64,000 nt of DNA, taken from positions 3,658,001 to 3,722,000 of the forward strand of contig NZ_CP084058.1 of assembly GCF_020215645.1 (NCBI RefSeq), read 5' to 3'. Each line of letters begins with the position of its first letter. Within the stretch, counting starts at the first letter, position 1. A model generated the notes under the pieces. The model was not told the DNA's origin and searched no databases. It saw only the letters and a program-made list of their open reading frames with translations. Positions 1 to 64,000 of the stretch are shown here, in pieces. Origin of the DNA: Nonomuraea gerenzanensis (lineage in GTDB: Bacteria > Actinomycetota > Actinomycetes > Streptosporangiales > Streptosporangiaceae). A program made the position numbers and the translations under genes.

Positions 1-737
1 TCGGGATGGTATACGCCGCCTTTGTCCAGGCGGGTAAGCCTGCCGACGCGGCATTGGCGACAGGCAAGGTCGATGACGTGGCCGAGGGCAGGAGCCTGTT
101 CGAAGCGCACTGCATGAGCTGCCACGGCACCAACGCGCAGGGCACCCAGACGGCGCCCACGCTCATCGGCGTCGGCGCCGCGGCCGTCGACTTCCAGATG
201 AGCACCGGCCGCATGCCGGCCGGCGCGCCCGGCCCGCAGGCGCCGCGCAAGCCGCTCGCGCCCTGGGTCAACGAGACGGCGATCCGCCAGATCTCGGCCT
301 ACGTGCAGTCGCTCGGCGGCGGCCCGCAGGTTCCGCCCGCGGAGCACGTCGACCCCAAGCTCGGTGACGCCGGCAAGGGTGGCGAGCTGTTCCGCGCCAA
401 CTGCATCCAGTGCCACAACTGGGTCGGCGCCGGTGGTGCGCTGACGCAGGGCAAGTACGCGCCCAACCTCAACGAGGCGACGCCGACGCAGATCTACGAG
501 GCCATGGTCACCGGTCCGCAGGCCATGCCGGTCTTCAACGACACGACGATCACGCCTGAAGAGAAGCGCAGCATGATCGCCTACATCACCCAGGTTCGCG
601 AGCAGAGGGACCCGGGAGGTTTCGCCCTCGGGCGTATTGGCCCGGTCACCGAAGGTCTCGTAGCGTTCGTGGTGGGCATCGCCGCCCTCTGCCTCGCCGC
701 CATCTGGATCACCGCGAAGAAGCGACAGAAGTCATGA
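1..737 (+). CDS. qcrC: Cytochrome bc1 complex diheme cytochrome c subunit (QcrC), 5'-truncated by window edge
   Basis: This is the membrane-anchored diheme cytochrome c of the actinobacterial bcc-aa3 respiratory supercomplex. It passes electrons from the bc1 core to cytochrome aa3 oxidase. Two CXXCH heme sites are visible, CMSCH at about residues 36-40 and CIQCH at about 133-137 counted from the first visible Met at 6. One C-terminal transmembrane helix (about 212-235) is followed by a basic tail. Family members run about 260-290 aa with an N-terminal helix. Only 'MVYAAF' of that region is present, so the real start lies upstream of base 1 and the Met at 6 is internal. The stop overlaps the qcrA start (ATGA at 734), as in a coupled qcrCAB operon. 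Confidence 0.93.
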   Translation, partial: GMVYAAFVQAGKPADAALATGKVDDVAEGRSLFEAHCMSCHGTNAQGTQTAPTLIGVGAAAVDFQMSTGRMPAGAPGPQAPRKPLAPWVNETAIRQISAYVQSLGGGPQVPPAEHVDPKLGDAGKGGELFRANCIQCHNWVGAGGALTQGKYAPNLNEATPTQIYEAMVTGPQAMPVFNDTTITPEEKRSMIAYITQVREQRDPGGFALGRIGPVTEGLVAFVVGIAALCLAAIWITAKKRQKS

Positions 738-1846
738 CAGACAACGAGCACGAGATCGAGCAGCCGGATGAGCGCGTGCCCAAGCGCGTCATCGGCACCC
801 CCGCACCGGGCACCTCGATGCTCGGCACGGCGGAATCGGCCGAAGCCGACCAGGATGTCCCCGGCGTGACGCTGCAGGACCCGGCCAAGGCACGTAAGGC
901 CGAGAAGATCGTGGCGCTGTGCTTCACGATCACGTTCCTCGCGGCCATCGCGTTCATCATCTCCTACGTGTACTTCCAGGTCGGCAGCCCAGAGGCGACG
1001 GGCACCTCCAACCTGGCGCTCGGCAGCACGCTCACGATCGCGATCCTGGGGCTGGCGGTCGGCATCGTGATCTGGGTCCGCCAGATCATGCCGAAGTACT
1101 CCCTGATCCAGGAGCGCCACACGATGGCCTCGGAGGAGGCGGACCGCGACGTCGTCGCGGACACCTTCCTGCGTGGCGCCAACGAGAGCGGCTTCGTCAA
1201 GCACAAGCTGCTGCGCCGCACGCTGCTGCTGGCGGCGGCGCCGCTCGGCCTGGTGCCGCTGGTGCTGCTGCGCGACCTCGACAACAACCGGATGCCGGGC
1301 GCGAGGTTCAACGACCAGCTGCGGCACACGGTGTGGGGCGAGAAGACCAAGGAGGGCAAGCCGCTCAGGCTCGTCGTCGAGGGCACCGGCCAGCCCATCA
1401 GGGCCGCCGACTTCAACTCGCCCGGCGGCATCCTGTCGGTCGTCCCCGAGGGCTACGAGCACGACCTGAACGCCCTCGCCAAGGCCACGCTGATCCTGAT
1501 CAAGTTCCGTCCGGAAGAGATCAAGGGCGGCACCAGGCTGAACTGGACGCACGACGGCATCGTCGCGTACTCCAAGATCTGCACCCATGTGGGCTGCCCC
1601 GCGGCCCTGTACGAGCAGAACACGCATCACATCCTCTGCCCGTGCCACCAGTCGACGTTCGACGCCGCCGACGGCGCCAAGGTCATCTTCGGCCCGGCCG
1701 CCCGGCCGCTGCCGCAGCTGCCGATCAGCGTCGACGCCGAGGGTTTCCTCATCGCCCAGGGCGACTTCGAGGTGCCCGTCGGTCCCAGCTACTGGGAGCG
1801 TGGTGACGCGGAGGCCGCGGCAAGGGAGAAGGGAGGCCAGGCATGA
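734..1846 (+). CDS. qcrA: Cytochrome bc1 complex Rieske iron-sulfur subunit (QcrA)
   Basis: Rieske protein of the menaquinol:cytochrome c reductase; it carries electrons from menaquinol at cytochrome b to cytochrome c. The [2Fe-2S] ligand boxes are CTHVGC (residues 283-288) and CPCHQS (from about 302). The long N-terminal part with hydrophobic segments (about 57-80, 92-112 and 160-180) is the three-helix form typical of actinobacteria, and 370 aa is a normal length. The start overlaps the qcrC stop by 4 nt, and its own stop overlaps the qcrB start (ATGA at 1843), so the three subunits should be translationally coupled. Confidence 0.96.
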   Translation: MTDNEHEIEQPDERVPKRVIGTPAPGTSMLGTAESAEADQDVPGVTLQDPAKARKAEKIVALCFTITFLAAIAFIISYVYFQVGSPEATGTSNLALGSTLTIAILGLAVGIVIWVRQIMPKYSLIQERHTMASEEADRDVVADTFLRGANESGFVKHKLLRRTLLLAAAPLGLVPLVLLRDLDNNRMPGARFNDQLRHTVWGEKTKEGKPLRLVVEGTGQPIRAADFNSPGGILSVVPEGYEHDLNALAKATLILIKFRPEEIKGGTRLNWTHDGIVAYSKICTHVGCPAALYEQNTHHILCPCHQSTFDAADGAKVIFGPAARPLPQLPISVDAEGFLIAQGDFEVPVGPSYWERGDAEAAAREKGGQA

Positions 1847-3498
1847 GTGAGCTGAAGGCCGCGCCGAAGGCCATCGCCGGGCCGTCGAACTTCCTCGACG
1901 AGCGCCTCGGCGGCGCCAACTTCCTCAAGCGCAACCTGCGCAAGATCTTCCCTGACCACTGGTCGTTCCTGCTGGGTGAGATCGCGCTCTACTCCTTCGT
2001 CATCCTGCTGCTGACCGGTACGTTCCTGACGTTCTGGTTCAAGCCCAGCATGATGGAGGTCGCCTACGACGGCTCGTACGCGCCGCTCAGGGGCGTCATG
2101 ATGTCCGAGGCCTACGCGTCGTCGCTGGAGATCAGCTTCGACGTCCGGGGTGGTCTGCTCATCCGGCAGATGCACCACTGGGCGGCCCTGCTCTTCGTGG
2201 CCGGCATGATGGTCCACGCGCTGCGCGTGTTCTTCACCGGCGCCTACCGCAAGCCGCGCGAGATCAACTGGATCATCGGCGTGCTGCTGCTGACGCTGGC
2301 GCTGGCCGAGGGCCTGACCGGCTACTCCCTGCCCGACGACCTGCTCTCCGGCGCCGGTCTGCGGATCACCGAGGGCGTGGCGATCTCGCTGCCGCTGGTC
2401 GGCACGTACATCACGTTCTTCCTGTTCGGCGGGGAGTATCCGGGTGAGGATGTCATCTCCCGGTTCTACTCGCTGCACATCCTGCTCATCCCGGGCATCC
2501 TCCTGGCGCTGATCTCGGCGCACATGGTGCTCATGTGGGTGCAGAAGCACACGCAGATGCCGGGCAAGGGACGTACGAACCAGAACGTCGTGGGTGCGCC
2601 GTTCTACCCGGCCTTCATGCTCAAGGCCGGCGCGTACTTCCTGTTCACGCTGGGCGTGGTCAGCGGTCTGGCGACGTTCACCCAGATCAACCCGATCTGG
2701 CTGTTCGGCCCGTACACGCCGGCGGACGTCTCGGCGGGCTCGCAGCCCGACTTCTACATGGGCTTCCTCGAAGGCGCGCTGCGCATCATGCCACCGTGGG
2801 AGATCAACCTCTTCGGCACGGCCCACGCGGGCACGCTGCCGTTGAGCGTCATCATCCCGGCGCTGGTGCCGATGGGCATCATCATGACCGGTCTGGCGCT
2901 GTACCCGTTCCTCGAACGGTGGATCACCGGCGACAACCGCGAGCACCACGTCGCCGACCGGCCGCGCAACAACCCGCACCGCACCTCGATCGGCATCTCG
3001 GCGATGACGTTCTACGGCGTGCTGTGGCTGCTCGGCGCGAACGACGAGATCGCGGCGAACTTCCACGTGAGCCTGAACCACACGACCTACGCCGGTCGCG
3101 TGCTGATCTTCGTCGGGCCGATCCTGGCCTACCTGATCACCTACCGCATCTGCCTCGGCCTGCAGCGCTCCGACCAGGCGATCATCTCGCACGGTGTGGA
3201 GTCCGGCGTGATCAAGCGGCTGCCGCACGGTGAGTTCATCGAGGTCCACACGCCGCCGTCGGACGACATCGAGGCTCACATGCGCGGCAAGGAGCCGGTG
3301 CCGATGCTGCCGGTGGACGAGGACAGCTCGGGCATCCCGCCCAAGGGCATGCGCGGGCCGATCGGGAAGCTGCGCGGGCGCATGTCCAAGGCGTACGGCG
3401 GGGAGAAGATCCCCATGGACGACGGGCATGGGCACGACGAGGACGAGCACGCCGCCATCGGCAGTGGCGGCGGCGAGGACCGCAGCATCACGCACTGA
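1843..3498 (+). CDS. qcrB: Cytochrome bc1 complex cytochrome b subunit (QcrB)
   Basis: Multi-helix diheme cytochrome b that holds the menaquinol oxidation site; in mycobacteria it is the target of Q203-type inhibitors. The 551 aa protein shows the usual hydrophobic helices, histidines in helices B and D (for example MHHWAALLFVAGMMVHALRV), the 'PPWE' quinol-site motif (IMPPWEINLF) and the extra C-terminal extension of actinobacterial QcrB. The tail ends in an acidic, His-rich stretch (DDGHGHDEDEH). It is the last gene of the qcr operon and is followed 18 nt later by a strong terminator hairpin. Confidence 0.96.
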   Translation: MSELKAAPKAIAGPSNFLDERLGGANFLKRNLRKIFPDHWSFLLGEIALYSFVILLLTGTFLTFWFKPSMMEVAYDGSYAPLRGVMMSEAYASSLEISFDVRGGLLIRQMHHWAALLFVAGMMVHALRVFFTGAYRKPREINWIIGVLLLTLALAEGLTGYSLPDDLLSGAGLRITEGVAISLPLVGTYITFFLFGGEYPGEDVISRFYSLHILLIPGILLALISAHMVLMWVQKHTQMPGKGRTNQNVVGAPFYPAFMLKAGAYFLFTLGVVSGLATFTQINPIWLFGPYTPADVSAGSQPDFYMGFLEGALRIMPPWEINLFGTAHAGTLPLSVIIPALVPMGIIMTGLALYPFLERWITGDNREHHVADRPRNNPHRTSIGISAMTFYGVLWLLGANDEIAANFHVSLNHTTYAGRVLIFVGPILAYLITYRICLGLQRSDQAIISHGVESGVIKRLPHGEFIEVHTPPSDDIEAHMRGKEPVPMLPVDEDSSGIPPKGMRGPIGKLRGRMSKAYGGEKIPMDDGHGHDEDEHAAIGSGGGEDRSITH

Positions 3499-3516
3499 AT
3501 CTGCCGCCACAACCGC

Positions 3517-3552
3517 ACGGGCCCGGACGAGAGAACTCTCGTCCGGGCCCGT
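3517..3552 (+). terminator. Terminator hairpin after qcrB
   Basis: Perfect inverted repeat with 17-nt arms at 3517-3533 and 3536-3552. The central bases form the loop. It lies between the end of qcrB and the opposing gene ending at 3713, so it could serve both strands. There is no clear T-run, as is common in GC-rich actinomycetes. Confidence 0.8.
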
Positions 3553-3712
3553 CGGCGTTGGTGGGGTGGGGGTGGGTGCTGGTGTGCGGTGGCTCGCGGT
3601 TCCGTGCGCGGGCCCTGCGCCGCTCGGCGGGGCCGGTCGGCGCGGCGTCCAGCGGCCCGGAGGCGCGACGCGCGCGTGCCCCGAGCGGGCCGGGGACCGG
3701 CCCGGGAGGCGG

Positions 3713-4000
3713 TCAGTCGGCCTCGGGGAAGCCGATCGAGAAGGCCGCGTCCAGGTCGTGCTTGGAGTAAGCACGGAAGGCGATGTGCGTCTCCGTGTGC
3801 AGCACCCCGGCGACCTTGTTGATCCGCCCCGGCACCACCTCGGCGATCTCCTCGTAAGCCGCGACCCGCACCATGGCCAGCAGGTCGTACTCGCCGGTGA
3901 TGGAGTAGACCTCGCTGACCCCCTCGATCTCGGCGATCGTCTGGGCGACCTCCGGGATCCGGTCTACCTCTGCGTTGATGTGGACGATAGCCGTGACCAT
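3713..4000 (-). CDS. Stand-alone Lrp/AsnC effector-binding (RAM) domain protein
   Basis: A 95 aa protein that is only the RAM/AsnC ligand-binding fold of Lrp-type regulators (VTAIVHINAEVDRIPEVAQTI, then GEYDLLAMVRV and LHTETHIAFRAYS). There is no DNA-binding helix-turn-helix. Stand-alone RAM proteins form oligomers that bind amino acids and may modulate full-length Lrp proteins or other partners. It sits alone between the qcr terminator and the exonuclease/GIY-YIG gene on the same strand, and this neighbourhood is common in actinomycetes. The ligand cannot be read from the sequence. Confidence 0.85.
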   Translation of the reverse strand: MVTAIVHINAEVDRIPEVAQTIAEIEGVSEVYSITGEYDLLAMVRVAAYEEIAEVVPGRINKVAGVLHTETHIAFRAYSKHDLDAAFSIGFPEAD

Positions 4001-4017
4001 GTATCAACTGTATCGTT

Positions 4018-5787
4018 TCACCTCAAAGGTCGCCCCTCCCGAGGGCGGCGTTGGTCGAGATGCCGGTAAGCGAGGTCAATGCGAGCCTTGTGGCGGCCCG
4101 CACCGTGGGCCGGGAGACTCCACTCGCCGTCCAGCTCCACCAGCCGCACCCCCGGCGACTCCAGCCAGCGCAGGATGCACTCCGTCTCCTCGGCGCTGGC
4201 CGCGTGCACGGGGCCCGGGCCCGGGATGACGACCTCGGCGGTGGCCTTGAGCGAGGCGACGAACGGGGTCGGGTGGGTGCCCTTGGGCATGACGCCGGCC
4301 GCGGCGAGGCGGCCGTAGCGGACCACGTGGATGTCCCACCCGCCGCCGAACGCCGGGCTGGCGGCCACCAGCTCCGGGATGCGGGTGATGGCGCTGAGCC
4401 GCTGCATGCGCGCGGCCGTACGGACGAACGAGGCCAGCCGGTCGCGGTCGACGGAGGCCTCCTCGTAGCGCTGCTCGACCGACAGGCGCTCCATGCGGGC
4501 CGAGACCGCGCTGAAGACGGGGGAGGCGTCGAGGGTCATGGCGCGGCGGGCGCTCTCGACGTGCACGGCGTACTCCTCGGGGCTCTGCCTGCCCTCGCAG
4601 GGCGCGCCGCAGCGGCCCATCTCGTGCAGCACGCACGCCGCCCGCCTGGTGCGCAGCGTGACCGGCTGCGTGCACTGGCGCAGCGGGACGGCCTCGTGCA
4701 GGGCGATGCGGGCGTCGTCGGCCTGGCGGGCGCTGGTGAAGGGGCCGAGGTAGGTGGCGCCGTCGTCCTTGAGGTCGCGCACGATCGACAGCCGAGGGAA
4801 GACGTCGGTGGTGAGCTTGAGCCACAACATCTTCTCCGGGAAGCGCGAGCGCCGGTTGTAGCGCGGCTTGGCGCCGCCGATCAGGCGCAGCTCGCGGACC
4901 TCCGCCTCCAGCGCGGTCGAGCAGACGATGTGGCGCACCCGCTCGGCGATGCCGATCATCTCGCGGATGCGGGGGCGGGTCTCGCCGGCGGTGAAGTAGG
5001 AGCGCACGCGGTTGCGCAGGTTGGTGCTCTTGCCGATGTAGAGGACCTCGCCGCGCTCGTCCTCGAACAGGTAGACGCCCGGCGCGTGCGGCACCGACTC
5101 GGCGAGGTGGCGCTTGCGCTGCTGCTCGGGCGTGGGGGCGCGGACGAACGACTTCAGCTCCTCCAGCGTGTGCACCTGGAAGGAGCCGGCCCGCTCGATC
5201 AGCCCGTGCAGCACGTCGACGGTCGCCCTGGCGTCCTGGAGGGCACGGTGGCACGGCTCGACGGGGCTGCGGAAGAACCTGGCCAGCGTCGCCAGCTTGG
5301 CGTTGGGCGTCTCGTCGCGGGTCAGCACCCGCCGGGCCAGATCGACGGTGTCGACGACCGGGTTGGCCGGCGGGGGATAGCCGAGCGCGGCGCACGCGGC
5401 CTTGATGAAGCGGGTGTCGAAGCCGGCGTTGTGCGCCACCAGCGTGGACCCCCTGATGAACTCCAGGAAGCTCGGCAGCACCGACTCGATCTTGGGCGCG
5501 GCCAGCACCATCGCGTCGGTGATGCCGGTCAGCACCGAGATGAACGGCGGGATCGGCCCCCCGGGATCGACCAGCGTCGAGAACTCGCCGAGCACCTCGC
5601 CCGCCCGCACCTTGACCGCGCCGATCTCGGTGATGGCGTCCTCGGCGGGCGCGCCGCCGGTCGTCTCGAGGTCGAACACGACGAACGTGACTTCGCTCAG
5701 CGGCGTGCCGAGCTCGTCGAGAGTGCCTTGAACCGGATCCACGAACCAAGACCATAGAGAGAGGGACCGACAGGAACGAGTAAGCAC
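4018..5787 (-). CDS. DEDDh exonuclease fused to GIY-YIG (UvrC/Cho-like) nuclease
   Basis: Two nuclease modules in one chain. The N-terminal part is a DnaQ/DEDDh 3'-5' exonuclease with motifs VFDLETTG (D, E), HNAGFDTRF (D) and the H...D pair in CHRALQDAR. The C-terminal part resembles UvrC/Cho: GIY-YIG motif (GVYLFEDERGEVLYIGKSTNLRNRVRSYF region), the catalytic-type Glu (EAEVREL), a Cys-containing UvrC segment and a UVR-like stretch. The UvrC RNase H-like half is absent. It probably acts in DNA repair or nucleic-acid trimming. A GTG at 5787 has AGGA 9 nt upstream; a GTG at 5742 (VDPVQGTLDEL) gives the N-terminus I would expect but lacks a ribosome site. The gene is divergent from the kinase gene at 5818. 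Confidence 0.85.
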   Translation of the reverse strand: MLTRSCRSLSLWSWFVDPVQGTLDELGTPLSEVTFVVFDLETTGGAPAEDAITEIGAVKVRAGEVLGEFSTLVDPGGPIPPFISVLTGITDAMVLAAPKIESVLPSFLEFIRGSTLVAHNAGFDTRFIKAACAALGYPPPANPVVDTVDLARRVLTRDETPNAKLATLARFFRSPVEPCHRALQDARATVDVLHGLIERAGSFQVHTLEELKSFVRAPTPEQQRKRHLAESVPHAPGVYLFEDERGEVLYIGKSTNLRNRVRSYFTAGETRPRIREMIGIAERVRHIVCSTALEAEVRELRLIGGAKPRYNRRSRFPEKMLWLKLTTDVFPRLSIVRDLKDDGATYLGPFTSARQADDARIALHEAVPLRQCTQPVTLRTRRAACVLHEMGRCGAPCEGRQSPEEYAVHVESARRAMTLDASPVFSAVSARMERLSVEQRYEEASVDRDRLASFVRTAARMQRLSAITRIPELVAASPAFGGGWDIHVVRYGRLAAAGVMPKGTHPTPFVASLKATAEVVIPGPGPVHAASAEETECILRWLESPGVRLVELDGEWSLPAHGAGRHKARIDLAYRHLDQRRPREGRPLR

Positions 5788-5804
5788 CCCTCTTGATCCT
5801 TAGT

Positions 5805-5817
5805 TACCCTTCCCTTT
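5805..5817 (+). promoter_or_regulatory. -10 element of a probable leaderless promoter for the first kinase gene
   Basis: TACCCT at 5805-5810 fits the actinobacterial TANNNT -10 and lies 7 nt before the ATG at 5818. No Shine-Dalgarno sequence precedes this ATG. Transcription would begin at or next to the start codon. No convincing -35 is seen. Confidence 0.4.
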
Positions 5818-7314
5818 ATGTCCGCGGGAAGACTTTCCGGCCGTTACTCCCTGCTTCGTCCGCTGGGCGCGGGCGGCATGGGGAAAGTATGGCTGGCCAG
5901 GGACGAGATGCTCCACCGCGATGTCGCGGTCAAGGAGCTGACGCTGCCCGAGGGCATGTCCGACAGGGAGCGGCACGACCTGGTGACGAGGGCCGTGCGC
6001 GAGGCGCAGGCCATGGCCCGGCTGCGCCACCCCGGCATCGTGGCGCTGCACGACGTGGTCGTCGAGCAGGAGCGGCCCTGGCTGGTGATGGAGCTGCTGC
6101 GCGGCCGCACGCTGGCCGAGACCGTGCGCGAGTTCGGGCCCATGCCGCCCGAGTACGCCGCCAGGATCGGCGCCGACGTGCTGGAGGCGCTGATGGTGGC
6201 GCACGCCCAGGGCATGCAGCACCGCGACGTCAAGCCGGGCAACGTGTTCCTGACCGAGAGCGGCCGGGTGGTGCTCACCGACTTCGGCATCGCCAGGCAG
6301 GAGGGCCAGGCCACGATCACCGAGCAGGGACTGACGATCGGCTCGCCCGGGTTCATCGCGCCCGAGCGGCTGGAGGGCCAGCCCGGCGGCCCGGCCAGCG
6401 ACCTGTGGTCGCTCGGCGCCACGCTGCACATGGCGCTGAAGGGCACGCCCGCCTACGACGGCTCGGCGGCCCAGCGCATCCGTGCCACGCTGATGGAGCC
6501 GCTGCCCCCGCTGGAGGGCCCGCTCGGGCCGGTGGTGACCGCCATGATGGCCTACCAGCCCGCCGCCCGCCCCGACCCGCGCGTGGCCGTCGAGGTGTTG
6601 CGGCAGGTCGCGGCCGGCCGTCCCGCGCCGCGGCTGCCCGTCAACGCCGAGGTGACCGCGCCGGTCAAGCGGCGCGGCAGGGTGGCGCTGTGGACCGCCG
6701 CGGCGGCGGTGCTGGTCGCGGGGGCGGGCGCGACGGGGTTCGTGCTGCTGGACCGCGACGGCGGTGGCGGCGCCGGCGCCTTCACCGTGCCGCTGGACGT
6801 CTGCACGCTCCTCGGCCAGCAGGAGGTCGGCAGGCTGTTGCGTACGCAGCAGCCGCCGAAGGGCACGCCGGACTCCGACGAGATCGGCCCCAAGTGCGGC
6901 TGGCCGCTGCAGGGCACCGGCGTGGGCCTGCAGGTGCAGCGCGACTCCGACACCGTGGACCCCTGGTCCATGACCGAGACCTCGGCCCGCGCGCTCTTCC
7001 GCAACCAGCAGCGCTACTGGGCCAAGTACGACTCCGTCGACTGGACCTGGCCCGAGATCGGCGTGAGCAAGTCGATGCGGGCGGCGCGCACGCCGGTGCG
7101 CCCGCTCACGGGCGTCGGCGAGGAGGCGTTCGGCTTCGAGCTGAAGGGCCCGACGGGCCGCATGGTCTCGGCCCACGTCTACTACCGGCTGGCCAACCTG
7201 GTCGTCAGCGTCGAGTACACCACTCTCTCCGACAAGCCGACCGACGAGGACATCAAGCAGGCGGCCCTGAAAGCCGCGCAGGCGAGCGAGCAGGCGTTGC
7301 GCGATGCCAGGTGA
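5818..7314 (+). CDS. Receptor-type Ser/Thr protein kinase with DUF3558-like extracellular domain
   Basis: Hanks-type membrane kinase (498 aa). Cytoplasmic catalytic domain at residues 9-270: glycine loop GAGGMGKV, Lys39 in VAVKE, HRD at 135-137 with KPGN, DFG from 155, and an activation loop with T/S before the SPGFIAPE segment. A single membrane helix lies at about 289-312. The outside part has 'DVCTLLGQQEVGRLL...CGW', a Cys-containing module resembling DUF3558 lipoprotein-type domains. The next kinase gene starts 11 nt before this stop and its outer domain is related, so both probably sense related signals at the wall. No PASTA repeats are present, so it is not PknB. Confidence 0.92.
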   Translation: MSAGRLSGRYSLLRPLGAGGMGKVWLARDEMLHRDVAVKELTLPEGMSDRERHDLVTRAVREAQAMARLRHPGIVALHDVVVEQERPWLVMELLRGRTLAETVREFGPMPPEYAARIGADVLEALMVAHAQGMQHRDVKPGNVFLTESGRVVLTDFGIARQEGQATITEQGLTIGSPGFIAPERLEGQPGGPASDLWSLGATLHMALKGTPAYDGSAAQRIRATLMEPLPPLEGPLGPVVTAMMAYQPAARPDPRVAVEVLRQVAAGRPAPRLPVNAEVTAPVKRRGRVALWTAAAAVLVAGAGATGFVLLDRDGGGGAGAFTVPLDVCTLLGQQEVGRLLRTQQPPKGTPDSDEIGPKCGWPLQGTGVGLQVQRDSDTVDPWSMTETSARALFRNQQRYWAKYDSVDWTWPEIGVSKSMRAARTPVRPLTGVGEEAFGFELKGPTGRMVSAHVYYRLANLVVSVEYTTLSDKPTDEDIKQAALKAAQASEQALRDAR

Positions 7315-8779
7315 CCTCTACCTGCTGGCGGGCCGCTACCGGCTGATCGAGCGGCTCGGACAGGGCGGCGCCGGCACCGTGTGGCGGGCGATCGACGAGA
7401 TGCTCGACCGGCAGGTCGCGGTCAAGCAGGTGCGCATCCCCGAGGGGCTCGACCCGCGCGAGCGGGCGGAGTTCGCCGACCGCGCCATGCACGAGGCCAG
7501 GTCCGCCGGACGGCTGCGCGACCCGGCCATCGTGCTCGTGCACGACGTGGTCCTCGACGGCGGCCGGCCGTGGATCATCATGGACCTGACCACCGGCCGC
7601 TCGCTCGACAAGGTGATCAAGGAGCGGGGGCCGCTGCCGCCCGGCTTCGTGGCCGCGGTCGGGCTGCGCGTGCTGTCGGCGCTGGAGGTGGCCCACGCCC
7701 ATAGCCTGCTGCACCAGGACGTCAAGCCCGCCAACATCCTGCTGGACGCCGACGGCACGGCGATGCTCACCGACTTCGGCATCGCCGCGCCGATGGGCGG
7801 CAGGGGCGACATGTTCGGCAGCGCCGGCTCGCCCGGCTACATGGCTCCCGAGCGGCTCAACGAGCAGCCGTCCGGCCCGTCCGCCGACCTGTGGTCGCTG
7901 GGCGCGAGCCTGTACACGGCGGTGGAGGGGCGCGCGCCGTTCGAGCGGGCGCTGCCCGCCGCCGTCGCGGCGGCGGTGCTGCTGCACGAGCCGCCGTTCC
8001 CCACCAGGGCCGGGCACGAGCTGGGCCGCCTGCTGATGGCCATGCTCGCCAAGGACCCCGCCGCGCGTCCCACGGCGGCCCAGGTCCGCCAGGCGCTGAG
8101 CGGGCTGGCGGGCCAGGGCGCCGCTCCCCGCCCTGCGGAGCGGCGGCGCCGGTGGTGGCTGCTGCCCGGCGTGCTCGCCGCCGTCGTCGCGCTGGGCGCG
8201 GGCGGCTGGTACGCCGCCGCCGCGCTCGGCGAGCAGGAGACCGGCAGGTACGCCACCGCGCCCGACCCGTGCGCCCTGCTGACCGACGCCCAGGCCGCCG
8301 AGCTGGTGCGGGGCAGCCCGGAGCGCAGCCTCACCAGGCCGGGGGAGTGCCGGTGGCTCATCCGCGAGGGCATGTACCCGGCCCGCAGCCTCCTCGTCCG
8401 CGTCTGGGCCGAGCAGCCCACCGCCGACCTCGACGGCCCGCGGGTGGCGCAGCGCCGCTTCGACAGCGAGAGGAGCACCCGCGCCGCCGCCGAGGGCGTG
8501 ACGCGGCGGCAGGCGTACGGGAAGATCCGCGAGATCACCGGCGTCGGCGAGGTGGCGATCGCGCAGAACGGGTTCAGGTTCTACGAGAACTCCAACGAGA
8601 GCGGCATCGCCGACAGCATCCTGCTCTTCCGCACGAGCAACCTGCTCGGCGAGGTGATCTGGCACCGCGAGGACGTGGACGTCGACACCGCGCCCGGCGG
8701 TGAGCCGGCCGGCGCGATCACCGACCAGAAGACGGCCGTGGCCGCGGCCCGACTGATCATGGCGGCGCTGGCGAAATGA
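7304..8779 (+). CDS. Second receptor-type Ser/Thr protein kinase, HQD catalytic loop
   Basis: A 491 aa Hanks-type kinase coupled to the previous gene by an 11-nt overlap. Kinase domain: GQGGAGTV loop, Lys41 (VAVKQ), catalytic loop HQDVKPAN with His137 and Asp139, DFG from 157, and SPGYMAPE. The Arg of the usual HRD is replaced by Gln, so it is a non-RD kinase and probably does not need activation-loop phosphorylation. One membrane helix lies at about 284-308, followed by an external module (DPCALLTDAQAAELV...CRWLI) like that of the upstream kinase and the downstream protein. Confidence 0.92.
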   Translation: MPGDLYLLAGRYRLIERLGQGGAGTVWRAIDEMLDRQVAVKQVRIPEGLDPRERAEFADRAMHEARSAGRLRDPAIVLVHDVVLDGGRPWIIMDLTTGRSLDKVIKERGPLPPGFVAAVGLRVLSALEVAHAHSLLHQDVKPANILLDADGTAMLTDFGIAAPMGGRGDMFGSAGSPGYMAPERLNEQPSGPSADLWSLGASLYTAVEGRAPFERALPAAVAAAVLLHEPPFPTRAGHELGRLLMAMLAKDPAARPTAAQVRQALSGLAGQGAAPRPAERRRRWWLLPGVLAAVVALGAGGWYAAAALGEQETGRYATAPDPCALLTDAQAAELVRGSPERSLTRPGECRWLIREGMYPARSLLVRVWAEQPTADLDGPRVAQRRFDSERSTRAAAEGVTRRQAYGKIREITGVGEVAIAQNGFRFYENSNESGIADSILLFRTSNLLGEVIWHREDVDVDTAPGGEPAGAITDQKTAVAAARLIMAALAK

Positions 8780-8867
8780 GACCTTACGGCCAGAGACACT
8801 GTAAGCACCTTGCAAGGGGTGTGACTACCATGTCTCCCCGCAAGTCAGGGCAACCCCAGGAGTCCCA

Positions 8868-10481
8868 GTGAACCCCGGTAGCGAGTACGAGCCGCCCTTC
8901 GCCCCTCAGCAGGTGCCAGGCAGGCAGTACGAACCACCGGGCAGGCCGCCGATGCCGCAGGGCATGCCGCCGGGAAGGCAGCAGGGCATGCCGCCTGCCG
9001 GCATGCCGCCGGGGATGCCACCGGGAATGCCCCCGGGAATGCCACCGACCATGCCTCCCATGCCGCAGCCCCCGCCGCCGCGGCGCCCCGCCTGGCTCAT
9101 GCCCACGCTGGCCGCCGCCCTCGTCGTGCTCGTCGCGGCGGGCGGCGTGGGGGCCTACTTCCTGTACGGCAGGCTCTCCGGCGGCTCGGCCCCCACCGGC
9201 ACCGCCTCCTCCTCGCCTGCCAAGCAGCCCGCCACCGCCGCGGCGCCCCCCGACCTGTGCGCCATGCTGCCCAAGGAGGAGGCCGAGCGGCTCGTGCCCG
9301 GCGCCGCCGTGGCCACCTCGTCCCGGGACGGCGACTACACGGTCAACTTCGGTTGCAACTGGATCAACCAGCGCATCTCGTTCGGCGAGTTCTGGCGCAG
9401 CAGGGAGATCGACGTCAAGGTCGAGCAGCACAAGGGCGAGCGCGCCAAGACCGGCCGCGCGATGGCGCAGACCTCGTACGAGATGGAGTACCGCGGCGGC
9501 AGGTACGGCGAGACGGCCAAGCCGTCGCTCGACCCCGACGAGAAGCAGTACGTCTCCCCGGTCAAGGACGTCCCGGGCGTCGGCGACGCGGCGTTCGCCC
9601 AGTACACCTGGCGCCGCAGCGGCAAGCTGCTCTGGTACGCCTACGGCACCGCGTACGCCCGCGTGGGCGACATGATGGTCAAGGTCAGGTTCCAGGCGGG
9701 CCAGCAGCGCAAGGACGCGCAGATCCTGTCGAACCAGACCATGCAGGCGGTCACCGAGGAGAACGCCATCCGCGAGGTGAGCGGGCTGGTCGCGCACTTC
9801 GCCAAGGGGCTGGCGGACTGGCAGGCGAAGCACCCCGGCGTCCTGGTCAAGGCGGAGCCGACGGCGGCGGCCACGGTCTCGCCGACCACCAGTGCGACGC
9901 CCTCGCCCACCGTGCTGGCCTCCTTCCCGGCGGACTGCCAGGCCGTGACGGAGGCGGCCACCCGGCTCGTGCCCGAGCCGACGACCCGCGCGCGCGGCAC
10001 CTCGGTCGGCGACGACGACCAGACCGAGTGCCGCTGGCTCAACCGGGAGCTGTCCGGCGGCCCCGGCGTGACGAAGATCCGCAGCGCGCTGATCACCGTG
10101 CACCGGTTCACGAACCGGGCGGGCGAGGTGGACGAGCCCGCGGCCAAGGCGTACTACGCCAGCGTGTACGGCCGTACCAAGACCACCGCGGAGTCCGCCA
10201 TCGGCAGTATCAGCTTCGGCGCGGTGAGCGAGGTCAAGGGGCTGGGCGACCAGGCGTTCCAGCAGTTCGTGAAGAGCAGGAGCGGGGAGGTCTCCGCCTC
10301 CAGCGGCTCCGTCACCGTCCGCGAGGGCTCGTACGTGATCGTCGTCGACTACTCCGGGCACCAGCGGCCCGAGGGCGAGGCGACCGACTCGCCCAAGGTG
10401 ACGCTGATGCCCGAGAAGGAAGCGATGGCGGGCGCGCTGGCTCTGGCCAAGGCCTACCTGGAGCAGCCGGCGGGCAACTAG
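8868..10481 (+). CDS. Membrane protein with Pro/Met-rich cytoplasmic tail and two DUF3558-like outer domains
   Basis: 537 aa, GTG start with AGGAG about 6 nt upstream. The N-terminal 75 residues are a Pro/Gly/Met-rich tail with repeated MPPG units (about residues 25-65). A single membrane helix follows (about 77-100, [20 protein letters not shown]). The rest is extracellular, with two copies of the Cys-containing module seen in the two upstream kinases: '[15 protein letters not shown]...CNWI' and '[14 protein letters not shown]...CRWL'. There is no kinase domain. It follows the kinases on the same strand with an 88-nt gap, so it may be a decoy, co-receptor or substrate. The function is unknown. 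Confidence 0.8.
8940..9066 (+). repeat. In-frame MPPG-coding tandem repeat
   Basis: Degenerate 12-nt units (atgccgccgggg and variants) repeated within the 5' part of the gene at 8868. They give runs of MPPG in the cytoplasmic tail. Confidence 0.75.
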
Positions 10482-10652
10482 CCCCATCGTGACCCTGAAT
10501 CGTGACTCTGACTCATGATTTGCCGCCACGGTTAATGCGGCTGCAACCCGGTTGCAAGCGGGACAAATACGGTTATGTCTGCAAGCACCTGAGCCGCGCG
10601 ATCATGTTTGTCCAGTACAGGGGCATGGGCAAACCGTGGGGGATCACGCGGC

Positions 10653-12593
10653 TCATTGCTTTTCCCGGGACAGGAAGGGTTCGAGCAGCCCGGGTACGGC
10701 CCGCGCGGCCAGGTCGAGGCCCTCGCCGCGGCCCACGTCCACCACGTCGTAGTGACCCCGGCCCGCCGCCGTCGTGGCCGAGACCGTCAGCAGGCCGGAG
10801 CGGCGCTGGAAGTACGTCTCGGTGATCGTCCAGCCGGAGATGCCCTTGCGGTCGAGCGCGATCGTGCGCCGCACCACGGCGCCCCTCCTGGCGATCAGAT
10901 GGCGGGGGCCGAGCGCGTGCCCCAGGCTCGCGGCGCTCGCCACGGCCAGCCACAATCCGTACGCCAGCACCGCCACGGGCGCCAGCCACACCCAGCCGCC
11001 CAGCCGCGTGTTCACCCAGCCGCTCACCTGCGCCCACGGCAGCGCCGTACCCGTGGCCGTCGCCAGGCCGGGGGCCGTCCCCGTCGCCAGTGCGGTGATG
11101 GACGCGGTGACCAGTGCCGCCACCGCCGCCCGTACGAGCCGCCTGCGCCGGGCCGCCGCGGGGTGTGCCGCGAGCGCGGGCGCGTTGTGCCGGGCCGCGG
11201 GTGCGGGCGCGGGTGCGCTGTGCTGGGCGGGCGTGGGCGTGGGCCCGGGTGCCCTGTGCCGGGCTGCCGTGGGTCCTGCGGCGAGCCCGGGCACGTCGGC
11301 GCCGGCGATCGCGGCGGCCACGCGCACCGCCTGGGCGCGCGGCATCGGCGGGGTGAGCGCCGCCACGTCCTCGGTCTCGCCCTCGGCGCTCTTGCCCAGC
11401 CCGGTGGCGATGGACCTGAGCCGGGCCGCGCCGCCCAGCCGCAGCAGCAGCGGCTCGTTCAGCTCCACCCCGCGCAGCCTGCGCTCCTCCAGCGTCAGCG
11501 ACCGGCTGGTCAGCAGCCCCCTGCGCACCCGCAGCCGGCCGGGCTCCCGCTCCAGCCGGTAACGGCCCCACGACTCGGCGAACAGCAGCACCGCCCCCAG
11601 CACGCCCACCACCACGTTCACCGCCAGCAGCAGCGGAACGGCCACCATCGGCTGCGCCACCAGCCACTCCCACAGGCCGGTCGCCAGCCGCGTGGTGAAC
11701 CGCTTGAGCCCGAACGAGTCGAGCGCCTTGTACAGCGCCCCGAGCACCACGGCCGCGCCGGTGAACGTCCACACCGACAGCGGCGCGTACCTGACCCAGG
11801 ACCAGCTCAGCTCCGCCAGCGGCCCGCCGCCCGCCTCGGCGGCCTCCGCGCCCTGGTGCAGCAGCACGCGGCGCAGGGCCTCGGCGTCGTGTCTGGTCAG
11901 CGGGTCGAGCTTGAGCTCGGCGCCCTCCTCGGCGTGCTCGCCCGTGCCGACCTTGACCACGGTCAGGCCGAACATCCTGTTCACGGGGTCGGCGCGGAGG
12001 TCGACACTGCGTACCCGGTCGCGGGGGATCGAGCGGTGCTGGCGGACGGTGATGCCCGAGCGCAGCTCCAGGCGGTCGGGGGTGAGCCGCCACCTGGTGG
12101 TGCGCAGCCTGAGCACGTCGTACGTGACCACGGCGGCGATCACCAGCACCGCGGCGCCCGCGCAGGCGGCCACCATCCCGCCCACGGGCCAGTCGCGGCC
12201 CAGCAGGAACCGCACCAGGCCGGCCGAGACGCCTGCCACGATCGCCAGCGACTTCACCCCGGACGCCCACAGGCTGCGCCGCGCCAGCCCCTGCCACCCA
12301 CCGTCACCGGTATCGGCCCCCGCCCGGGGCACCCCTTCTTGGGCCGGCCCGGCCGCGCCCGCCCACGGCCCGGGGACGCCGCCTTCGATCCGAGCCACGC
12401 CGCCCTCCGACCTCGGCGCCCTGCTCTCGGCCCAGGAAGGGCTGCCCTCGGGCCTTGGGGCGCCGCTCCCGGCCCGTGCTTCAGCGCCCTCCGGCCTGGA
12501 GGCGCCGCTTTCGGCCGACGGCGTGCGGCCGGGCATGCCGCTCGCGGGGCGGCGCGCGGAGGCGTTGCCTGGCGTGGCGGGCCACGGCCTCAC
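10653..12593 (-). CDS. YdbT-like membrane protein with bacterial PH domains
   Basis: About 646 aa, with hydrophobic segment pairs alternating with three bPH2 (DUF304/YdbT) modules: 'WRLTPDRLELRSGITVRQHRSIPRDRVRSV', 'YRLEREPGRLRVRRGLLTSRSLTLEERRLRGVEL' and a degenerate third, 'RRGAVVRRTIALDRKGISGWTI'. GTG start at 12593 overlaps the upstream stop (GTGA); longer in-frame extensions are antisense to nothing useful and lack conserved sequence. Unusually, about 100 residues before the first helix are a low-complexity run of (S/G)APRPEG-type units. It is encoded with two smaller membrane proteins. The biochemical role of this family is unknown; an envelope or membrane role is likely. Confidence 0.85.
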   Translation of the reverse strand: MRPWPATPGNASARRPASGMPGRTPSAESGASRPEGAEARAGSGAPRPEGSPSWAESRAPRSEGGVARIEGGVPGPWAGAAGPAQEGVPRAGADTGDGGWQGLARRSLWASGVKSLAIVAGVSAGLVRFLLGRDWPVGGMVAACAGAAVLVIAAVVTYDVLRLRTTRWRLTPDRLELRSGITVRQHRSIPRDRVRSVDLRADPVNRMFGLTVVKVGTGEHAEEGAELKLDPLTRHDAEALRRVLLHQGAEAAEAGGGPLAELSWSWVRYAPLSVWTFTGAAVVLGALYKALDSFGLKRFTTRLATGLWEWLVAQPMVAVPLLLAVNVVVGVLGAVLLFAESWGRYRLEREPGRLRVRRGLLTSRSLTLEERRLRGVELNEPLLLRLGGAARLRSIATGLGKSAEGETEDVAALTPPMPRAQAVRVAAAIAGADVPGLAAGPTAARHRAPGPTPTPAQHSAPAPAPAARHNAPALAAHPAAARRRRLVRAAVAALVTASITALATGTAPGLATATGTALPWAQVSGWVNTRLGGWVWLAPVAVLAYGLWLAVASAASLGHALGPRHLIARRGAVVRRTIALDRKGISGWTITETYFQRRSGLLTVSATTAAGRGHYDVVDVGRGEGLDLAARAVPGLLEPFLSREKQ

Positions 12594-13084
12594 GTCGCAT
12601 CCCCCGGAGTAGCCTGCGTGATCGCGGTCAGCCGCTCGGCGAGCTCGGCCGCCACCTCGTGATCCAGCGCCTCGATCTTGACGGCCCCAGCCGACGACGC
12701 GGTGGTCACCGTGACGTCCGCCAGCCCGAACAGCCGCTGCACCGGCCCCCGCGCGGTGTCGACCCGCTGGATCCTGGACATCGGCGCCACCCGCCAGGTG
12801 TGCGTCAGCCACCCCTTGCGCGTGTAGACCGCCTGCTCGGTGACCTCCCACCGCTCCACCCGGTAGGAGGCCCGCGGCGCCACCACCGCCACCACCAGGC
12901 AGCCCGCGGCGAACACCCCCACGACCGCGCCCAGCCACCCCGGCCGTGAGGTGAGGAACCAGTACGCCGCCACGGACGCCCCCGCCACCGGCACCATGAG
13001 GATCAGCCACTGCACCGTCCACCACGCCACCGCCCGCCGATCGACCTGGTGGCGCGGCGGGCGCAGTGTGGCCGGGCCGCTCAT
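12590..13084 (-). CDS. YdbS-like bacterial PH domain membrane protein
   Basis: 164 aa. Two N-terminal helices (about residues 20-65) are followed by one bPH2 domain (RWEVTEQAVYTRKGWLTHTWRVAPMSRIQRVDTARGPVQRLFGLADVTV). The ATG at 13084 overlaps the stop of the upstream small gene (ATGA). Its own stop overlaps the GTG of the YdbT-like gene. YdbS/YdbT pairs are widely co-encoded in Gram-positive bacteria, which supports this pairing. I know of no specific substrate or partner. Confidence 0.88.
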   Translation of the reverse strand: MSGPATLRPPRHQVDRRAVAWWTVQWLILMVPVAGASVAAYWFLTSRPGWLGAVVGVFAAGCLVVAVVAPRASYRVERWEVTEQAVYTRKGWLTHTWRVAPMSRIQRVDTARGPVQRLFGLADVTVTTASSAGAVKIEALDHEVAAELAERLTAITQATPGDAT

Positions 13085-13308
13085 TCGCCGTCCTCCGCCC
13101 TGTCCATGGACTCGGCGACGGCGATCAACGCGAAGCCGAGCACCCCCATCACGATGGCCGCGAACACCGCATATCCCTCCAGGAACGGCAGCAGATTCAC
13201 CACGAGCAGACCGTGGGCCCACCGCCACCAGCCGAGCAGGCCGTTCACCAGGCCGCCGACCCCTTGCAGGATCAGCAGCCAGCCGAGCACCTTCAACACC
13301 GCTTGCAT
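13081..13308 (-). CDS. Small two-helix membrane protein
   Basis: 75 aa with two hydrophobic segments (about residues 4-24 and 46-66) and an acidic end (DRAEDGE). It is the first gene of a three-gene run with the YdbS- and YdbT-like proteins, linked by a 4-nt overlap. I do not recognise a family. Position and size suggest a small partner subunit of the PH-domain proteins. Confidence 0.7.
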   Translation of the reverse strand: MQAVLKVLGWLLILQGVGGLVNGLLGWWRWAHGLLVVNLLPFLEGYAVFAAIVMGVLGFALIAVAESMDRAEDGE

Positions 13309-13413
13309 GCCGTCAAGCCTCGCGCGGGCGCCCGGTGGCCCGCGTCGGCCGTTGGTCTCGGCGGGGACCGACTTTGGTCGCTGTCGCCGTACCGCCGGAA
13401 GGGCCTAACCTCG

Positions 13414-14706
13414 ATGAACGTGACGGAACTGCGGGGAGACGGCGCCGCCACCACCTTCGAATATCGGTGGGCGCTGCCGTCGGTGCTGCTCGGCGACGGC
13501 GGCGCGGGCGGGCGCGTGCGGCGCTCGACGCGCGACTGGATCGTCGACATCCTCATGTTCCTGCTGGCCTGCGGCCTGACGTTCCTGTCCCTGGTGGAGC
13601 TCGACGCGCAGCGCCAGCCCGAGCTGCTGGTGCTGATCGAGCAGGTCACGGGGGCGCTGTCGTGCGTGGCGGTATGGCTGCGGCGCAGGTGGCCCGTCGC
13701 GCTGGCGATCGTCACCGCCCTGCTCTCCTCCTACCTGGAGATGATCGGCGGAGCGTCGGTGGTCGCGCTGTTCACGGTGGCGGTGCACCGGCCGTTCAAG
13801 ATCTCGGGCCCCGTGACGCTGCTGAACCTGCTCACGCTCGCCCCCTACGTCATCCTGCGCCCGCAGACCGATCTCGACCGGTCGTGGGCGGCGGCGCTGG
13901 GCGTGGCGATCGTGCTGACGGTGTTCGCGTGGGGCATCGTGATCAGGGCCAGGCGGCAGCTCGTCTGGTCGCTCAGGCAGCGGGCCGACAGCGCCGCCGA
14001 GGAGGCCAAGCGGCTGGAGCGCGAGCGGATCGCCAGGGAGATGCACGACGTGCTGGCCCATCGCATCTCGATGCTGAGCCTGCACGCGGGGGCGCTGGAG
14101 TTCCGCCCTGACGCGCCGCCCGTCGAGATCGCCAGGGCGGCGGGGGCGATCAGGACCAACGCCCATCTGGCGCTGCAGGACCTGCGCGAGGTGATCGGCG
14201 TGCTGCGCCACTCCTCGTCCGGCGAGGGCGAGGGCGAGGGCGACGGCGGCGACGGCGGCACGGTGCCGGAGCGGCCGCAGCCGACGCTCGCCGATCTGCC
14301 CGCGCTGGTCGAGGAGTGCCGGCACGCGGGCATGGACGTGCGGCTCGACCTGCGGGCCGACGGCGCGCCCGCGGGGCTGGGGCGCAACCTCTACCGCATC
14401 GTGCAGGAGGCGCTCACCAACGCGCGCAAGCACGCGGGCGGGGCGCCCGTGACCGTCACCGTCGAGGGTGCGCCGGGCAGGCGGTTGTCGGTGGAGGTGC
14501 GCAACCCGCTGGGGCTGCGGCACGGGGCGCGCCTGCCCGGGGCGGGCGCGCGCATCCCGGGGGCGGGTGCCGGGCTGATCGGGCTGACCGAACGGGCGGA
14601 GCTGGCGGGCGGCAGGCTGGAGCACGGCGCCACGCCGGAGGGGGAGTTCCTGGTACGCGCCTGGCTGCCGTGGCCGGTGGAGACGACTCGGGAGGACGAC
14701 GCATGA
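13414..14706 (+). CDS. Sensor histidine kinase (NarL/DesK-type, HisKA_3)
   Basis: 430 aa. About five membrane helices in residues 40-190, then the HisKA_3 dimerisation/phosphoacceptor helix 'ERERIAREMHDVLAHRISMLSLHAG' with His in EMHDV, then an HATPase_c domain (NLYRIVQEALTNARKHAGG N-box, later GAGLIGLTERAELAGGRLEHG). A Gly/Glu repeat (GEGEGEGDGGDGG) separates the two catalytic parts. The start at 13414 has GGAAGGG upstream; an in-frame GTG two codons later would also fit a TAACCT -10 box. It overlaps the response regulator gene by 4 nt and is its cognate sensor. The signal is unknown. Confidence 0.93.
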   Translation: MNVTELRGDGAATTFEYRWALPSVLLGDGGAGGRVRRSTRDWIVDILMFLLACGLTFLSLVELDAQRQPELLVLIEQVTGALSCVAVWLRRRWPVALAIVTALLSSYLEMIGGASVVALFTVAVHRPFKISGPVTLLNLLTLAPYVILRPQTDLDRSWAAALGVAIVLTVFAWGIVIRARRQLVWSLRQRADSAAEEAKRLERERIAREMHDVLAHRISMLSLHAGALEFRPDAPPVEIARAAGAIRTNAHLALQDLREVIGVLRHSSSGEGEGEGDGGDGGTVPERPQPTLADLPALVEECRHAGMDVRLDLRADGAPAGLGRNLYRIVQEALTNARKHAGGAPVTVTVEGAPGRRLSVEVRNPLGLRHGARLPGAGARIPGAGAGLIGLTERAELAGGRLEHGATPEGEFLVRAWLPWPVETTREDDA

Positions 14707-15365
14707 CCGCTGACGAGCCGATCAAGGTGCTCATCGTGGACGACGACGCGATGGTGCGCGCCGGGCTGTCGATGATCCTCGGCGGCGTGGCCGACATCGA
14801 GATCGTCGCGGAGGCGGGCGACGGCTCGGAGGTGCCGCCGCTGGTGGGCGAGCACCGGCCCGACGTGGTGCTGATGGACATCCGGATGCCCGGCATCGAC
14901 GGGCTGACCGCCACCGAGACGCTGCGCCGCACGCCGGAGCCGCCCGAGGTGGTAGTGCTGACCACGTTCCACGCCGACGCGCACGTGCTGCGGGCGCTGC
15001 GGGCGGGGGCGGCCGGGTTCCTGCTGAAGGACATCGCGCCGGGTGACCTCGTGCAGGCGATCAGGAAGGTGGCCGCGGGCGAGCCGATCCTCTCGCCGGC
15101 GGTGACGCGGCAGCTGATCACCCATGTCTCCGACGGCGGGGTGGGGGAGCGGGGCGAGCGCGCCAGGAAGCTGCTCGACCGGCTCAGCGAGCGGGAGCGC
15201 GAGGTGGCCACGGCCGTCGGGCAGGGCAAGTCCAACGCCGACATCGGGCGCGAGCTCTACATGAGCGTGCCCACGGTCAAGGCGCACGTCTCGCGCATCC
15301 TCACCAAGCTGGGCCTCAACAACCGGGTCCAGGTGGCGCTGCTGGTCTACGACGCCGGCTCGTAG
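14703..15365 (+). CDS. NarL/LuxR-family response regulator
   Basis: 220 aa. N-terminal receiver with acidic cluster (VDDDAMVRAGLS), phosphoacceptor Asp in VVLMDIRMPG, Thr in VVLTTFH and Lys in LLKD. The C-terminal LuxR-type helix-turn-helix reads 'LSEREREVATAVGQGKSNADIGRELYMSVPTVKAHVSRIL'. It starts inside the stop of the sensor kinase (ATGA), so the two form a coupled two-component pair. Its 3' end overlaps the convergent phosphotransferase gene by 19 nt. Confidence 0.95.
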   Translation: MTADEPIKVLIVDDDAMVRAGLSMILGGVADIEIVAEAGDGSEVPPLVGEHRPDVVLMDIRMPGIDGLTATETLRRTPEPPEVVVLTTFHADAHVLRALRAGAAGFLLKDIAPGDLVQAIRKVAAGEPILSPAVTRQLITHVSDGGVGERGERARKLLDRLSEREREVATAVGQGKSNADIGRELYMSVPTVKAHVSRILTKLGLNNRVQVALLVYDAGS

Positions 15366-16423
15366 CCCGCCAGCAACTGCTCGATGGTGGCCCGGTGCAG
15401 CACCAGGTCGTCGGGGTCGTCCGGCAGGGGCAGCTCGCCGAAGCGGATCCGGCGCTGCCAGATCCTGGCCATGATGACGCCGTGCCGCAGGGCGGCGTAC
15501 ATCTCGTAGAAGTCCAGGTCGCGGGGCTCGTAGCCGGTCAGCTCGCGGTAGGTCGCGCAGATGTCCTCGCGCCGCATGAACTCCGGCATGCCGGGCAGGC
15601 CGGCGCCGATCGTGATGTCCTGGAAGAACCGGTGCAGGAAGATCATCCAGGAGAGGTCCAGCTCGGGCGGGCCGACGGCGGCCATCTCCCAGTCGAGCAC
15701 CGCGACCGGGTCGAAGCCCCGGTACATCACATTGCCGACCCTGGCGTCGCCCCAGGTCAGCACGTCGGGGCCGGGGTCGTCCGGCCAGTGCGCCTCCAGC
15801 CAGCCGAACGCCCGCTCCAGCAGCGGGATCCGGTGCTCGCCGTGCGCCCACTCGTAGTAGGCGCGCTGCGCCTCGACGTGCGCGCGCAGCCCCGCCCTGC
15901 CGAACGGGGCCAGGTCCTGCGGGGTGAACGCGGTGCGGTGCAGCGCGGCCACGACGCCCACGGTGGCGTCCTGCAGCCGCCGCTGGTCGGCGGGGGAGGC
16001 GTCGTGCAGCCAGCCGCCGAACGTGTACGGCATCACGTCGGGCGGCACCTCACCCTCGGCCCGCTCCATGACGAAGAAGGGCGTGCCCAGCGGGCCGGGG
16101 TCCGGCTCGAACCACAGGGCCCTGGGCGCTGGGATCCCAGCTTTTTCCCTGGCCAGCCGCATGATGTGAAACTGGGCCCGCAGATCGTAGGAGGGAAAGA
16201 CGGGAACGGCTTCCACCGCAGGTGCCAGCCTGGCCACGCAGCGCGTACTGCGCCCGTCCCAGGTGGCGGTGAAGAACAGAGTCTCGCTTGACAGGCCGTT
16301 TTCCGACGGTCTGGACATCTCGGACACCGAGACGGTCGCGCCGACGCGGGCGCTGAGCCAGACGGTGGCACGTTTCCGCAGTTCTTCCAGGTCGCGAGTG
16401 GAAGTGCGCAACTGTTCCGGCAC
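15347..16423 (-). CDS. Aminoglycoside-phosphotransferase-fold (APH) family protein, ACAD10-like
   Basis: 358 aa, protein-kinase-like APH fold. The catalytic loop is 'LTWGDARVGNVMYR' (Asp and Asn of the Brenner motif; the usual His is Trp-Gly as in the acyl-CoA-dehydrogenase-associated branch), with metal-binding 'AVLDWEMA'. The N-terminal lobe is Glu/Lys poor but has the SETLFFTATWDG strand pair. Start: GTG at 16423 with GGGAGG 6 nt upstream; the longer frame to 16552 is Cys/Arg rich and non-conserved. It probably phosphorylates a hydroxylated small molecule or acyl-CoA intermediate rather than an antibiotic. A palindrome upstream (16475-16484) may regulate it. Confidence 0.82.
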   Translation of the reverse strand: MPEQLRTSTRDLEELRKRATVWLSARVGATVSVSEMSRPSENGLSSETLFFTATWDGRSTRCVARLAPAVEAVPVFPSYDLRAQFHIMRLAREKAGIPAPRALWFEPDPGPLGTPFFVMERAEGEVPPDVMPYTFGGWLHDASPADQRRLQDATVGVVAALHRTAFTPQDLAPFGRAGLRAHVEAQRAYYEWAHGEHRIPLLERAFGWLEAHWPDDPGPDVLTWGDARVGNVMYRGFDPVAVLDWEMAAVGPPELDLSWMIFLHRFFQDITIGAGLPGMPEFMRREDICATYRELTGYEPRDLDFYEMYAALRHGVIMARIWQRRIRFGELPLPDDPDDLVLHRATIEQLLAGYEPAS

Positions 16424-16474
16424 GAGGGGCCTCCCGGTTGGACATGTGCCCTTCGTCAGTCGTATACCCCCTAG

Positions 16475-16484
16475 CAAGCGCTTG
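16475..16484. promoter_or_regulatory. Palindrome in the divergent phosphotransferase/NYN intergenic region
   Basis: CAAGCGCTTG is a perfect 10-bp palindrome 51 nt upstream of the phosphotransferase start, inside a partly symmetrical stretch (ctagCAAGCGCTTGtcc). It resembles TetR-family operators. Which regulator binds is not shown. Confidence 0.35.
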
Positions 16485-16567
16485 TCCATACAGGGGCGGC
16501 CGTTACGGTCAGGTACGCAACAGCCGTACCCTTGTCTGAAAGGGCATGTCACGAAGGGACAAGTGGG

Positions 16568-17890
16568 ATGAGTTCAGCGGGTGAAGGCCTGTCTCGCCCG
16601 CTTCCCGAGCAGGTGCGGCTCAATGTCGTGGATCTGGCCTCCCAGGTTCTCGGCACGATGCCCACTGCCACCATCCCGCCACCGCTGCGCGGCATCGCCA
16701 AGTTCGACCCCCGCAAGCGGGCCAAGCTGGGGGGCGCGCCGATCGCGGCGCAGCTGGAGAACGACAAGAAGTTCCGCGAGCTGGTCGCCGAGTCGGTGGC
16801 CGCCGGGTGGCCGGAGCTGGTCGCGTCGCTGGCCGAGGGCAACGTGCCCCCGGCCGCCGACCCCGTGCTCGTGGCCGCGGCGGCGTACCTGACCAGGCCG
16901 CCCGGCTGGGCGGAGATGATCGAGACCGCCCGCGCCGACCTGGAGCAGTCGGCGGTGGCCGCCGAGGACCACGAGCGCGAGGAGACGGTCACGCGGCTGC
17001 GCGAGCAGCTCGCCGCGCAGAAGAGCGCGGCCAAGGAGGAGGTCGACCGGCTGCGCGAGCAGCTCAAGGCGGCCCGCGCGGAGAACTCCGACCTGCGCCG
17101 CAAGCTGCACGACGCCCGCGAGCGGGCCAAGGCCGCGGCGCGGCGGGCCGAGGAGACCGAGCGGGCGGCGGAGGAGGCCAGGTCGGCCGCCACGGCGGCG
17201 GGCAGCGCCGGCGAGTCCGAGCTGCGCCGGCTGCGCGAGCGGCTGGCCGACGTGGAGAAGCAGCTCGAGGCCTCGCGCCGGGCCGCCCGCGAGGGCAGGA
17301 GCATCGAGGACGCCCGCATCAGGGTGCTGCTCGACGCGCTCCAGGACGCCTCGGCGGGGCTGCGCCGCGAGCTGGCCCTGCCCACCACGATCAGCCGGCC
17401 CGCCGACTCGGTCGCGGCGGTCACCGGCGAGCGGCCCGGCGTGCGCGGGGTGCCCGCGCGGGCCCTGGCCGACGACGACCCGCAGCTGCTCGACCAGCTC
17501 CTCGCGCTGCCGCAGGTGCATCTGATCATCGACGGCTACAACGTCACCAAGACCGGCTACGGCACCCTCACCCTCGCCGACCAGCGCACCCGGCTGATGA
17601 CCTCGCTGGGCGGGCTGGTGGCGCAGACCAGGGTCGAGGTGACCGTGGTGTTCGACGGGGCGGAGCTCAACGCGCCCGTGCAGGTGGTGGCGCCGCGCGG
17701 GGTGCGGGTGCTGTTCAGCGCGCCGGGCGAGATCGCCGACGACCTCATCCGCCAGCTCGTCCGCGCCGAGCCGTCCGGCCGGGCCATCGCCGTGGTCTCC
17801 TCCGACCGCGAGGTGGCCGAGTCCGTCAGGCGGATGGGTGCCAGACCCGTTCCGTCTGGTTTGCTGCTGCGCCGGCTCGGCCGCGCGTAA
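16568..17890 (+). CDS. Coiled-coil protein with C-terminal NYN (PIN-like, YacP) nuclease domain
   Basis: 440 aa. A short N-terminal helical domain is followed by a long Ala/Glu/Arg-rich coiled coil (about residues 125-265). The C-terminal NYN/YacP-like domain begins near residue 315: 'HLIIDGYNVTKTGYG' (catalytic-type Asp), 'VTVVFDGAEL' (Asp) and 'VVSSDREVAESVRRMGA' (Asp). YacP-type proteins are thought to be endoribonucleases of RNA processing. The ATG at 16568 has AGGGA upstream; a frame extension to 16532 adds nothing conserved. Confidence 0.9.
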   Translation: MSSAGEGLSRPLPEQVRLNVVDLASQVLGTMPTATIPPPLRGIAKFDPRKRAKLGGAPIAAQLENDKKFRELVAESVAAGWPELVASLAEGNVPPAADPVLVAAAAYLTRPPGWAEMIETARADLEQSAVAAEDHEREETVTRLREQLAAQKSAAKEEVDRLREQLKAARAENSDLRRKLHDARERAKAAARRAEETERAAEEARSAATAAGSAGESELRRLRERLADVEKQLEASRRAAREGRSIEDARIRVLLDALQDASAGLRRELALPTTISRPADSVAAVTGERPGVRGVPARALADDDPQLLDQLLALPQVHLIIDGYNVTKTGYGTLTLADQRTRLMTSLGGLVAQTRVEVTVVFDGAELNAPVQVVAPRGVRVLFSAPGEIADDLIRQLVRAEPSGRAIAVVSSDREVAESVRRMGARPVPSGLLLRRLGRA

Positions 17891-17974
17891 ATTACGAATT
17901 GGTAGGTTTGGCGTTACCCCGCCTGCCACTTCTGTACTATTTCGCCCCAGGTGTAATCCCTGGGAGGCGATACA

Positions 17975-18949
17975 GTGAGGTTTGGCCGGGTGCCGGTGGC
18001 CGCGGGTCTCGCGTTCGGACTGGTGCTGTACCCGACGGGAGCTGCCCTCGCTGATCCACGGCCTACGCTGGCGCAGGCCAAGGCGAAGCTGGAGAAGCTG
18101 AACGACAAGGCCGACAAGGTCGTCGAGCAGTTCAACCAGGCCAACGAGCGCTACAAGAAGGCCAAGAGCACCTACACGAAGCTGAACGACAGCTACAAGC
18201 GCAAGCTTGAGACGGTCGCGGACCTTCGTGCGCAGGTGATCGGGATGGCCGTCGAGAGCTACAAGCTCGGCGAGGACGTCACCTCCTGGCCCGGCCTCTT
18301 CAACTCCGACAACCCCAACGCCATGCTCTCCGGCTGGGCCGTGGCCGGGCAGCTCTCGCAGGAGCGGGCCGAGAAACTGGCCGTCTTCGACCGCGAGAAC
18401 AAGGGCCTGAAGGCCGAGCGCGACAAGGCCGAGGTGGCGCTGGACGAGGCGGACGAGGAGCGCGACGCCGTCGAGAAGGAACGCGCCGAGATCCGCAAGC
18501 TGATCGCCCAGCAGAAGAAGCTGCTGGACAGGCTGGGGGCCTACAACCCCGGCAACCCCAACAGCACGGGCATCAAGTACACCGGGCCCGCCTCGGGCAG
18601 CGCCGCCGCGGCGCTGCGGTTCGCGTACGCGCAGGTGGGCAAGCCGTACATCTACGGCGGTACGGGGCCGCGCGGCTACGACTGCTCCGGCCTCACGCAG
18701 GCGGCCTGGGCGGCGGCAGGGGTGTCACTGCCCCGGACGACGTGGCAGCAGTGGGCCTGGGGCGCCAGCCGGAAGGTGGACCTGAACGACCTGCAGCCCG
18801 GCGACCTGATCTTCAGCGAGGGGCTCGGGCACGTCAGCATCTACGCGGGGAACGGGCAGATCGTGCACGCGCCGCAGACGGGTGACGTCGTCAAGGTCGT
18901 CAAGCTCTCCTCCTACGGGCGCTCCCTGGTCGGCGCCGTCCGCCCGTAG
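17975..18949 (+). CDS. Secreted NlpC/P60 peptidoglycan endopeptidase with coiled-coil domain
   Basis: 324 aa, RipA-like architecture. Signal peptide (VRFGRVPVAAGLAFGLVLYPTGAALA), then a long coiled coil (about residues 30-190), then an NlpC/P60 domain with catalytic Cys237 (YDCSGLTQ), His286 (GHVSIY) and a third polar residue His298. It would cut stem peptides in the wall during growth or division; the coiled coil usually blocks or positions the active site. GTG start with GGGAGG 7 nt upstream. A paralogous catalytic domain is encoded 540 nt downstream. Confidence 0.93.
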   Translation: MRFGRVPVAAGLAFGLVLYPTGAALADPRPTLAQAKAKLEKLNDKADKVVEQFNQANERYKKAKSTYTKLNDSYKRKLETVADLRAQVIGMAVESYKLGEDVTSWPGLFNSDNPNAMLSGWAVAGQLSQERAEKLAVFDRENKGLKAERDKAEVALDEADEERDAVEKERAEIRKLIAQQKKLLDRLGAYNPGNPNSTGIKYTGPASGSAAAALRFAYAQVGKPYIYGGTGPRGYDCSGLTQAAWAAAGVSLPRTTWQQWAWGASRKVDLNDLQPGDLIFSEGLGHVSIYAGNGQIVHAPQTGDVVKVVKLSSYGRSLVGAVRP

Positions 18950-18957
18950 CCTGCCGT

Positions 18958-18995
18958 CTACGATTCGGCGTCGTAGATCCGTCGGGAGCGCTCCC
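18958..18995 (+). terminator. Two short hairpins after the first NlpC/P60 gene
   Basis: CTACGA...TCGTAG (18958-18976, 6-bp stem) is followed by the 12-bp palindrome GGGAGCGCTCCC (18984-18995). They lie just downstream of the stop codon and may end transcription, with no T-run. Confidence 0.4.
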
Positions 18996-19075
18996 AGTGG
19001 CGTTGCTCACGTTTGAAGTGTGTCAAATGTGACTTAAGTGACTTTTGGGACCTGACAATCAAGGCGTTCGCGAAG

Positions 19076-19091
19076 TGTGAGCAGGGTCACA
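19076..19091. promoter_or_regulatory. Crp-type (cAMP receptor protein) binding site
   Basis: TGTGAGCAGGGTCACA has both half-sites of the consensus TGTGA-N6-TCACA without mismatch. It lies about 400 nt before the second NlpC/P60 gene and upstream of the riboswitch, next to a TATGGT -10-like box (19093-19098) and a TTGACT -35-like box (19133-19138). Crp control of wall hydrolases is known in Streptomyces and mycobacteria. The exact promoter and direction of control are not resolved. Confidence 0.65.
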
Positions 19092-19309
19092 TTATGGTAA
19101 CAGAACCTGGTGTTCCAGCAGGGGTTTCGACCTTGACTCCACTCCTTGTCTGATCTTTACAACCTGACTCACCTTTTGCCGTTCCTTGACCTTTCGGCGT
19201 AGCTTCTGGCGTCGTCGCGGTGAACAAGCCATGGCTCCGCGAACCGGCATCGGTCCCTCCCGATGTGAGAGATAAGAATCCGCCGGCCGCTCCCGACATC
19301 CCCAATCGA

Positions 19310-19480
19310 CACGATCGGGCATGCGGCCTGCCGAATCCGTGCAGCCAGGAGGCACGGAGCCGGGGACCCAGCGATCCCAGTTCCCCAGGGATCAGGGGTG
19401 AATCGGCGCGCCATCGCGCCGTAGGGCGACTTCCAGGCCCGAATCCGTCAGCTAACCCGGTAGGCGTTCGTGGAAGACTC
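19310..19480 (+). ncRNA. c-di-AMP riboswitch (ydaO-yuaA type)
   Basis: The leader contains the conserved blocks of the ydaO/yuaA aptamer in order: a GAATCCGTGC...GCACGG stem, AGCCGGGGACCC (19359-19370), GGGGTGAATC (19395-19404), the stretch around AGGCCCGAATCCG (19435-19447), then TCAGCTAACCCGGTAGGCG (19448-19466), ending in GGAAGA just before the ribosome site. In actinomycetes this element precedes NlpC/P60 and Rpf-type wall hydrolases and responds to c-di-AMP. The outer boundaries are approximate. Confidence 0.88.
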
Positions 19481-19491
19481 AAGGAGCAATC

Positions 19492-20079
19492 CTGTCCAGT
19501 CCCCTGCAGAACCCCCGCCTGTCCCGCCTTGCCCTGAGTGGCGTAGCACTCACGATGACCGTGACGGCCGGAGGTCTGGTCCTCCATGCCCCCACGGCTC
19601 AGGCGGCGACGACGAGCGACACGGCCGCCCTGACGACGGTGAAGGCGGAGACCACCGCCAAGACGTCCAAGAAGGCCACGGCAGCCCAGCGAGGGGCAGC
19701 CAAGCTCGCTCGGCAGCAAGCCAAGGCCCGCAGGGCCGTCTCTGTGGCCAAGAACCAGATCGGTGACCCGTACAGGTACGGAGGCACAGGGCCTGGTTCG
19801 TTTGACTGCTCCGGTCTCGTCCAGTTCGCCTGGAAGAAGGCCGGGGTCAAGCTCCCGCGCGTGGCGAGCAGCCAGTTCGCCCGCACCAGGCACAAGGTCT
19901 CCTGGCGCAAGCTGCGGCCCGGTGACCTGATGTTCTTCAGCGGGCTCGGCCACGTGGGCATGTACGTCGGCAAGGGCAAGATGATCCACTCGCCACGGAC
20001 AGGCGAGCGGGTACGCATCGACAAGCTGAGCGGATGGCGCCGATCGTCCTTCGTCGGCGCGGTTCGTCCCGGCATGTGA
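19492..20079 (+). CDS. Secreted NlpC/P60 peptidoglycan hydrolase under c-di-AMP riboswitch, probable CTG start
   Basis: NlpC/P60 domain with Cys106 (FDCSGLVQF), His154 (GHVGMYVG) and a following His (MIHSPRTG). It cleaves wall stem peptides. From the first ATG (19555) the signal sequence is only TVTAGGLVLHAPTAQA, lacking a basic n-region. An in-frame CTG at 19492, 5 nt after AAGGAG, adds 'LSSPLQNPRLSRLALSGVAL' and makes a normal signal peptide, so I place the start there; 19555 is the conservative alternative. A basic Lys/Ala linker precedes the catalytic domain. It sits directly behind the riboswitch and is followed by a terminator. Confidence 0.85.
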   Translation: MSSPLQNPRLSRLALSGVALTMTVTAGGLVLHAPTAQAATTSDTAALTTVKAETTAKTSKKATAAQRGAAKLARQQAKARRAVSVAKNQIGDPYRYGGTGPGSFDCSGLVQFAWKKAGVKLPRVASSQFARTRHKVSWRKLRPGDLMFFSGLGHVGMYVGKGKMIHSPRTGERVRIDKLSGWRRSSFVGAVRPGM

Positions 20080-20082
20080 AGA

Positions 20083-20128
20083 AGCCCCGTCCGGATTCTT
20101 GGAGGATTTCCTGGATTCGGACGGGGCT
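20083..20128 (+). terminator. Terminator after the second NlpC/P60 gene
   Basis: Inverted repeat AGCCCCGTCCG (20083-20093) and CGGACGGGGCT (20118-20128), starting four bases after the stop codon. Confidence 0.7.
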
Positions 20129-20178
20129 CTCGCACGTTCGGCGCCCGCACCAGGGCAGGGGCACTACGATCGGGCATC

Positions 20179-21000
20179 GTGTTCGAGCAGGTGAGCCGGC
20201 GAGCCGTGGTGGCGGGCCTGCTGCTCCTGCTTCCCGCCGCGGCCACTCCGCCGCCGGGTTCCCCCATCCTGCCTCCCGAGCTGCGCGACCTGTGGCCGGG
20301 ACGGCCCGCGGCGGTCAGCCGCGGCGCCCGCGCCACCGTGGCGGGCCCGGCCACCGCGCCGCCCGGCCTGCTCGACGAGCTGGCACGCAGGGCCGACAGC
20401 GCGGGCAGGCGGGTCTCGGCCGTCCTCGGCAGGCCCGTACGCCCCCTCGTCGTCGTGCCGGAGTCCAGCCGCGACGCCGCCCGCCTGGCCGGGGTCGGCC
20501 GGGTAGACGGGCTGGCCGCCGTGGCCGACGGCCGGCGCGTGATCGTCGTGCCCGAGCCGTTCGCCACGCTCACCCCCACCGGCAGGGACGTCGTCCTGAC
20601 CCACGAGCTGACCCACGTCGTGGCGGGCACCGACGGCCTGCCCGTCTGGCTGTACGAGGGGTTCGCCGACTACGTCGGCTACCGCGACGCCGGGCTGCCC
20701 GTGGCGACGGCCGCCGCCGAACTGGCGGCCGAGGTGCGGGCCGGGCGGCTGCCGAGCGCTTTGCCCGGGCCTGCGGCTTTCGCGGCGGACGGGCGTGACC
20801 CGGACCGGCTCGCCCGGGCGTACCAGGAGGCCTGGCTGGCGTGTCGCTTCCTCGCTGACCGGTTCGGTGAGGGGACCCTGGTGAGGCTCTACCGTGCGGC
20901 CCAGGCCGGAGGCGTCGATCGGGCGCTCGCCTCGCTGGGGCTCTCCGTCGCCACGCTGACCGCACGGTGGCGCGCGTACGTGCGGGAGCGGCTCGGATGA
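20179..21000 (+). CDS. Secreted or membrane-anchored zinc metallopeptidase, peptidase MA-like
   Basis: 273 aa. The N-terminal hydrophobic segment (VVAGLLLLLPAAA) is a signal or anchor. The zinc motif HELTH is at residues 142-146 with 'LYEGFADYVGYRD' downstream supplying the third-ligand Glu, as in gluzincins of the peptidase MA group. The substrate is unknown. GTG start without a good ribosome site; TACGAT lies 8 nt upstream, so the mRNA may have almost no leader. The M48 protease gene begins 11 nt after its stop, so the two proteases are probably co-transcribed. Confidence 0.8.
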   Translation: MFEQVSRRAVVAGLLLLLPAAATPPPGSPILPPELRDLWPGRPAAVSRGARATVAGPATAPPGLLDELARRADSAGRRVSAVLGRPVRPLVVVPESSRDAARLAGVGRVDGLAAVADGRRVIVVPEPFATLTPTGRDVVLTHELTHVVAGTDGLPVWLYEGFADYVGYRDAGLPVATAAAELAAEVRAGRLPSALPGPAAFAADGRDPDRLARAYQEAWLACRFLADRFGEGTLVRLYRAAQAGGVDRALASLGLSVATLTARWRAYVRERLG

Positions 21001-21011
21001 GGGGGAGGCAG

Positions 21012-22637
21012 ATGAGCGATCGAGAAGACACTGACGACGCGGCACGGGAAGGCGAGGTGACGGACGGCGCGCTGGCGGCCGTGGGCGCGGCCGGCCATCC
21101 GGAGGAGGACACGGCACGGAGCGAACGCACCGCTCACGGAGAGGCGGGCGCCGGGGAGGCGCTGAGCGGCTCCGGCGGCTCCCGGGAGGCGTCGAGCGGC
21201 CGGGGCGCGGGCGAGCACTGGGGCGACGCGGCGGAATCGGAGGACGCCGCACACCCCGGACGCGCGCCGGCGGACGCCGCGCACCCCGCAAGCGCGTCGG
21301 AGGACGCCGCGCACCCCGGAAGCGGAAGCGCGGGCGACGCCGAGCCGTCCGCGCCGGGGCATCGTGGAGAGGTACCCGTGACAGGAGCAGCCCCCGACAG
21401 CCGAGCCGCGTTGCGCCCGGCGGCCATCGCGCTCGTCCTGCTGGGCCTGCTGATCGTGGCCGTGGCCGCCTTCAGCACCCCCTGGCAGGTGCTGACCGGC
21501 GACCCGCCGGACCCGGCACGCGACTTCACCGCCGCCCAGATCGCCAGATCGCAGGCGTTCGACGCGTCCACCACCCTGCCGAGCTACCTCTCGCTCGCGC
21601 TCACGATCATCGTCGCCGGCATCCTGGTCGCCACCCCGTTCAGCGCCAAGGTGCTGGGCAGGCTGAAGGGCCCGTGGTGGGCGCGGGTGGTCCTCGGCGC
21701 CCTGGTGATCACCGCGCTCGCCGAGCTGGTCAGGTGGCCGCTCGCCATCTGGGTCGAGACGATCCTGCGCGACTACGGCCTGTCCACCCAGGACTGGGGC
21801 GGCTGGGCCGGCGACCGGCTGAAGAACCTGGGCGTGGAGGCGGTCCTGCTCTGCGTCATGCTGCTGGCCCTGGTGGCGCTCGCGCGCAAGGTCAGGCGCT
21901 GGTGGATCCCCGCCGCGATCGGCGCGTTCGTGCTGACGGTGGTGACGTCGTTCGTCTACCCGGTGGTGTTCGAGCCGCTGTTCAACGACTTCAGCTCCAT
22001 GCCGCAGGGCTCGCTGCGCACGAATCTGCTGGAGATGGCCGAGCGTGACGGCGTGCCGGTCGAGGACGTGCTGGTCGCCGACGCCTCGCGCCGCACGACG
22101 GCGCTCAACGCGTATGTGTCCGGCTTCGGCGCCACGCGCCGCATCGTCGTCTACGACACACTGCTGCAGGCGCCGCAGCGCGAGGTGGAGCTGGTCGTGG
22201 CGCACGAGCTGGGCCACGCCAAGCACGACGACGTGCTGTACGGCACGCTCATCGGCGCCCTGGGCGCCGGTCTCGGCGCGATCGGGCTGTTCCTGGTCTT
22301 CAATTCGGTACGGCGGCGCACGCGCGTCACCTCCATCACCGATCCCCGGGCGGTCGGCGTGGTCATGGGCCTCATGACGATCGGCTCGCTGATCATGGGC
22401 CCCGCGCAGAACGTGATCAGCCGGCACATCGAGGCCAGGGCCGACATGCACGCGCTGGATCTGACCCAGGACCCGGCCACGTTCATCGCCATGCAGAAAC
22501 GGCTCGCCATCGCGAATATTTCCGACTTGTCGCCGGATGCGGTGGAATATGTGCTCTATGCCTCCCATCCTCCCGGCCCCGAGCGCATCGCCATGGCTCG
22601 CGCATGGGCCAAGCTGAACGGCGTCCCCGAGCCGTGA
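21012..22637 (+). CDS. M48-family (Ste24/CAAX-type) membrane metallopeptidase with low-complexity N-terminal extension
   Basis: Membrane zinc protease: several hydrophobic helices, HELGH (residues 398-402 from this start, VVAHELGHAKHDD) and the third ligand in 'HIEARADMHAL'. Such enzymes degrade or process membrane proteins. The first 122 residues are acidic, low-complexity sequence with three DAAHP units and are not part of the family. The ATG at 21012 follows GGGGGAGG. A GTG at 21378 with GGAGAGG 5 nt upstream would give the bare protease. Both starts are plausible, and the stop overlaps the glycosyltransferase start. Confidence 0.87.
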   Translation: MSDREDTDDAAREGEVTDGALAAVGAAGHPEEDTARSERTAHGEAGAGEALSGSGGSREASSGRGAGEHWGDAAESEDAAHPGRAPADAAHPASASEDAAHPGSGSAGDAEPSAPGHRGEVPVTGAAPDSRAALRPAAIALVLLGLLIVAVAAFSTPWQVLTGDPPDPARDFTAAQIARSQAFDASTTLPSYLSLALTIIVAGILVATPFSAKVLGRLKGPWWARVVLGALVITALAELVRWPLAIWVETILRDYGLSTQDWGGWAGDRLKNLGVEAVLLCVMLLALVALARKVRRWWIPAAIGAFVLTVVTSFVYPVVFEPLFNDFSSMPQGSLRTNLLEMAERDGVPVEDVLVADASRRTTALNAYVSGFGATRRIVVYDTLLQAPQREVELVVAHELGHAKHDDVLYGTLIGALGAGLGAIGLFLVFNSVRRRTRVTSITDPRAVGVVMGLMTIGSLIMGPAQNVISRHIEARADMHALDLTQDPATFIAMQKRLAIANISDLSPDAVEYVLYASHPPGPERIAMARAWAKLNGVPEP

Positions 22638-23752
22638 CCCACCCCGCTCGGCCGGCCGGCGACAGCGCTGCCGGTGTGCTCATCGTGACGAACGACTTCC
22701 CGCCCAGGCCGGGCGGCATCCAGTCGTTCGTGCACGGGCTCGCGCTGCGCACGCCGGGCGTGGTGGTCTACGCCCCCGACTGGCCGGGCGCCGAGGAGTT
22801 CGACCGGCGTCAGCCGTTCAGGATCGTGCGGCATCCGACGCGGCTCATGCTGCCCACCCCGGCCGTCGCGCGCACGGCGGCCGGGCTGGTGGCCGAGCAC
22901 CGCGTGCGGACGGTGGTGTTCGGCGCGGCGGCGCCGCTGGGGCTGCTCGCCCCGCGCCTGCGCCGGGCGGGCGCGCGGCGGGTGGTGATGCTCACCCACG
23001 GCCACGAGGCGTCGTGGGCCGGCTCGCCGGGCTTCCGCGCGGTGCTGCGCAGGATCGGCGGGCACGCCGACGTGGTGACCTACCTGGGCGAGTACACGCG
23101 CCAGCGGCTGGCCGCCGTCATCCCGGCGGGCAAGCTCGTACGGCTCGCGCCCGGCGTGGACGTCGCCCAGTTCCACCCCGGCGCGGCCAGGGCCGAGCTG
23201 GGGGTGGACGGGCGCCCGGTGGTGGTGTGCGTGTCGCGGCTGGTGCCGCGCAAGGGCCAGGACCAGCTCATCAGGGCCTGGCCCCAGGTGCTGCGCTCGG
23301 TGCCGGAGGCGGTGCTGCTGCTGGTCGGCGGCGGGCCGTACCGCAGGACGCTGGAGCGGCTGGCGGCCGGGCGGGAGTCGATCAGGTTCACCGGCACGGT
23401 GCCGGCGGCCGAGCTGCCGGGCTACTACGCGGCGGCGGACGTGTTCGCGATGCCGTGCCGTACCCGGCTTAAGGGGGTGGACGTGGAGGGGCTCGGGATC
23501 GTGTTCCTGGAGGCGTCCGCGACCGGGCTGCCGGTGGTGGCGGGCGCGTCGGGCGGCGCGCCCGACGCGGTCAGGCCCGGCGAGACCGGGCTCATCGTCA
23601 ACGGGGAGGACGCCGGCGAGGTGGCGCGGGCCGTCGTCGAGCTGCTCACCGACCCCGACAAGTGCCGCAAGCTGGGCGCGGGCGGCCGTGACTGGATCGC
23701 CCGCGCATGGGCGTGGGACCAGGTGGCCGCCCGCTTCCACCAGCTGCTCTAG
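22634..23752 (+). CDS. GT4 glycosyltransferase, PimB-like alpha-mannosyltransferase
   Basis: 372 aa GT-B fold. 'VTNDFPPRPGGIQSFVHGLA' near the N-terminus, then 'VCVSRLVPRKGQDQLIRAWP', 'LLLVGGGPYRRTLE' and 'RTRLKGVDVEGLGIVFLEASATGLPVVAG' with the E-x7-E donor site. These match GDP-mannose-dependent phosphatidylinositol monomannoside mannosyltransferase (PimB) of actinobacteria, which adds the second mannose of PIMs on the inner face of the membrane. GTG start overlapping the protease stop (GTGA). Its stop overlaps the convergent ABC permease stop by 4 nt. The acceptor is inferred from similarity only. Confidence 0.87.
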   Translation: MTHPARPAGDSAAGVLIVTNDFPPRPGGIQSFVHGLALRTPGVVVYAPDWPGAEEFDRRQPFRIVRHPTRLMLPTPAVARTAAGLVAEHRVRTVVFGAAAPLGLLAPRLRRAGARRVVMLTHGHEASWAGSPGFRAVLRRIGGHADVVTYLGEYTRQRLAAVIPAGKLVRLAPGVDVAQFHPGAARAELGVDGRPVVVCVSRLVPRKGQDQLIRAWPQVLRSVPEAVLLLVGGGPYRRTLERLAAGRESIRFTGTVPAAELPGYYAAADVFAMPCRTRLKGVDVEGLGIVFLEASATGLPVVAGASGGAPDAVRPGETGLIVNGEDAGEVARAVVELLTDPDKCRKLGAGGRDWIARAWAWDQVAARFHQLL

Positions 23753-24666
23753 CCCTTCGTGGCGCCGAGCGTGAGCCCGGCCACGAACTGCTTGTGCAGG
23801 AGCTGGAAGACGATCAGCGTCGGCAGCGCCACCAGCATCGAGCCGGCGGCCAGCAGGTTGTAGTCGGTGAAGAACTGGCCGCGCAGGTTGTTCAGCGCCG
23901 AGGTCACGGGCAGCTTGTCGCCCGACGACATCAGCACCAGCGCCCACAGGAAGTCGTTGTACATCCAGGTGAACTGCAGGGTGGCCAGCGCCGCCAGCAC
24001 CGGTCTGCACAGCGGCAGCGTCAGCCGCCAGTACCGCTTCCACACCCCGGCCCCGTCCACCAGCGCCGCCTCGGTGATCTCCTCCGGGATCGTGCGCATG
24101 AAGTTGGCCAGCACGAAGACGCAGAAGCCGAACTGGAACGCCACGTGGATGACGATCAGCCCCAGGTAGGAGTCGTAGAGCGACTGCGAGTCCGACAGCC
24201 ACGCCGGCAGCGGGACGAGCGTGTAGAGGGTGTAGAGCGGGGTGATGAGGACCTGCGGCGGCAGCAGGTTGCCCGCGGTGAAGACGATCAGCAGCGTCAT
24301 GCGGCCCGGGATGCGCAGCCGGGCGATCGCGAACGCCGTGAAGGAGGCCAGCAGCAGCGTCACCACCACCGCGGGCACCACGATGATCAACGTGTTGAGG
24401 TAGTAGCGGGGCAGCTCGGCCTGGGTCCACGCCTGTGCGTAGTAGTCGAGCGTGAGCCGTTCGGGCAGCGAGACGTACCCCAGCCTGGCGGTCTCCTCGT
24501 ACGGCCGCAGCGACGCGTACACGGCCAGTGCCAGCGGCAGCAGCCAGCCCAGCGCCACCAGCACGAGGAAGAGGTGCAGCAGGAGCCGCAGCGGCCGGAC
24601 GGGACGCCGCGCGGGCACGCGCGGCGCCTGGGCCGGGGGAGCGGAGGCTGGCGCGGTGAGGGTCAT
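23749..24666 (-). CDS. Carbohydrate ABC transporter permease (MalG/MsmG type)
   Basis: 305 aa with six membrane helices. The EAA loop for the ATPase is 'EITEAALVDGAGVWKRYWRLTLPLCRPVLAAL'. It ends in a short basic tail (LTLGATKG). The ATG at 24666 overlaps the stop of the first permease (ATGA), and a Pro/Ala-rich 30-residue N-terminus precedes helix 1. It forms an importer with the permease and binding protein upstream. No ATPase gene is nearby, so a shared MsiK-type ATPase is likely, as usual for actinomycete CUT1 systems. Confidence 0.93.
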   Translation of the reverse strand: MTLTAPASAPPAQAPRVPARRPVRPLRLLLHLFLVLVALGWLLPLALAVYASLRPYEETARLGYVSLPERLTLDYYAQAWTQAELPRYYLNTLIIVVPAVVVTLLLASFTAFAIARLRIPGRMTLLIVFTAGNLLPPQVLITPLYTLYTLVPLPAWLSDSQSLYDSYLGLIVIHVAFQFGFCVFVLANFMRTIPEEITEAALVDGAGVWKRYWRLTLPLCRPVLAALATLQFTWMYNDFLWALVLMSSGDKLPVTSALNNLRGQFFTDYNLLAAGSMLVALPTLIVFQLLHKQFVAGLTLGATKG

Positions 24667-25535
24667 CGCCCCTCCCTGAACATCTGTGACAGGTACACGA
24701 CGATGAACCCCATGGAGATCACCAGCAGGATCACCGCGATCGCCGAGCCGAACCCGATCCTGCTGGCCTCGCCCACGATGTTCTCGGTGACCAGCACCGA
24801 CAGCAGCTCCAGCCCGTTCCTGCCCTTGTTGATGGCGTAGACGATGTCGAAGGCCCGCAGCGCCTCGATCACCGTGATCACCAGCACGATCACGTTGACC
24901 GGCCGCAGCGTCGGGAACACCACCCGGAAGAACGCCTGCCGCTCGTTCGCCCCGTCGATGGCCGCGGCCTCCTTCAGCGCCGGATCGACGGCCTTGAGCC
25001 CCGCCAGATAGATGATCATGACGTAGCCGACGTGCCGCCAGCCCGCCGCGACCATGACCACCCAGATGTTGACGGAGCTGTCGCCCAGCCAGTCCACGCC
25101 CAGCCCCGTCACCGCGTTCAGCACGCCGTAGTCGGAGGAGTAGACGAGCTGCGCGATGAAGCCCACCACGGCCAGCGACAGCACGACCGGCATGTACAGG
25201 GCGCTCTGGTAGAAGCGCGACAGCCGCAGCCGCCGGTCCAGCAGCACCGCGCAGAACAGCCCGAACGGCGTCGCGACCAGCCCCAGGAAGCCCAGCCACA
25301 ACACGTTGTTGCGGACGGCCGACCAGAACGGCGGGTACTCGGCCGACAGGTCGTGGTAGTTCTCCCCGCCGATCCACTCGATCGGCCCGATCCCGTTCCA
25401 GTCGGTGCCCGACAGCCCGATGGAGGCCAGCGTGGGCCCCCAGATGACGCTCACGTTGACGGCGATGGCCACCCCCAGCCCGATGACCAGGACGGTCACG
25501 TCCCGGGCGGAGTAGCGACGGGTCTTGACGGCCAT
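24663..25535 (-). CDS. Carbohydrate ABC transporter permease (MalF/MsmF type)
   Basis: 290 aa, six membrane helices. The EAA motif region is 'ALKEAAAIDGANERQAFFRVVFPTLRPVNV'. The start codon shares one base with the stop of the binding-protein gene (TGATG), and the stop overlaps the next permease. It is the first membrane subunit of the sugar importer and pairs with the MalG-type subunit. The sugar cannot be told from sequence. Confidence 0.93.
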   Translation of the reverse strand: MAVKTRRYSARDVTVLVIGLGVAIAVNVSVIWGPTLASIGLSGTDWNGIGPIEWIGGENYHDLSAEYPPFWSAVRNNVLWLGFLGLVATPFGLFCAVLLDRRLRLSRFYQSALYMPVVLSLAVVGFIAQLVYSSDYGVLNAVTGLGVDWLGDSSVNIWVVMVAAGWRHVGYVMIIYLAGLKAVDPALKEAAAIDGANERQAFFRVVFPTLRPVNVIVLVITVIEALRAFDIVYAINKGRNGLELLSVLVTENIVGEASRIGFGSAIAVILLVISMGFIVVYLSQMFREGR

Positions 25536-26821
25536 CAGCGGAAGATGTTCGCCTTCTGCTTCTCGATGCTCGCCAGCAAGGGGTCGATCTGCTCCGGCTC
25601 GCTGACGAACGACTGCAACGACGGGATCATCACGGTGGAGGCGAAGTCGGGCCGGGTGTCACGGTCGAGGAACTGCGCGATGTGCGTGGCCTTCGACACC
25701 AGCTCCGCGCCGCGCTTCTGCAGCGCGCTGTAGCCGGAGGTGTCGGCCTTCGAGCCGGCGGCCAGCGTGCCGGGGTCCAGCCCCGTCGCGATGTTCTGCG
25801 AGGACGGCTGGGCGAAGTGCTTGAGCAGGGCCTTGGCGCCGTCGGCGTTCCTGGCCTTGGCGGAGATCATGTAGCCGTCGATGGGGGCGTCGATCGAGTC
25901 CGTCCCGTACGCCGGGTTGATCTCGGGGAAGGTGAAGAAGTCGAGGTCGTCACGGTCGGCCTCCGGGAACTGCTGGGCGACGAACATGCCGAGCAGGTAC
26001 ATCCCGGTCTTCTTCTGCGCCAGCGACTGCCCGGCCTCCTGCCAGGTACGGCCCAGCGCCGCCGGCTGGTGGTACTGCATCAGCCCCCGCCAGGTCTCGA
26101 AGACCTGCTTGACCTTGGGGTCCGTCCACGACTCCTTGCCGGCCATGAGCGAGATGTGGAAGTCGTAGCCGTTCGTGCGCAGGTTGAGGATGTCGAACGT
26201 GCCCATCGCCGGCCAGCCGTCCTTGTCGGCGAACGCGATCGGGATCAGCCCGTCGGCCTTCATCTTCCTGGCCAGCGCGGTGAACTCGTCGAGCGTGGCC
26301 GGCGGCTCGTACCCCTTGTCCTGCCAGAGGCTCCTGCGGTAGAAGACCGCCCACGGATAGTAGGTGAACGGGATGAAGTACTGCTTGCCGTCCACGCCGG
26401 TCGACTGGTCCTTGAACGCCTGGGTGTAGTTGCCGCCGATCTCCTGCCACACGTCGGAGATGTCGACCGCCAGCCCCTGCTCGGCGAAGAACTGCATGCG
26501 GTAGCCCGCGAACCAGGTGAACACGTCGTCGGGCGTGCCGCGCAGGTAGCGGTTGATGTTCTCCTGGAACGTGTTGTGGTCGACGGTGTTGATCTTCGTG
26601 GTGGCCTGGGTGAAGCCCTTGACCACGGTTTCGAGGGTCTTCTTCGGGATCTCGTCGGAGGCGTTCGAGCCGATCGTGACCGTGCCGAGGTCGCCGCCCG
26701 TGCCGCCGGGCGCGGGGGCGGGGCTGCCGGAGCCGCACCCGGCCAGGACCGCCGGGACGCCGAACGCGGCGGCGGTGCCGAGCAGGAGATGGCGGCGTGA
26801 GATCGGCGGCCGTTGGTTCAT
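25535..26821 (-). CDS. Sugar-binding lipoprotein of ABC transporter
   Basis: 428 aa, extracellular solute-binding protein family 1. Signal sequence with twin Arg (ISRRHLLLGTAAAFGVPAVLAGC) and a lipobox ending LAGC, so it may be Tat-exported and lipid-anchored. The mature chain contains 'YYPWAVFYRRSLWQDKGYEPPATLDEF' and 'DGWPAMGTFDILNLR' typical of oligosaccharide binders. It is the first gene of the importer operon and its stop touches the permease start. An ATTTCG...CGAAAT inverted repeat (26893-26917) upstream may be an operator. Confidence 0.93.
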   Translation of the reverse strand: MNQRPPISRRHLLLGTAAAFGVPAVLAGCGSGSPAPAPGGTGGDLGTVTIGSNASDEIPKKTLETVVKGFTQATTKINTVDHNTFQENINRYLRGTPDDVFTWFAGYRMQFFAEQGLAVDISDVWQEIGGNYTQAFKDQSTGVDGKQYFIPFTYYPWAVFYRRSLWQDKGYEPPATLDEFTALARKMKADGLIPIAFADKDGWPAMGTFDILNLRTNGYDFHISLMAGKESWTDPKVKQVFETWRGLMQYHQPAALGRTWQEAGQSLAQKKTGMYLLGMFVAQQFPEADRDDLDFFTFPEINPAYGTDSIDAPIDGYMISAKARNADGAKALLKHFAQPSSQNIATGLDPGTLAAGSKADTSGYSALQKRGAELVSKATHIAQFLDRDTRPDFASTVMIPSLQSFVSEPEQIDPLLASIEKQKANIFR

Positions 26822-26892
26822 GGTGGATTCCTCCTTGCCGGACCCGTCAGAATCCCCCGAGTTCGCTCACCTTCCCCCATCGAAAAGCCAAC

Positions 26893-26917
26893 ATTTCGGA
26901 CTGTCAACGCACGAAAT
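26893..26917. promoter_or_regulatory. Inverted repeat upstream of the sugar importer operon
   Basis: ATTTCG (26893-26898) and CGAAAT (26912-26917) are separated by 13 nt, about 72 nt before the binding-protein start. It could be a repressor site. No LacI gene is adjacent, so this is weak. Confidence 0.3.
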
Positions 26918-26990
26918 CCGGCATCATCGTGCGGTGCCCACGCCATCGCCGACCTGGCCTGGCGATATGGGCCTGACGATATGGGCCTGG

Positions 26991-27012
26991 CAGGGGGCGG
27001 CGCCGCCCCCTG
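26991..27012 (-). terminator. Terminator-like palindrome after the aldo/keto reductase gene
   Basis: A perfect 22-nt GC palindrome (26991-27012) 51 nt past the stop of the reductase gene on the minus strand. Just beside it (26963-26990) a 14-nt unit (cgatatgggcctga-like) is repeated twice. Confidence 0.55.
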
Positions 27013-27062
27013 AGTCGTCGAGCCCGGCCCGGGGCGGCGGGCCGCCGCCCGCCCCGCAGCCC

Positions 27063-27950
27063 TCACCGAGCGGCGCGGGAGAGCCGCTCGTACTGGTCGT
27101 CCGTCAACGTGATCGACAGAGCGGACACGTTCTCCTCCAGATGGGCGATCGACGACGTCCCGGGGATGGGGATCACCGTGGGGGAGCGGCGCAGCAGCCA
27201 GGCCAGCGACGCCTGCGCCGCCGTGACCCCGATCTCGCCCGCCACCTCCGCCAGCGGGCTGCCCGGCCCGGCGTGCGAGCCGGCCGCGAACGGGAACCAC
27301 GGCAGGAACGCGATCCCGCGCTCGGCCGTGTAGTCCACGACGGGGTCGTGCTCGCGGGTGCTCAGGTTGTACAGGTTCTGGACGCTCGCGATGGGCGTGA
27401 TCTCCGCGGCCTGGCGCAGCTCGTCCACGCCCACCTCGGAGAGCCCGAGGTGGCGCACCTTGCCCTCGTCCCTGAGCTGCTTGAGCGCGCCGATCTGGTC
27501 CGCCAGCGGGTACGCGGGGTCGATGCGGTGCAACTGGAGGAGGTCGATGCGCTCCACGCGCAACCGGCGCAGCGCCAGCTCCGCCTGCTGGCGCAGGTAG
27601 GCCGGGTGGCCGTGGGTGACCCATTCGGTGGGCGACGGGCGCAGCACGCCGACCTTGGTGGCGATCGTCAATTCGCCCGCGTACGGGTGCAGCGCCTCGG
27701 CGATCAGCTCCTCGTTGGCGCCCAGGGCGTAGGCGTCGGCCGTGTCGAACAGCTCGACCCCCAGCTCGGCGGCCCTGCGCAGGAGCGCGATCGCGCCCGC
27801 CCGGTCGGCCGGGGGACGCCAGATGTGCGCCTCGGCGGCGGACAAGGCAGGCTCGGGGCCGTCGGCCAGCCGCATCGCGCCGTAGCCGATCCGGCTCACC
27901 TTGAGGTCGCCACCGAGGAAAAAGGACTCAGGTACTGGAATTTCGCTCAT
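27063..27950 (-). CDS. Aldo/keto reductase
   Basis: 295 aa (beta/alpha)8 NADPH-dependent oxidoreductase. Catalytic tetrad: Asp and Tyr in FDTADAYA, Lys in IATKVG and His in LLQLHRID. Cofactor region 'PIPGTSSIAHLEENV'. The substrate is not evident. It is divergent from a MerR-type regulator. The promoter between them has TTGAAT and TAGCGT separated by 20 nt with a palindrome inside, the layout of MerR-controlled promoters. The -10 box ends 7 nt before the ATG, so the message is probably leaderless. Confidence 0.92.
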   Translation of the reverse strand: MSEIPVPESFFLGGDLKVSRIGYGAMRLADGPEPALSAAEAHIWRPPADRAGAIALLRRAAELGVELFDTADAYALGANEELIAEALHPYAGELTIATKVGVLRPSPTEWVTHGHPAYLRQQAELALRRLRVERIDLLQLHRIDPAYPLADQIGALKQLRDEGKVRHLGLSEVGVDELRQAAEITPIASVQNLYNLSTREHDPVVDYTAERGIAFLPWFPFAAGSHAGPGSPLAEVAGEIGVTAAQASLAWLLRRSPTVIPIPGTSSIAHLEENVSALSITLTDDQYERLSRAAR

Positions 27951-27957
27951 GGCCGTA

Positions 27958-27989
27958 ACGCTAGGACTTCACATAGATGTGAGATTCAA
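27958..27989 (-). promoter_or_regulatory. MerR-type promoter/operator of the aldo/keto reductase gene
   Basis: Read on the minus strand: -35 TTGAAT (27989-27984), a 20-nt spacer, then -10 TAGCGT (27963-27958). Inside the spacer is the palindrome TCACATAGATGTGA (27969-27982). Over-long spacers with a central dyad are the hallmark of promoters activated by MerR proteins through DNA distortion. Confidence 0.6.
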
Positions 27990-28028
27990 GCCGCCAGGCT
28001 GTGAGGAGCGTCACATGAGGATCGGGGG

Positions 28029-28388
28029 TTGTCGCGGGAGACCGGCGTCAGCCCGAGGCTGCTGCGTTACTACGAGGAGCAGGGCCTGCTCACCTCCCAC
28101 CGCGGGGAGGGCGGCCACCGGCGCTACGACCAGGACGCTCCCACGGTCGTCCGCCGGATCCGCACGCTGCTCGCCGCAGGGCTGCCGACCAAGGTCATCA
28201 GGGACGTGCTGCCGTGCGCGTCCGGCTCGGGCGAGGTGCTCGACGCCTGCACGCTGGGGCACCTGCGCGAGCGCCTGGCGGGGCTGGAGGAGCAGCTCGC
28301 CGAGATCCAGCGGACCCGCGACAGTCTGGCCGCGCTCGTGGCCGGCACGGAGGGCACGACGGAGCAGGCAGCCGCAAGGGCCGCCTGA
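28029..28388 (+). CDS. MerR-family regulator, apparently frameshifted at its N-terminus
   Basis: The MerR helix-turn-helix is clear (LSRETGVSPRLLRYYEEQGLLTSHRGEGGHRRYDQD), followed by the dimerisation coil (LRERLAGLEEQLAEIQRTRDSLAALV). The family begins 'MRIGELS'. Here ATGAGGATCGGG (28015-28026) with GAGGAG 6 nt upstream encodes MRIG in another frame, and the remainder continues in the +2 frame after a G-run. One base seems lost near 28026-28029. A TTG at 28029 with GAGG 8 nt upstream might still give a protein lacking the first six residues. It is divergent from the aldo/keto reductase, its likely target. It is either a real mutation or a sequencing error in GGGGG. Confidence 0.7.
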   Translation: MSRETGVSPRLLRYYEEQGLLTSHRGEGGHRRYDQDAPTVVRRIRTLLAAGLPTKVIRDVLPCASGSGEVLDACTLGHLRERLAGLEEQLAEIQRTRDSLAALVAGTEGTTEQAAARAA

Positions 28389-28408
28389 CCCCCGAGGCGC
28401 CGGAGGGC

Positions 28409-30157
28409 TCAGTGCCCGCCGTACAGGTCGTCGACCTCCTTGGCGAAGTCGCGCATCACCAGGTTGCGCTTGACCTTGAGGGTCGGCGTGAGATGCCCGC
28501 TCTCCTCGGTGATGTCGGCGTCCAGGATCACGAACTTCTTGATCTGCTCGGCCTTGGACACCGACAGGTTGGCCCGGTCCACCGCGCCCTGGATCTCCGC
28601 CTGCACCTGGGGGTCGCCGCGCAGCTCCGCCATCTTGGCGCCGGCCGGGACGGCCTCGGGGTCGAGCGTGATCAGCGCCGCGACGAACGGCCGGCCGTCG
28701 CCCACGATCATCGCCTGGGAGATCAGCGGGTGCGCGCGCAGCGCGTCCTCCAGCGGGCCGGGGGCGACGTTCTTGCCCGCCGCCGTCACCAGGATCTCCT
28801 TCTTGCGCCCGGTGATCCGCAGGTAGCCGTCGGAGTCGAGCTCGCCGATGTCGCCGGTGTGGAACCAGCCGGCGGCGTCGATCACGTCGTCGGTCGCGGT
28901 GTCGTTCTTCCAGTAGCCGGGGAAGACGTTGCGGCCCTTGGCCAGGATCTCGCCGTCGTCGTCGATGCGCAGCGTGACGCCGGGCAGCGGCTTGCCGACG
29001 GTGCCGATCTTGTTGGCGCCCGGCATGTTGACCGAGACCGGGGCCGAGGTCTCGGTGAGGCCGTAGCCCTCGAAGACCTCGATGCCGACGCCGCGGAAGA
29101 AGTGGCCGAGCCGGTCGCCCAGCGCGGAGCCGCCGCACACCGCGGCCGACAGGCGGCCGCCGGTGGCCGCGCGCAGCTTGGTGTACACCAGCTTGTCGAA
29201 CAGCGCCCGCCGCAGCCGCAGCCCGAGCGGCGCGCCGCCGGAGCTCTCCGCCTTGCTCCAGGCCACCGCCACGTCCACCGCGCGGGCGAAGATCTTGCCC
29301 TTGCCGCCGGAGATGGCCTTCTGCTCGGCGCCGTTGTAGACCTTCTCGAACACGCGCGGCACGCCCAGCAGGAACGTCGGCTGGAAGTCCTGGAGGTCGG
29401 GGGCGACGTTCTTCATGTTGGGGGTGTGCGCCATGACGGCCCCCGCCTCGATGAGCACGACCTGGATCATCCGCGCGAAGATGTGCGCCAGGGGCAGGAA
29501 CAGCAGCGCGGCCGGGTCCTTGCGGGCGAACAGCGGCTCCAGCGGCCCCCGCAGCACGTTGAGCGCGGTGAACAGCAGGTTGTCGTGGGTGATCCGGCAG
29601 CCCTTGGGCCGGCCCGTGGTGCCCGAGGTGTAGACGACCGTGGCCAGGTCGGCGGAGCTGACCCGCTTCCTGCGCTCGTCGACCTCGGAGTCGGTGACGT
29701 CGCCGGTCTCCAGCGTGCCGTCCACCCGCCACAGCGCCTTCAGCTCGGGCGCCGCCTCCCTCACCGTCTCCTCGTGCCCGTCGAGCTCGACGAAGGCCGC
29801 CTTGGCCTCGCTGTCCTGCAGGATCCACCTGACCTGCTCGACCGAGGAGGTCTCGTAGATCGGCACGGTCACCGCGCCGACGGCCCAGATGGCGTAGTCG
29901 ACCAGCGTCCACTCGTAGCGGGTGCGCGACATGAGCGCGACCCTGTCGCCGTGCTCGACGCCCGCCGCGATGAGCCCCTTGGCGACCTCGAGCACCTGGT
30001 CGCGGAACTCGGCCGCGGTGACGACGGGCCAGCCCGTGCCGACCTTGCGACGCATCACGACCGCGCCCGGCTCCTGCTCGGCGCGCCGGAAGACGGTGTC
30101 GGCCAGGCCCGCCGAAGCGGGCACGTCGACCAGGACGGGGACGCTGTACTCGCGCAC
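28409..30157 (-). CDS. Long-chain fatty acid-CoA ligase (FadD15-like AMP-forming synthetase)
   Basis: 582 aa ANL-family enzyme that activates fatty acids with ATP and CoA. P-loop 'YTSGTTGRPKG', 'EGYGLTETSAPVSVN' (A5), 'GWFHTGDIGELDSDGYLRITGRKKE' (A7/A8) and a C-terminal Lys in 'LTPTLKVKR'. GTG start with GAGGAG 8 nt upstream. The length and the 'PIYETSSVEQVRWIL' segment fit FadD15-type cytosolic ligases. It is divergent from the phosphoesterase cluster, as in Streptomyces. Confidence 0.93.
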   Translation of the reverse strand: MREYSVPVLVDVPASAGLADTVFRRAEQEPGAVVMRRKVGTGWPVVTAAEFRDQVLEVAKGLIAAGVEHGDRVALMSRTRYEWTLVDYAIWAVGAVTVPIYETSSVEQVRWILQDSEAKAAFVELDGHEETVREAAPELKALWRVDGTLETGDVTDSEVDERRKRVSSADLATVVYTSGTTGRPKGCRITHDNLLFTALNVLRGPLEPLFARKDPAALLFLPLAHIFARMIQVVLIEAGAVMAHTPNMKNVAPDLQDFQPTFLLGVPRVFEKVYNGAEQKAISGGKGKIFARAVDVAVAWSKAESSGGAPLGLRLRRALFDKLVYTKLRAATGGRLSAAVCGGSALGDRLGHFFRGVGIEVFEGYGLTETSAPVSVNMPGANKIGTVGKPLPGVTLRIDDDGEILAKGRNVFPGYWKNDTATDDVIDAAGWFHTGDIGELDSDGYLRITGRKKEILVTAAGKNVAPGPLEDALRAHPLISQAMIVGDGRPFVAALITLDPEAVPAGAKMAELRGDPQVQAEIQGAVDRANLSVSKAEQIKKFVILDADITEESGHLTPTLKVKRNLVMRDFAKEVDDLYGGH

Positions 30158-30307
30158 GAACTCAACTCCTCTTCGGTGACCGCCTGGACGTTACCGCCTT
30201 AAGTTACGCGCCGGTAGCTCCGTCATTGAGGCGTTATGAAGGGCGTTTCTCACGCTAGCAGCCGTCGCCCGCCGGTACGCGCACCGGAATCGGCCGATCC
30301 GGCGGCT

Positions 30308-30320
30308 TAGGATCTCCCTC
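30308..30320 (+). promoter_or_regulatory. -10 box of a probable leaderless promoter (phosphoesterase gene)
   Basis: TAGGAT (30308-30313) followed by 7 nt and the ATG at 30321. No ribosome site stands between. Confidence 0.4.
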
Positions 30321-31088
30321 ATGAGGGTCCATGTCGTCAGTGACGTCCACGGCAGAGCCGACGCCCTGGCCCGCGCGGCCGACGGCGCCGACGCGCTGAT
30401 CTGCCTCGGCGACCTGATCCTGTTCGTCGACTACGACGACCACGCGCAGGGCATCTTCGCCGACCTGTTCGGCGCCGAGAACGCCAGGCGGTTCATCGAG
30501 CTGCGCACGGCCAAGCGGTTCGACGAGGCCAGAGCCATGTCGGCGAAGCTGTGGGCGACGCTCGACGGCGACCCGCGTGAGCACATCGAGCAGAACGTGC
30601 GCGGCCAGTACGAAACCCTCTTCACCGCCATGCCCACCCCCGCCTACCTCACCTACGGCAACGTGGACCTGCCCCGCCTGTGGGCCGACTACCTCAGGCC
30701 GGGCCACCACGTGCTCGACGGCCAGGTGACGGAGATCGGCGGCCTGCGCTTCGGCTTCGTGGGCGGCGGGCTCAGGACCCCGTACCGCACCCCGCACGAG
30801 CTGACCGACGAGGAGTACGCCGCCAAGGTCGAGGCCGTCGGCGAGGTGGACGTGCTGTGCTGCCACATCCCGCCCGCGCTGCCCGAGCTGCTCTACGACG
30901 TGGTGGCCCGGCGGTTCGAGCGCGGCAGCGAGGCGACGCTGGCGGCGATCAGGCGCACCCAGCCGCGTTACGCGCTGTTCGGCCACGTGCACAACCCCCT
31001 GCGCGCGCGAGCCCGGGTGGGACGCACCGAATGTGTGAACGTGGGGCATTTCCGGGGGAAGGGGGTTCCGTACGTCCTCGAATGGTGA
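30321..31088 (+). CDS. Calcineurin-like metallophosphoesterase
   Basis: 255 aa. Metal-binding motifs in order: SDVHG (residues 7-11), GDLILF, YGNVD (Asn of the GNH/GN motif, with Val in place of His), CCHIPP and GHVHNP. This is a dinuclear-metal phosphoesterase acting on a phosphomonoester or diester; the substrate is unknown. It heads a run of same-strand genes (SRPBCC, ArsA-like ATPase, DUF5304, glucokinase) whose order is shared with other actinomycetes. Confidence 0.87.
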   Translation: MRVHVVSDVHGRADALARAADGADALICLGDLILFVDYDDHAQGIFADLFGAENARRFIELRTAKRFDEARAMSAKLWATLDGDPREHIEQNVRGQYETLFTAMPTPAYLTYGNVDLPRLWADYLRPGHHVLDGQVTEIGGLRFGFVGGGLRTPYRTPHELTDEEYAAKVEAVGEVDVLCCHIPPALPELLYDVVARRFERGSEATLAAIRRTQPRYALFGHVHNPLRARARVGRTECVNVGHFRGKGVPYVLEW

Positions 31089-31136
31089 TCTGACCGGCAC
31101 CGTGCAGCGGTCCGCCGCGGTCGGCGGTTTGTGCAC

Positions 31137-31148
31137 TACGGTGGTCGC
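31137..31148 (+). promoter_or_regulatory. -10 box of a probable leaderless promoter (SRPBCC gene)
   Basis: TACGGT (31137-31142) lies 6 nt before the ATG at 31149, again with no ribosome-binding site. Confidence 0.4.
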
Positions 31149-31583
31149 ATGTCTGATCGCACCACTTCGAGCATCACCATCGGCGCCCCGCAGGCCGACG
31201 TGATGGCGGTGATCGCGGACTTCCCCTCCTATCCGGAGTGGGCCGGGCAGGTCAAGCGCGCCGAGGTCCTCAGCACCGACACCGACGGCAGGCCGCAGAC
31301 GGTGCGGTTCGCCCTGGACGCCGGCCCGATCAGCGACACCTACACCCTGGCCTACACCTGGGAGGGTGACGGCGTGCGCTGGCAGGTGGCCGAGCCCGGG
31401 AAGATGGTCTCCGACCTCCGGGGGAGTTACCGGCTCGCCGGCGCGGGCAGTGGCACCGAGGTGACGTACGAGCTGACGGTCGATCTCAGCGTGCCGATGA
31501 TCGGCCTGATCAAGCGCAAGGCGGAGAAGGTGATCGTGGACACCGCGCTCAAGGGCCTCAAGAAGCGCGTCGAAGGCCGCTGA
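31149..31583 (+). CDS. SRPBCC (START/polyketide cyclase-like) lipid-binding family protein
   Basis: 144 aa helix-grip fold: 'TTSSITIGAPQADVMAVIADFPSYPEWAGQVKRAEVL' at the start and 'VIVDTALKGLKKRVEG' as the C-terminal helix lining a hydrophobic pocket. It probably binds a hydrophobic ligand or lipid; no catalytic residues are evident. Its stop is one base before the TTG start of the ArsA/Get3-like ATPase, so the two are probably co-translated. Confidence 0.87.
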   Translation: MSDRTTSSITIGAPQADVMAVIADFPSYPEWAGQVKRAEVLSTDTDGRPQTVRFALDAGPISDTYTLAYTWEGDGVRWQVAEPGKMVSDLRGSYRLAGAGSGTEVTYELTVDLSVPMIGLIKRKAEKVIVDTALKGLKKRVEGR

Positions 31584-31584
31584 G

Positions 31585-32790
31585 TTGAGCCCGCGGGTCC
31601 TGCTGTTCACGGGCAAGGGCGGCGTCGGCAAGACGACGGCCGCCGCGGCCACCGCCACGCTCGCCGCCGGGCGCGGCCTCAAGACGCTCATCATCTCCAC
31701 CGACACGGCGCACTCCCTGTCCGACGCGCTGGCCGCGGCGCCGGGTGAGATCGTGCCCGGCCTGCACCTGCACCAGGTCGACACACAGAAGTCGCTGGAG
31801 CGCCACTGGGGCGAGCTGCAGGAGTACGCCAGGGGAGTGCTGGCCGAGCTGGGGCTCGACCAGATCACCTCCGAGGAGATCACCGTCCTGCCGGGCGCGG
31901 AAGAGGTCATCGCCCTGCTGGAGCTGCGCGAGCACGCCCGCGAGGGCCGCTGGGACGTGATCGTGGTCGACTGCGCGCCCACCGCCGAGACGCTGCGCCT
32001 GCTGGCCCTGCCCGAGGCGCTCGACTGGCACGTCAGCCGGCTCATGCCGGTCGGGCGCAAGCTGGTGCGGCTCGTCGCGCCGTTCGTGCGCGGCGTGGCC
32101 CGCGTGAGCGCCCCCGGAGAGGACGTGATGAGCGCCGGCGAGCGCTTCCACCGCGGCCTGATGGAGGTGCGCGAGCTGCTCACCGGCGACCACGCCTCCG
32201 TGCGCCTCGTGCTCACTCCCGAGTCGGTGGTGCTCGCCGAGGCCAGGCGCACCCTGACCTCACTCAGCCTGTACGGCTACCGCGTCGACGCCGTCATCGC
32301 CAACCGGGTCTTCCCCGGGGAGGGCGCCGACGAGTGGCGCGCCCGCTGGGTGGCGGCGCAGTCCCGGCTGCTGGCCGAGGCGGAGCAGTCGTTCGCGCCG
32401 CTGCCCGTGCACGTCGTGCCGTACCTGCCCGCCGAGCCCGTCGGCAGGGACGCCCTGGCCGACCTGGGCGCCGCGATGTACGGCGAGGCCGACCCGTTCG
32501 CCCCGCACGCCGTCGAGCCGCCGCTGCGGATGAGCGCCGACGAGCTGACGCTGGCCCTGCCCGGCGCCGACCGCGGCGACGTGGACCTGGCCCGCAAGGG
32601 CGACGAGCTGATCATCACCGCCGGGCCGTACCGGCGGATCCTGGCGCTGCCCGTGGCGCTGGCCCGCAGGAAGATCAGCGGGGCGGAGCTGCGCGACGGC
32701 GTGCTGCGCGTCCGCTGGGCCGCCGCGCAGGGCTCGGCGGAGACGGGGTCTGGGCTACCGTTCGGCTCAGGGAGCGAATCCGCGCCCTGA
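31585..32790 (+). CDS. ArsA/Get3-like anion-transporting ATPase family protein
   Basis: 401 aa. Deviant Walker A 'FTGKGGVGKTT' near residues 8-18, switch I 'STDTAHSLSDAL' and switch II-type 'VVDCAPTAETLRLL'. A small all-beta C-terminal domain (LARKGDELIITAGPYRRILALP) resembles the ArsA HSP20-like domain. The arsenite-binding Cys triad is missing, so arsenic export is unlikely; a Get3-like targeting or chaperone role for the SRPBCC or envelope proteins is possible. TTG start one base after the SRPBCC stop. Confidence 0.88.
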   Translation: MSPRVLLFTGKGGVGKTTAAAATATLAAGRGLKTLIISTDTAHSLSDALAAAPGEIVPGLHLHQVDTQKSLERHWGELQEYARGVLAELGLDQITSEEITVLPGAEEVIALLELREHAREGRWDVIVVDCAPTAETLRLLALPEALDWHVSRLMPVGRKLVRLVAPFVRGVARVSAPGEDVMSAGERFHRGLMEVRELLTGDHASVRLVLTPESVVLAEARRTLTSLSLYGYRVDAVIANRVFPGEGADEWRARWVAAQSRLLAEAEQSFAPLPVHVVPYLPAEPVGRDALADLGAAMYGEADPFAPHAVEPPLRMSADELTLALPGADRGDVDLARKGDELIITAGPYRRILALPVALARRKISGAELRDGVLRVRWAAAQGSAETGSGLPFGSGSESAP

Positions 32791-32838
32791 GGAGTTGAAC
32801 ATGGAGGAGCCAGACCCCGCACGCCAGGAAGGGCCAAG

Positions 32839-33276
32839 ATGAGCGAGAGCCAGGACAGAGACCCGATCGGCACCGTCGCCGACGAGGCACGCAAGTTGTT
32901 CGACTCGATCCAGGGGCGGGCCACCCGCCAGGTCGGCAGGAGTGTGTTCAACTCCTTCACCGGCGGCCCCCGCAGGGAGCGGGACGTGTGGGAGGAGGCC
33001 GTCTCCGAGCCGCACGACGAGTACATCTGCCGCGCCTGCCCCGTCTGCCGGGCGATCGCGGCGCAGCGGGAGTCGGGCAGCGACGTGACCGGGCACCTGA
33101 TGGCCGCGGGCGGCGAGCTGTTCGCCGCGGTCAAGGGCGCGCTCGACGCGCTGAGCAAGCCCGCGCCGCGCACCGGCGGGCCCAGGGAAGACGGGCGCGA
33201 GGACCGGCGTGACGACCGGCGTGACGACCGGCGCGACGACGGGCGCGACGACGTGGAACACATAGATCTGAACTAG
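32839..33276 (+). CDS. DUF5304-type protein (SCO2127-like) upstream of glucokinase
   Basis: 145 aa. A helical N-terminal part is followed by a CRACPVCRAI segment (two CxxC-like Cys pairs, possibly metal-binding) and a highly charged tail of DDRR/REDRR units. The position just before the ROK glucokinase gene (13-nt gap) matches the Streptomyces gene SCO2127, reported to enhance glucose uptake and glucose-kinase-dependent carbon repression. ATG with GGAAGG upstream. The molecular function is unknown. Confidence 0.75.
   Translation: MSESQDRDPIGTVADEARKLFDSIQGRATRQVGRSVFNSFTGGPRRERDVWEEAVSEPHDEYICRACPVCRAIAAQRESGSDVTGHLMAAGGELFAAVKGALDALSKPAPRTGGPREDGREDRRDDRRDDRRDDGRDDVEHIDLN
33196..33252 (+). 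repeat. 12-nt tandem repeat coding for DDRR units
   Basis: About four copies of a gaccggcgtgac-type 12-mer at the 3' end of the DUF5304 gene. Degeneration is towards the end. Confidence 0.75.
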
Positions 33277-33289
33277 GGAGACACGGGGC

Positions 33290-34222
33290 ATGCTCACGAT
33301 CGGTGTCGACATCGGCGGGACGAAGGTGGCCGCCGGTGTGGTCGACGACAATGGCGAGATCGTCGAACACACGCTCAGGCCCACCGCCGCCGACCGCCCC
33401 GACGTGGTCGCCGACACGGTGGCCGACGTCGTCCGCGAGCTGTCCAGAGACAGGACGATCGAGGCCGTGGGCGTCGGCGCGGCCGGTTTCGTGGACGAGA
33501 CCAGATCCGTCGTGCGCTTCGCCCCCAACCTGGCCTGGCGCGAGGAGCCGCTGCAGAAGAAGATCAGCGGCCTGGTCGGCCTGCCCGTCGTCATCGAGAA
33601 CGACGCCAACGCCATGGCCTGGGGCGAGACCCGGTTCGGCGCGGGCAGGGGCCAGTCGCACGTGGTCTGCCTGACGCTGGGCACCGGCATCGGCGGCGGC
33701 ATCGTCATCGACGGCGCGCTCTACCGCGGCCGCTGGGGCATGGGCGCCGAGCTGGGGCACATGCAGGTGCTGCCCGGCGGGCGGCTGTGCGGGTGCGGCA
33801 ACGTCGGCTGCTGGGAGCAGTACGCCAGTGGCCAGGCCCTGGTCAAGGACGCCAGGGAGATCGCCGAGGCGCAGCCGGAGCGGGCCGCCACACTGCTCGG
33901 CCTGGCCGGCGGCAAGATCGAGGGCGAGGAGGTGACCGAGGCCGCCCGGCTGGGTGACGAGGCCTCGCTCGACGCCTTCCGCAGCCTGGCCGACTGGCTG
34001 GGCCAGGGCATGGCCGACCTGGCCGCCGTGCTCGACCCCGGCTGCTTCATCGTCGGCGGCGGCGTCTCCCGCGCCGCCGACCTGTTCATCGACCGGGCCA
34101 GGCAGGCCTTCGCGGAGCGGCTCACCGGGCACGGGCACCGGCCGTTCGCCGAGATCAGGCTGGCCGAGCTGGGCGCCTCCGCCGGTGTGGTGGGAGCCGC
34201 CGACCTGGCCAGGCAGCGCTGA
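33290..34222 (+). CDS. glkA: ROK-family glucokinase (GlkA-like)
   Basis: 310 aa ATP-dependent glucose kinase; in Streptomyces GlkA is also the central agent of glucose repression. ATP motif 'GVDIGGTKVAAGVVD', sugar motif 'ENDANAMAWGE', 'GTGIGGGIVIDG', the ROK zinc-binding 'GCGNVGCWEQYASG' and catalytic Asp within ENDAN. It has no N-terminal DNA-binding domain, so it is an enzyme and not a ROK repressor. It follows the DUF5304 gene in the same transcript. Confidence 0.95.
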   Translation: MLTIGVDIGGTKVAAGVVDDNGEIVEHTLRPTAADRPDVVADTVADVVRELSRDRTIEAVGVGAAGFVDETRSVVRFAPNLAWREEPLQKKISGLVGLPVVIENDANAMAWGETRFGAGRGQSHVVCLTLGTGIGGGIVIDGALYRGRWGMGAELGHMQVLPGGRLCGCGNVGCWEQYASGQALVKDAREIAEAQPERAATLLGLAGGKIEGEEVTEAARLGDEASLDAFRSLADWLGQGMADLAAVLDPGCFIVGGGVSRAADLFIDRARQAFAERLTGHGHRPFAEIRLAELGASAGVVGAADLARQR

Positions 34223-34245
34223 GCCTCGGCCGTGACGACCCGTCC

Positions 34246-34941
34246 GTGACGGTCAGGGTCGGCACGTACAACCTGCACGGGCTGCGCGACAGCGTGCCCG
34301 CGCTGACCAGGGTCATCGCCGCCGCGCGCGCCGACGTGCTGTGCGTGCAGGAGGCGCCCAGGTTCGGCCGGTGGCGGGCCAGGCGCGCGGCGCTGGCCGC
34401 CGCGGCGGGGCTGGCGGTGGCGACGCCCGGCAGGGTGGGCGGCGTGGCCGTCCTCGTCGGGCGGCGGGCCCGCGTGCTGCACGCGGGGAGCCACCCGCTG
34501 CGCACGTTCCTCGGCCTGGAGCGGCGGGCGCTGGCCGTCGCCGTGGTGCAGGCCGAGGGGGCGCGGCTGGCCGTCGGCTCGTTGCATCTCGACCTCCACG
34601 ACGCGGCCAGGATGCGGCACGCCGCCGAGGCGGTGGAGCTGATGGAGGGCGTGGCGGCCAGGTACGGCGCCGCCGTCGTGCTCGCCGGCGACGTCAACGA
34701 GCATCCCCAGCGGCCCGCCTGGCGCTACCTGGCCGGGCGGCTGGCCGACTGCTACGCCGTGGCGCCCGAGGGCGACGGGCTGACCTTCCCCGCCGCCGGC
34801 CCCTCCGCGCGCATCGACGGGGTGTTCGCCGCGCGCGGGACGCGGGTCGTGTCGTGCGGGGGAGTGGACGCCGCGATCGCCGATCTGACCGGGGCCAGCG
34901 ACCATCTCCCGGTCGTCGCGGAGTTGCGAGTTGGGCACTAG
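34246..34941 (+). CDS. Endonuclease/exonuclease/phosphatase (EEP) family hydrolase
   Basis: 231 aa. Motifs of the DNase I-like fold: 'VGTYNLHGL' (Asn), 'VLCVQEAPRF' (Glu), 'LAGDVNEHP' (Asp, Asn) and 'TGASDHLPVVAEL' (Asp-His). It is a metal-dependent phosphodiesterase or phosphatase of unknown substrate; with no signal peptide it is cytoplasmic. GTG start 23 nt after the glucokinase stop, so probably co-transcribed. Confidence 0.87.
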   Translation: MTVRVGTYNLHGLRDSVPALTRVIAAARADVLCVQEAPRFGRWRARRAALAAAAGLAVATPGRVGGVAVLVGRRARVLHAGSHPLRTFLGLERRALAVAVVQAEGARLAVGSLHLDLHDAARMRHAAEAVELMEGVAARYGAAVVLAGDVNEHPQRPAWRYLAGRLADCYAVAPEGDGLTFPAAGPSARIDGVFAARGTRVVSCGGVDAAIADLTGASDHLPVVAELRVGH

Positions 34942-34966
34942 CGGGCAAGACAGGCTCTCCAGCCCG

Positions 34967-34978
34967 TAGCATTTCCTC
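34967..34978 (+). promoter_or_regulatory. -10 box of a probable leaderless promoter (secreted propeller gene)
   Basis: TAGCAT (34967-34972) lies 6 nt before the ATG at 34979, with no ribosome-binding site in between. Confidence 0.4.
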
Positions 34979-36124
34979 ATGACCCGTCGCTCTCAGCGGC
35001 GTGCGCTCTCCTTGATCTTGGCGACGTTCGTGGCCTGGACGCAGGTCACGCCCGCCGCGCATGCCGATCCCCGCCCCACGCAGATCGAGGCGTGGCAGCA
35101 GTCGACCAGCGTGCGCCTCCAGGCCGACGGCTCCCTGTCCGACGTGCTGGCGATCTCGCCGGGCGACGTGTGGGCGGTCGGCCAGCAGGAGATCTGGGAC
35201 GTCTGGAAGAACCGCGGCACCATCCGCCACTGGAACGGCAGCAGGTGGGCCGAGGTCGGCATCCGCGACAACACCGCCGCGGGCAACCTGCGCGCGCTGG
35301 CCGCCGCCTCGGCGTCCGACGTGTGGGCGGTCGGCGACGGGCACGACGGCGTGCCCTACCTCGCGCACGGCGACCAGGCCGGCTTCGACCGGGTCAGGCC
35401 GCTCTGCCCGCCGGTCGGCTCCGACCGGGTGCGCCCGCCCTGCCTGCGGGCCGGCGACTGGCTGAGCGGCATCGACGCCAAGTCCGGCAAGGTCGTGGCG
35501 GTGGGCAGCCGCGAGAAGCACGCGCTGATCGTCACCGGCGAGGGCAACGACTGGAGCGTGCACGAGACCAAGGAGAAGGGCGCCCTGTACGCGGTCTCCA
35601 GCGGGTTCGCCGTCGGCGACACCGGCACCGAGCCGCTGGTCCTGCACTACTCCGGCGGCTCGTGGAAGTCCATGACGTTGCCCTCCGTCCCCGGCGGATA
35701 TCTGCGCGACGTGCAGGTCGACAGCTCCAAGCGGGCGCTGGCCGTCGGCGGGATCTACCGCGGCCCCGGCGACATCTCGCCGCTCGCCCTGATCTGGAAC
35801 GGCAAGCAGTGGCGGGAGCTGCGGCTGCCGGACTCCGAGGCCAGGCTGTACGGCGTGACCGGCGACGGCAAGGGGCGTTACTGGATGACCGGTTACGACC
35901 CCGAGCGGGCCGCCGAGCCGTTCATGCTGCGCTGCGAGAAGGGCGAGTGCGAGGTCATCAGGGGCGGCACCCAGAAGGGCAGGAGCAGCGTGCGGCTGCA
36001 GGCGGTCGCCTACCTGGCGGGCAAGAGCACGGTCTGGGCCGTCGGGCACGCCGTCGACACCAAGGACCGCTACACCGACGTGGTGGAGTCGTTCGCGCCC
36101 AGGACCACCACGTCGAAGTCATAG
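34979..36124 (+). CDS. Secreted beta-propeller-like protein with DVWAVG repeats
   Basis: 381 aa. Signal peptide (LSLILATFVAWTQVTPAAHA), then repeated blades ending in 'DVWAVG', 'TVWAVG', 'LAVGG' and W/G-rich strands (HWNGSRWAEV, HYSGGSWKSM, IWNGKQWREL), as in Kelch- or sialidase-like propellers. Such exported proteins are common in actinomycetes and have no known function. A 12-residue tandem duplication (DRVRPLCPPVGS / DRVRPPCLRAGD, 35387-35458) adds two Cys inside one blade. Confidence 0.8.
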   Translation: MTRRSQRRALSLILATFVAWTQVTPAAHADPRPTQIEAWQQSTSVRLQADGSLSDVLAISPGDVWAVGQQEIWDVWKNRGTIRHWNGSRWAEVGIRDNTAAGNLRALAAASASDVWAVGDGHDGVPYLAHGDQAGFDRVRPLCPPVGSDRVRPPCLRAGDWLSGIDAKSGKVVAVGSREKHALIVTGEGNDWSVHETKEKGALYAVSSGFAVGDTGTEPLVLHYSGGSWKSMTLPSVPGGYLRDVQVDSSKRALAVGGIYRGPGDISPLALIWNGKQWRELRLPDSEARLYGVTGDGKGRYWMTGYDPERAAEPFMLRCEKGECEVIRGGTQKGRSSVRLQAVAYLAGKSTVWAVGHAVDTKDRYTDVVESFAPRTTTSKS

Positions 36125-36151
36125 CCGTAACGGGTCAGCAGCCGTAACGGG

Positions 36152-36631
36152 TCAGAGGACGGCGCCGTCGTCCCAGCCGGAGTCGTTGGGCGGGCCGTCG
36201 CCCATCCGCACCACCAGCGCCACGAACCCGCCGATGAACGCCGCCACCGCGGTGAACAGCGCCCAGCCCTCCATGTGCCAGCTCGCCATGGCCGCCACCA
36301 GCAGATAGGCGGGGCCGCCGAACAGCGCCACCCAGGCCAGCTTGGTCGGCAGGTCCAGCTTCGGCAGCGGAGGCGGCGGCGGAGGCTCGAAGTGGCCCTC
36401 GTCCTCCTCCTCGTCGTCGCCGTCGCTGCGGTCCAGCAGCGGGCCGTCGTCGAGGGCGGTGCCGTGCTGCGCGGGCTCCTCCTCCGGGGGTCTGACCACC
36501 CGGCGGGTCGGCTCGGCAGGCACGTTCTCGCTGTCCGGCCATGGCTGATCGGCCGAGTCGCGCTCGGCGGTGTCGTTGAAGGACGCGACGATCTGCCGCC
36601 AGACCTCGTCCTCGTCACTCTGGGGCGTCAC
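36152..36631 (-). CDS. Small integral membrane protein with acidic/proline-rich N-terminus
   Basis: 159 aa. The N-terminal 90 residues are acidic and Pro-rich (DRSDGDDEEEDEGHFEPPPPPPLP), followed by two membrane helices (about 95-115 and 120-142). GTG start with GAGAGG upstream. No family with known function is recognised. A 17-nt sequence (cagccgtaacgggtcag) occurs twice in the short gap after the convergent upstream gene. Confidence 0.75.
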   Translation of the reverse strand: MTPQSDEDEVWRQIVASFNDTAERDSADQPWPDSENVPAEPTRRVVRPPEEEPAQHGTALDDGPLLDRSDGDDEEEDEGHFEPPPPPPLPKLDLPTKLAWVALFGGPAYLLVAAMASWHMEGWALFTAVAAFIGGFVALVVRMGDGPPNDSGWDDGAVL

Positions 36632-36677
36632 CTAGATGGGCCTCTCCGCAGCGATCGCGACTTCCCCCTGGGTGCGA

Positions 36678-37436
36678 TCAGTCCCTCTGCAAGGGTACCG
36701 AGGCATGTGTCCGGATGAAGTCGAGGCTCCCGGCAAAGATCCTGTCGGCATCGTTGTCAAGCGTCGCAACATGGTAGCTATCGGTAAGCTCCTCGATCGT
36801 GGCCTGCGGGACCTTCGCGCGTATGATCGCGACACTCGTCGGCTTCACCACGTGGTCCTCCGTGCTGTGGAAGACCAGCAGCGGCTGTGTCACCTTCGCC
36901 AGGTCGGCCTGCACCAGCGACCACAGGCCCGGCAGCGAGGCCGCCGCCTTCACCGGGGTGCGGGCGTAGGCCAGCTCGCGCGCGCCGGGCTTCTTGACGT
37001 CGTTGGCGACGCCAGGCACCGACGGCACGAACCATTTGAGCAGCGGAGCCAGCTTCAGTAACGGCACGTCGTTGGCGATCGAGGGGTTGACCACCATCAC
37101 GCCCCTGATCGCGGAGCCGTGCACCTCGGCGAGCCGCAGCGCCAGGCAGCCACCCAGGGACAGCCCCGCCACGAACACCTCCGCGCACCGCCCCTGGAGG
37201 TCGGCGAACGCCTTCTCCACCTCGGCGTACCAGTCCTCCCAGCGCGTCCTGTTCATCTCCTGCCACCTGGTGCCGTGCCCGGGCTGGCGGGGGAGCGAGA
37301 CGCTGACCCCGTGCCCGGCCAGGTACTCACCCCACGGTCGCAGGGACTGCGGCGTGCCGGTGAAGCCGTGACACAGCAGCACGCCGATCTGGCCTGCTTC
37401 GTGGTGGTAGGGCTCCGCGCCTGGCATGAGCGGCAT
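36678..37436 (-). CDS. Alpha/beta hydrolase, Est30/monoacylglycerol-lipase-like carboxylesterase
   Basis: 252 aa. Oxyanion 'LCHGFTGTP', nucleophile elbow 'VAGLSLGG' (Ser), acid in 'FHSTEDHVVKP' (Asp) and His in 'DSYHVATLDND'. It hydrolyses acyl esters, probably monoacylglycerol-like substrates. Start ATG at 37436 with GAGGAG 5 nt upstream; the frame continues to 37535 without conserved sequence. It is divergent from the PlsC-type acyltransferase gene, which suggests a shared link to membrane lipid turnover. Confidence 0.9.
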   Translation of the reverse strand: MPLMPGAEPYHHEAGQIGVLLCHGFTGTPQSLRPWGEYLAGHGVSVSLPRQPGHGTRWQEMNRTRWEDWYAEVEKAFADLQGRCAEVFVAGLSLGGCLALRLAEVHGSAIRGVMVVNPSIANDVPLLKLAPLLKWFVPSVPGVANDVKKPGARELAYARTPVKAAASLPGLWSLVQADLAKVTQPLLVFHSTEDHVVKPTSVAIIRAKVPQATIEELTDSYHVATLDNDADRIFAGSLDFIRTHASVPLQRD

Positions 37437-37614
37437 AACAGCTCCTCGGTGCCGTTTCATTCCGGGAATTTCCGCCGGAACGGCCCGATCGTCGCACGTT
37501 CCGGGGTATTTGTGCGAGAGCTGATGTAGGAGCACGGCCGTCGAGATGCGAAGATGACTCTGCCCGCTGCTGACAATGCCCGCCGACGAGAAGTGCGCAG
37601 GAAGAGGTGCCAGG

Positions 37615-38331
37615 GTGTTCTACTGGGTGGTCAAGGCCATCTTGGGGCCGTTCCTCCACCTCATCTTCAGGCCGTGGACCGAGGGCGCCGAAAACGTGCC
37701 CAAGCAGGGGCCCGCGATCCTGGCCGGTAACCACCTGTCCTTCGCCGACCACTTCTTCGGCCCGCTGCAGATCCGGCGCAAGGTGATCTCGCTGGGCAAG
37801 GCCGACTACTTCACCGGGCGGGGCATCAAGGGCTTCTTCACCCGGCTGTTCTTCAGCGGGGTCGGCACCGTGCCGATCGACCGCTCCGGCGGCAAGGCCA
37901 GCGAGGCGGCCCTGCGCACCGGGCTGCGCGTGCTGCGCGAGGGCAACATCCTGGGCATCTACCCCGAGGGCACCCGCACCCCCGACGGCCGCCTCTACAA
38001 GGGCAAGACCGGGGTGGCCAGGCTCGCCCTGGAGTCACGGGTGCCGGTGATCCCGTGGGCGATGATCAACACGTACGAGATGATGCCGCCCGGGCGGCTG
38101 CTGCCCAAGCTGGGCATCAGGCCGGGCGTGCGGTTCGGCAAGCCGCTCGACTTCTCCCGCTACTACGGCATGGAGGACGATCGGCTGGTGCTGCGCGCGG
38201 TGACCGACGAGATCATGTACGCGCTGATGGAGCTGTCGGGCCAGGAGTACGTCGACAAGTACGCCGCCAGCGCCCGCGTCGAGATGGAACGGGCGGCCCG
38301 CGCCGCCGCCTCGGCAGGCAAGAGCGAGTGA
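37615..38331 (+). CDS. 1-acyl-sn-glycerol-3-phosphate acyltransferase (PlsC family)
   Basis: 238 aa. Acyltransferase block I 'GNHLSFADHF' (His40, Asp45), block III 'YPEGTRTPDG' and block IV 'VPVIPWAMI'. It makes phosphatidic acid from lysophosphatidic acid at the membrane. Start GTG at 37615 with AGAGG about 7 nt upstream. The N-terminal hydrophobic stretch (VVKAILGPFLHLIF) anchors it. In Streptomyces a similar gene lies near glkA. Confidence 0.92.
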   Translation: MFYWVVKAILGPFLHLIFRPWTEGAENVPKQGPAILAGNHLSFADHFFGPLQIRRKVISLGKADYFTGRGIKGFFTRLFFSGVGTVPIDRSGGKASEAALRTGLRVLREGNILGIYPEGTRTPDGRLYKGKTGVARLALESRVPVIPWAMINTYEMMPPGRLLPKLGIRPGVRFGKPLDFSRYYGMEDDRLVLRAVTDEIMYALMELSGQEYVDKYAASARVEMERAARAAASAGKSE

Positions 38332-38396
38332 TCCGCGCGGGAGGCGCTCACCGCGTCCCCGCCCGAGCCGATGATCTCCGCGCGTCCGCGAGGCGG

Positions 38397-38858
38397 TCAC
38401 GCGGAGGATCGTAAGGCCTCCTCCGTCTTGCGCATGGCGCTGGTCATCGCCCGCAGCTCCTCCCGGCTCAGCCGGTCGATCAGGTAGGCGCGCACCACCT
38501 CGACGTGCCCGGGAGCCACCTGCCGCAGGCGGCTCATCCCCTTCTCCGTCAGCACGGCGAGCACGCCGCGCTCGTCGGACGGGCAGGTGGCCCGCTCGAC
38601 CAGCCCCGCCTTCTCAAGCTGGGTGATCTGGTACGTCAGCGCGCTCTTCGACACCACGACGTCCCTGGCCAGCTCGGTCATACGCATCTGATGGCCGGGT
38701 GACTCCGACAGGACCACCAGGATCTCGTACTGCGGGTGCGTGAGGCCGGCGTCGGCCTTGAGCTGCTCCTCGATGCGCCGCTCGAGCAGGTGGGAGGTGG
38801 ACACGAAGGCGCGCCATGCCGCCATCTCGGTCGCGTCCAGCCATCGGGTGTCCGTCAC
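38397..38858 (-). CDS. MarR-family transcriptional regulator
   Basis: 153 aa winged helix-turn-helix: 'LTHPQYEILVVLSESPGHQMRMTELARDVVVSKSALTYQITQLEKAGLVERATCPSDERGVLAVLTEKG'. GTG start at 38858 lies 6 nt after a TACACT -10 box (minus strand), so the mRNA is probably leaderless. It is divergent from a DoxX gene across two near-identical 14-bp dyads, which should be its operators for self-control and DoxX control. The effector is unknown; such pairs often answer to thiol or quinone stress. Confidence 0.9.
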   Translation of the reverse strand: MTDTRWLDATEMAAWRAFVSTSHLLERRIEEQLKADAGLTHPQYEILVVLSESPGHQMRMTELARDVVVSKSALTYQITQLEKAGLVERATCPSDERGVLAVLTEKGMSRLRQVAPGHVEVVRAYLIDRLSREELRAMTSAMRKTEEALRSSA

Positions 38859-38875
38859 CGAATCAGTGTACTGTC

Positions 38876-38889
38876 GTTCGAATTTGAAC
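38876..38889. promoter_or_regulatory. MarR operator 1
   Basis: GTTCGAATTTGAAC is a 14-bp dyad between the marR-type and doxX-type genes. It overlaps the expected -35 areas of both promoters. Confidence 0.6.
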
Positions 38890-38909
38890 AAATCACTGCT
38901 AGAGTCGTC

Positions 38910-38923
38910 GTTCAAATCTGAAC
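38910..38923. promoter_or_regulatory. MarR operator 2
   Basis: GTTCAAATCTGAAC is a second copy of the dyad, 34 bp from the first centre to centre. It covers the likely doxX transcription start just after a TAGAGT -10 box (38900-38905). Confidence 0.6.
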
Positions 38924-38942
38924 AACCTTCGAGGGAGTCCAC

Positions 38943-39368
38943 ATGGTGGATCAGGCGCGTCCCGTCGTGCTGTTGCTGGCGAGGGTCGCCATCGGGGTGA
39001 TCTTCCTGGTGCACGGCTATCAGAAGTTCGCGACGATGGGGATCGCGGGCACGACCAAGTTCTTCGAGTCCGTCGGCATCCCGCTGGCAGGCCTGGCCGC
39101 GCCCGCGGTGGCCGTGCTGGAGGTGGCAGGCGGGCTGGCGCTGATCCTGGGCGTCGCGCTGCCGATCGCAGGCACCCTGCTGGCCCTCGACATGCTGGGC
39201 GCGATCGCGTTCGTGCACGGGGCCAACGGGCTGGCCGGCGACGGCGGCTACGAGTTCGTGCTGGCGCTGGCGGCGGCGAGCCTGGCCGTCGGCTTCACCG
39301 GGGGCGGCGCGCTGGCGCTCGACCGCGTCCTGACCCGCCGCCGCAGCGCCGCGACGGCGACCGCCTGA
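38943..39368 (+). CDS. DoxX-family membrane protein
   Basis: 141 aa with four membrane helices: 'LLARVAIGVIFLVHGYQKF', then 'FESVGIPLAGLAAPAVAVLEVAGGLALILG'. DoxX proteins are inner-membrane subunits often tied to sulfur or quinone redox and oxidative stress. Good ribosome site GAGGGAG before the ATG. It is divergent from the MarR regulator and shares its operators. Confidence 0.9.
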   Translation: MVDQARPVVLLLARVAIGVIFLVHGYQKFATMGIAGTTKFFESVGIPLAGLAAPAVAVLEVAGGLALILGVALPIAGTLLALDMLGAIAFVHGANGLAGDGGYEFVLALAAASLAVGFTGGGALALDRVLTRRRSAATATA

Positions 39369-39533
39369 CGCGGCTCCCGGGCGTCCGCTCCTCTCCCGCC
39401 GTGCTCGGGGCTCCAGGGCTTCGGGGCTCCGGGGGAGGAGCGCTCAGGCGGCTCGGTGGCCGAACACCTCGCGTACGCGCTCCCGCAGCCACGCGTGCGC
39501 CGGGTCGGCGTCGACCCCGCGATCCGGCGCGAC

Positions 39534-39755
39534 AGCCCCATCCCGGCCAGCAGCTCGTCCGAGCGGGCCGGGCTCGGCTCCGGCCTCAACAGCGCCACCC
39601 GTGAGCTGGGCAGCGCCGTCGGGGTCGCCGTCATGGGGACGGTGATGGCCACGTACGGCATGCACACCGGCTACCGCGTCGTGGCCGCCGTCGTCCTGGC
39701 CGGAGCGCTGCTGACCGCCTGGTGGCTCAGGGCAGCCACGCGCGGATCTGCCTGA
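39534..39755 (+). pseudogene. C-terminal remnant of an MFS (EmrB/QacA, DHA2-type) efflux pump
   Basis: The reading frame here encodes 'SERAGLGSGLNSATRELGSAVGVAVMGTV...GYRVVAAVVLAGALLTAWWLRA'. This is the conserved 'ERAGxGSALNxTxRELGxAxGVAVxG' region and last helix of 14-helix drug exporters. Everything upstream (the first 12 helices) is absent. The opposite strand just before it reads 'DPAHAWLRERVREVF', which may be the tail of a LysR-type regulator. The remnant overlaps the end of the mmuM-like gene by 29 nt. It is a decayed efflux locus. Confidence 0.6.
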
Positions 39756-40593
39756 TGTGCTCGGGCGTCGTCCGGCAGCAGCCGCCGATCAGCGACGCGC
39801 CGGCCCGCTGCCACTGCGCGGCGGCCATGCCGTACTCGACCGGGTCGGCCAGGCCCTGCCAGCGGCGGGCGGCGGCGTCCCACGACTCGCCCGAGTTGGG
39901 GTAGACGATCACGGGCAGGCCGCCCGCCAGGCAGGAGATCAGGCCGGGGATGTGGCGCGGCGCGGTGCAGTTCGCGCCGACGGCCACCACCTGCGGGTTT
40001 CCCGTGAACAGGGCGGCCGCCTCGCGGATCGGCGTGCCGTCGCTGAGCCGCTCGCCGTCGCGGCAGGAGAAGCTCACCCACACCTTCACCTCCGGCGTGC
40101 GGGCCAGCAGCGCGGCCAGCGCCCGCGCCTCGGCGACGGACGGGATGGTCTCGCAGGCCAGCAGGTCCGCCCCGGCCGCCGCGAGGATCTCCCAGCGCGG
40201 CAGGTGCCAGGCGTACAGGCCGTCCTCGTCGAGGTCGTAGTCGCCGGTGTACTCGGCGCCGTTGGCCAGGTAGGCGCCGTACGGGCCGACCGAGGCCGCC
40301 ACCAGCCCGCGCCCGGCCTCGTCACGCGCCTGGGAGGCCAGCTCCACCGACAGCCGGATCAGCCGCTCGGCCGCCACCACGTCCAGCCCGCGCCGCTCGA
40401 ACCCCGGCAGCGTCGCCTGGTAGCTGGCCGTGGTCGCCACGTCGGCCCCCGCCGCGAAGTAGTCGGCGTGCGCGCGCCTGATCAGCGCGGGCTCCTCCAG
40501 CAGCAGCCGCGCCGACCACAGCGCGTCGCTCAGATCCGCGCCGAGCTGCTCCAGCCGCGTGGCCAGCCCGCCGTCCAGGACAAGTGTCGTCAC
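39727..40593 (-). CDS. mmuM: Homocysteine S-methyltransferase (MmuM-like)
   Basis: 288 aa. Zinc-thiolate methyltransferase barrel: 'LVLDGGLATRLEQLG' at the N-terminus, 'VGANCTAPRHI' (Cys) and 'LIGGCCRTTPEHI' (Cys-Cys) as zinc ligands. It makes methionine from homocysteine using S-methylmethionine or a related donor. Start GTG at 40593, one base after the stop of otsB; the longer upstream frame is shadow of otsB. It is in an operon with the trehalose phosphatase. Confidence 0.9.
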   Translation of the reverse strand: MTTLVLDGGLATRLEQLGADLSDALWSARLLLEEPALIRRAHADYFAAGADVATTASYQATLPGFERRGLDVVAAERLIRLSVELASQARDEAGRGLVAASVGPYGAYLANGAEYTGDYDLDEDGLYAWHLPRWEILAAAGADLLACETIPSVAEARALAALLARTPEVKVWVSFSCRDGERLSDGTPIREAAALFTGNPQVVAVGANCTAPRHIPGLISCLAGGLPVIVYPNSGESWDAAARRWQGLADPVEYGMAAAQWQRAGASLIGGCCRTTPEHIRQIRAWLP

Positions 40594-40594
40594 T

Positions 40595-41413
40595 TCATCC
40601 AGCGTACGGGGTCGCCCGGAATGCCCGGATGACGTGATCGAGCATGGCCGGGGTGTGCTCGGGGGCGTCGATCGTGAAATCGGCCAGGCGGGCCAGCTCG
40701 TCGCCCGTCTCCCCGTTCGCCACCGCCACCCTGATGCCCAGGAACGCCGGGTCCCGCTCCTCCCGCCCGCGCAGCGCGTCGAACGCCCGGCCGTCGGACA
40801 GGTCGTCGCCGAAGTACCAGGCGCGGGTGAGCGCCTCGGTCTCGCGCGCGACGAGCGTGCCCTTGTCACCCTCGACCGGCGGCCTCAGCTCGACCACCAT
40901 GCGCCCGTACTGCTCGCGCAGCCCCAGCTCGGCCGCCTTCGCCGAGGCCCACCGCTCCACCGCGCCGCGCGCCGACGGCGAGGAGCGGTAGTGCAGCGCC
41001 ACCATCAGCGCCTTGTCCTCCACCAGCACCTCGCCGGGCAGCTCGCGGGCGGCGTCGGCGGCCACCCTGGCGATGACCGGAGCCCAGGCCCCGGCCTCCG
41101 CCTCCGTGCGCACCCGGCCGTCGACCACGCTCTGCATGCCGTACAGGCCGAACAGCCCCAGCCGGGGGACGCCGGCGAGCCGCTCGCACAGGAACGCCGC
41201 CGGGCGGGCCGAGACGATCGCGACCCTGCCCACCAGCTCCGCCAGCACCCGCAGCCGCTCCACCGCGCCGGGCACCGGGAAGACGGCGGCGGGATCTCGC
41301 ATGATGGGGGCGATCGTGCCGTCGAAGTCGAAGAAGAAGCCGGACCTCGTGCTCTGCGCGACGGTGGCGGACACCGCCTCGGTGAAGGGGAGCGGGGCGC
41401 GGGAGGTCGCCAT
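40595..41413 (-). CDS. otsB: Trehalose-6-phosphate phosphatase (OtsB)
   Basis: 272 aa HAD phosphatase. Motif I 'FFDFDGTIAPI' (Asp29, Asp31), motif II 'AIVSARP', Lys in 'VEGDKGTLV' and motif IV 'YFGDDLSDGRAFDAL'. It dephosphorylates trehalose-6-phosphate to the stress protectant trehalose. No otsA is present in this window, so the synthase lies elsewhere. The stop is next to the GTG of mmuM. Confidence 0.93.
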   Translation of the reverse strand: MATSRAPLPFTEAVSATVAQSTRSGFFFDFDGTIAPIMRDPAAVFPVPGAVERLRVLAELVGRVAIVSARPAAFLCERLAGVPRLGLFGLYGMQSVVDGRVRTEAEAGAWAPVIARVAADAARELPGEVLVEDKALMVALHYRSSPSARGAVERWASAKAAELGLREQYGRMVVELRPPVEGDKGTLVARETEALTRAWYFGDDLSDGRAFDALRGREERDPAFLGIRVAVANGETGDELARLADFTIDAPEHTPAMLDHVIRAFRATPYAG

Positions 41414-41518
41414 GCTCAGTGACTGTAGAACAGCGTGACCGGATCGGACAGACGCTCATGTGCGCTGTGGGGGAGTGCGGGTGAGGGGAGGGGGCGAAGG
41501 TGGGTGGGGGCTTCGACA

Positions 41519-41615
41519 TGACGGTGTCCGCGCACGCCTGCGCCGCCACCGAGAGGTGACGGTGCCCGTGCATGCCTGTGCCGCCACCGCGACGTGACGG
41601 TGGCGGCGCAGGCGG
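41519..41615. repeat. 38-bp direct repeat (2.5 copies)
   Basis: Units at 41519-41556, 41557-41594 and a partial unit 41595-41615, all beginning tgacggtg; the first two differ at about eight positions. The spacing is too tight and the copies too few for CRISPR. The end of the array forms the terminator hairpin. Confidence 0.7.
41575..41612 (-). terminator. Terminator hairpin after the VIT/VWA gene
   Basis: 15-bp stem (41575-41589 with 41598-41612, one G-U pair) and an 8-nt loop, 18 nt past the stop of the VIT/VWA gene on the minus strand. Most of the remaining 41414-41518 interval is G-rich and holds nothing I can assign. Confidence 0.65.
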
Positions 41616-41629
41616 TCAGGCGCGGTTGA

Positions 41630-44074
41630 TCACCCGCGCTTCCAGAACGGGCCCCGGCGGCGGCCGTCCGAAGGGCCGGGCTGGGGGGACGGCGCGGAGC
41701 CGCCGCCCGTGAGCGCGGTCAGCACCTCGACGGCGCGATCGTGCAGCGCCTGCGCGTCCGCGCCCGGCCGCTCGGCCGCCTCCAGCTCGCGGGCCAGCGT
41801 CTCCAGGTCCTCGTTCCCGCCGAGGAAGGCCGCCAGCGCGGCCAGCCGGGTGCCGAGGTCCGCCAGGTACAGCAGGTCAGGCACGGCCAGGGCGTTGAGC
41901 CGGTCGAGCTCGGCGGCGAGCTGGGGCCGTACCGACTCCAGCCGGTGGGTCGGCCGCCCGCCTGACTTGCGCCAGGGGCCGCCGGGGGCCTGGGGAGCGG
42001 GCATCGGCGGCCCGCTCGGCCGCGGCGCCCCGCCGTACGCCGGCCGCCCGGCGACAGGAGCCCCACCGGGAGCCCCGCCAGGACCGCTGCCGGGAGCGCC
42101 GGCAGGACCGCCGGTGAGGTCGCGAGCGGGCCCGCCGAGTTCCGGTGCGCCTCCACCCACGAACCCCTGGTCCAGGTCGGCCTGGCTGAGCCCCGGAGCG
42201 GGCATGCGCATCCTGGGCGCCGCCATGGGGGCGGCGGCCAGCGTCATCCCCGCCGCGAACGCCGGCGCCGCGCTCGGCAGCTCCCAGCCGCTCGGCGGCT
42301 CCACCGGCTGGATGACCCGATGCTCGGGCCCCTGGCCGGCGACCTGCCTGGTGTCGATCGCCACGTACGCGGTGAACCGGCAGAGCACGCCGTACTCCAG
42401 GGACGTGCGCACGATGCGCTGCTCCAGGTCGTGCTCGCCCATGGCGTACCGATCCTCCAGCTCGCGCAGGTGCGCCCGCGCCCACACGGCGCGGATGGCC
42501 GGATTGTCGGTGGTCACGCCGGGCACCCGCTCCTCCCACGGCGCCCCGGCGGCGGTGCCGCGCACGGTGACGGAGGAGCCCTCGCGGTAGCGCCCGTACG
42601 CGCGCAGCGGCACGCCGGGGAAGATCGAGCCGAGGTGGGTGACCGTGCCGGGCTCGACGTCGAGGTCCTTGAGCGACAGGTCGGTGACCAGGGGCGCGCC
42701 GATCCTGCGGTGGATGTGGTCCATGGCCGCGTCGAGCCGGTCCTCCGACTCGACCAGCTCGCACCGCCCGGCGCCGAGCCCGGCCAGCCGGCCGAGGAAC
42801 CCGGCGTTCACGGCCCGGTCGATGCCCACGGTGTGCACGCGCATGGCCGACAGCGCGCCGCCCGCCTGCTCCAGGATCTGGTCCTCGTTGCCCACCTGGC
42901 CGTCGGTGACCAGCACCACGACGCGCTCGCGCCCGCTCTCCGCGCCGCCCAGCAGGGTGGTGGCCTGGCGCAGCGGTTCGAGCAGCTCGGTGCCGCCGCG
43001 GGCGTCCACCCCGGCCAGGTGCTCCACCGCGCGGTACCGGTTGCGGTCGGACGCCTCCACCAGCCCCTCGAACGCCTGCTCCACCACCGAGTCGAAGGTC
43101 AGCACCGCGAACCTGTCCTGCGGCGTCAGCGTGTCCACGATGCGCGCGGCGGCCCGGCGGGCGCAGACCATCTTCCAGCCGCCCATGCTGCCGGAGCGGT
43201 CGAGCAGCAGCACCAGGTCGCGCGGCGCGCGGGTGCCCTCCAGGGGCGGGGGCAGCACGGTGAGCGCGAACGTGCCCCGGCCGTCCAGTTGCAACGACGT
43301 GGAGGTGTCGAACGACAGCCGCAGCACGAAGTCCCGGTCGAGCCGCTCGCCGGGGCGCAGCCGTACGGTGTGGCCCTCCTCCTCCACGACGTGCAGGCTG
43401 GAGGCCAGCTCGCGCAGCTCCAGCCCGGCCGCGTCGATCGTGGCGGCCAGCGACAGCCGGACGGGGTTCGGGAAGCCGGGCAGCAGGACGGGCGGGCTGA
43501 TCCTGGACGCGTCGGGCACGGCGTCGGTGTCGGGCGCGGTGCCGTCACCGGCCGGCGGGCCGTCGATCGGGCTGCCCGGGACGTAGCGCGGAGCCACGAC
43601 CAGCGGGAACCTGAACGTGGCCGCGCCGTCCTCGTACGGCAGGGGCTGGCTCATCGTCAGCCGCACCGAGACGCGCTCACCGGGCAGGATGTTGCCCACC
43701 CTGATCGTGAACACGTCCGGCCGGTCCTCCTCGGCGATCGCCGCCCGCCTGCCCTCCCGCAGCGCCTGGTCGTAGTCGGCCCTGGCCTGGCCGCGCTCCT
43801 TCAGCACGCCCTCGATCACCCGGTCGTCGGCCTCCATCCGGAACCCGGTGACGGCCGCCCTGTCGGGCAGCGGGAAGACGTACGTGGCCTCCAGGGTGAC
43901 GTCGAACGGGTTCCTGAAGCCCTGGGTGACCTCCACCCCGGCGATCAGGCCCGAGACGGCGGCGGACACGTCCACGCTCTCCAGCGGCAGGTTGCCGCGC
44001 TCGGTCAGCAGCGCGCCGAACCCGGCGTCCGGCACCGGCAGGCACCGTGCGGGCTCCAGCGAAGTGATCCTCAT
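41630..44074 (-). CDS. Cytoplasmic VIT and VWA domain protein
   Basis: 814 aa. N-terminal VIT domain (about residues 5-135: 'VSGLIAGVEVTQGFRNPFDVTLEATYVFPLPDRAAV' region) and a VWA domain with a complete MIDAS metal site, Asp292-x-Ser-x-Ser (LLDRSGSMGG) plus 'VTDGQVGNED'. A Gly/Pro-rich linker (about 640-700) and a C-terminal helical domain follow. There is no signal peptide or membrane helix, so it acts in the cytoplasm, probably as a metal-dependent protein-binding scaffold. The start overlaps the stop of a MerR-like regulator (ATGA). The function is unknown. Confidence 0.88.
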   Translation of the reverse strand: MRITSLEPARCLPVPDAGFGALLTERGNLPLESVDVSAAVSGLIAGVEVTQGFRNPFDVTLEATYVFPLPDRAAVTGFRMEADDRVIEGVLKERGQARADYDQALREGRRAAIAEEDRPDVFTIRVGNILPGERVSVRLTMSQPLPYEDGAATFRFPLVVAPRYVPGSPIDGPPAGDGTAPDTDAVPDASRISPPVLLPGFPNPVRLSLAATIDAAGLELRELASSLHVVEEEGHTVRLRPGERLDRDFVLRLSFDTSTSLQLDGRGTFALTVLPPPLEGTRAPRDLVLLLDRSGSMGGWKMVCARRAAARIVDTLTPQDRFAVLTFDSVVEQAFEGLVEASDRNRYRAVEHLAGVDARGGTELLEPLRQATTLLGGAESGRERVVVLVTDGQVGNEDQILEQAGGALSAMRVHTVGIDRAVNAGFLGRLAGLGAGRCELVESEDRLDAAMDHIHRRIGAPLVTDLSLKDLDVEPGTVTHLGSIFPGVPLRAYGRYREGSSVTVRGTAAGAPWEERVPGVTTDNPAIRAVWARAHLRELEDRYAMGEHDLEQRIVRTSLEYGVLCRFTAYVAIDTRQVAGQGPEHRVIQPVEPPSGWELPSAAPAFAAGMTLAAAPMAAPRMRMPAPGLSQADLDQGFVGGGAPELGGPARDLTGGPAGAPGSGPGGAPGGAPVAGRPAYGGAPRPSGPPMPAPQAPGGPWRKSGGRPTHRLESVRPQLAAELDRLNALAVPDLLYLADLGTRLAALAAFLGGNEDLETLARELEAAERPGADAQALHDRAVEVLTALTGGGSAPSPQPGPSDGRRRGPFWKRG

Positions 44075-44895
44075 GTCAGCTTCCTCTCTTCGAGCACCGC
44101 GAGCAGCGGTCGCGCCGCCGCCAGCACCGCCTGAACGTCCTCCTCCGTGGGGGGCCGGCCCGCGTCCAGCACGAGCCGTACCCCGTTGCCCAGCCTGATC
44201 CCCGTGACTACTGCGCCGGTGTCATGTCCGGGGGCGGTGGTGGGCCTCGCTCCTGGCTCCCGTGCCAGGGCCGTACCTCTACGCGGGCGGTCGGACCGGC
44301 TTGCGCTGTGGGGCGGGCGCGGGTCGCCAGGCTGGCTCGGGCTGCCCGCGCTGTATGGCGTGCCGGGCACGGTGGTGCCCTGCGCTTCGGCCGCGGGCGC
44401 GGGCGCTGCGTCGCGGGCGTGCGTCGCGCCGCTGCCCGGCCGCTCGGCCCAGAACCGGCCACGCACGGGCTCGCCACCGTCCGGCCGGAGCACAGGCGAC
44501 GGACCGTCCAGCGGCGGTACGGGCGACGGGCCGTCCTGGGGCGGTACGGGCAACGGGCCGTCCTGGGGCGGCGCGGGCGGCGACTCCAGGCGGGCCGCCG
44601 CCTCCAGCATCCGATCCGTGGCACCCGCGAGCGCCGCCTGAATCTCGGCGATCGACCGCCCGGCAGCCTGCAACCGCTTCACGGCGACGAGCTGCAGCAG
44701 ATGCCGCCGCCCGTACCGGGCCACCCGCCCGCGCCGGGTGAGCGGCGGGTCCACGAGCCCGATCGTGGTGTACCACCTGATCAGCCGCTCGCCCGGGACA
44801 TCACGGACCCGCCCGTTGACAGGCGCCGGCGCGCCGGCGCGCAGGGCGCGCGCCGCGTGCTCCGACAGCTCGCCGATCGTCCAGGTGTCACTCAT
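44071..44895 (-). CDS. MerR-like regulator with long Pro-rich repeat linker, coupled to VIT/VWA gene
   Basis: 274 aa. N-terminal winged helix 'WTIGELSEHAARAL...ERLIRWYTTIGLVDPPLTRRGRVARYGRRHLLQLVAVKRLQAAGRSIAEIQAAL'. It is followed by about 110 residues of low-complexity linker with three 9-residue PPQDGPSPV-type units, and a short C-terminal domain (VTGIRLGNGVRLVLDAGRPPTEEDVQAVLAAARPLL). The latter is not a known MerR effector domain and may bind the VIT/VWA protein. Clustered TGACA/TGTCA half-sites lie just upstream, probably for self-control. Confidence 0.82.
   Translation of the reverse strand: MSDTWTIGELSEHAARALRAGAPAPVNGRVRDVPGERLIRWYTTIGLVDPPLTRRGRVARYGRRHLLQLVAVKRLQAAGRSIAEIQAALAGATDRMLEAAARLESPPAPPQDGPLPVPPQDGPSPVPPLDGPSPVLRPDGGEPVRGRFWAERPGSGATHARDAAPAPAAEAQGTTVPGTPYSAGSPSQPGDPRPPHSASRSDRPRRGTALAREPGARPTTAPGHDTGAVVTGIRLGNGVRLVLDAGRPPTEEDVQAVLAAARPLLAVLEERKLT
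44492..44572. repeat. Three 27-bp tandem repeats in the MerR-like gene
   Basis: Units at 44492-44518, 44519-44545 and 44546-44572. The last two differ at only two positions, a sign of recent expansion. In frame they encode the Pro-rich 9-residue units of the regulator's linker. Confidence 0.8.
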
Positions 44896-44905
44896 AGGAC
44901 CACGA

Positions 44906-44937
44906 TGACACTGTCACTATTACACTGTCAATGACAG
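44906..44937. promoter_or_regulatory. Operator cluster upstream of the MerR-like gene
   Basis: TGACACTGTCA (44906-44916) is a perfect dyad. TTACACTGTCA (44920-44930) is a near copy 14 bp on, and CTGTCAATGACAG (44925-44937) is another dyad that overlaps it. All lie 11-42 nt before the start codon. Together they look like a multi-site MerR operator. Confidence 0.55.
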
Positions 44938-45012
44938 CCGGGGCAGGAAGATTCGACGTGTCCTTTACGTTCTTGAATGTGTAAATTCCGACCGCTGGGG
45001 AGGAAGTTAGAC

Positions 45013-45480
45013 ATGGCTACCATCACCGGCCCGCTCTCGGGCGACGCGAAGAACACTGTCGCCGAGGCCCTCCAGGGCGCCCTGGTTGACCTGATCGACC
45101 TGTCGCTGGTCGCCAAGCAGGCGCACTGGAACCTCGTCGGTACCCATTTCCGCTCGATCCACCTCCAGCTCGACGAGGTCGTCGCGCTGGCCCGTACCCA
45201 TATGGACACCATCGCCGAGCGCGCGGTCGCCCTCGGCGTCAACCCGGACGGCCGCGCCGCCACGATCTCCCGCTCCAGCAAGCTCCAGCAGCCGGAGAGC
45301 GGCTGGATCGAGGACGGGAAGGTGCTGGCGACGATCACGGACGTGCTCGACGGCATCAGCAAGCGCATGTACGAGCGCATCCGGGCCACCGAGGAGGCCG
45401 ACCCCGTCAGCCAGGACCTCCTGATCGCCGTGGCGCAGGAGATCGACAAGCAGCACTGGATGTTCCAGGCGCAGCGCTGA
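45013..45480 (+). CDS. dps: Dps-family DNA-binding/ferroxidase protein
   Basis: 155 aa four-helix ferritin-like protein. The intersubunit ferroxidase signature 'KQAHWNLVGTHFRSIHLQLDEVV' supplies His and Asp/Glu ligands, and 'DLLIAVAQEIDKQHWMFQAQ' is the terminal helix. It oxidises and stores iron and shields DNA under starvation or peroxide. ATG at 45013 with GGGGAGGAAG upstream; the frame to 44977 is not conserved. Short C-terminus, no Lys-rich tail. Terminator follows. Confidence 0.93.
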   Translation: MATITGPLSGDAKNTVAEALQGALVDLIDLSLVAKQAHWNLVGTHFRSIHLQLDEVVALARTHMDTIAERAVALGVNPDGRAATISRSSKLQQPESGWIEDGKVLATITDVLDGISKRMYERIRATEEADPVSQDLLIAVAQEIDKQHWMFQAQR

Positions 45481-45490
45481 CCGTCGCGAA

Positions 45491-45521
45491 GCGAGCCCGG
45501 GCCTGCTGCCCGGGCTCTCGC
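45491..45521 (+). terminator. Terminator after dps
   Basis: GAGCCCGGGC (45493-45502), loop ctgct, GCCCGGGCTC (45508-45517), extended by outer GC..GC pairs, 10 nt after the dps stop. From here to 45786 I see no gene; a TAGCGT box (45758-45763) could be the -10 of the next gene. Confidence 0.8.
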
Positions 45522-45786
45522 ATGCCGGCCGGACGTCTCCGCGCCCGCCACGGTGCTGTCACCGGCACCCGGCTCCGAAGAGGCCCACGCACTCGAGCCC
45601 ACCGACATCGGTCATCACGACACGGCAGGTCGCCGCCTGGCGTACCGTCAACGCCTGTACGGAAAGTCACCGCGCGAGAACCGCGCGGCGAACGGGATCG
45701 GGGTTTGCGCAGAGTTTGATGTCGCGAGTCCCTGCCATTCATGTCGGTGCGGTCGACTAGCGTGGCACCTAGAGGGAGGCCCCACG

Positions 45787-46809
45787 ATGTCGCGCAAGAC
45801 TCTCCTCCGCACGGGCCCGCTCGTGCCGGGCGGCGTCAGCCCGTACGGTCCGCTCGGCCTGGCAGGCACGGGCGGTTTGGCGTTGCCCCCAGGGTTCACC
45901 GGCCGGGTCGTGGCCCGCTCCGGCGAGAAGGTCGCCGGGCTGACCTGGCACGCGGCGCCCGACGGCGGCGCCTGTTTCCCCGACGGCGACGGCTGGATCT
46001 ACGTGAGCAACTCCGAGCTGCCGCTGCTGGGCGGCGCCTCGGCGCTGCGCTTCCGCGCCGACGGCAGCATCGGCGACGCCTACCGCATCCTGTCGGGCAC
46101 GGATCTCAACTGCGCGGGCGGTGCCACGCCGTGGCACACCTGGCTGTCGTGCGAGCTCGGCCACCGGGGCCGCGTCTTCGAGTGCGACCCGTATGGCGCC
46201 CGCGCCGCCCGTCCCCGGCTGGCCATGGGCCGCTTCAAGCACGAGGCCGCCGCCTGCGACCCCGAGCGGCACGTCATCTACATGACCGAGGACGAGCCCG
46301 ACGGCTGCTTCTACCGGTTCAGGCCGGGCGACTGGGGCGACCTGACGGAGGGCACGCTGGAGGTGCTGTGCGCCTCGGGCCGCTGGCAGGCCGTGCCCTC
46401 GCCGGCCGCCCTGGTGCTGGAGGCCCGCCACCAGGTCGAGGACGCCCGTCACTTCGACGGCGGCGACGGCTGCCACTACGCCGGCGGCGTGTGCTACTTC
46501 ACCACGAAGGGCGACACCGGCCTGTGGGCGTACGACGCGCAGACCGCCACGCTCGACCGGCTCTGCGAGGGCGTGCGCGCCATCACCGCCGCGCCCTCCG
46601 GTGATCTGTACGTCGCCAGGGAGCGCGCCGAGATCGACGTGATCGCGCCTGATCGGGCGGTGACGCCGTTCCTCCGGCTGGAGGGGCACGACGGCGCGGA
46701 GCTGACCGGGCTGGCGTTCTCGCCCCGGGGCGAGCGGCTGTACTTCTCGGCCAGGCGCGGGCGCACGGAGGGGCACACGTTCGAGGTGAGCGGCCCCTTC
46801 CGCACCTGA
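45787..46809 (+). CDS. PhoX-like (DUF839) beta-propeller phosphatase family protein
   Basis: 340 aa. 'GLTWHAAPDGGACFPDGDGWIYVSNSEL', 'WLSCELGHRGRVFECDPYG' and 'HVIYMTEDEPDGCFYRFRPGDWGD' match PhoX/DUF839, a calcium/iron alkaline phosphatase family. Classical PhoX has a Tat signal of about 50 residues. This protein starts directly at ATG 45787 (GAGGGAGG upstream) with no signal peptide and is shorter, so secretion and phosphatase activity are uncertain. Confidence 0.83.
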   Translation: MSRKTLLRTGPLVPGGVSPYGPLGLAGTGGLALPPGFTGRVVARSGEKVAGLTWHAAPDGGACFPDGDGWIYVSNSELPLLGGASALRFRADGSIGDAYRILSGTDLNCAGGATPWHTWLSCELGHRGRVFECDPYGARAARPRLAMGRFKHEAAACDPERHVIYMTEDEPDGCFYRFRPGDWGDLTEGTLEVLCASGRWQAVPSPAALVLEARHQVEDARHFDGGDGCHYAGGVCYFTTKGDTGLWAYDAQTATLDRLCEGVRAITAAPSGDLYVARERAEIDVIAPDRAVTPFLRLEGHDGAELTGLAFSPRGERLYFSARRGRTEGHTFEVSGPFRT

Positions 46810-46897
46810 CGCCACTTCCGCGCTGATGCTCTGGCGCGGGACGCCTCCGTGCCTGACGCTGCCTCCTGCCTGACGCCACCCCCGGCGCAGCGCCCGC

Positions 46898-47494
46898 TCA
46901 GGTGGCCAGGTAGCGCACGAGCATGAGCTTGAGCTCGGCCACCAGCTCGGCCGACCGCTCGGGCGTCGCCGTCGTGATCATCGGCATCACCGCCTTCACC
47001 GTGGCCAGCGCCATGGTGCCCGCCAGCCGGGCGCGTTCCTCGGGCAGCTCGGGGGAGCGCCGCCGCAGCATGGCCGCGAGGTGCCCCGCGATGTCCTCGT
47101 GCAGCCGCTGCGACGCCGCCGCGAGCTGGTCACCCGTCGCCGTGCCGTACAGCAGCGACCAGTACGCGGGCGACGCGCTCTTGAACCGCACGCTCTCGTC
47201 CACGAGCTGCCCCACCAGCACCTCCAGCGGCACCTCCGGTGTGACGGCGGCCAGCCGTCCGGCCCAGAACTCCTGCCGGTCGACCGTGTAGCGGGCGACC
47301 AGCCCGTCCAGGATCTCCTCCTTGTTCCTGAAGAACTGGTACAGCGACCCCGGCGACACCCCCGCCCGCGCGGCGACCTGGTTGGTGGTCAGCTCCGGGT
47401 AGCCGACGTCGGCGATCACCAGCTCGGCGGCGTCGAGGATCTCGGCCATGCGCTTCAGGCCGCGCGCCTGCCGGCGGACCGTGCGTTCAGCCAT
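46898..47494 (-). CDS. TetR-family transcriptional regulator
   Basis: 198 aa. Helix-turn-helix 'ILDAAELVIADVGYPELTTNQVAARAGVSPGSLYQFFRNKEEIL' and a C-terminal ligand domain. Start ATG at 47494 with GAGGAG just upstream. It is divergent from an MMPL exporter gene with a dyad (47511-47534) between, so it most likely represses that exporter and itself. The inducer would be an exported lipid or drug-like molecule. Confidence 0.92.
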   Translation of the reverse strand: MAERTVRRQARGLKRMAEILDAAELVIADVGYPELTTNQVAARAGVSPGSLYQFFRNKEEILDGLVARYTVDRQEFWAGRLAAVTPEVPLEVLVGQLVDESVRFKSASPAYWSLLYGTATGDQLAAASQRLHEDIAGHLAAMLRRRSPELPEERARLAGTMALATVKAVMPMITTATPERSAELVAELKLMLVRYLAT

Positions 47495-47510
47495 GGCACT
47501 CCTCGTTGAC

Positions 47511-47534
47511 AAATACGAGCATTCACTTGTATTT
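47511..47534. promoter_or_regulatory. TetR operator between regulator and MMPL exporter
   Basis: AAATAC at 47511-47516 and GTATTT at 47529-47534 form a 24-bp dyad with partly matching inner bases (GAG/CTT), 17 nt upstream of the regulator start. It is the only strongly AT-rich dyad in the interval. Confidence 0.55.
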
Positions 47535-47586
47535 CTGGGTCCGACAGTGAAACACGAGCAGTTTACCGAGTTTTCGGGGAGATCTC

Positions 47587-49881
47587 ATGGTGACCACCCG
47601 CGCCCGTCCCGCCCGCCAGGCTCCGGCGGGCGGCCCGCCCCTGCGCAGGCTGGGGTTCCTGCTCGTCCGCCGGCGGCGGCTCGTGCTCGCGCTGGCCCTG
47701 GCGGTGCTGATCGGCGCGGGTGTGCTGGCGGCGGGGGCGGCCTCGGGGCTGTCGCTGGCCAGGTTCGAGGCGCCGGGGTCGGAGTCCGATAGGGCGCAGG
47801 CCGAGCTGGTGGAGCGGTTCGGCACCGGGAGCCCTGACATGATCTTCCTGGTGACGGCGCGCGGCGGCACCGTGGACGACCCCGCGGTCGAGGCGGCGGG
47901 CAGGGAGCTGACGGAGCGGGCCGGCCGCCACGAGGGCGTGGCCGAGTCCGCCTCCTACTGGACCCGCGGCAAGCCCGCCACCCTGCGCAGCCGGGACGGC
48001 AGGCACGCGCTGATCGTGGTGCGCATCCCGGGCGACGCCGACCACGTGCGCGCCACGGTGCTGCCCGCGCTGGTCCCCGAGATCACCAGGGGCGGCGACC
48101 TGCTGGAGGTGCGGGCCGGGGGCGGCGAGGAGGTGTTCAGGGAGGCGGTGCCGCTGGCCAGGCAGGACTTCGTCCGGGCCGAGCTGGTCATCTTCCCGCT
48201 CGCGTTCGTGCTGCTGTGGCTCTACCAGCGGCGCGCCATGGCGGCCCTGGTGCCGATCCTGGCCGGCGTGTACGCCATGGTGGTCGGGCTGGCGCTGCTC
48301 AGCGGCGTCCTGCTGTTCACCGAGATCTCCACCTTCGCGCTGAACCTGACCCTGGCCATGGGCCTCGGCCTGGGCATCGACTACTGCCTGTTCGTCATCC
48401 AGCGCTTCCGCGAGGAGACGCGGCGGGGTGCGGACCGGGCCGCCGCGGTCGCCGGGGCGGTCGAGCACGCGGGCCGGACGGTGCTGTTCAGCGGCCTGAC
48501 CGTGGCCTCGTCGCTGGCCGTGCTGTTCGCGCTGCCGTTCGACTTCCTGCGTTCGTTCGCCTACGCCGGGATCGCGGTCGTCCTGGGCGGGCTGGTGGCG
48601 GCGGTGATCGTGCTGCCCGCCGTGCTGGCCACGATCGGCGGCACGATGCTGCCCCGGCGCGACGAAGCCGACAGGCGCGACAGGCGCGAGCGGGCGGGCG
48701 GCCACGGTCTGGCAGGCGGCCACGGGCGCAGGCCGGCGGGCGGCCACGGTCAAGGGCCGGCGGGCGGTCAAGGGCCGGTGGGTGGCTTCTGGCACGGGCT
48801 GGCCACCCGGGTGATGCGCCGCCCGCTGGTGTCCGGCGGCCTGGCCACGGTGCTGCTGCTCGTGCTCGCCTCACCGTTCCTGGGCCTGCGCTTCGGCGTC
48901 GCCGACGACCGCATCCTGCCGCCCGAGGCCTCCTCCCGCCAGACGCAGGAGATCATCCGCCAGACCTTCCCCGCCGAGGAGACCGACGCCATCCAGCTCA
49001 TCTCGACAACGGCCGCGCCGGGCGATGTCTCCGCCTACGCCGCGAGCCTGTCCAGGCTGCCCGGCGTGGCGCAGGTGGACTCGGCGGCCGGCTCGTACGT
49101 GAGCGGCACCCGCGTCGGCGACGGCGACCCGGCCAGGTTCCGGGGCGAGGGCACCTGGCTGTCCGTGGTCCCCTCGGCGGCGGCGCTGGCCGACGACCCC
49201 GTGCGCCTGGTCGAGGCCGTCCGCGCGGTGCCGCCGCCCTTCGAGGTGCTGGTCGGCGGCTACCCGGCCGAGCTGGCGGACTACCGCGCCTCCGTCGTGG
49301 ACCGGCTCCCCCTGCTGCTGGCGCTCATGCTGGGCGTGACGTTCGCCGTCCTGTTCCTCATGACGAGGAGCGTGATCATCCCGATCAAGGCGACGATCCT
49401 GAACGTGCTGAGCCTCGGCGTGATGTTCGGCGCCCTCGTCTGGATCTTCCAGGACGGCAACCTGTCGGGCCTGCTCGGCTTCACCCCGACGGGCACGCTG
49501 GACCCGAGCATCCCGATCCTCATGCTCTGCGTCGCCTACGGCCTGTCGATGGACTACGAGGTCTTCCTGCTCTCCCGGATCAAGGAGGAGTACGACAGGA
49601 CGGGCGACACGGAGTCGGCCGTGGCCACAGGGCTGCAGGCGGGGGCGCCGCTGATCACGGCGGCCGGCGGGATCCTGGCGCTCACGTTCGCCGCCTACGC
49701 CACGGCGTCGGTGACGTTCGTGCAGATGCTGGGCGTCGGCATGGCGGTGGCCGTGCTGGTGGACGCCACCGTGATCAGGGCCGTGCTGGTGCCCAGCCTG
49801 ATGCGCCTGGCGGGCCCGCTCAACTGGTGGCCCAGCGGCACGGCCGGGCCTACAGCTCGCGCGACCACATCTGCTCGGTGA
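47587..49881 (+). CDS. MMPL-family RND membrane exporter
   Basis: 764 aa, two repeats of one helix, an outer domain and five helices. 'GLGLGIDYCLFVIQRFREE' and 'AYGLSMDYEVFLLSRIKEEYDRTGDTESAV' are the paired proton-relay helices (Asp-Tyr). It exports lipids or hydrophobic compounds. A cytoplasmic loop carries a recent-looking Gly/His repeat (GGHG units, about residues 375-400). Divergent from TetR. The last residues (GTAGPTARATTSAR) overlap the convergent gene by 32 nt. Confidence 0.93.
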   Translation: MVTTRARPARQAPAGGPPLRRLGFLLVRRRRLVLALALAVLIGAGVLAAGAASGLSLARFEAPGSESDRAQAELVERFGTGSPDMIFLVTARGGTVDDPAVEAAGRELTERAGRHEGVAESASYWTRGKPATLRSRDGRHALIVVRIPGDADHVRATVLPALVPEITRGGDLLEVRAGGGEEVFREAVPLARQDFVRAELVIFPLAFVLLWLYQRRAMAALVPILAGVYAMVVGLALLSGVLLFTEISTFALNLTLAMGLGLGIDYCLFVIQRFREETRRGADRAAAVAGAVEHAGRTVLFSGLTVASSLAVLFALPFDFLRSFAYAGIAVVLGGLVAAVIVLPAVLATIGGTMLPRRDEADRRDRRERAGGHGLAGGHGRRPAGGHGQGPAGGQGPVGGFWHGLATRVMRRPLVSGGLATVLLLVLASPFLGLRFGVADDRILPPEASSRQTQEIIRQTFPAEETDAIQLISTTAAPGDVSAYAASLSRLPGVAQVDSAAGSYVSGTRVGDGDPARFRGEGTWLSVVPSAAALADDPVRLVEAVRAVPPPFEVLVGGYPAELADYRASVVDRLPLLLALMLGVTFAVLFLMTRSVIIPIKATILNVLSLGVMFGALVWIFQDGNLSGLLGFTPTGTLDPSIPILMLCVAYGLSMDYEVFLLSRIKEEYDRTGDTESAVATGLQAGAPLITAAGGILALTFAAYATASVTFVQMLGVGMAVAVLVDATVIRAVLVPSLMRLAGPLNWWPSGTAGPTARATTSAR

Positions 49882-50764
49882 CCTCGATCCCGTTCTCCAT
49901 CCCCTTCTCCTCCGAGTCCAGCTCGAACCCGGCTGCCTGGTAGAGCCGCCGCGCGCTCACCAGGCAGTCGCGCGTCCACAGCTCGATTCGCTTGAACCCC
50001 TCGGCCCGCGCGTGCCGCAGGCACTCCTCCACCAGCCGCCGCCCGATGCCCAGGCCGCGGGCGGACGGCTCGACCAGCAGCATGCGCAGCTTGGCCGTCG
50101 TGTCGTCCTGCCGCACGCAGAAGACGCATCCGGCCCGCTCCCCGTCCACCTCGGCGATCCACCCGGCGTCGCGGGAGAAGTCGAGGCCGCCCACGATCCT
50201 GGCGACGAGCTGCTCGAACTCGGTGCCCCAGCCGTACTCGGCGCTGTAGAGGGCGCCGTGCCGGTAGGCGACCCAGCCCAGGTCGCCGGGGCGCGGCGGC
50301 CTGATCACGTACGGCGCCCGCTCCTGCCCGCCGCCGCCCAGGAGCCGCCTGATCACCGCCATGCCGGCGACCAGTCGCTCCTGGTCGGCCTCGGGCAGGC
50401 CGGCGAGCAGGGCGCCGATCTCCTCCGACGAGCGCCGGTCGAGCGCCGCGAAGACGCCGGACCCGGTCTCGGTGAGCGCGACGAGCTGCTTGCGCGCGTC
50501 GGCCGCCGATCGCTCGCGCCTGACGAGCCCATCGCCTTCGAAGCGGGCCAGGATGCGGCTGAGGTAACCCGCGTCCAGGCCGAGCAGCCCGCGCAGCTCG
50601 CCGGTCTCCATCGGCTCGGCGTGCGCCAGCTCGAACAGCACCCTCACCTCGGTCAGTGAGTACGGCGAGTCGAGCATCCCCGCCTGGAGCGCGCCGATCA
50701 CCTTCGTATAGAACCGGTTGAAGGCTCTGACCTCAGAAACCCTTGCTTCAGTCAACGAACTCAT
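49850..50764 (-). CDS. MarR-type regulator fused to GNAT acetyltransferase
   Basis: 304 aa bifunctional chain. Residues 1-150 form a MarR winged helix (SLTEVRVLFELAHAEPMETGELRGLLGLDAGYLSRILARFEGDGLVRRERSAADARKQLVALTETG). Residues 155-304 form a GNAT domain (IRPPRPGDLGWVAYRHGALY, acetyl-CoA loop LLVEPSARGLGIGRRLVEECLRHA). It may sense by acetylating a ligand or protein. Start at 50764. It is divergent from the lactonase-like gene, a plausible target, with a cagtcaac direct repeat (50749 and 50771 region) between. Confidence 0.9.
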   Translation of the reverse strand: MSSLTEARVSEVRAFNRFYTKVIGALQAGMLDSPYSLTEVRVLFELAHAEPMETGELRGLLGLDAGYLSRILARFEGDGLVRRERSAADARKQLVALTETGSGVFAALDRRSSEEIGALLAGLPEADQERLVAGMAVIRRLLGGGGQERAPYVIRPPRPGDLGWVAYRHGALYSAEYGWGTEFEQLVARIVGGLDFSRDAGWIAEVDGERAGCVFCVRQDDTTAKLRMLLVEPSARGLGIGRRLVEECLRHARAEGFKRIELWTRDCLVSARRLYQAAGFELDSEEKGMENGIEVTEQMWSREL

Positions 50765-50795
50765 TGCCACAGTCAACCATAGGAGGATCCCCGCT

Positions 50796-51701
50796 GTGAA
50801 GCACGTGCGCATAGGCGGATACGGCCCCGGCATCGTCACGATCGGCGGCGACCTCACCCGCGTGACGGCCCCGTCGTTCCTGGCCGCCCACCCCTCACTG
50901 CCGGTCCTGTACGCCGTGGGCGAGCTCGAACGCGGCTGGCTCACCGCGTTCCAGGCCGACGGGGCCGCCCTCGGCCCGCTGGACGAGCGCCCCAGCGAGG
51001 GCCACAGCCCCTGTCACGTCGCCGTCGAGCCCGGCGGCACCCTGCTCGCGGTGGCGAACTACGGCGACGGCACCGCCACCCTCTACCGGCTGGACGAGCG
51101 GGGCGTGTTCGCGGGGGAGCCCATCGTGCTGCGCCACGAGGGCTCGGGCCCGGACGCGGAGCGCCAGGAGGGCCCGCACGCCCACCAGGCGGTCTTCCAC
51201 GACGGCCTGCTGCACGTCTCCGATCTCGGCACCGACGAGATCCGCCGCTACCGCTACGACGGCACCCCGCTGGAGCCCATCACCCTGGCCCCCGGCACCG
51301 GCCCGCGCCACTTCGCGTTCGCGGGCTCACGCCTGTACGTGGCGGGCGAGCTCGACGGCACCGTCACGCTGATCGACGGCGCGGACCGCACGGTCCAGCG
51401 CGCCTCCCGCCAGGAGGGCGAGAACGCCCCCTCCCACCTGCAGCTCCACGGCGACCTGGTCTACGTCGCCAACCGCGGCCCGAACACGATCTCCGTGCTG
51501 AGCGCCGCCGACCTGTCGCCGGTGGCGGAGGTGCCCTCGGGCGGCACCTGGCCCCGGCACTTCGCCATCGACGGCGAGCTCATGTACGTGGCCAATCAGC
51601 AGGCCAACACCGTCACCCGCTTCAGGCTCGTGGACGGGGTGCCGGAGCCGGACGGGGAGACGTACGAGGTGGAAAGCCCGGCCTGTGTGCTGATCATGTA
51701 A
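50796..51701 (+). CDS. Lactonase-family (YbhE/PgL-like) seven-bladed beta-propeller protein
   Basis: 301 aa. 'LPVLYAVGEL', 'SPCHVAVEPGGTLLAVANYGDGTATLYRLD', 'GPHAHQAVFHDGLLHVSDLGTDEIRRYRYDG' and 'GTGPRHFAFAGSRLYVAGELDGTV' are the blades of the 6-phosphogluconolactonase (YbhE) / muconate cycloisomerase-like family. It may hydrolyse a sugar lactone. GTG at 50796 with AGGAGG 9 nt upstream. No signal peptide. Confidence 0.87.
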   Translation: MKHVRIGGYGPGIVTIGGDLTRVTAPSFLAAHPSLPVLYAVGELERGWLTAFQADGAALGPLDERPSEGHSPCHVAVEPGGTLLAVANYGDGTATLYRLDERGVFAGEPIVLRHEGSGPDAERQEGPHAHQAVFHDGLLHVSDLGTDEIRRYRYDGTPLEPITLAPGTGPRHFAFAGSRLYVAGELDGTVTLIDGADRTVQRASRQEGENAPSHLQLHGDLVYVANRGPNTISVLSAADLSPVAEVPSGGTWPRHFAIDGELMYVANQQANTVTRFRLVDGVPEPDGETYEVESPACVLIM

Positions 51702-51753
51702 GGAGTTCGCCAAGTCGCGGCCCGGCGGGGCGTCCCGTCCCGAGCATGGGCAC

Positions 51754-53202
51754 GTGCGCAAGATCCTGCTCGCCCTCGCCCTCCTGGCCGCCGGCTGCGG
51801 CGCGGCGCCCGCCGCCCGGCCGCCCGCCGTGTCGCCGGCGGCCGTGCTCCCCAGCGGGCCCGCCAGCGGGACCAACGGCGGGCCGCCCGTCGCCGACGTC
51901 CAGGAGTCCTGGCGGATCACCCGGCACGGTGCCGAGCACGAGATCGAGGGCTACGCCGACGAGGTGAGCGTGCTGGCGGGCGAGCGGTTCCGGCTGCACG
52001 TCTCCACCACCGCGCCGCGCTTCTCCGCGCACGCCTTCCGCATGGGCGCCAACCCCTCGAAGGTGTGGGAGTCCGCGCGGGTACGCGGGACGCGGCAGGC
52101 CCCCGCCCGGGTCGTGAACGGCACGGTGACCGCCGCCCACTGGGCCCCGTCGCTGACCGTGGACACTACCGGCTGGCCCGAGGGCGCCTACCTGGTCAGG
52201 CTCGACGCCTCCACGGGCGCCCAGCGCTACGTGCCGATCACCGTGCGCTCGGCCTCCACCGCCGGCCGCGTGGTGATCGTGAACGCGGTCACCACCTGGC
52301 AGGCGTACAACCTGTGGGGCGGCCGCAGCCTCTACACCGGCCCCGGCGGCTACGGCTACCGCTCGCGCGCCGTCACCTTCGACCGCCCCTACGACGGCAC
52401 CGGCGCCCGGCTCTTCCTCGACTTCGAGAAGGAGGCGCTGGCCGTGGCCGAGCAGAGCGGGGTGCCGCTGGCGTACCTGACGAACCTGGACCTCGTGCCG
52501 GGCGCGCTGGACGGCGCCCGCGCGGTGTTCTCGCTCGGGCACGACGAGTACTGGACGCCCGGCATGCGCGCGGCCGTCACCCGGGCCAGGGACGCCGGCG
52601 CGAACCTGGCCTTCCTCGGCGCCAACGCCGTCTACTGGCGGATCGCCGTGCGCGGCAGGCAGGTGCACTGCGACAAGGAGCGGGTGTGCGAGCTGTGGCG
52701 CGAGTCGCAGCCGGAGAGCGCGTTGATCGGGCAGATGTACGACTGCTTCCCCGCCGAGGGCGTCTACCGGGTGAGCAGGCCGGGGCACTGGATCTTCGCG
52801 GGGACGAAAGGGCGGCGCTTTCCCGGGATGGTGGGCGTGGAGACCGACCGGGTGTCGCGGGGGTCGCCGGCCGGGGTGAAGGTGCTGGCCGAGTCGCCGT
52901 TCTCGTGCGGCGGGCGGGCCGCTGTCACGCACAGCACGTACTACGCCGCGCCCAGCGGGGCCGGGGTGTTCGCCTCCGGGACCATGCGGTGGGTGTGCGC
53001 GCTGCGCGGCCGGGCGTGCGGGCACGGCGTCACCGACGCAGCCGCCGCCTTCACCCGCCGCGCCACGCTCAACCTCCTCACCCGCTTCGCCGAAGGCCCC
53101 GCAGGCGAAGCGCGCGCCGACGGCCCAGCGTCGCGCGCTGACGGCCGGGCGCCTCACGCCCTCGGGGACGCCTTCGTCCTCGGCGGCGCCCAGGGGCCGT
53201 GA
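51754..53202 (+). CDS. Lipoprotein with N,N-dimethylformamidase beta-subunit-like domain
   Basis: 482 aa. Lipoprotein signal MRKILLALALLAAGC with Cys15. The main part ('VTTWQAYNLWGGRSLY', 'FLDFEKEALAVAEQSGVPLAYLTNLDL', 'VFSLGHDEYWTPGMRAAVTRARDAGANLAFLGANAVYWRI') matches the large-subunit domain of N,N-dimethylformamidase, an iron-dependent amidohydrolase. In actinomycetes most such proteins are exported and uncharacterised. An Asp/Ala/Arg-rich degenerate repeat forms the C-terminus. GTG start; weak ribosome site. Confidence 0.8.
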   Translation: MRKILLALALLAAGCGAAPAARPPAVSPAAVLPSGPASGTNGGPPVADVQESWRITRHGAEHEIEGYADEVSVLAGERFRLHVSTTAPRFSAHAFRMGANPSKVWESARVRGTRQAPARVVNGTVTAAHWAPSLTVDTTGWPEGAYLVRLDASTGAQRYVPITVRSASTAGRVVIVNAVTTWQAYNLWGGRSLYTGPGGYGYRSRAVTFDRPYDGTGARLFLDFEKEALAVAEQSGVPLAYLTNLDLVPGALDGARAVFSLGHDEYWTPGMRAAVTRARDAGANLAFLGANAVYWRIAVRGRQVHCDKERVCELWRESQPESALIGQMYDCFPAEGVYRVSRPGHWIFAGTKGRRFPGMVGVETDRVSRGSPAGVKVLAESPFSCGGRAAVTHSTYYAAPSGAGVFASGTMRWVCALRGRACGHGVTDAAAAFTRRATLNLLTRFAEGPAGEARADGPASRADGRAPHALGDAFVLGGAQGP

Positions 53203-53214
53203 CGCGGAGCGGGC

Positions 53215-54672
53215 TCACCCGCCCGTGGCGAGCCGGACGGCCGCGCGCCAGCGCTCGTAGGCGGCGTCGTCCCGCTCGCCCGGCTCGAAGCGCCGGTCCA
53301 GGTGCCAGGTCTTGCGCAGCTCACCCTGCGACCCCCACACCCCGGCCCCCAGCCCGGCCAGGAACGCCGCCCCCAGCGCCGTCGTCTCCTGGATCGCCGG
53401 CCGCTCCACCACCGCCCCGAGCTGATCGGCCTGGAGCTGCATGAGCAGGTCGTTCGCGCTGGCCCCGCCGTCGGCCTTGAGCACCGCCCCTGATCCACCG
53501 GTCATCGACTCGACGACGTCCCGCACCTCGAACGCGATCGCCTCCAGTGTGGCCCTGACCAGGTGCGCCCGCGTCGTGCCGCGCGTGATGCCGGTGATCA
53601 GCCCGCGCGCCCGCGGATCCCAGTGCGGCGCCCCCAGCCCGGTCAGCGCGGGCACGAACACCACCCCGCCGCTGTCGGGCACCGTGCGCGCCACCGCCTC
53701 GGACTCCGGCGCCGTCCCGATCACGCCGAGCCCGTCGCGCAGCCACTGCACCGCCGCCCCCGTCACGAAGATCGACCCCTCCAGCGCGAACGTGCGCTCA
53801 CCCGACGGCGTCTGCCAGGCCACCGTGGTCAGCAGCCCGGACTCCGAGCGCACGATCTCCCCGCCGAGGTTGGTCAGCACGAACGAGCCCGTGCCGTAGG
53901 TGCACTTGACGTCCCCCACGTCGAAGCAGGTCTGCCCGAACAAGGCCGCCTGCTGGTCGCCCGCCACGCCGCTGATCGGCACGTCCAGGCCGAGGAAGGC
54001 CGCGGGGTCCGTACGTCCGATCGGCCCGTAGTTCGGCACGATCTCCGGCAGCGCCTCCTGCGGCACCCCGAACAACTCGCACAACTCGGGCTCCCAGGCG
54101 CCGGACGCCAGCCCGTACAGGAGCGTGCGCGAGGCGTTGGACGGGTCGGTGACGTGCCGCGCTCCCGCCGTCAGCCTGGCGATGAGGTAGGAATCCACCG
54201 TCCCTATCGCTATATCTCCGGACTCGACGCCTTGCCAGACCCGGGGATCGTTCTCGGCCAGCCAGGTCAGCTTCGTGGCGGTGAAATAGGGGTCGAGGCG
54301 CAGCCCGGTCAGCTCGGAGACGCGCGGCTCGTGCCCCGCCTCGCGCAGCCGCCCGCACAGCGCGGCCGTGCGGCGGTCCTGCCAGACGATGGCCCGGCGC
54401 GGCGCCGCCAGCGTGCGGCGATCCCACAGCACGGCGGTCTCGCGCTGGTTCGTGATGCCCACGCAGGAGGGCGGTTCCGGCGCCGTCCGCAGCGCGGTGG
54501 CGCAGGCCGCGAGGGTGGCCTGCCAGATGTCCTCGGGGTTGTGCTCGACCCAGCCGGGCTCGGGAAAATGCTGCGCGAATTCTTCGTAGCCCTTGGCGAT
54601 GATCTGCCCGTTTTCTGTGACAACCAGCGCCGTTACCCCAGTTGTCCCAGCATCGATGGCCAGCACATTCAT
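53215..54672 (-). CDS. glpK: Glycerol kinase (GlpK)
   Basis: 485 aa FGGY kinase. 'IDAGTTGVTALVV' (phosphate 1), 'GITNQRETAVLWDRRT', 'ERTFALEGSIFVTGAAVQWLRDGLG', 'PALTGLGAPHWDPRARG' and 'KADGGASANDLLMQLQADQLG' (adenosine). It makes glycerol-3-phosphate. Start ATG with GGAGGA 6 nt upstream. Divergent from pfkA across a DasR-type dyad. No glpF or glpD in this window; the N-terminus 'DAGTTGVTA' differs slightly from DQGTTSSRA of classic GlpK, so activity on another polyol is possible. Confidence 0.87.
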   Translation of the reverse strand: MNVLAIDAGTTGVTALVVTENGQIIAKGYEEFAQHFPEPGWVEHNPEDIWQATLAACATALRTAPEPPSCVGITNQRETAVLWDRRTLAAPRRAIVWQDRRTAALCGRLREAGHEPRVSELTGLRLDPYFTATKLTWLAENDPRVWQGVESGDIAIGTVDSYLIARLTAGARHVTDPSNASRTLLYGLASGAWEPELCELFGVPQEALPEIVPNYGPIGRTDPAAFLGLDVPISGVAGDQQAALFGQTCFDVGDVKCTYGTGSFVLTNLGGEIVRSESGLLTTVAWQTPSGERTFALEGSIFVTGAAVQWLRDGLGVIGTAPESEAVARTVPDSGGVVFVPALTGLGAPHWDPRARGLITGITRGTTRAHLVRATLEAIAFEVRDVVESMTGGSGAVLKADGGASANDLLMQLQADQLGAVVERPAIQETTALGAAFLAGLGAGVWGSQGELRKTWHLDRRFEPGERDDAAYERWRAAVRLATGG

Positions 54673-54714
54673 GAAATTTCCTCCACGGTAAGGGTTTAGT
54701 TTTTCGGGGCCGTG

Positions 54715-54730
54715 TTTGGTCTAGACCACT
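54715..54730. promoter_or_regulatory. DasR-like (GntR/HutC) operator
   Basis: TTTGGTCTAGACCACT contains the perfect 12-bp dyad TGGTCTAGACCA (54717-54728). It matches the DasR responsive element of Streptomyces (core TGGTCTAGACCA). It lies 45 nt from the glpK start and about 75 nt from the pfkA start. DasR senses glucosamine-6-phosphate and controls aminosugar and glycolytic genes. Confidence 0.65.
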
Positions 54731-54803
54731 CGGTGTGAGGCCGGGCACAATGCGAGTCTGACATCACGTCTGGTTCGTGACCCCTATCTGGGAGGAACCC
54801 GCC

Positions 54804-55829
54804 ATGCGTATTGGAGTGCTCACCGGAGGCGGCGACTGCCCCGGGCTCAACGCCGTGATCAGGGCAGTGGTGCGTAAGGGGGTGAGCGTCTACGGTCATG
54901 AGTTCGTCGGCTTCCGCGACGGCTGGCGCGGCCCTCTCGAGGGCGACACGATGCCACTGGACATCCAGGCCGTACGCGGCATCCTGCCGCGAGGTGGCAC
55001 CATCCTTGGCTCCTCCAGGACGAACCCGATGAAGATCGAGAACGGGGTCGACCGGATCAAGGAGAATCTGGCCGCCACCGGTGTGGACGCGCTGATCGCC
55101 ATCGGCGGCGAGGACACGCTGGGCGTGGCCAAACAGCTCTCCGACCGCCAGGTCAACGTCGTGGGCGTGCCCAAGACCATCGACAACGACCTGTCGGGCA
55201 CCGACTACACCTTCGGCTTCGACACCGCGGTCAACATCGCGATGGAGGCCATCGACCGGCTGCACACCACCGCCGAGTCCCACCACCGCGCGCTCATCTG
55301 CGAGGTCATGGGCCGCCACGCGGGCTGGATCGCGCTGCACGCGGGCATGGCCGGCGGCGCGAACGTGATCCTCATCCCGGAGAAGCCGTTCGACATCGAC
55401 CGGGTCTGCGAGTACGTCGAGTCCCGCTTCCGCACCCGCTACTCGCCGATCATCGTGGTCGCCGAGGGCGCGCACCCCATCGAGGGGCAGATGGAGCTGC
55501 AGACGGGCACGCTCGACGCGTTCGGCCACGTCCGGCTGGGCGGCATCGGCGAGGTGCTGGCCAAGGAGATCGAGAAGCGCACCGGCAAGGAGGCCCGCAC
55601 CACGGTGCTCGGCCACATCCAGCGCGGTGGCACCCCCACGGCCTACGACCGGGTGCTGGCGACCAGGTTCGGCCTGCAGGCCATCGACGCGGCCCACGAG
55701 GGCGACTACGGCAAGATGGTCGCGCTGCGCGGCACCGACATCGTGCGGGTCGGGCTCGACGAGGCCACGGCCGAGCTGAAGACGGTGCCGGTGGAGCGCT
55801 ACTCCGAGGCCGAGGTGTTCTTCGGCTGA
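54804..55829 (+). CDS. pfkA: 6-phosphofructokinase, pyrophosphate-type specificity residues
   Basis: 341 aa. 'GVLTGGGDCPGLNAVIR' and 'PKTIDNDLSGTDYTFGFDTA' are family signatures; catalytic Asp in TIDND and 'MGRHAGW', 'GHIQRGGTPTAYDR'. Position 104 is Asp (GGEDT) and 124 is Lys (PKTIDND), where ATP-dependent enzymes have Gly/Gly; Asp104 and Lys124 are the determinants of pyrophosphate-dependent PFK, as in Amycolatopsis. The enzyme is thus probably reversible and PPi-linked. GGGAGGA before ATG 54804. Confidence 0.93.
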   Translation: MRIGVLTGGGDCPGLNAVIRAVVRKGVSVYGHEFVGFRDGWRGPLEGDTMPLDIQAVRGILPRGGTILGSSRTNPMKIENGVDRIKENLAATGVDALIAIGGEDTLGVAKQLSDRQVNVVGVPKTIDNDLSGTDYTFGFDTAVNIAMEAIDRLHTTAESHHRALICEVMGRHAGWIALHAGMAGGANVILIPEKPFDIDRVCEYVESRFRTRYSPIIVVAEGAHPIEGQMELQTGTLDAFGHVRLGGIGEVLAKEIEKRTGKEARTTVLGHIQRGGTPTAYDRVLATRFGLQAIDAAHEGDYGKMVALRGTDIVRVGLDEATAELKTVPVERYSEAEVFFG

Positions 55830-55850
55830 AAGCGGCTTGCAAGCGGGCGG

Positions 55851-55949
55851 CCGTACCTTCGAGTCAGCGGGGTTACCGCTACAACCCCCTCAAGGTACGG
55901 CTTGCGCCGCAGAGAGTCGGCGGCCCACCATTGCGTCGCAAGCCGTACC
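55851..55949. terminator. Alternative hairpins between convergent pfkA and MHYT genes
   Basis: Three complementary segments: CCGTACCTT (55851-55859), GGTACGGCTTGCG (55894-55906, preceded by AA) and CGCAAGCCGTACC (55937-55949). The middle one can pair with either neighbour, giving a 9-bp or a 13-bp stem. The location suggests a bidirectional terminator. Confidence 0.5.
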
Positions 55950-55961
55950 AGGCCGGAGGGC

Positions 55962-56777
55962 TCAACCGCGGGGCGTGCCGAAGAGATCCACCTCCGGCGC
56001 GCCCTCGTCGCGTCCGCCCAGCCGTTCCCTGAACTCCGCCTCGCTGCGCAGCTCCTTCTCCGAGGGCGACAGGATGACGGTGAGCAGCAGCCCCACCGTG
56101 ATCACGCTGATGCCCACGATGAGCGGCAGCAGGAAGTCGATGGCCCGCGCGCCCGGCACGGGCACCAGCTCCGTGTGCGAGGCGACCGACATCGAGGACA
56201 TGCCGGTGTAGTGCATGCCCGAGACCGCCACGCCCATGACCAGCGCCGCCCCGCCGATCCTGAGCGCCCCGCTGACGCGCAGCGTGAACCAGAGCGCCAC
56301 CGTGGCCGCCGCCACCGCGATCAGCACCGACAGTGAGACGACCACCGGGTCGTAGGAGACGTGGGCGGACATGTTCATGGCCGCCATGCCCAGGTAGTGC
56401 ATGCCCGCCACGCCGAGCCCGGTCAGGACGCCGCCGCCGAGCAGGAACGCCGGCCGTTCCCCGCCGTGGGCGGCCAGGAACAGCCCCATGCCCACGACGA
56501 CGACGGCGAGGAACGCGGAGGCCGCGGTCAGCGGCACGTCGTACCTGATCGCCAGGCCGTCCACGGAGAAGCCGAGCATGGCGATGAAGTGCATCGTCCA
56601 GATGCCGGTGCCGCCGATCGCGAAGGCCGCGCCGACGAGCCACCACCTGCTCTCACGCCCGCCGATCAGCCTCGCGCGCGAGGTGAGCAGGAGCCCCAGC
56701 ATGGAGCCCACGCTGGACATGACGTACGCGAGTACGGGCGTCAAGAGCCCATGTGAGAAATGATCGATCGGCGACAT
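55962..56777 (-). CDS. MHYT-domain membrane sensor protein (second copy)
   Basis: 271 aa, seven membrane helices with the MHYT signatures WTMHFIAML, GMHYLGM and GMHYTGM. These Met/His/Tyr sites are proposed to bind copper and sense O2, CO or NO. No enzymatic output domain; the C-terminus is a short charged tail (SPSEKELRSEAEFRERLGG). It lies 61 nt after a paralogue on the same strand, separated by a CCCTTA/TAAGGG hairpin. Confidence 0.9.
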   Translation of the reverse strand: MSPIDHFSHGLLTPVLAYVMSSVGSMLGLLLTSRARLIGGRESRWWLVGAAFAIGGTGIWTMHFIAMLGFSVDGLAIRYDVPLTAASAFLAVVVVGMGLFLAAHGGERPAFLLGGGVLTGLGVAGMHYLGMAAMNMSAHVSYDPVVVSLSVLIAVAAATVALWFTLRVSGALRIGGAALVMGVAVSGMHYTGMSSMSVASHTELVPVPGARAIDFLLPLIVGISVITVGLLLTVILSPSEKELRSEAEFRERLGGRDEGAPEVDLFGTPRG

Positions 56778-56788
56778 GCCCCACCCAT

Positions 56789-56808
56789 CCCTTACGCACC
56801 GATAAGGG
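56789..56808. promoter_or_regulatory. Small hairpin between the two MHYT genes
   Basis: CCCTTA (56789-56794) and TAAGGG (56803-56808) with an 8-nt loop, in the 61-nt gap. It could be a weak terminator, a processing site or an operator. Confidence 0.35.
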
Positions 56809-56838
56809 AGTATGAGCAGTGAGTCGTCGCGCGCGCAA

Positions 56839-57687
56839 CTACCTTCGCCGAGCCTGCATCGGCTGTTGGCGCGGCATTGGCGTGGGGTACGTGAGTTGTT
56901 GCTGATGAGCGGTGCGACGGCGGAGTTCGAGCTTCGCCACGAGTTCGGCGTCCTCGTGCAGTTCCTCCTCCGACGGCGACAAGATGACCATGAGGAGCAT
57001 GGTGAGGGTGATGAGGCTGATCACGGTCATCAGGGGCACCAGGAAGTCCAGCGCGTCGGCACCCGGCACCACGGCGGCCTCGGCGTCGACCGAGACGTGC
57101 ATGGCGTACATGCCGGTGTAGTGCATGCCGGAGACGGCCACGCCCATGACCAGGGCGGCGCCGGTGATCCAGATGGGCTTCTTGACCCGCAGGGTGAACC
57201 AGAGCGCGACGGTCGCGGCGACCACGGCGATGCCCACGGAGGCGGCCACGGTGAGCCGGTCGTAGGAGACGTGGGCGGACATGTTCATCGCGTACATGCC
57301 GAGATAGTGCATGGAGGCCACGCCGAGCCCTGTCAGCAGGCCGCCGCCGAGCAGCGCCAGGACCCGGCCGCCGCCGTACGAGACCAGGAACAGGCCGGTG
57401 CCGACGACCACGATGGCCACCACCGCGGAGGCCACGGTGAGCAGCACGTCGTACTTGATCTGGGTGCCCTCCACCTCGAAGCCCATCATGGCGATGAAGT
57501 GCATGACCCAGATGCCGGTGCCGCCGATGGAGATGGCCGCGCCCAGCAGCCAGCGCACGCGGGCGCCGCCGCGCGAGGCGTGGGCCTGCGCGGTGAGCCG
57601 CAGTCCGAGCATCGAGCCGATGCAGGACATGACGTAGGCGAGCAACGGCGTGATCAGTCCGTAGGTGAAATGATTCACAGCGGTCAT
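56839..57687 (-). CDS. MHYT-domain membrane sensor protein (first copy)
   Basis: 282 aa, paralogue of the next gene. The signatures are WVMHFIAMM, SMHYLGM and GMHYTGM, with the same seven-helix layout and tail (SPSEEELHEDAELVAKLELRR). The two are near-identical in helix pattern but diverged in tails, so they are an old tandem duplication. It is divergent (about 110 nt) from the sensor kinase/regulator pair. Confidence 0.9.
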   Translation of the reverse strand: MTAVNHFTYGLITPLLAYVMSCIGSMLGLRLTAQAHASRGGARVRWLLGAAISIGGTGIWVMHFIAMMGFEVEGTQIKYDVLLTVASAVVAIVVVGTGLFLVSYGGGRVLALLGGGLLTGLGVASMHYLGMYAMNMSAHVSYDRLTVAASVGIAVVAATVALWFTLRVKKPIWITGAALVMGVAVSGMHYTGMYAMHVSVDAEAAVVPGADALDFLVPLMTVISLITLTMLLMVILSPSEEELHEDAELVAKLELRRRTAHQQQLTYPTPMPRQQPMQARRR

Positions 57688-57798
57688 CTATCGGTTCCTT
57701 GCATTAGGGGTTCCCGGATTGTGCCATCCCGGATGTCCCTTTCGCTTGGATATCCGAACTATCTGTCAACTTCCGTGTCGGAAACATGAGAAGGACTC

Positions 57799-58896
57799 AT
57801 GGCTATCGAGGGGCCGTTCTGGCGGGCGATCGCGGTCTTCCGGGTGGCGTCGCTGGTCTACGCCGCCGTGCTGATGGCCCAGCACCGCGGCTACGAGCAG
57901 CCGCTGCTGGGCTGGCTGGTGATCGGCGTGATGGCGGTGTGGACGGCCGTCGCCACGTTCGCCTACGCGGCCGAGGCGCTGCGCCGGTGGCCGCTGCTGA
58001 GCGTCGACCTGGGCGTGACGCTGGCGTGCCTGCTCACCACCCCGGCCGTGCAGGGCGGCCAGCAGGTGGCGATCGGCGCCATGCCCGTGCCCGCCACCTG
58101 GATCGCCGCGCCCGTGCTCGCCTGGGCCGTGCACTACGGCAGGCGCGCGGGCACGCTGGCGGCGGCCGTGGTGGCGGCCGGCGAGCTGTGGTCGCGGTCG
58201 CGGGTCGAGGAGCCGTCCGTCCTGATCAACGAGACGGTGCTGCTGCTCATGGCCGGCTGGCTGGTCGGCCACATGGTCCGGCTGGCCAAGCGGGCGGAGG
58301 AGCGCATGCAGCGGGCCGCCGAGATGGAGGCCGCGCAGCGTGAGCGGGAGCGGCTGGCCCGCGACATCCACGACTCGGTGCTGCAGGTGCTCGCCCTGGT
58401 GCAGCGGCGTGGCAGGGAGCTCGGCGGCGAGGCGGCCGAGCTGGGCCGCCTGGCGGGTGAGCAGGAGGCCGCGCTGCGCGAGCTCGTCTCGGTCGGGCCG
58501 CCGCCTCTGGGCACGACCGACCTGCGCTCCCTGCTGGCCCGCTTCGGCTCACCCTCCGTGACGGTCTCCAGCCCGGCCACGCCGCTGCTCCTGCCCGCCG
58601 AGGCCGCCGCCTGCCTGTCCGCCGCCGTCGGCGCGGCCCTGGACAACGTCCGCGCGCACTGCGGGCACGAGGCGCGCGCCTGGGTGCTGGCCGAATCGCT
58701 CGACGGCACCGTCACGGTCACGGTCAGGGACGAGGGGCCGGGCATCCCGGAGGGGCGGCTGGAGCAGGCCGCCGCCGACGGGCGCATGGGGGTGGCCAGG
58801 TCGATCCGAGGGCGGATGAGCGAGCTGGGCGGGAAGGTGTCGATCGTGAGCGTCCCCGGGCAGGGCACCGAGGTGGAGATCACCCTGCCCGCCTGA
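57799..58896 (+). CDS. MacS-like sensor histidine kinase
   Basis: 365 aa. Four to five N-terminal membrane helices (about residues 10-165), then HisKA_3 'RERERLARDIHDSVLQVLALVQRRG' (phospho-His in DIHDS) and HATPase_c ('AVGAALDNVRAHCG', 'VRDEGPGIPEG', 'MGVARSIRGRMSELGGKVSI'). This matches the MacS family, whose partner regulator is MacR. GAGAAGG before the ATG. The response regulator gene starts 32 nt after its stop. Confidence 0.92.
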   Translation: MAIEGPFWRAIAVFRVASLVYAAVLMAQHRGYEQPLLGWLVIGVMAVWTAVATFAYAAEALRRWPLLSVDLGVTLACLLTTPAVQGGQQVAIGAMPVPATWIAAPVLAWAVHYGRRAGTLAAAVVAAGELWSRSRVEEPSVLINETVLLLMAGWLVGHMVRLAKRAEERMQRAAEMEAAQRERERLARDIHDSVLQVLALVQRRGRELGGEAAELGRLAGEQEAALRELVSVGPPPLGTTDLRSLLARFGSPSVTVSSPATPLLLPAEAAACLSAAVGAALDNVRAHCGHEARAWVLAESLDGTVTVTVRDEGPGIPEGRLEQAAADGRMGVARSIRGRMSELGGKVSIVSVPGQGTEVEITLPA

Positions 58897-58916
58897 CGAA
58901 CGCCAACAGTGCCGCC

Positions 58917-58928
58917 TACAGTGGCGCC
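58917..58928 (+). promoter_or_regulatory. -10 box of a possible leaderless promoter (response regulator)
   Basis: TACAGT (58917-58922) lies 6 nt before the ATG at 58929, with no ribosome-binding site. The regulator may therefore also be transcribed apart from the kinase. Confidence 0.4.
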
Positions 58929-59570
58929 ATGGTGCGGGTCATGGTGGTGGACGACCATCCCATGTGGCGCGACGGCGTCGCCAGGGATCTGACGGAGGCC
59001 GGTTACGAGGTCGTGGCCGCCGTGGGGGAGGGCCGGCAGGCCGTCAGGGTGGCCGGCGCGGTGCTGCCCGAGGTCGTGGTGCTCGACCTGAGGCTGCCCG
59101 ACCTGTCAGGGCCCGAGGTGACGGCCCACCTGGCGCGGATGGACCCGGCGCCCAGGGTGCTGGTGCTGTCGGCGAGCGCCGAGCAGGACGACGTGCTGGA
59201 GGCGGTCAAGGCCGGCGCCTGCGGCTATCTGGTGAAATCGGCCAGCCGCGAGGAGTTCCTCGACGCCGTGCGCCGCACCGCCGACGGCGACGCCGTGTTC
59301 ACCCCGGGGCTGGCCGGGCTGGTGCTGGGGGAGTACAGGCGGCTGGCGGTGCAGCTGGAGCCCACCGAAGGGCCCCGGCTGACCGAGCGGGAGACCGAGG
59401 TGCTCAGGCTGGTGGCCAAGGGGCTGTCGTACAAGCAGATCGCCGAACGGCTCGTGCTGTCGCACCGCACCGTGCAGAACCACGTCCAGAACACCCTCGG
59501 CAAGCTGCACCTGCACAACCGGGTCGAGCTGGTGCGATATGCGATCGAGCGGGGGCTCGACGCGGACTAA
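58929..59570 (+). CDS. MacR-like LuxR-family response regulator
   Basis: 213 aa. Receiver 'MVVDDHPMWRDGVARDL', phospho-Asp in VVVLDLRLPDLSG, 'VLVLSAS' and 'YLVKSAS'. LuxR HTH 'LTERETEVLRLVAKGLSYKQIAERLVLSHRTVQNHVQNTLGKLHLHNRVELVRYAIERG'. It is paired with the upstream MacS-like kinase. Confidence 0.95.
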   Translation: MVRVMVVDDHPMWRDGVARDLTEAGYEVVAAVGEGRQAVRVAGAVLPEVVVLDLRLPDLSGPEVTAHLARMDPAPRVLVLSASAEQDDVLEAVKAGACGYLVKSASREEFLDAVRRTADGDAVFTPGLAGLVLGEYRRLAVQLEPTEGPRLTERETEVLRLVAKGLSYKQIAERLVLSHRTVQNHVQNTLGKLHLHNRVELVRYAIERGLDAD

Positions 59571-59640
59571 ACTCGGGTGGTCGCGGCGTTGGCATCTTCG
59601 ATCGCCGCGCTCATCCCCTTCTTTCCCCGGAGGTTCCACC

Positions 59641-60837
59641 ATGACGATGTCCGCCCTGGGCGAGCCGTGCGTTCTGCTCAAGCTGGGCGAGATCGTCCTC
59701 AAGGGCAAGAACCGCGAGCTGTTCGAACGCCGCCTGATCGCGAACATCCGCGACGCCCTGCAGACGGTCGGCGTCCAGGTCGACGTGCGCAAGCGGCACG
59801 GCGTGATCGCGATCTTCCTGCCCGAGGGCGCCACCGCCGAGCAGGCGGACGCCGTGGCGCAGCGCGTCGCCGACGTGCCGGGGCTGGTCTGGATCCACCG
59901 CGCCTGGCGGGTCGCCAAGGACCCTGACACCGTGCTCAAGGCCGGTCTGGAGCTGGTCGGCGAGAGCGAGGAGGCCAAGCGGGGCGCCCGCTTCGCGGTC
60001 CGCTCCCGCCGCCGCGACAAGCGCTTCCCGCTGCGCTCCAACGAGCTGGACCGGCTCGTGGGCGGCGCCATCAACGACGAGTACGGCCTGCCGGTCGACC
60101 TGAAGAACCCCGAGCTGACGGTCTTCATCGAGGTCGACAGGGACGAGGTGTTCGTCTTCACCGGCGGCATCCCCGGCCAGGGCGGCCTGCCCGTCGGCAG
60201 CAGCGGCCGGGCCCTGGTGCTCATGTCGGGCGGCATCGACTCGCCCGTGGCGGCCTACCGGATGATGCGGCGCGGCCTGCACGTCGACTTCCTGCACTTC
60301 TCCGGCATCCCGTTCACCACGTCGGAGTCGATCTACAAGGCGTACGCGCTGGTCAGGAAGCTCGACCGGTTCCAGGGCAGGTCACGCCTGTGGGTGGTGC
60401 CGTTCGGCAAGGCCCAGCAGTCGATCCGCACCTCCGGCCAGGACCGGCTGGCGGTGATCGCGCAGCGGCGGCTGATGCTCAAGACGGCCGAGGAGGTCGC
60501 CCACCGCATCCGCGCCTCCGCCCTGATCACCGGCGACGCGCTCGGGCAGGTCTCCTCGCAGACTCTGGCCAACATCACCGCCCAGGACAACGCGGTGGAG
60601 CTGCCGATTCTGCGACCGCTGGTGGGCTGGGACAAGACCGAGATCATGGCCGAGGCCCGGCGCATCGGCACGCTGGAGATCTCGGAGCTGCCCGACGAGG
60701 ACTGCTGCTCGCTGCTGGCTCCCAAGCGGGCCGAGACGCGGGCCAAGATCGAAGACCTCAAGCAGATCGAGAAGCGGCTCGACGCGGAGGAGCTGTGCGT
60801 GCAGCTCGCCGACTCGATCCAGGAGTACACCCTGTGA
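59641..60837 (+). CDS. thiI: tRNA 4-thiouridine synthetase / thiazole biosynthesis protein ThiI
   Basis: 398 aa. N-terminal ferredoxin-like/THUMP region ('LLKLGEIVLKGKNRELFERRLIANIRDAL'), then a PP-loop pyrophosphatase 'LMSGGIDSPVAAYRMMRRG' that adenylates U8 of tRNA. 'SELPDEDCCSLLAPKRAETRA' supplies the conserved Cys. No rhodanese domain is attached, so it is the short form. Start ATG 59641 with GGAGG upstream. Confidence 0.94.
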   Translation: MTMSALGEPCVLLKLGEIVLKGKNRELFERRLIANIRDALQTVGVQVDVRKRHGVIAIFLPEGATAEQADAVAQRVADVPGLVWIHRAWRVAKDPDTVLKAGLELVGESEEAKRGARFAVRSRRRDKRFPLRSNELDRLVGGAINDEYGLPVDLKNPELTVFIEVDRDEVFVFTGGIPGQGGLPVGSSGRALVLMSGGIDSPVAAYRMMRRGLHVDFLHFSGIPFTTSESIYKAYALVRKLDRFQGRSRLWVVPFGKAQQSIRTSGQDRLAVIAQRRLMLKTAEEVAHRIRASALITGDALGQVSSQTLANITAQDNAVELPILRPLVGWDKTEIMAEARRIGTLEISELPDEDCCSLLAPKRAETRAKIEDLKQIEKRLDAEELCVQLADSIQEYTL

Positions 60838-61125
60838 TCAGGCGTCGACCTTGAACGGGTCGTGCTGGGTCAGGAGCTTGTCCAGCCGGGCCTGGTCGAC
60901 GCGGTTGCTGACCTCCGAGAGCTCCTGCCGGTCCCTGACGACCTTGCACAGGGTGACCGTGGAGGTGACGACGTACAGGAGGCCGAGCCCGAGGAACGCC
61001 CTGATCCAGCCCTCGACGGGCAGGTAGACCAGGGCGATCACCACGGAGGTCAGCGAGACGGCGAACGACAGGATCGCCTGGACGTAGAACGCGGTGGTCT
61101 GCGTGGGTTGAATGGGCTTCGTCAT
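60838..61125 (-). CDS. YiaA/B two-helix domain inner membrane protein
   Basis: 95 aa. Two membrane helices ('AFYVQAILSFAVSLTSVVIALVYLPV' and 'WIRAFLGLGLLYVVTSTVTLCKVVRDRQE') form the YiaA/YiaB domain. The function is unknown. ATG at 61125; the stop codon directly abuts the convergent thiI stop. Confidence 0.88.
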   Translation of the reverse strand: MTKPIQPTQTTAFYVQAILSFAVSLTSVVIALVYLPVEGWIRAFLGLGLLYVVTSTVTLCKVVRDRQELSEVSNRVDQARLDKLLTQHDPFKVDA

Positions 61126-61235
61126 GGAGCCATGGTGCGGCCCGGACGAGGGCGGGCACATGAGGATTCGTACTCAGGTTACCCATGAGTACGACCGGCG
61201 GTCCGCTTGTGGCGGCCGGTCGCACCCCGAGCGGA

Positions 61236-62258
61236 TCAGGCCGTCGCGGCCGTCTTGCCGAGCAGCGCCGGGAAGTCGGTCATGATCTGCGCCAGCTCGC
61301 CCAGGTCGGCGTCCACCAGCGCCTGCGGCCCGTCACAGAGCGCCTGCTCGGGCTGCGGGTGCACGTCGATGATGACCCCGTCGGCGCCGACCGCGACGGC
61401 CGCGCGGGTCAGCGGCAGCACCAGGTCGCGCCGGCCGCCCGAGTGCGACGGGTCGACGATCACCGGCAGGTGCGACAGCCGCTGCGCCACCGGCACGGCC
61501 GAGACGTCCAGGGTGTTGCGGGTGGCCGTCTCGTAGGTGCGCACGCCCCGCTCGCACAGCACGATGTCGAGGTTGCCGCGCTGGGCGATGTACTCGGCCG
61601 CCATCAGCCACTCCTCGATCGTGGCCGTCATGCCGCGCTTGAGCATCACCGGCCTGCCGGCCGCACCGACCTCCTGCAGCAGCGCGAAGTTCTGCATGTT
61701 GCGGGTGCCGACCTGCAGCATGTCCGCGTACGAGGCCACCATCTGCACGTCCCGCGCGTCCACGACCTCCGTCACGATCGGCAGGCCCGTCTCCTCGCGC
61801 ACGTCGGCCAGGATGCGCAGGCCCTTCTCGCCCAGCCCCTGGAAGGCGTACGGGGACGTGCGCGGCTTGAAGGCCCCGCCGCGCAGCAGCACCGCCCCGG
61901 CCGCCTGCGCCATCCTGGCCGCCGCGAGCGTCTGCTCGGGCGTCTCCACCGCGCACGGCCCCGCGATCAGCGTCACGGTGTCGGGGCCGATCGGCACGCC
62001 GCCCACGTGCACGGTGGAACGTTCCGGATGATTCTCCCTGCTGACCAGCTTGTACGGCGTGGACACGCGCATCACGTCGCGCACCCCCGCCATGCCCCGC
62101 AGGCTCGCCGCGTCGAGCTGCGTCACGTCGCCGACCAGGCCGACGATCGTGCGCGACACCCCCTTGCTGACGAACGCCTCCACCCCGGCCGCCTCGACGA
62201 CGGACACGATCGACTCGATGTCGGCGGCGGTGGCCTCGGGCCCCATCACGATCACCAT
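61236..62258 (-). CDS. aroF: 3-deoxy-7-phosphoheptulonate (DAHP) synthase with N-terminal FL regulatory domain
   Basis: 340 aa. Condenses PEP and erythrose-4-phosphate at the entry to the shikimate pathway. The N-terminal ferredoxin-like domain (MVIVMGPEATAADIESIVS...VGDV) is the tyrosine/phenylalanine-binding regulatory part of type I-beta enzymes such as Thermotoga's. The catalytic barrel has 'LIAGPCAVETPEQ', 'GGAFKPRTSPYAFQGLG', 'QVGTRNMQNFALL', 'LKRGMTATIEEW' and 'PVIVDPSHSGGRRD' (metal Cys, His, Glu, Asp). ATG 62258 with AAGGAG 7 nt upstream. An aromatic-leader attenuator precedes it. Confidence 0.95.
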   Translation of the reverse strand: MVIVMGPEATAADIESIVSVVEAAGVEAFVSKGVSRTIVGLVGDVTQLDAASLRGMAGVRDVMRVSTPYKLVSRENHPERSTVHVGGVPIGPDTVTLIAGPCAVETPEQTLAAARMAQAAGAVLLRGGAFKPRTSPYAFQGLGEKGLRILADVREETGLPIVTEVVDARDVQMVASYADMLQVGTRNMQNFALLQEVGAAGRPVMLKRGMTATIEEWLMAAEYIAQRGNLDIVLCERGVRTYETATRNTLDVSAVPVAQRLSHLPVIVDPSHSGGRRDLVLPLTRAAVAVGADGVIIDVHPQPEQALCDGPQALVDADLGELAQIMTDFPALLGKTAATA

Positions 62259-62298
62259 CTGCTTGCTCCTTGGAAGGGAAAACTCACCGGGAAACACA

Positions 62299-62332
62299 GA
62301 AGGCCCCGGGTCCGATCGGACCCGGGGCCTTC
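62299..62332 (-). terminator. Attenuator terminator hairpin ahead of the DAHP synthase gene
   Basis: A fully symmetrical 34-nt sequence (62299-62332) with 17-nt arms. On the minus strand it follows the leader peptide stop by 13 nt and ends 40 nt before the gene. Its 5' arm can instead pair with the leader segment 62363-62382 (see finding). Confidence 0.75.
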
Positions 62333-62345
62333 GTTCGCCTGTCTG

Positions 62346-62414
62346 CTAGCGCAGCATCAGATGGCGAACGGACTCGGGTCCGCCGCCATAGGAAAACAGG
62401 AACGCTGCGTGCAT
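62346..62414 (-). CDS. Leader peptide with Phe/Tyr codons (attenuator), 22 residues
   Basis: A 22-codon ORF (minus strand, ATG at 62414, TAG at 62348-62346) encoding MHAAFLFSYGGG and then PESVRHLMLR. Codons 5, 7 and 9 are TTC, TTT and TAT (Phe, Phe, Tyr); TTT and TAT are rare in this GC-rich genome. A TAGGCT -10 box sits 8 nt upstream, so it is probably leaderless. Too short for routine gene calling. It is expected to couple ribosome stalling on Phe/Tyr-tRNA to read-through into the DAHP synthase gene. Confidence 0.75.
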   Translation of the reverse strand: MHAAFLFSYGGGPESVRHLMLR

Positions 62415-62508
62415 AGTGCGAAAGCCTACCGCACCGCACCCGCTCGCGAACCACTCATGACCCGATGGCAGGATGGCCCAAGACGCGAGACCGGTGAGGG
62501 GAGTGATC

Positions 62509-63105
62509 GTGGAGGAGTCGCGCCTGCCTCCAGGCCAGTACGTCCCGCGCGGCAGGCCCGTGATCCACTACGGCAGGGTGCCCGCGTTCAAGCCGGACAG
62601 CTGGGACTTCCGGGTGTTCGGGGCCACGGCGTCGGGCGAGGAGCACCGCTTCGACTGGGGCGAGTTCGAGCAGTTGCCACGCGCCACGCGCATCGCCGAC
62701 TTCCACTGCGTCACCAAGTTCTCCCTCATGGCCAACGAGTGGCGCGGCGTCACCCCCGCCACGATCATGGCCGCCGCCCCGCCCGACCCCGGCGTGCGCC
62801 ACGTGATGATCTGGGCCGAGTACGGCTACAGCGCCAACCTGCGGATGTCCGACTTCGCCGCGCCCGGCACGCTGTTCGCGACGGAGCTGGACGAGAAGCC
62901 GCTCAGCCCCGAGCGCGGTTTCCCGCTGCGCATCGTGGTGCCGCACCTGTACGCGTGGAAGAGCGTGAAGTGGGTGCGCGGCATCGAGTACCTCCTGGAG
63001 GACCGCAGGGGCTTCTGGGAGGAGCGCGGCTACCACAACGTCGCCGACCCGTGGCGCGAGCAGCGCTACTCCTACCAGGAAGAACCCGGAGAGGGCCCGC
63101 CCTGA
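62509..63105 (+). CDS. Sulfite oxidase-like (molybdopterin) oxidoreductase, MsrP-type
   Basis: 198 aa. 'VIHYGRVPAFKPDSWDFRVFG', then 'ATRIADFHCVTKFSLMANEWRGV' with the molybdenum-ligand Cys, and 'LRIVVPHLYAWKSVKWVRGIEYL'. This is the stand-alone SUOX fold of YedY/MsrP, related to periplasmic methionine sulfoxide reduction, here without signal peptide. GTG at 62509 has GAGGGGA 6 nt upstream; an ATG at 62473 is an alternative without a good ribosome site. Confidence 0.88.
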   Translation: MEESRLPPGQYVPRGRPVIHYGRVPAFKPDSWDFRVFGATASGEEHRFDWGEFEQLPRATRIADFHCVTKFSLMANEWRGVTPATIMAAAPPDPGVRHVMIWAEYGYSANLRMSDFAAPGTLFATELDEKPLSPERGFPLRIVVPHLYAWKSVKWVRGIEYLLEDRRGFWEERGYHNVADPWREQRYSYQEEPGEGPP

Positions 63106-63159
63106 CACAACTCCGTGTTTTCCCCCGGGCACGGTCCGTTATTGGTTACGGTTTCCAGC

Positions 63160-64000
63160 ATGCTGACCACCGTGTGCGTGGCGCTGTGCTCTCTGACCTT
63201 CCTCCTGGGCTACAGGCTCGCTCGCGCGCCGTGGCGCGGCCCGGCGGCACCGGAGGGACACAGGGCGGACGACGCCACGTACACCACGCTGCACATCGCC
63301 GCGATGGCCGCCCCCGCCCTGCGCGCGGGGCTCGATCGCGACTCCGCCCGTAAGGCCGTGCGGCACCTGCGCACCCTGCTCGGCACCTCGGCCGTCGCGA
63401 TCACCTCGACCGACGCCGCGCTGGCCTGGGACGGGCCGTGCACCGACGACGTGCTCACCTACGCCCGCGCCACGATGGCCGCCGGGCAGGCCCAGGTGTT
63501 CCCCGGGCGGCCCGGGGGGCCTGAGCTGGGGGCCGTGGCGGTGCCGCTGACGGTGGACGGCACCGTGGTGGGCGTGCTGGCGGCCTTCGAGCAGGAGGTG
63601 AGCGCCGCGCTGGTGCGTACCGTCTGCGAGGTCGGCCGCTGGGTCTCCGGCCAGCTGGAGCTGGCCGAGCTCGACGCCTCCAGGCGGCGCGCGCTGGAGG
63701 CCGAGATGCGCGCCCTGCGCGCGCAGATCTCGCCGCACTTCGTCTACAACGCGCTGACGACGATCGCCTCGTTCGTCCGCACCAACCCCAAGCGCGCCCG
63801 CGAGCTGCTGCTCGACTTCGCCGACTTCTCCCGGTACGCGCTGCGCAGGGCCCACGACTTCACCACCCTGGCCGACGAGCTGACCTGCGTGGACCGTTAC
63901 CTGCTGCTGGAGCGGGCCCGGTTCGGCGACAAGCTGCGCTTCAGCATGCAGGTGGCCCCCGAGGTGCTGCCCGTGCCGGTGCCGTTCCTGTGCCTGCAGC
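63160..64000 (+). CDS. LytS/YehU-type sensor histidine kinase, 3'-truncated by window edge
   Basis: At least 280 residues, running off the right end. N-terminal membrane segment (MLTTVCVALCSLTFLLGYRLA), then a GAF-like domain (about residues 45-165) and the His_kinase helix 'ALEAEMRALRAQISPHFVYNALTTIASFVRTNPKRA' (phospho-His in SPHFVYN), then 'VDRYLLLERARFGDKLRF' leading into the ATP domain. A LytTR-type response regulator gene probably follows outside the window. Confidence 0.9.
   Translation, partial: MLTTVCVALCSLTFLLGYRLARAPWRGPAAPEGHRADDATYTTLHIAAMAAPALRAGLDRDSARKAVRHLRTLLGTSAVAITSTDAALAWDGPCTDDVLTYARATMAAGQAQVFPGRPGGPELGAVAVPLTVDGTVVGVLAAFEQEVSAALVRTVCEVGRWVSGQLELAELDASRRRALEAEMRALRAQISPHFVYNALTTIASFVRTNPKRARELLLDFADFSRYALRRAHDFTTLADELTCVDRYLLLERARFGDKLRFSMQVAPEVLPVPVPFLCLQ

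Follow-up and report, generated by a model that had tools for sequence, protein, structure and literature searches.

The DAHP Synthase Locus

The stretch of DNA analyzed here (the window; 64,000 nucleotides) belongs to a 12 Mb genome; its nearest named matches are Nonomuraea. Its minus strand holds, between 62428 and 62258, a 22-codon ORF with aromatic codons and a hairpin, followed by the gene for a type I DAHP synthase of 340 amino acids with an N-terminal ferredoxin-like (FL) domain (61236–62258). The assignment of this enzyme in the earlier note is borne out by domain matches to PF18152 and PF00793, and the protein further matches PRK08673/TIGR01361 and scores 375 bits against 1rzm, the DAHP synthase of Thermotoga maritima. 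By homology to the T. maritima enzyme (1rzm/3pg9), this FL-domain enzyme would itself be subject to Tyr/Phe feedback. Its ATG at 62258 lies behind a Shine–Dalgarno-like AAGGAG (62271–62266). On the opposite strand, a divergent gene for an oxidoreductase with a molybdopterin-binding domain (PF00174) occupies 62473–63105; as it starts 58 nt from the leader ATG, both promoters would share this gap.

The leader ORF, MHAAFLFSYGGGPESVRHLMLR followed by a stop codon, runs from 62414 to 62346 on the minus strand and has TTC, TTT and TAT as codons 5, 7 and 9 (F5, F7 and Y9), as first described. Two features can be added to that description, namely a −10-like element TAGGCT (62428–62423) situated 8 nt ahead of the leader ATG, which would be the promoter of a leaderless mRNA, and a predicted protector-type hairpin (segments 1:2, 62389–62361; ATGGCG/CGCCAT and CGGAC/GTCCG) that emerges within the ORF from the centroid fold and the sequence. 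Segment 2, the 5′ side of the putative antiterminator (62382–62363), comprises CGGACCCG (62382–62375) and CGTTCGCC (62370–62363). Segment 3, its 3′ side (62339–62317), comprises GGCGAACG (62339–62332) and CGGGTCCG (62324–62317) and overlaps the 5′ arm of the terminator, and the two complementary pairs formed between segments 2 and 3 are exact. Both segment 3 partners had been thought to cover the terminator arm; this holds for CGGGTCCG, whereas GGCGAACG is spacer and shares a single base with the arm. The predicted intrinsic terminator itself, a GC-rich hairpin, is found at 62332–62299, where the earlier note had placed it, though with a stem of 15 bp closed by a 4-nt GATC loop, the 17 bp originally given being reached only if the self-complementary loop is counted in. 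The U-tract that follows, TGTGTTTCCCGG, is weak, as are those of the relatives described below: the 12 nt after the stem contain 5 T in the window and a median of 4 (range 0–7) in 91 relatives.

A T-box or other curated RNA family was considered and set aside, as no Rfam model matches the locus in a cmscan search of the whole window at gathering thresholds. The sole Rfam match in the window is a c-di-AMP (ydaO/yuaA) riboswitch at 19319–19481 on the plus strand, with 82 bits far above its gathering score.

Recurrence in Relatives

The leader was compared across 110 loci, made up of the best 80 of 575 confirmed named loci, 29 loci from 297 genomes of the same family and the locus of the window. 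This sample consists of close relatives by selection, and its named and unnamed loci overlap in species. Three loci with less than 100 nt of upstream DNA (L044, L047 and L107) were left out, and in the 107 that remain we recorded a leader when a short ORF ending before the gene contained at least three F, W or Y within eight residues. This rule returned 92 matches, one of which (L066) was judged spurious and dropped, so that a comparable leader precedes the DAHP synthase gene in 91 of 107 relatives. These 91 leaders represent 73 distinct ORFs and 65 distinct peptides, with MRTAFLFWYGDGPESVRHLTLR typical of Nonomuraea, VRNVVYFFWFDQPGRLVCQTLR of Actinomadura, MQRNFWRFYGYRPVSRTVACKALR of Nocardiopsis, MRQQFWFWYGYRPGNRTVARQTLR of an actinomycete MAG and MASTYFFGHLPGAPVRAVPM of Nocardioides. 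One further locus, L080, escaped the rule and looks like a genuine Nocardioides leader. Among the genes without a leader, several (L055, L069 and L072) lie, as judged by eye, closely behind another coding frame. Actinoplanes regularis, Paractinoplanes and Plantactinospora (L050, L052 and L058) have the same enzyme and no recognized aromatic leader. A hairpin of 9–25 bp (median 16) follows the ORF in 91 of 91 leaders. Conservation in relatives of the leader ORF, of its aromatic codons and of the potential for alternative stems, the comparison proposed in the earlier note, is thus found at the level of sequence.

GC-rich DNA is full of short ORFs (in the window, 58000–64000 is overlapped by 51 that have 20 amino acids or more), and one such ORF could by chance lie beside an unrelated hairpin. 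To gauge the background, both strands of the 80 named loci, 529,205 bases in all, were scanned for a −10 element, a short aromatic ORF and a strong hairpin; this combination was found at the DAHP synthase gene in 53 of 80 loci and at no other site. With this, and with the recurrence in relatives, we give coincidence practically no credence.

To cover the class, 158 genomes were drawn from it, 65 of which have the gene at E values up to 1e-100. All 51 gene-bearing genomes outside the family of the window were taken, and 49 of these had 450 nt of upstream DNA (L141 and L143 were left out). Counting the rule matches at L124 and L135 as spurious, an aromatic leader with hairpin is present in 19 of these 49 genomes, spread over nine families (f2, f8, f14, f18, f20, f22, f23, f24 and f33), and 13 of the 19 leaders contain Phe, Tyr and Trp together. 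The gene is kept and a leader recognized by the rule is absent in the other 30 genomes, including 13 of 13 in family f17 (L131–L137, L157–L161 and L163), four of four in f9 and three of three in f11. Since the f17 genomes and the L050, L052 and L058 loci keep the enzyme with no recognized leader, control must differ or was lost there. The candidate device is widespread, not universal, in the class.

Within the genome of the window itself, the rule applied detects no aromatic leader with both a −10 element and a strong hairpin at pheA, at pheS, at three tyrA-like genes or at the gene for the class II DAHP synthase; two of the tyrA-like genes have aromatic ORFs without a −10 element. As the class II DAHP synthase (L112, G000:C1:4244678–4245976, minus strand) has no such leader by this rule, only the FL-domain isozyme would be under leader control. 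A separate observation concerns the trpE-like gene (L169, G000:C1, upstream of 4815756, plus strand), which is preceded by MRNHAQLQWWRRS, a short WW ORF with −10-like element and hairpin, and so resembles the trpE genes of other actinobacteria, where Trp leaders of this kind are known.

Putative Promoter and Translation Start

A TAnnnT motif is found 6–9 nt before the leader start in all 91 leaders (80 of 80 distinct upstream regions) and, at the same distance, in 19 of 19 leaders from the class survey. SD-like 4-mers are scarce before the leader starts (5 of 91) and usual before the DAHP synthase starts (82 of 91). The proximity of the −10-like element to the ATG, together with the scarcity of SD-like motifs, suggests that the leader mRNA is leaderless and starts at or near the leader ATG. 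A transcription start downstream of the hairpin would speak against attenuation; the sole element examined that resembles a promoter is situated before the leader ORF.

One may also regard the hairpin as a constitutive 5′ terminator or processing site, or suppose that translation of the main ORF is what is controlled, the leader ORF having no regulatory role in either case. Against this speak the aromatic ORF and its −10 element, which recur before the hairpin in 91 of 107 relatives, and the position of the SD sequence (62271–62266), outside the named helices. The persistence of the terminator in our folding models, given below, counts in its favor, and on balance we consider this explanation very unlikely.

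Folding and Alternative Pairing

The 201-nt region folds 5.3 standard deviations below dinucleotide shuffles, with none of 200 shuffles reaching as low an energy. Compared with shuffled versions of segment 2, the 2:3 pairing has a median z of −2.4, and 60 of 91 leaders lie below −2. When a ribosome footprint is placed on an aromatic codon in the model, the median number of 2:3 pairs formed ahead of the terminator 3′ arm is 24; it is 11 for a ribosome on the stop codon and 23 for RNA free of ribosomes, and in 91 of 91 modelled leaders the stalled state has more of these pairs than the stop-codon state. That a median of 11 pairs should still form in the stop-codon state, prior to completion of the terminator, is a counterpoint. 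In the full-length minimum-energy fold the terminator is retained in 369 of 382 modelled stall states, from which it follows that antitermination must be kinetic.

Alignment of 42 relatives shows 93.9% of cells paired for the antiterminator pairs and 99.2% for the terminator pairs, versus 21–49% and 18–68%, respectively, when the helices are slid. Changes on both sides of a pair occur in these 42 sequences at one antiterminator pair and two terminator pairs. A second group comprises 11 distinct sequences that are of Nocardiopsis type or similar; here an inner helix of 9 bp has 67.7% of cells paired (28–43% when slid) and six double-changed cells, a number reached by 21 of 500 shuffles, and one slid version scored higher covariation. 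The covariation support is modest, and weak in the Nocardiopsis-type group; covariation was dropped as the main proof, being too weak by itself. By eye, segments 2, 3 and 4 vary jointly across families, as in GGACCC/GGGTCC/GGACCC versus CGGCCC/GGGCCG/CGGCCC. When partners are swapped between groups, pairing in the group of the window becomes clearly worse, with 3% and 9% of foreign partners equally good; in groups B to E the picture is unclear, as 13% to 60% of foreign partners are equally good and 2:3 pairing is not lowered in the way seen for the group of the window.

Conservation of the leader peptide bears on another explanation, in which free aromatic amino acids are sensed by the peptide itself, be it an arrest peptide or a small protein, with no codon-by-codon stalling. 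The second half of the peptide is indeed conserved within families (YGDGPESVRHLTLR, FDQPGRLVCQTLR, YGYRP...RTVACKALR). It is this half, however, whose RNA is complementary to the terminator arm, and its conservation in the group of the window extends even to synonymous positions. It differs, moreover, between families, while the aromatic cluster recurs, and the rare synonymous codons at the aromatic positions described below are hard to explain by peptide function. An active peptide appears highly improbable.

Aromatic Residues and Codon Choice

Phe is present in 91, Tyr in 90 and Trp in 74 of the 91 leaders, and all three in 73. In the 52 leaders of YGDG/YGGG type, Tyr is preceded by Trp 44 times, by Ser five times and by Phe three times, the five leaders with Ser being the locus of the window, L003, L004, L083 and L084. 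The reading of the leader as a Phe/Tyr device thus stands for the Nonomuraea strain, and Trp joins Phe and Tyr in the consensus of the relatives.

Both Phe codons are read by one tRNA, and both Tyr codons likewise by one. The 91 leaders use TTT 102 times, TTC 78, TAT 89 and TAC 26, against TTT 0, TTC 513, TAT 4 and TAC 402 in the downstream genes, where T-ending codons make up 4 of 919 Phe/Tyr codons. With each distinct ORF counted once (73 in all), T is the last base of 154 of 242 Phe/Tyr codons, while in other pyrimidine-ending codons of the same ORFs it is so in 33 of 188 cases up to the last aromatic residue and in 97 of 518 after it. The enrichment of TTT and TAT at the leader Phe/Tyr positions places rare codons at the regulatory positions. 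Codon choice and attenuator sensitivity are treated in PMC1183508, where the leu leader with its rare Leu codons serves as the classic example and codon rarity alone is warned of as an oversimplification.

These counts also bear on the possibility that the same device responds to Phe only, the Tyr codons (and Trp codons in relatives) having little effect, as reported for Corynebacterium glutamicum AroR. PMC11802643 states that the C. glutamicum aroF operon answers to Phe and not to Tyr availability in spite of its Phe-Tyr-Phe leader, and the presence of Phe in all 91 leaders is in keeping with such a response. On the other hand, Tyr and Trp are retained in most leaders amid very different surrounding peptides, and the Tyr codons of the leaders prefer TAT (89 to 26) where those of the downstream genes prefer TAC (402 to 4). 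We regard a Phe-only response as unlikely, though considerably less so than the active peptide or the constitutive hairpin.

Proposed Mechanism

The ORF and its codons, the hairpin, the complementarity and the recurrence in relatives are read directly from the sequence and from the comparison. Conserved as they are, the ORF, codons, hairpin and alternative-stem potential support the attenuator interpretation of the earlier note, and on the strength of these data and of the folding models we consider it likely that the element is a ribosome-mediated transcription attenuator, through which a shortage of charged Phe-tRNA or Tyr-tRNA would increase transcription of the DAHP synthase gene. Against it stand the weak U-tract, the modest covariation, the 2:3 pairs that form in the stop-codon state, the terminator retained in most modelled stall states, the partner swaps in groups B to E and the genomes outside the family that keep the gene with no recognized leader. 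RNA polymerase would begin at the leader ATG or close to it, and the leader would be translated. With aromatic amino acids in ample supply, the ribosome would reach the stop codon and cover part of segment 2, upon which the hairpin 62332–62299 would form and transcription terminate. Stalling at codon 5, 7 or 9 would open the protector hairpin, and segment 2 would then pair with segment 3 before the terminator 3′ arm is made, allowing RNA polymerase to continue into the coding region. The same stall window contains a Trp codon in most relatives, which would yield a device that reads all three aromatic end products; in the clade of the window Ser takes the Trp position.

In its widest form, the proposal is that of an ancient three-input attenuator present in at least 10 families of one class, in which the codons for Phe, Trp and Tyr share a single stall window of a leaderless mini-gene, shortage of any single shikimate-pathway end product opens the first enzyme, rare TTT and TAT codons set the sensitivity, and the clade of the window has dropped the Trp input. 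We advance this tentatively, with somewhat less than even confidence. If the Trp reading is true, this would be a natural case of three amino acids from one pathway being read by a single attenuator, its regulatory positions occupied by rare codons, and the clade of the window, with its Trp codon lost, offers a natural comparison. The leader would be a conserved and testable point at which the supply of aromatic amino acids is controlled in actinomycetes such as Nonomuraea, Actinomadura and Nocardiopsis. A number of these organisms make antibiotics from aromatic precursors.

Comparison with Known Systems

The earlier note knew of no description of this exact leader. A close analogue has been described in the Phe-Tyr-Phe leader peptide (AroR) at C. 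glutamicum aroF (PMC4046766, PMC11802643). PMC11802643 presents this aroF leader as experimentally supported, with the operon responding to Phe and not Tyr (citing Neshat et al. 2014), and in PMC7356990 aroR is replaced to relieve aroF control. Common to AroR and the present leader are a short aromatic leader ORF before a DAHP synthase gene, an actinobacterial host and a reading as ribosome-mediated attenuation. AroR has consecutive Phe-Tyr-Phe, whereas the leader of the window reads F-L-F-S-Y and most relatives have F/W/Y clusters. The enzyme behind the leader of the window has an FL domain, unlike that of C. glutamicum, where AroR controls another DAHP synthase subtype. Reading several end products of a branched pathway in one leader is known from the multivalent enterobacterial ilv and thr leaders, which serve the branched-chain or Thr/Ile pathways, not the aromatic one.

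The E. coli pheA and trp attenuators (PMC11802643) share with our candidate the end-product codons in the leader and the competing antiterminator and terminator; they differ in that each reads one amino acid and serves terminal-branch or tRNA synthetase genes, where the leader of the window precedes the first common enzyme. Streptomyces lividans trpL, leuL and ilvL are reported to be leaderless (PMC8079986), with a leader ORF at the 5′ end of the transcript in a GC-rich actinomycete, as predicted here, and the accessible portions of that source give leaders for Leu, Trp, Ala, Ile, Met and Thr and none for Phe or Tyr. For actinobacteria, the accessible portions of PMC1262725 describe leaders of the Trp, Leu, Ilv and Cys types and T-boxes at ileS, and they report that operons for Phe or Tyr lack conserved RNA structures; a DAHP synthase leader is not named in the accessible portions of PMC8079986, PMC5784534, PMC2965389 and PMC4833913. 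At the level of titles, in a literature coverage that is incomplete and mostly excludes subscription journals, no aromatic leader at a DAHP synthase gene, and no three-aromatic leader, was found reported for the families studied. Within the literature examined, seen in part, attenuation of an actinobacterial DAHP synthase gene is described only for Corynebacterium.

The element is, as judged from sequence comparison, a genuine and conserved candidate attenuator of a known mechanistic kind, ribosome-mediated attenuation. What appears new, as far as the literature was searched, is the breadth of its occurrence, the three-aromatic consensus, the likely leaderless start and the rare-codon signature.
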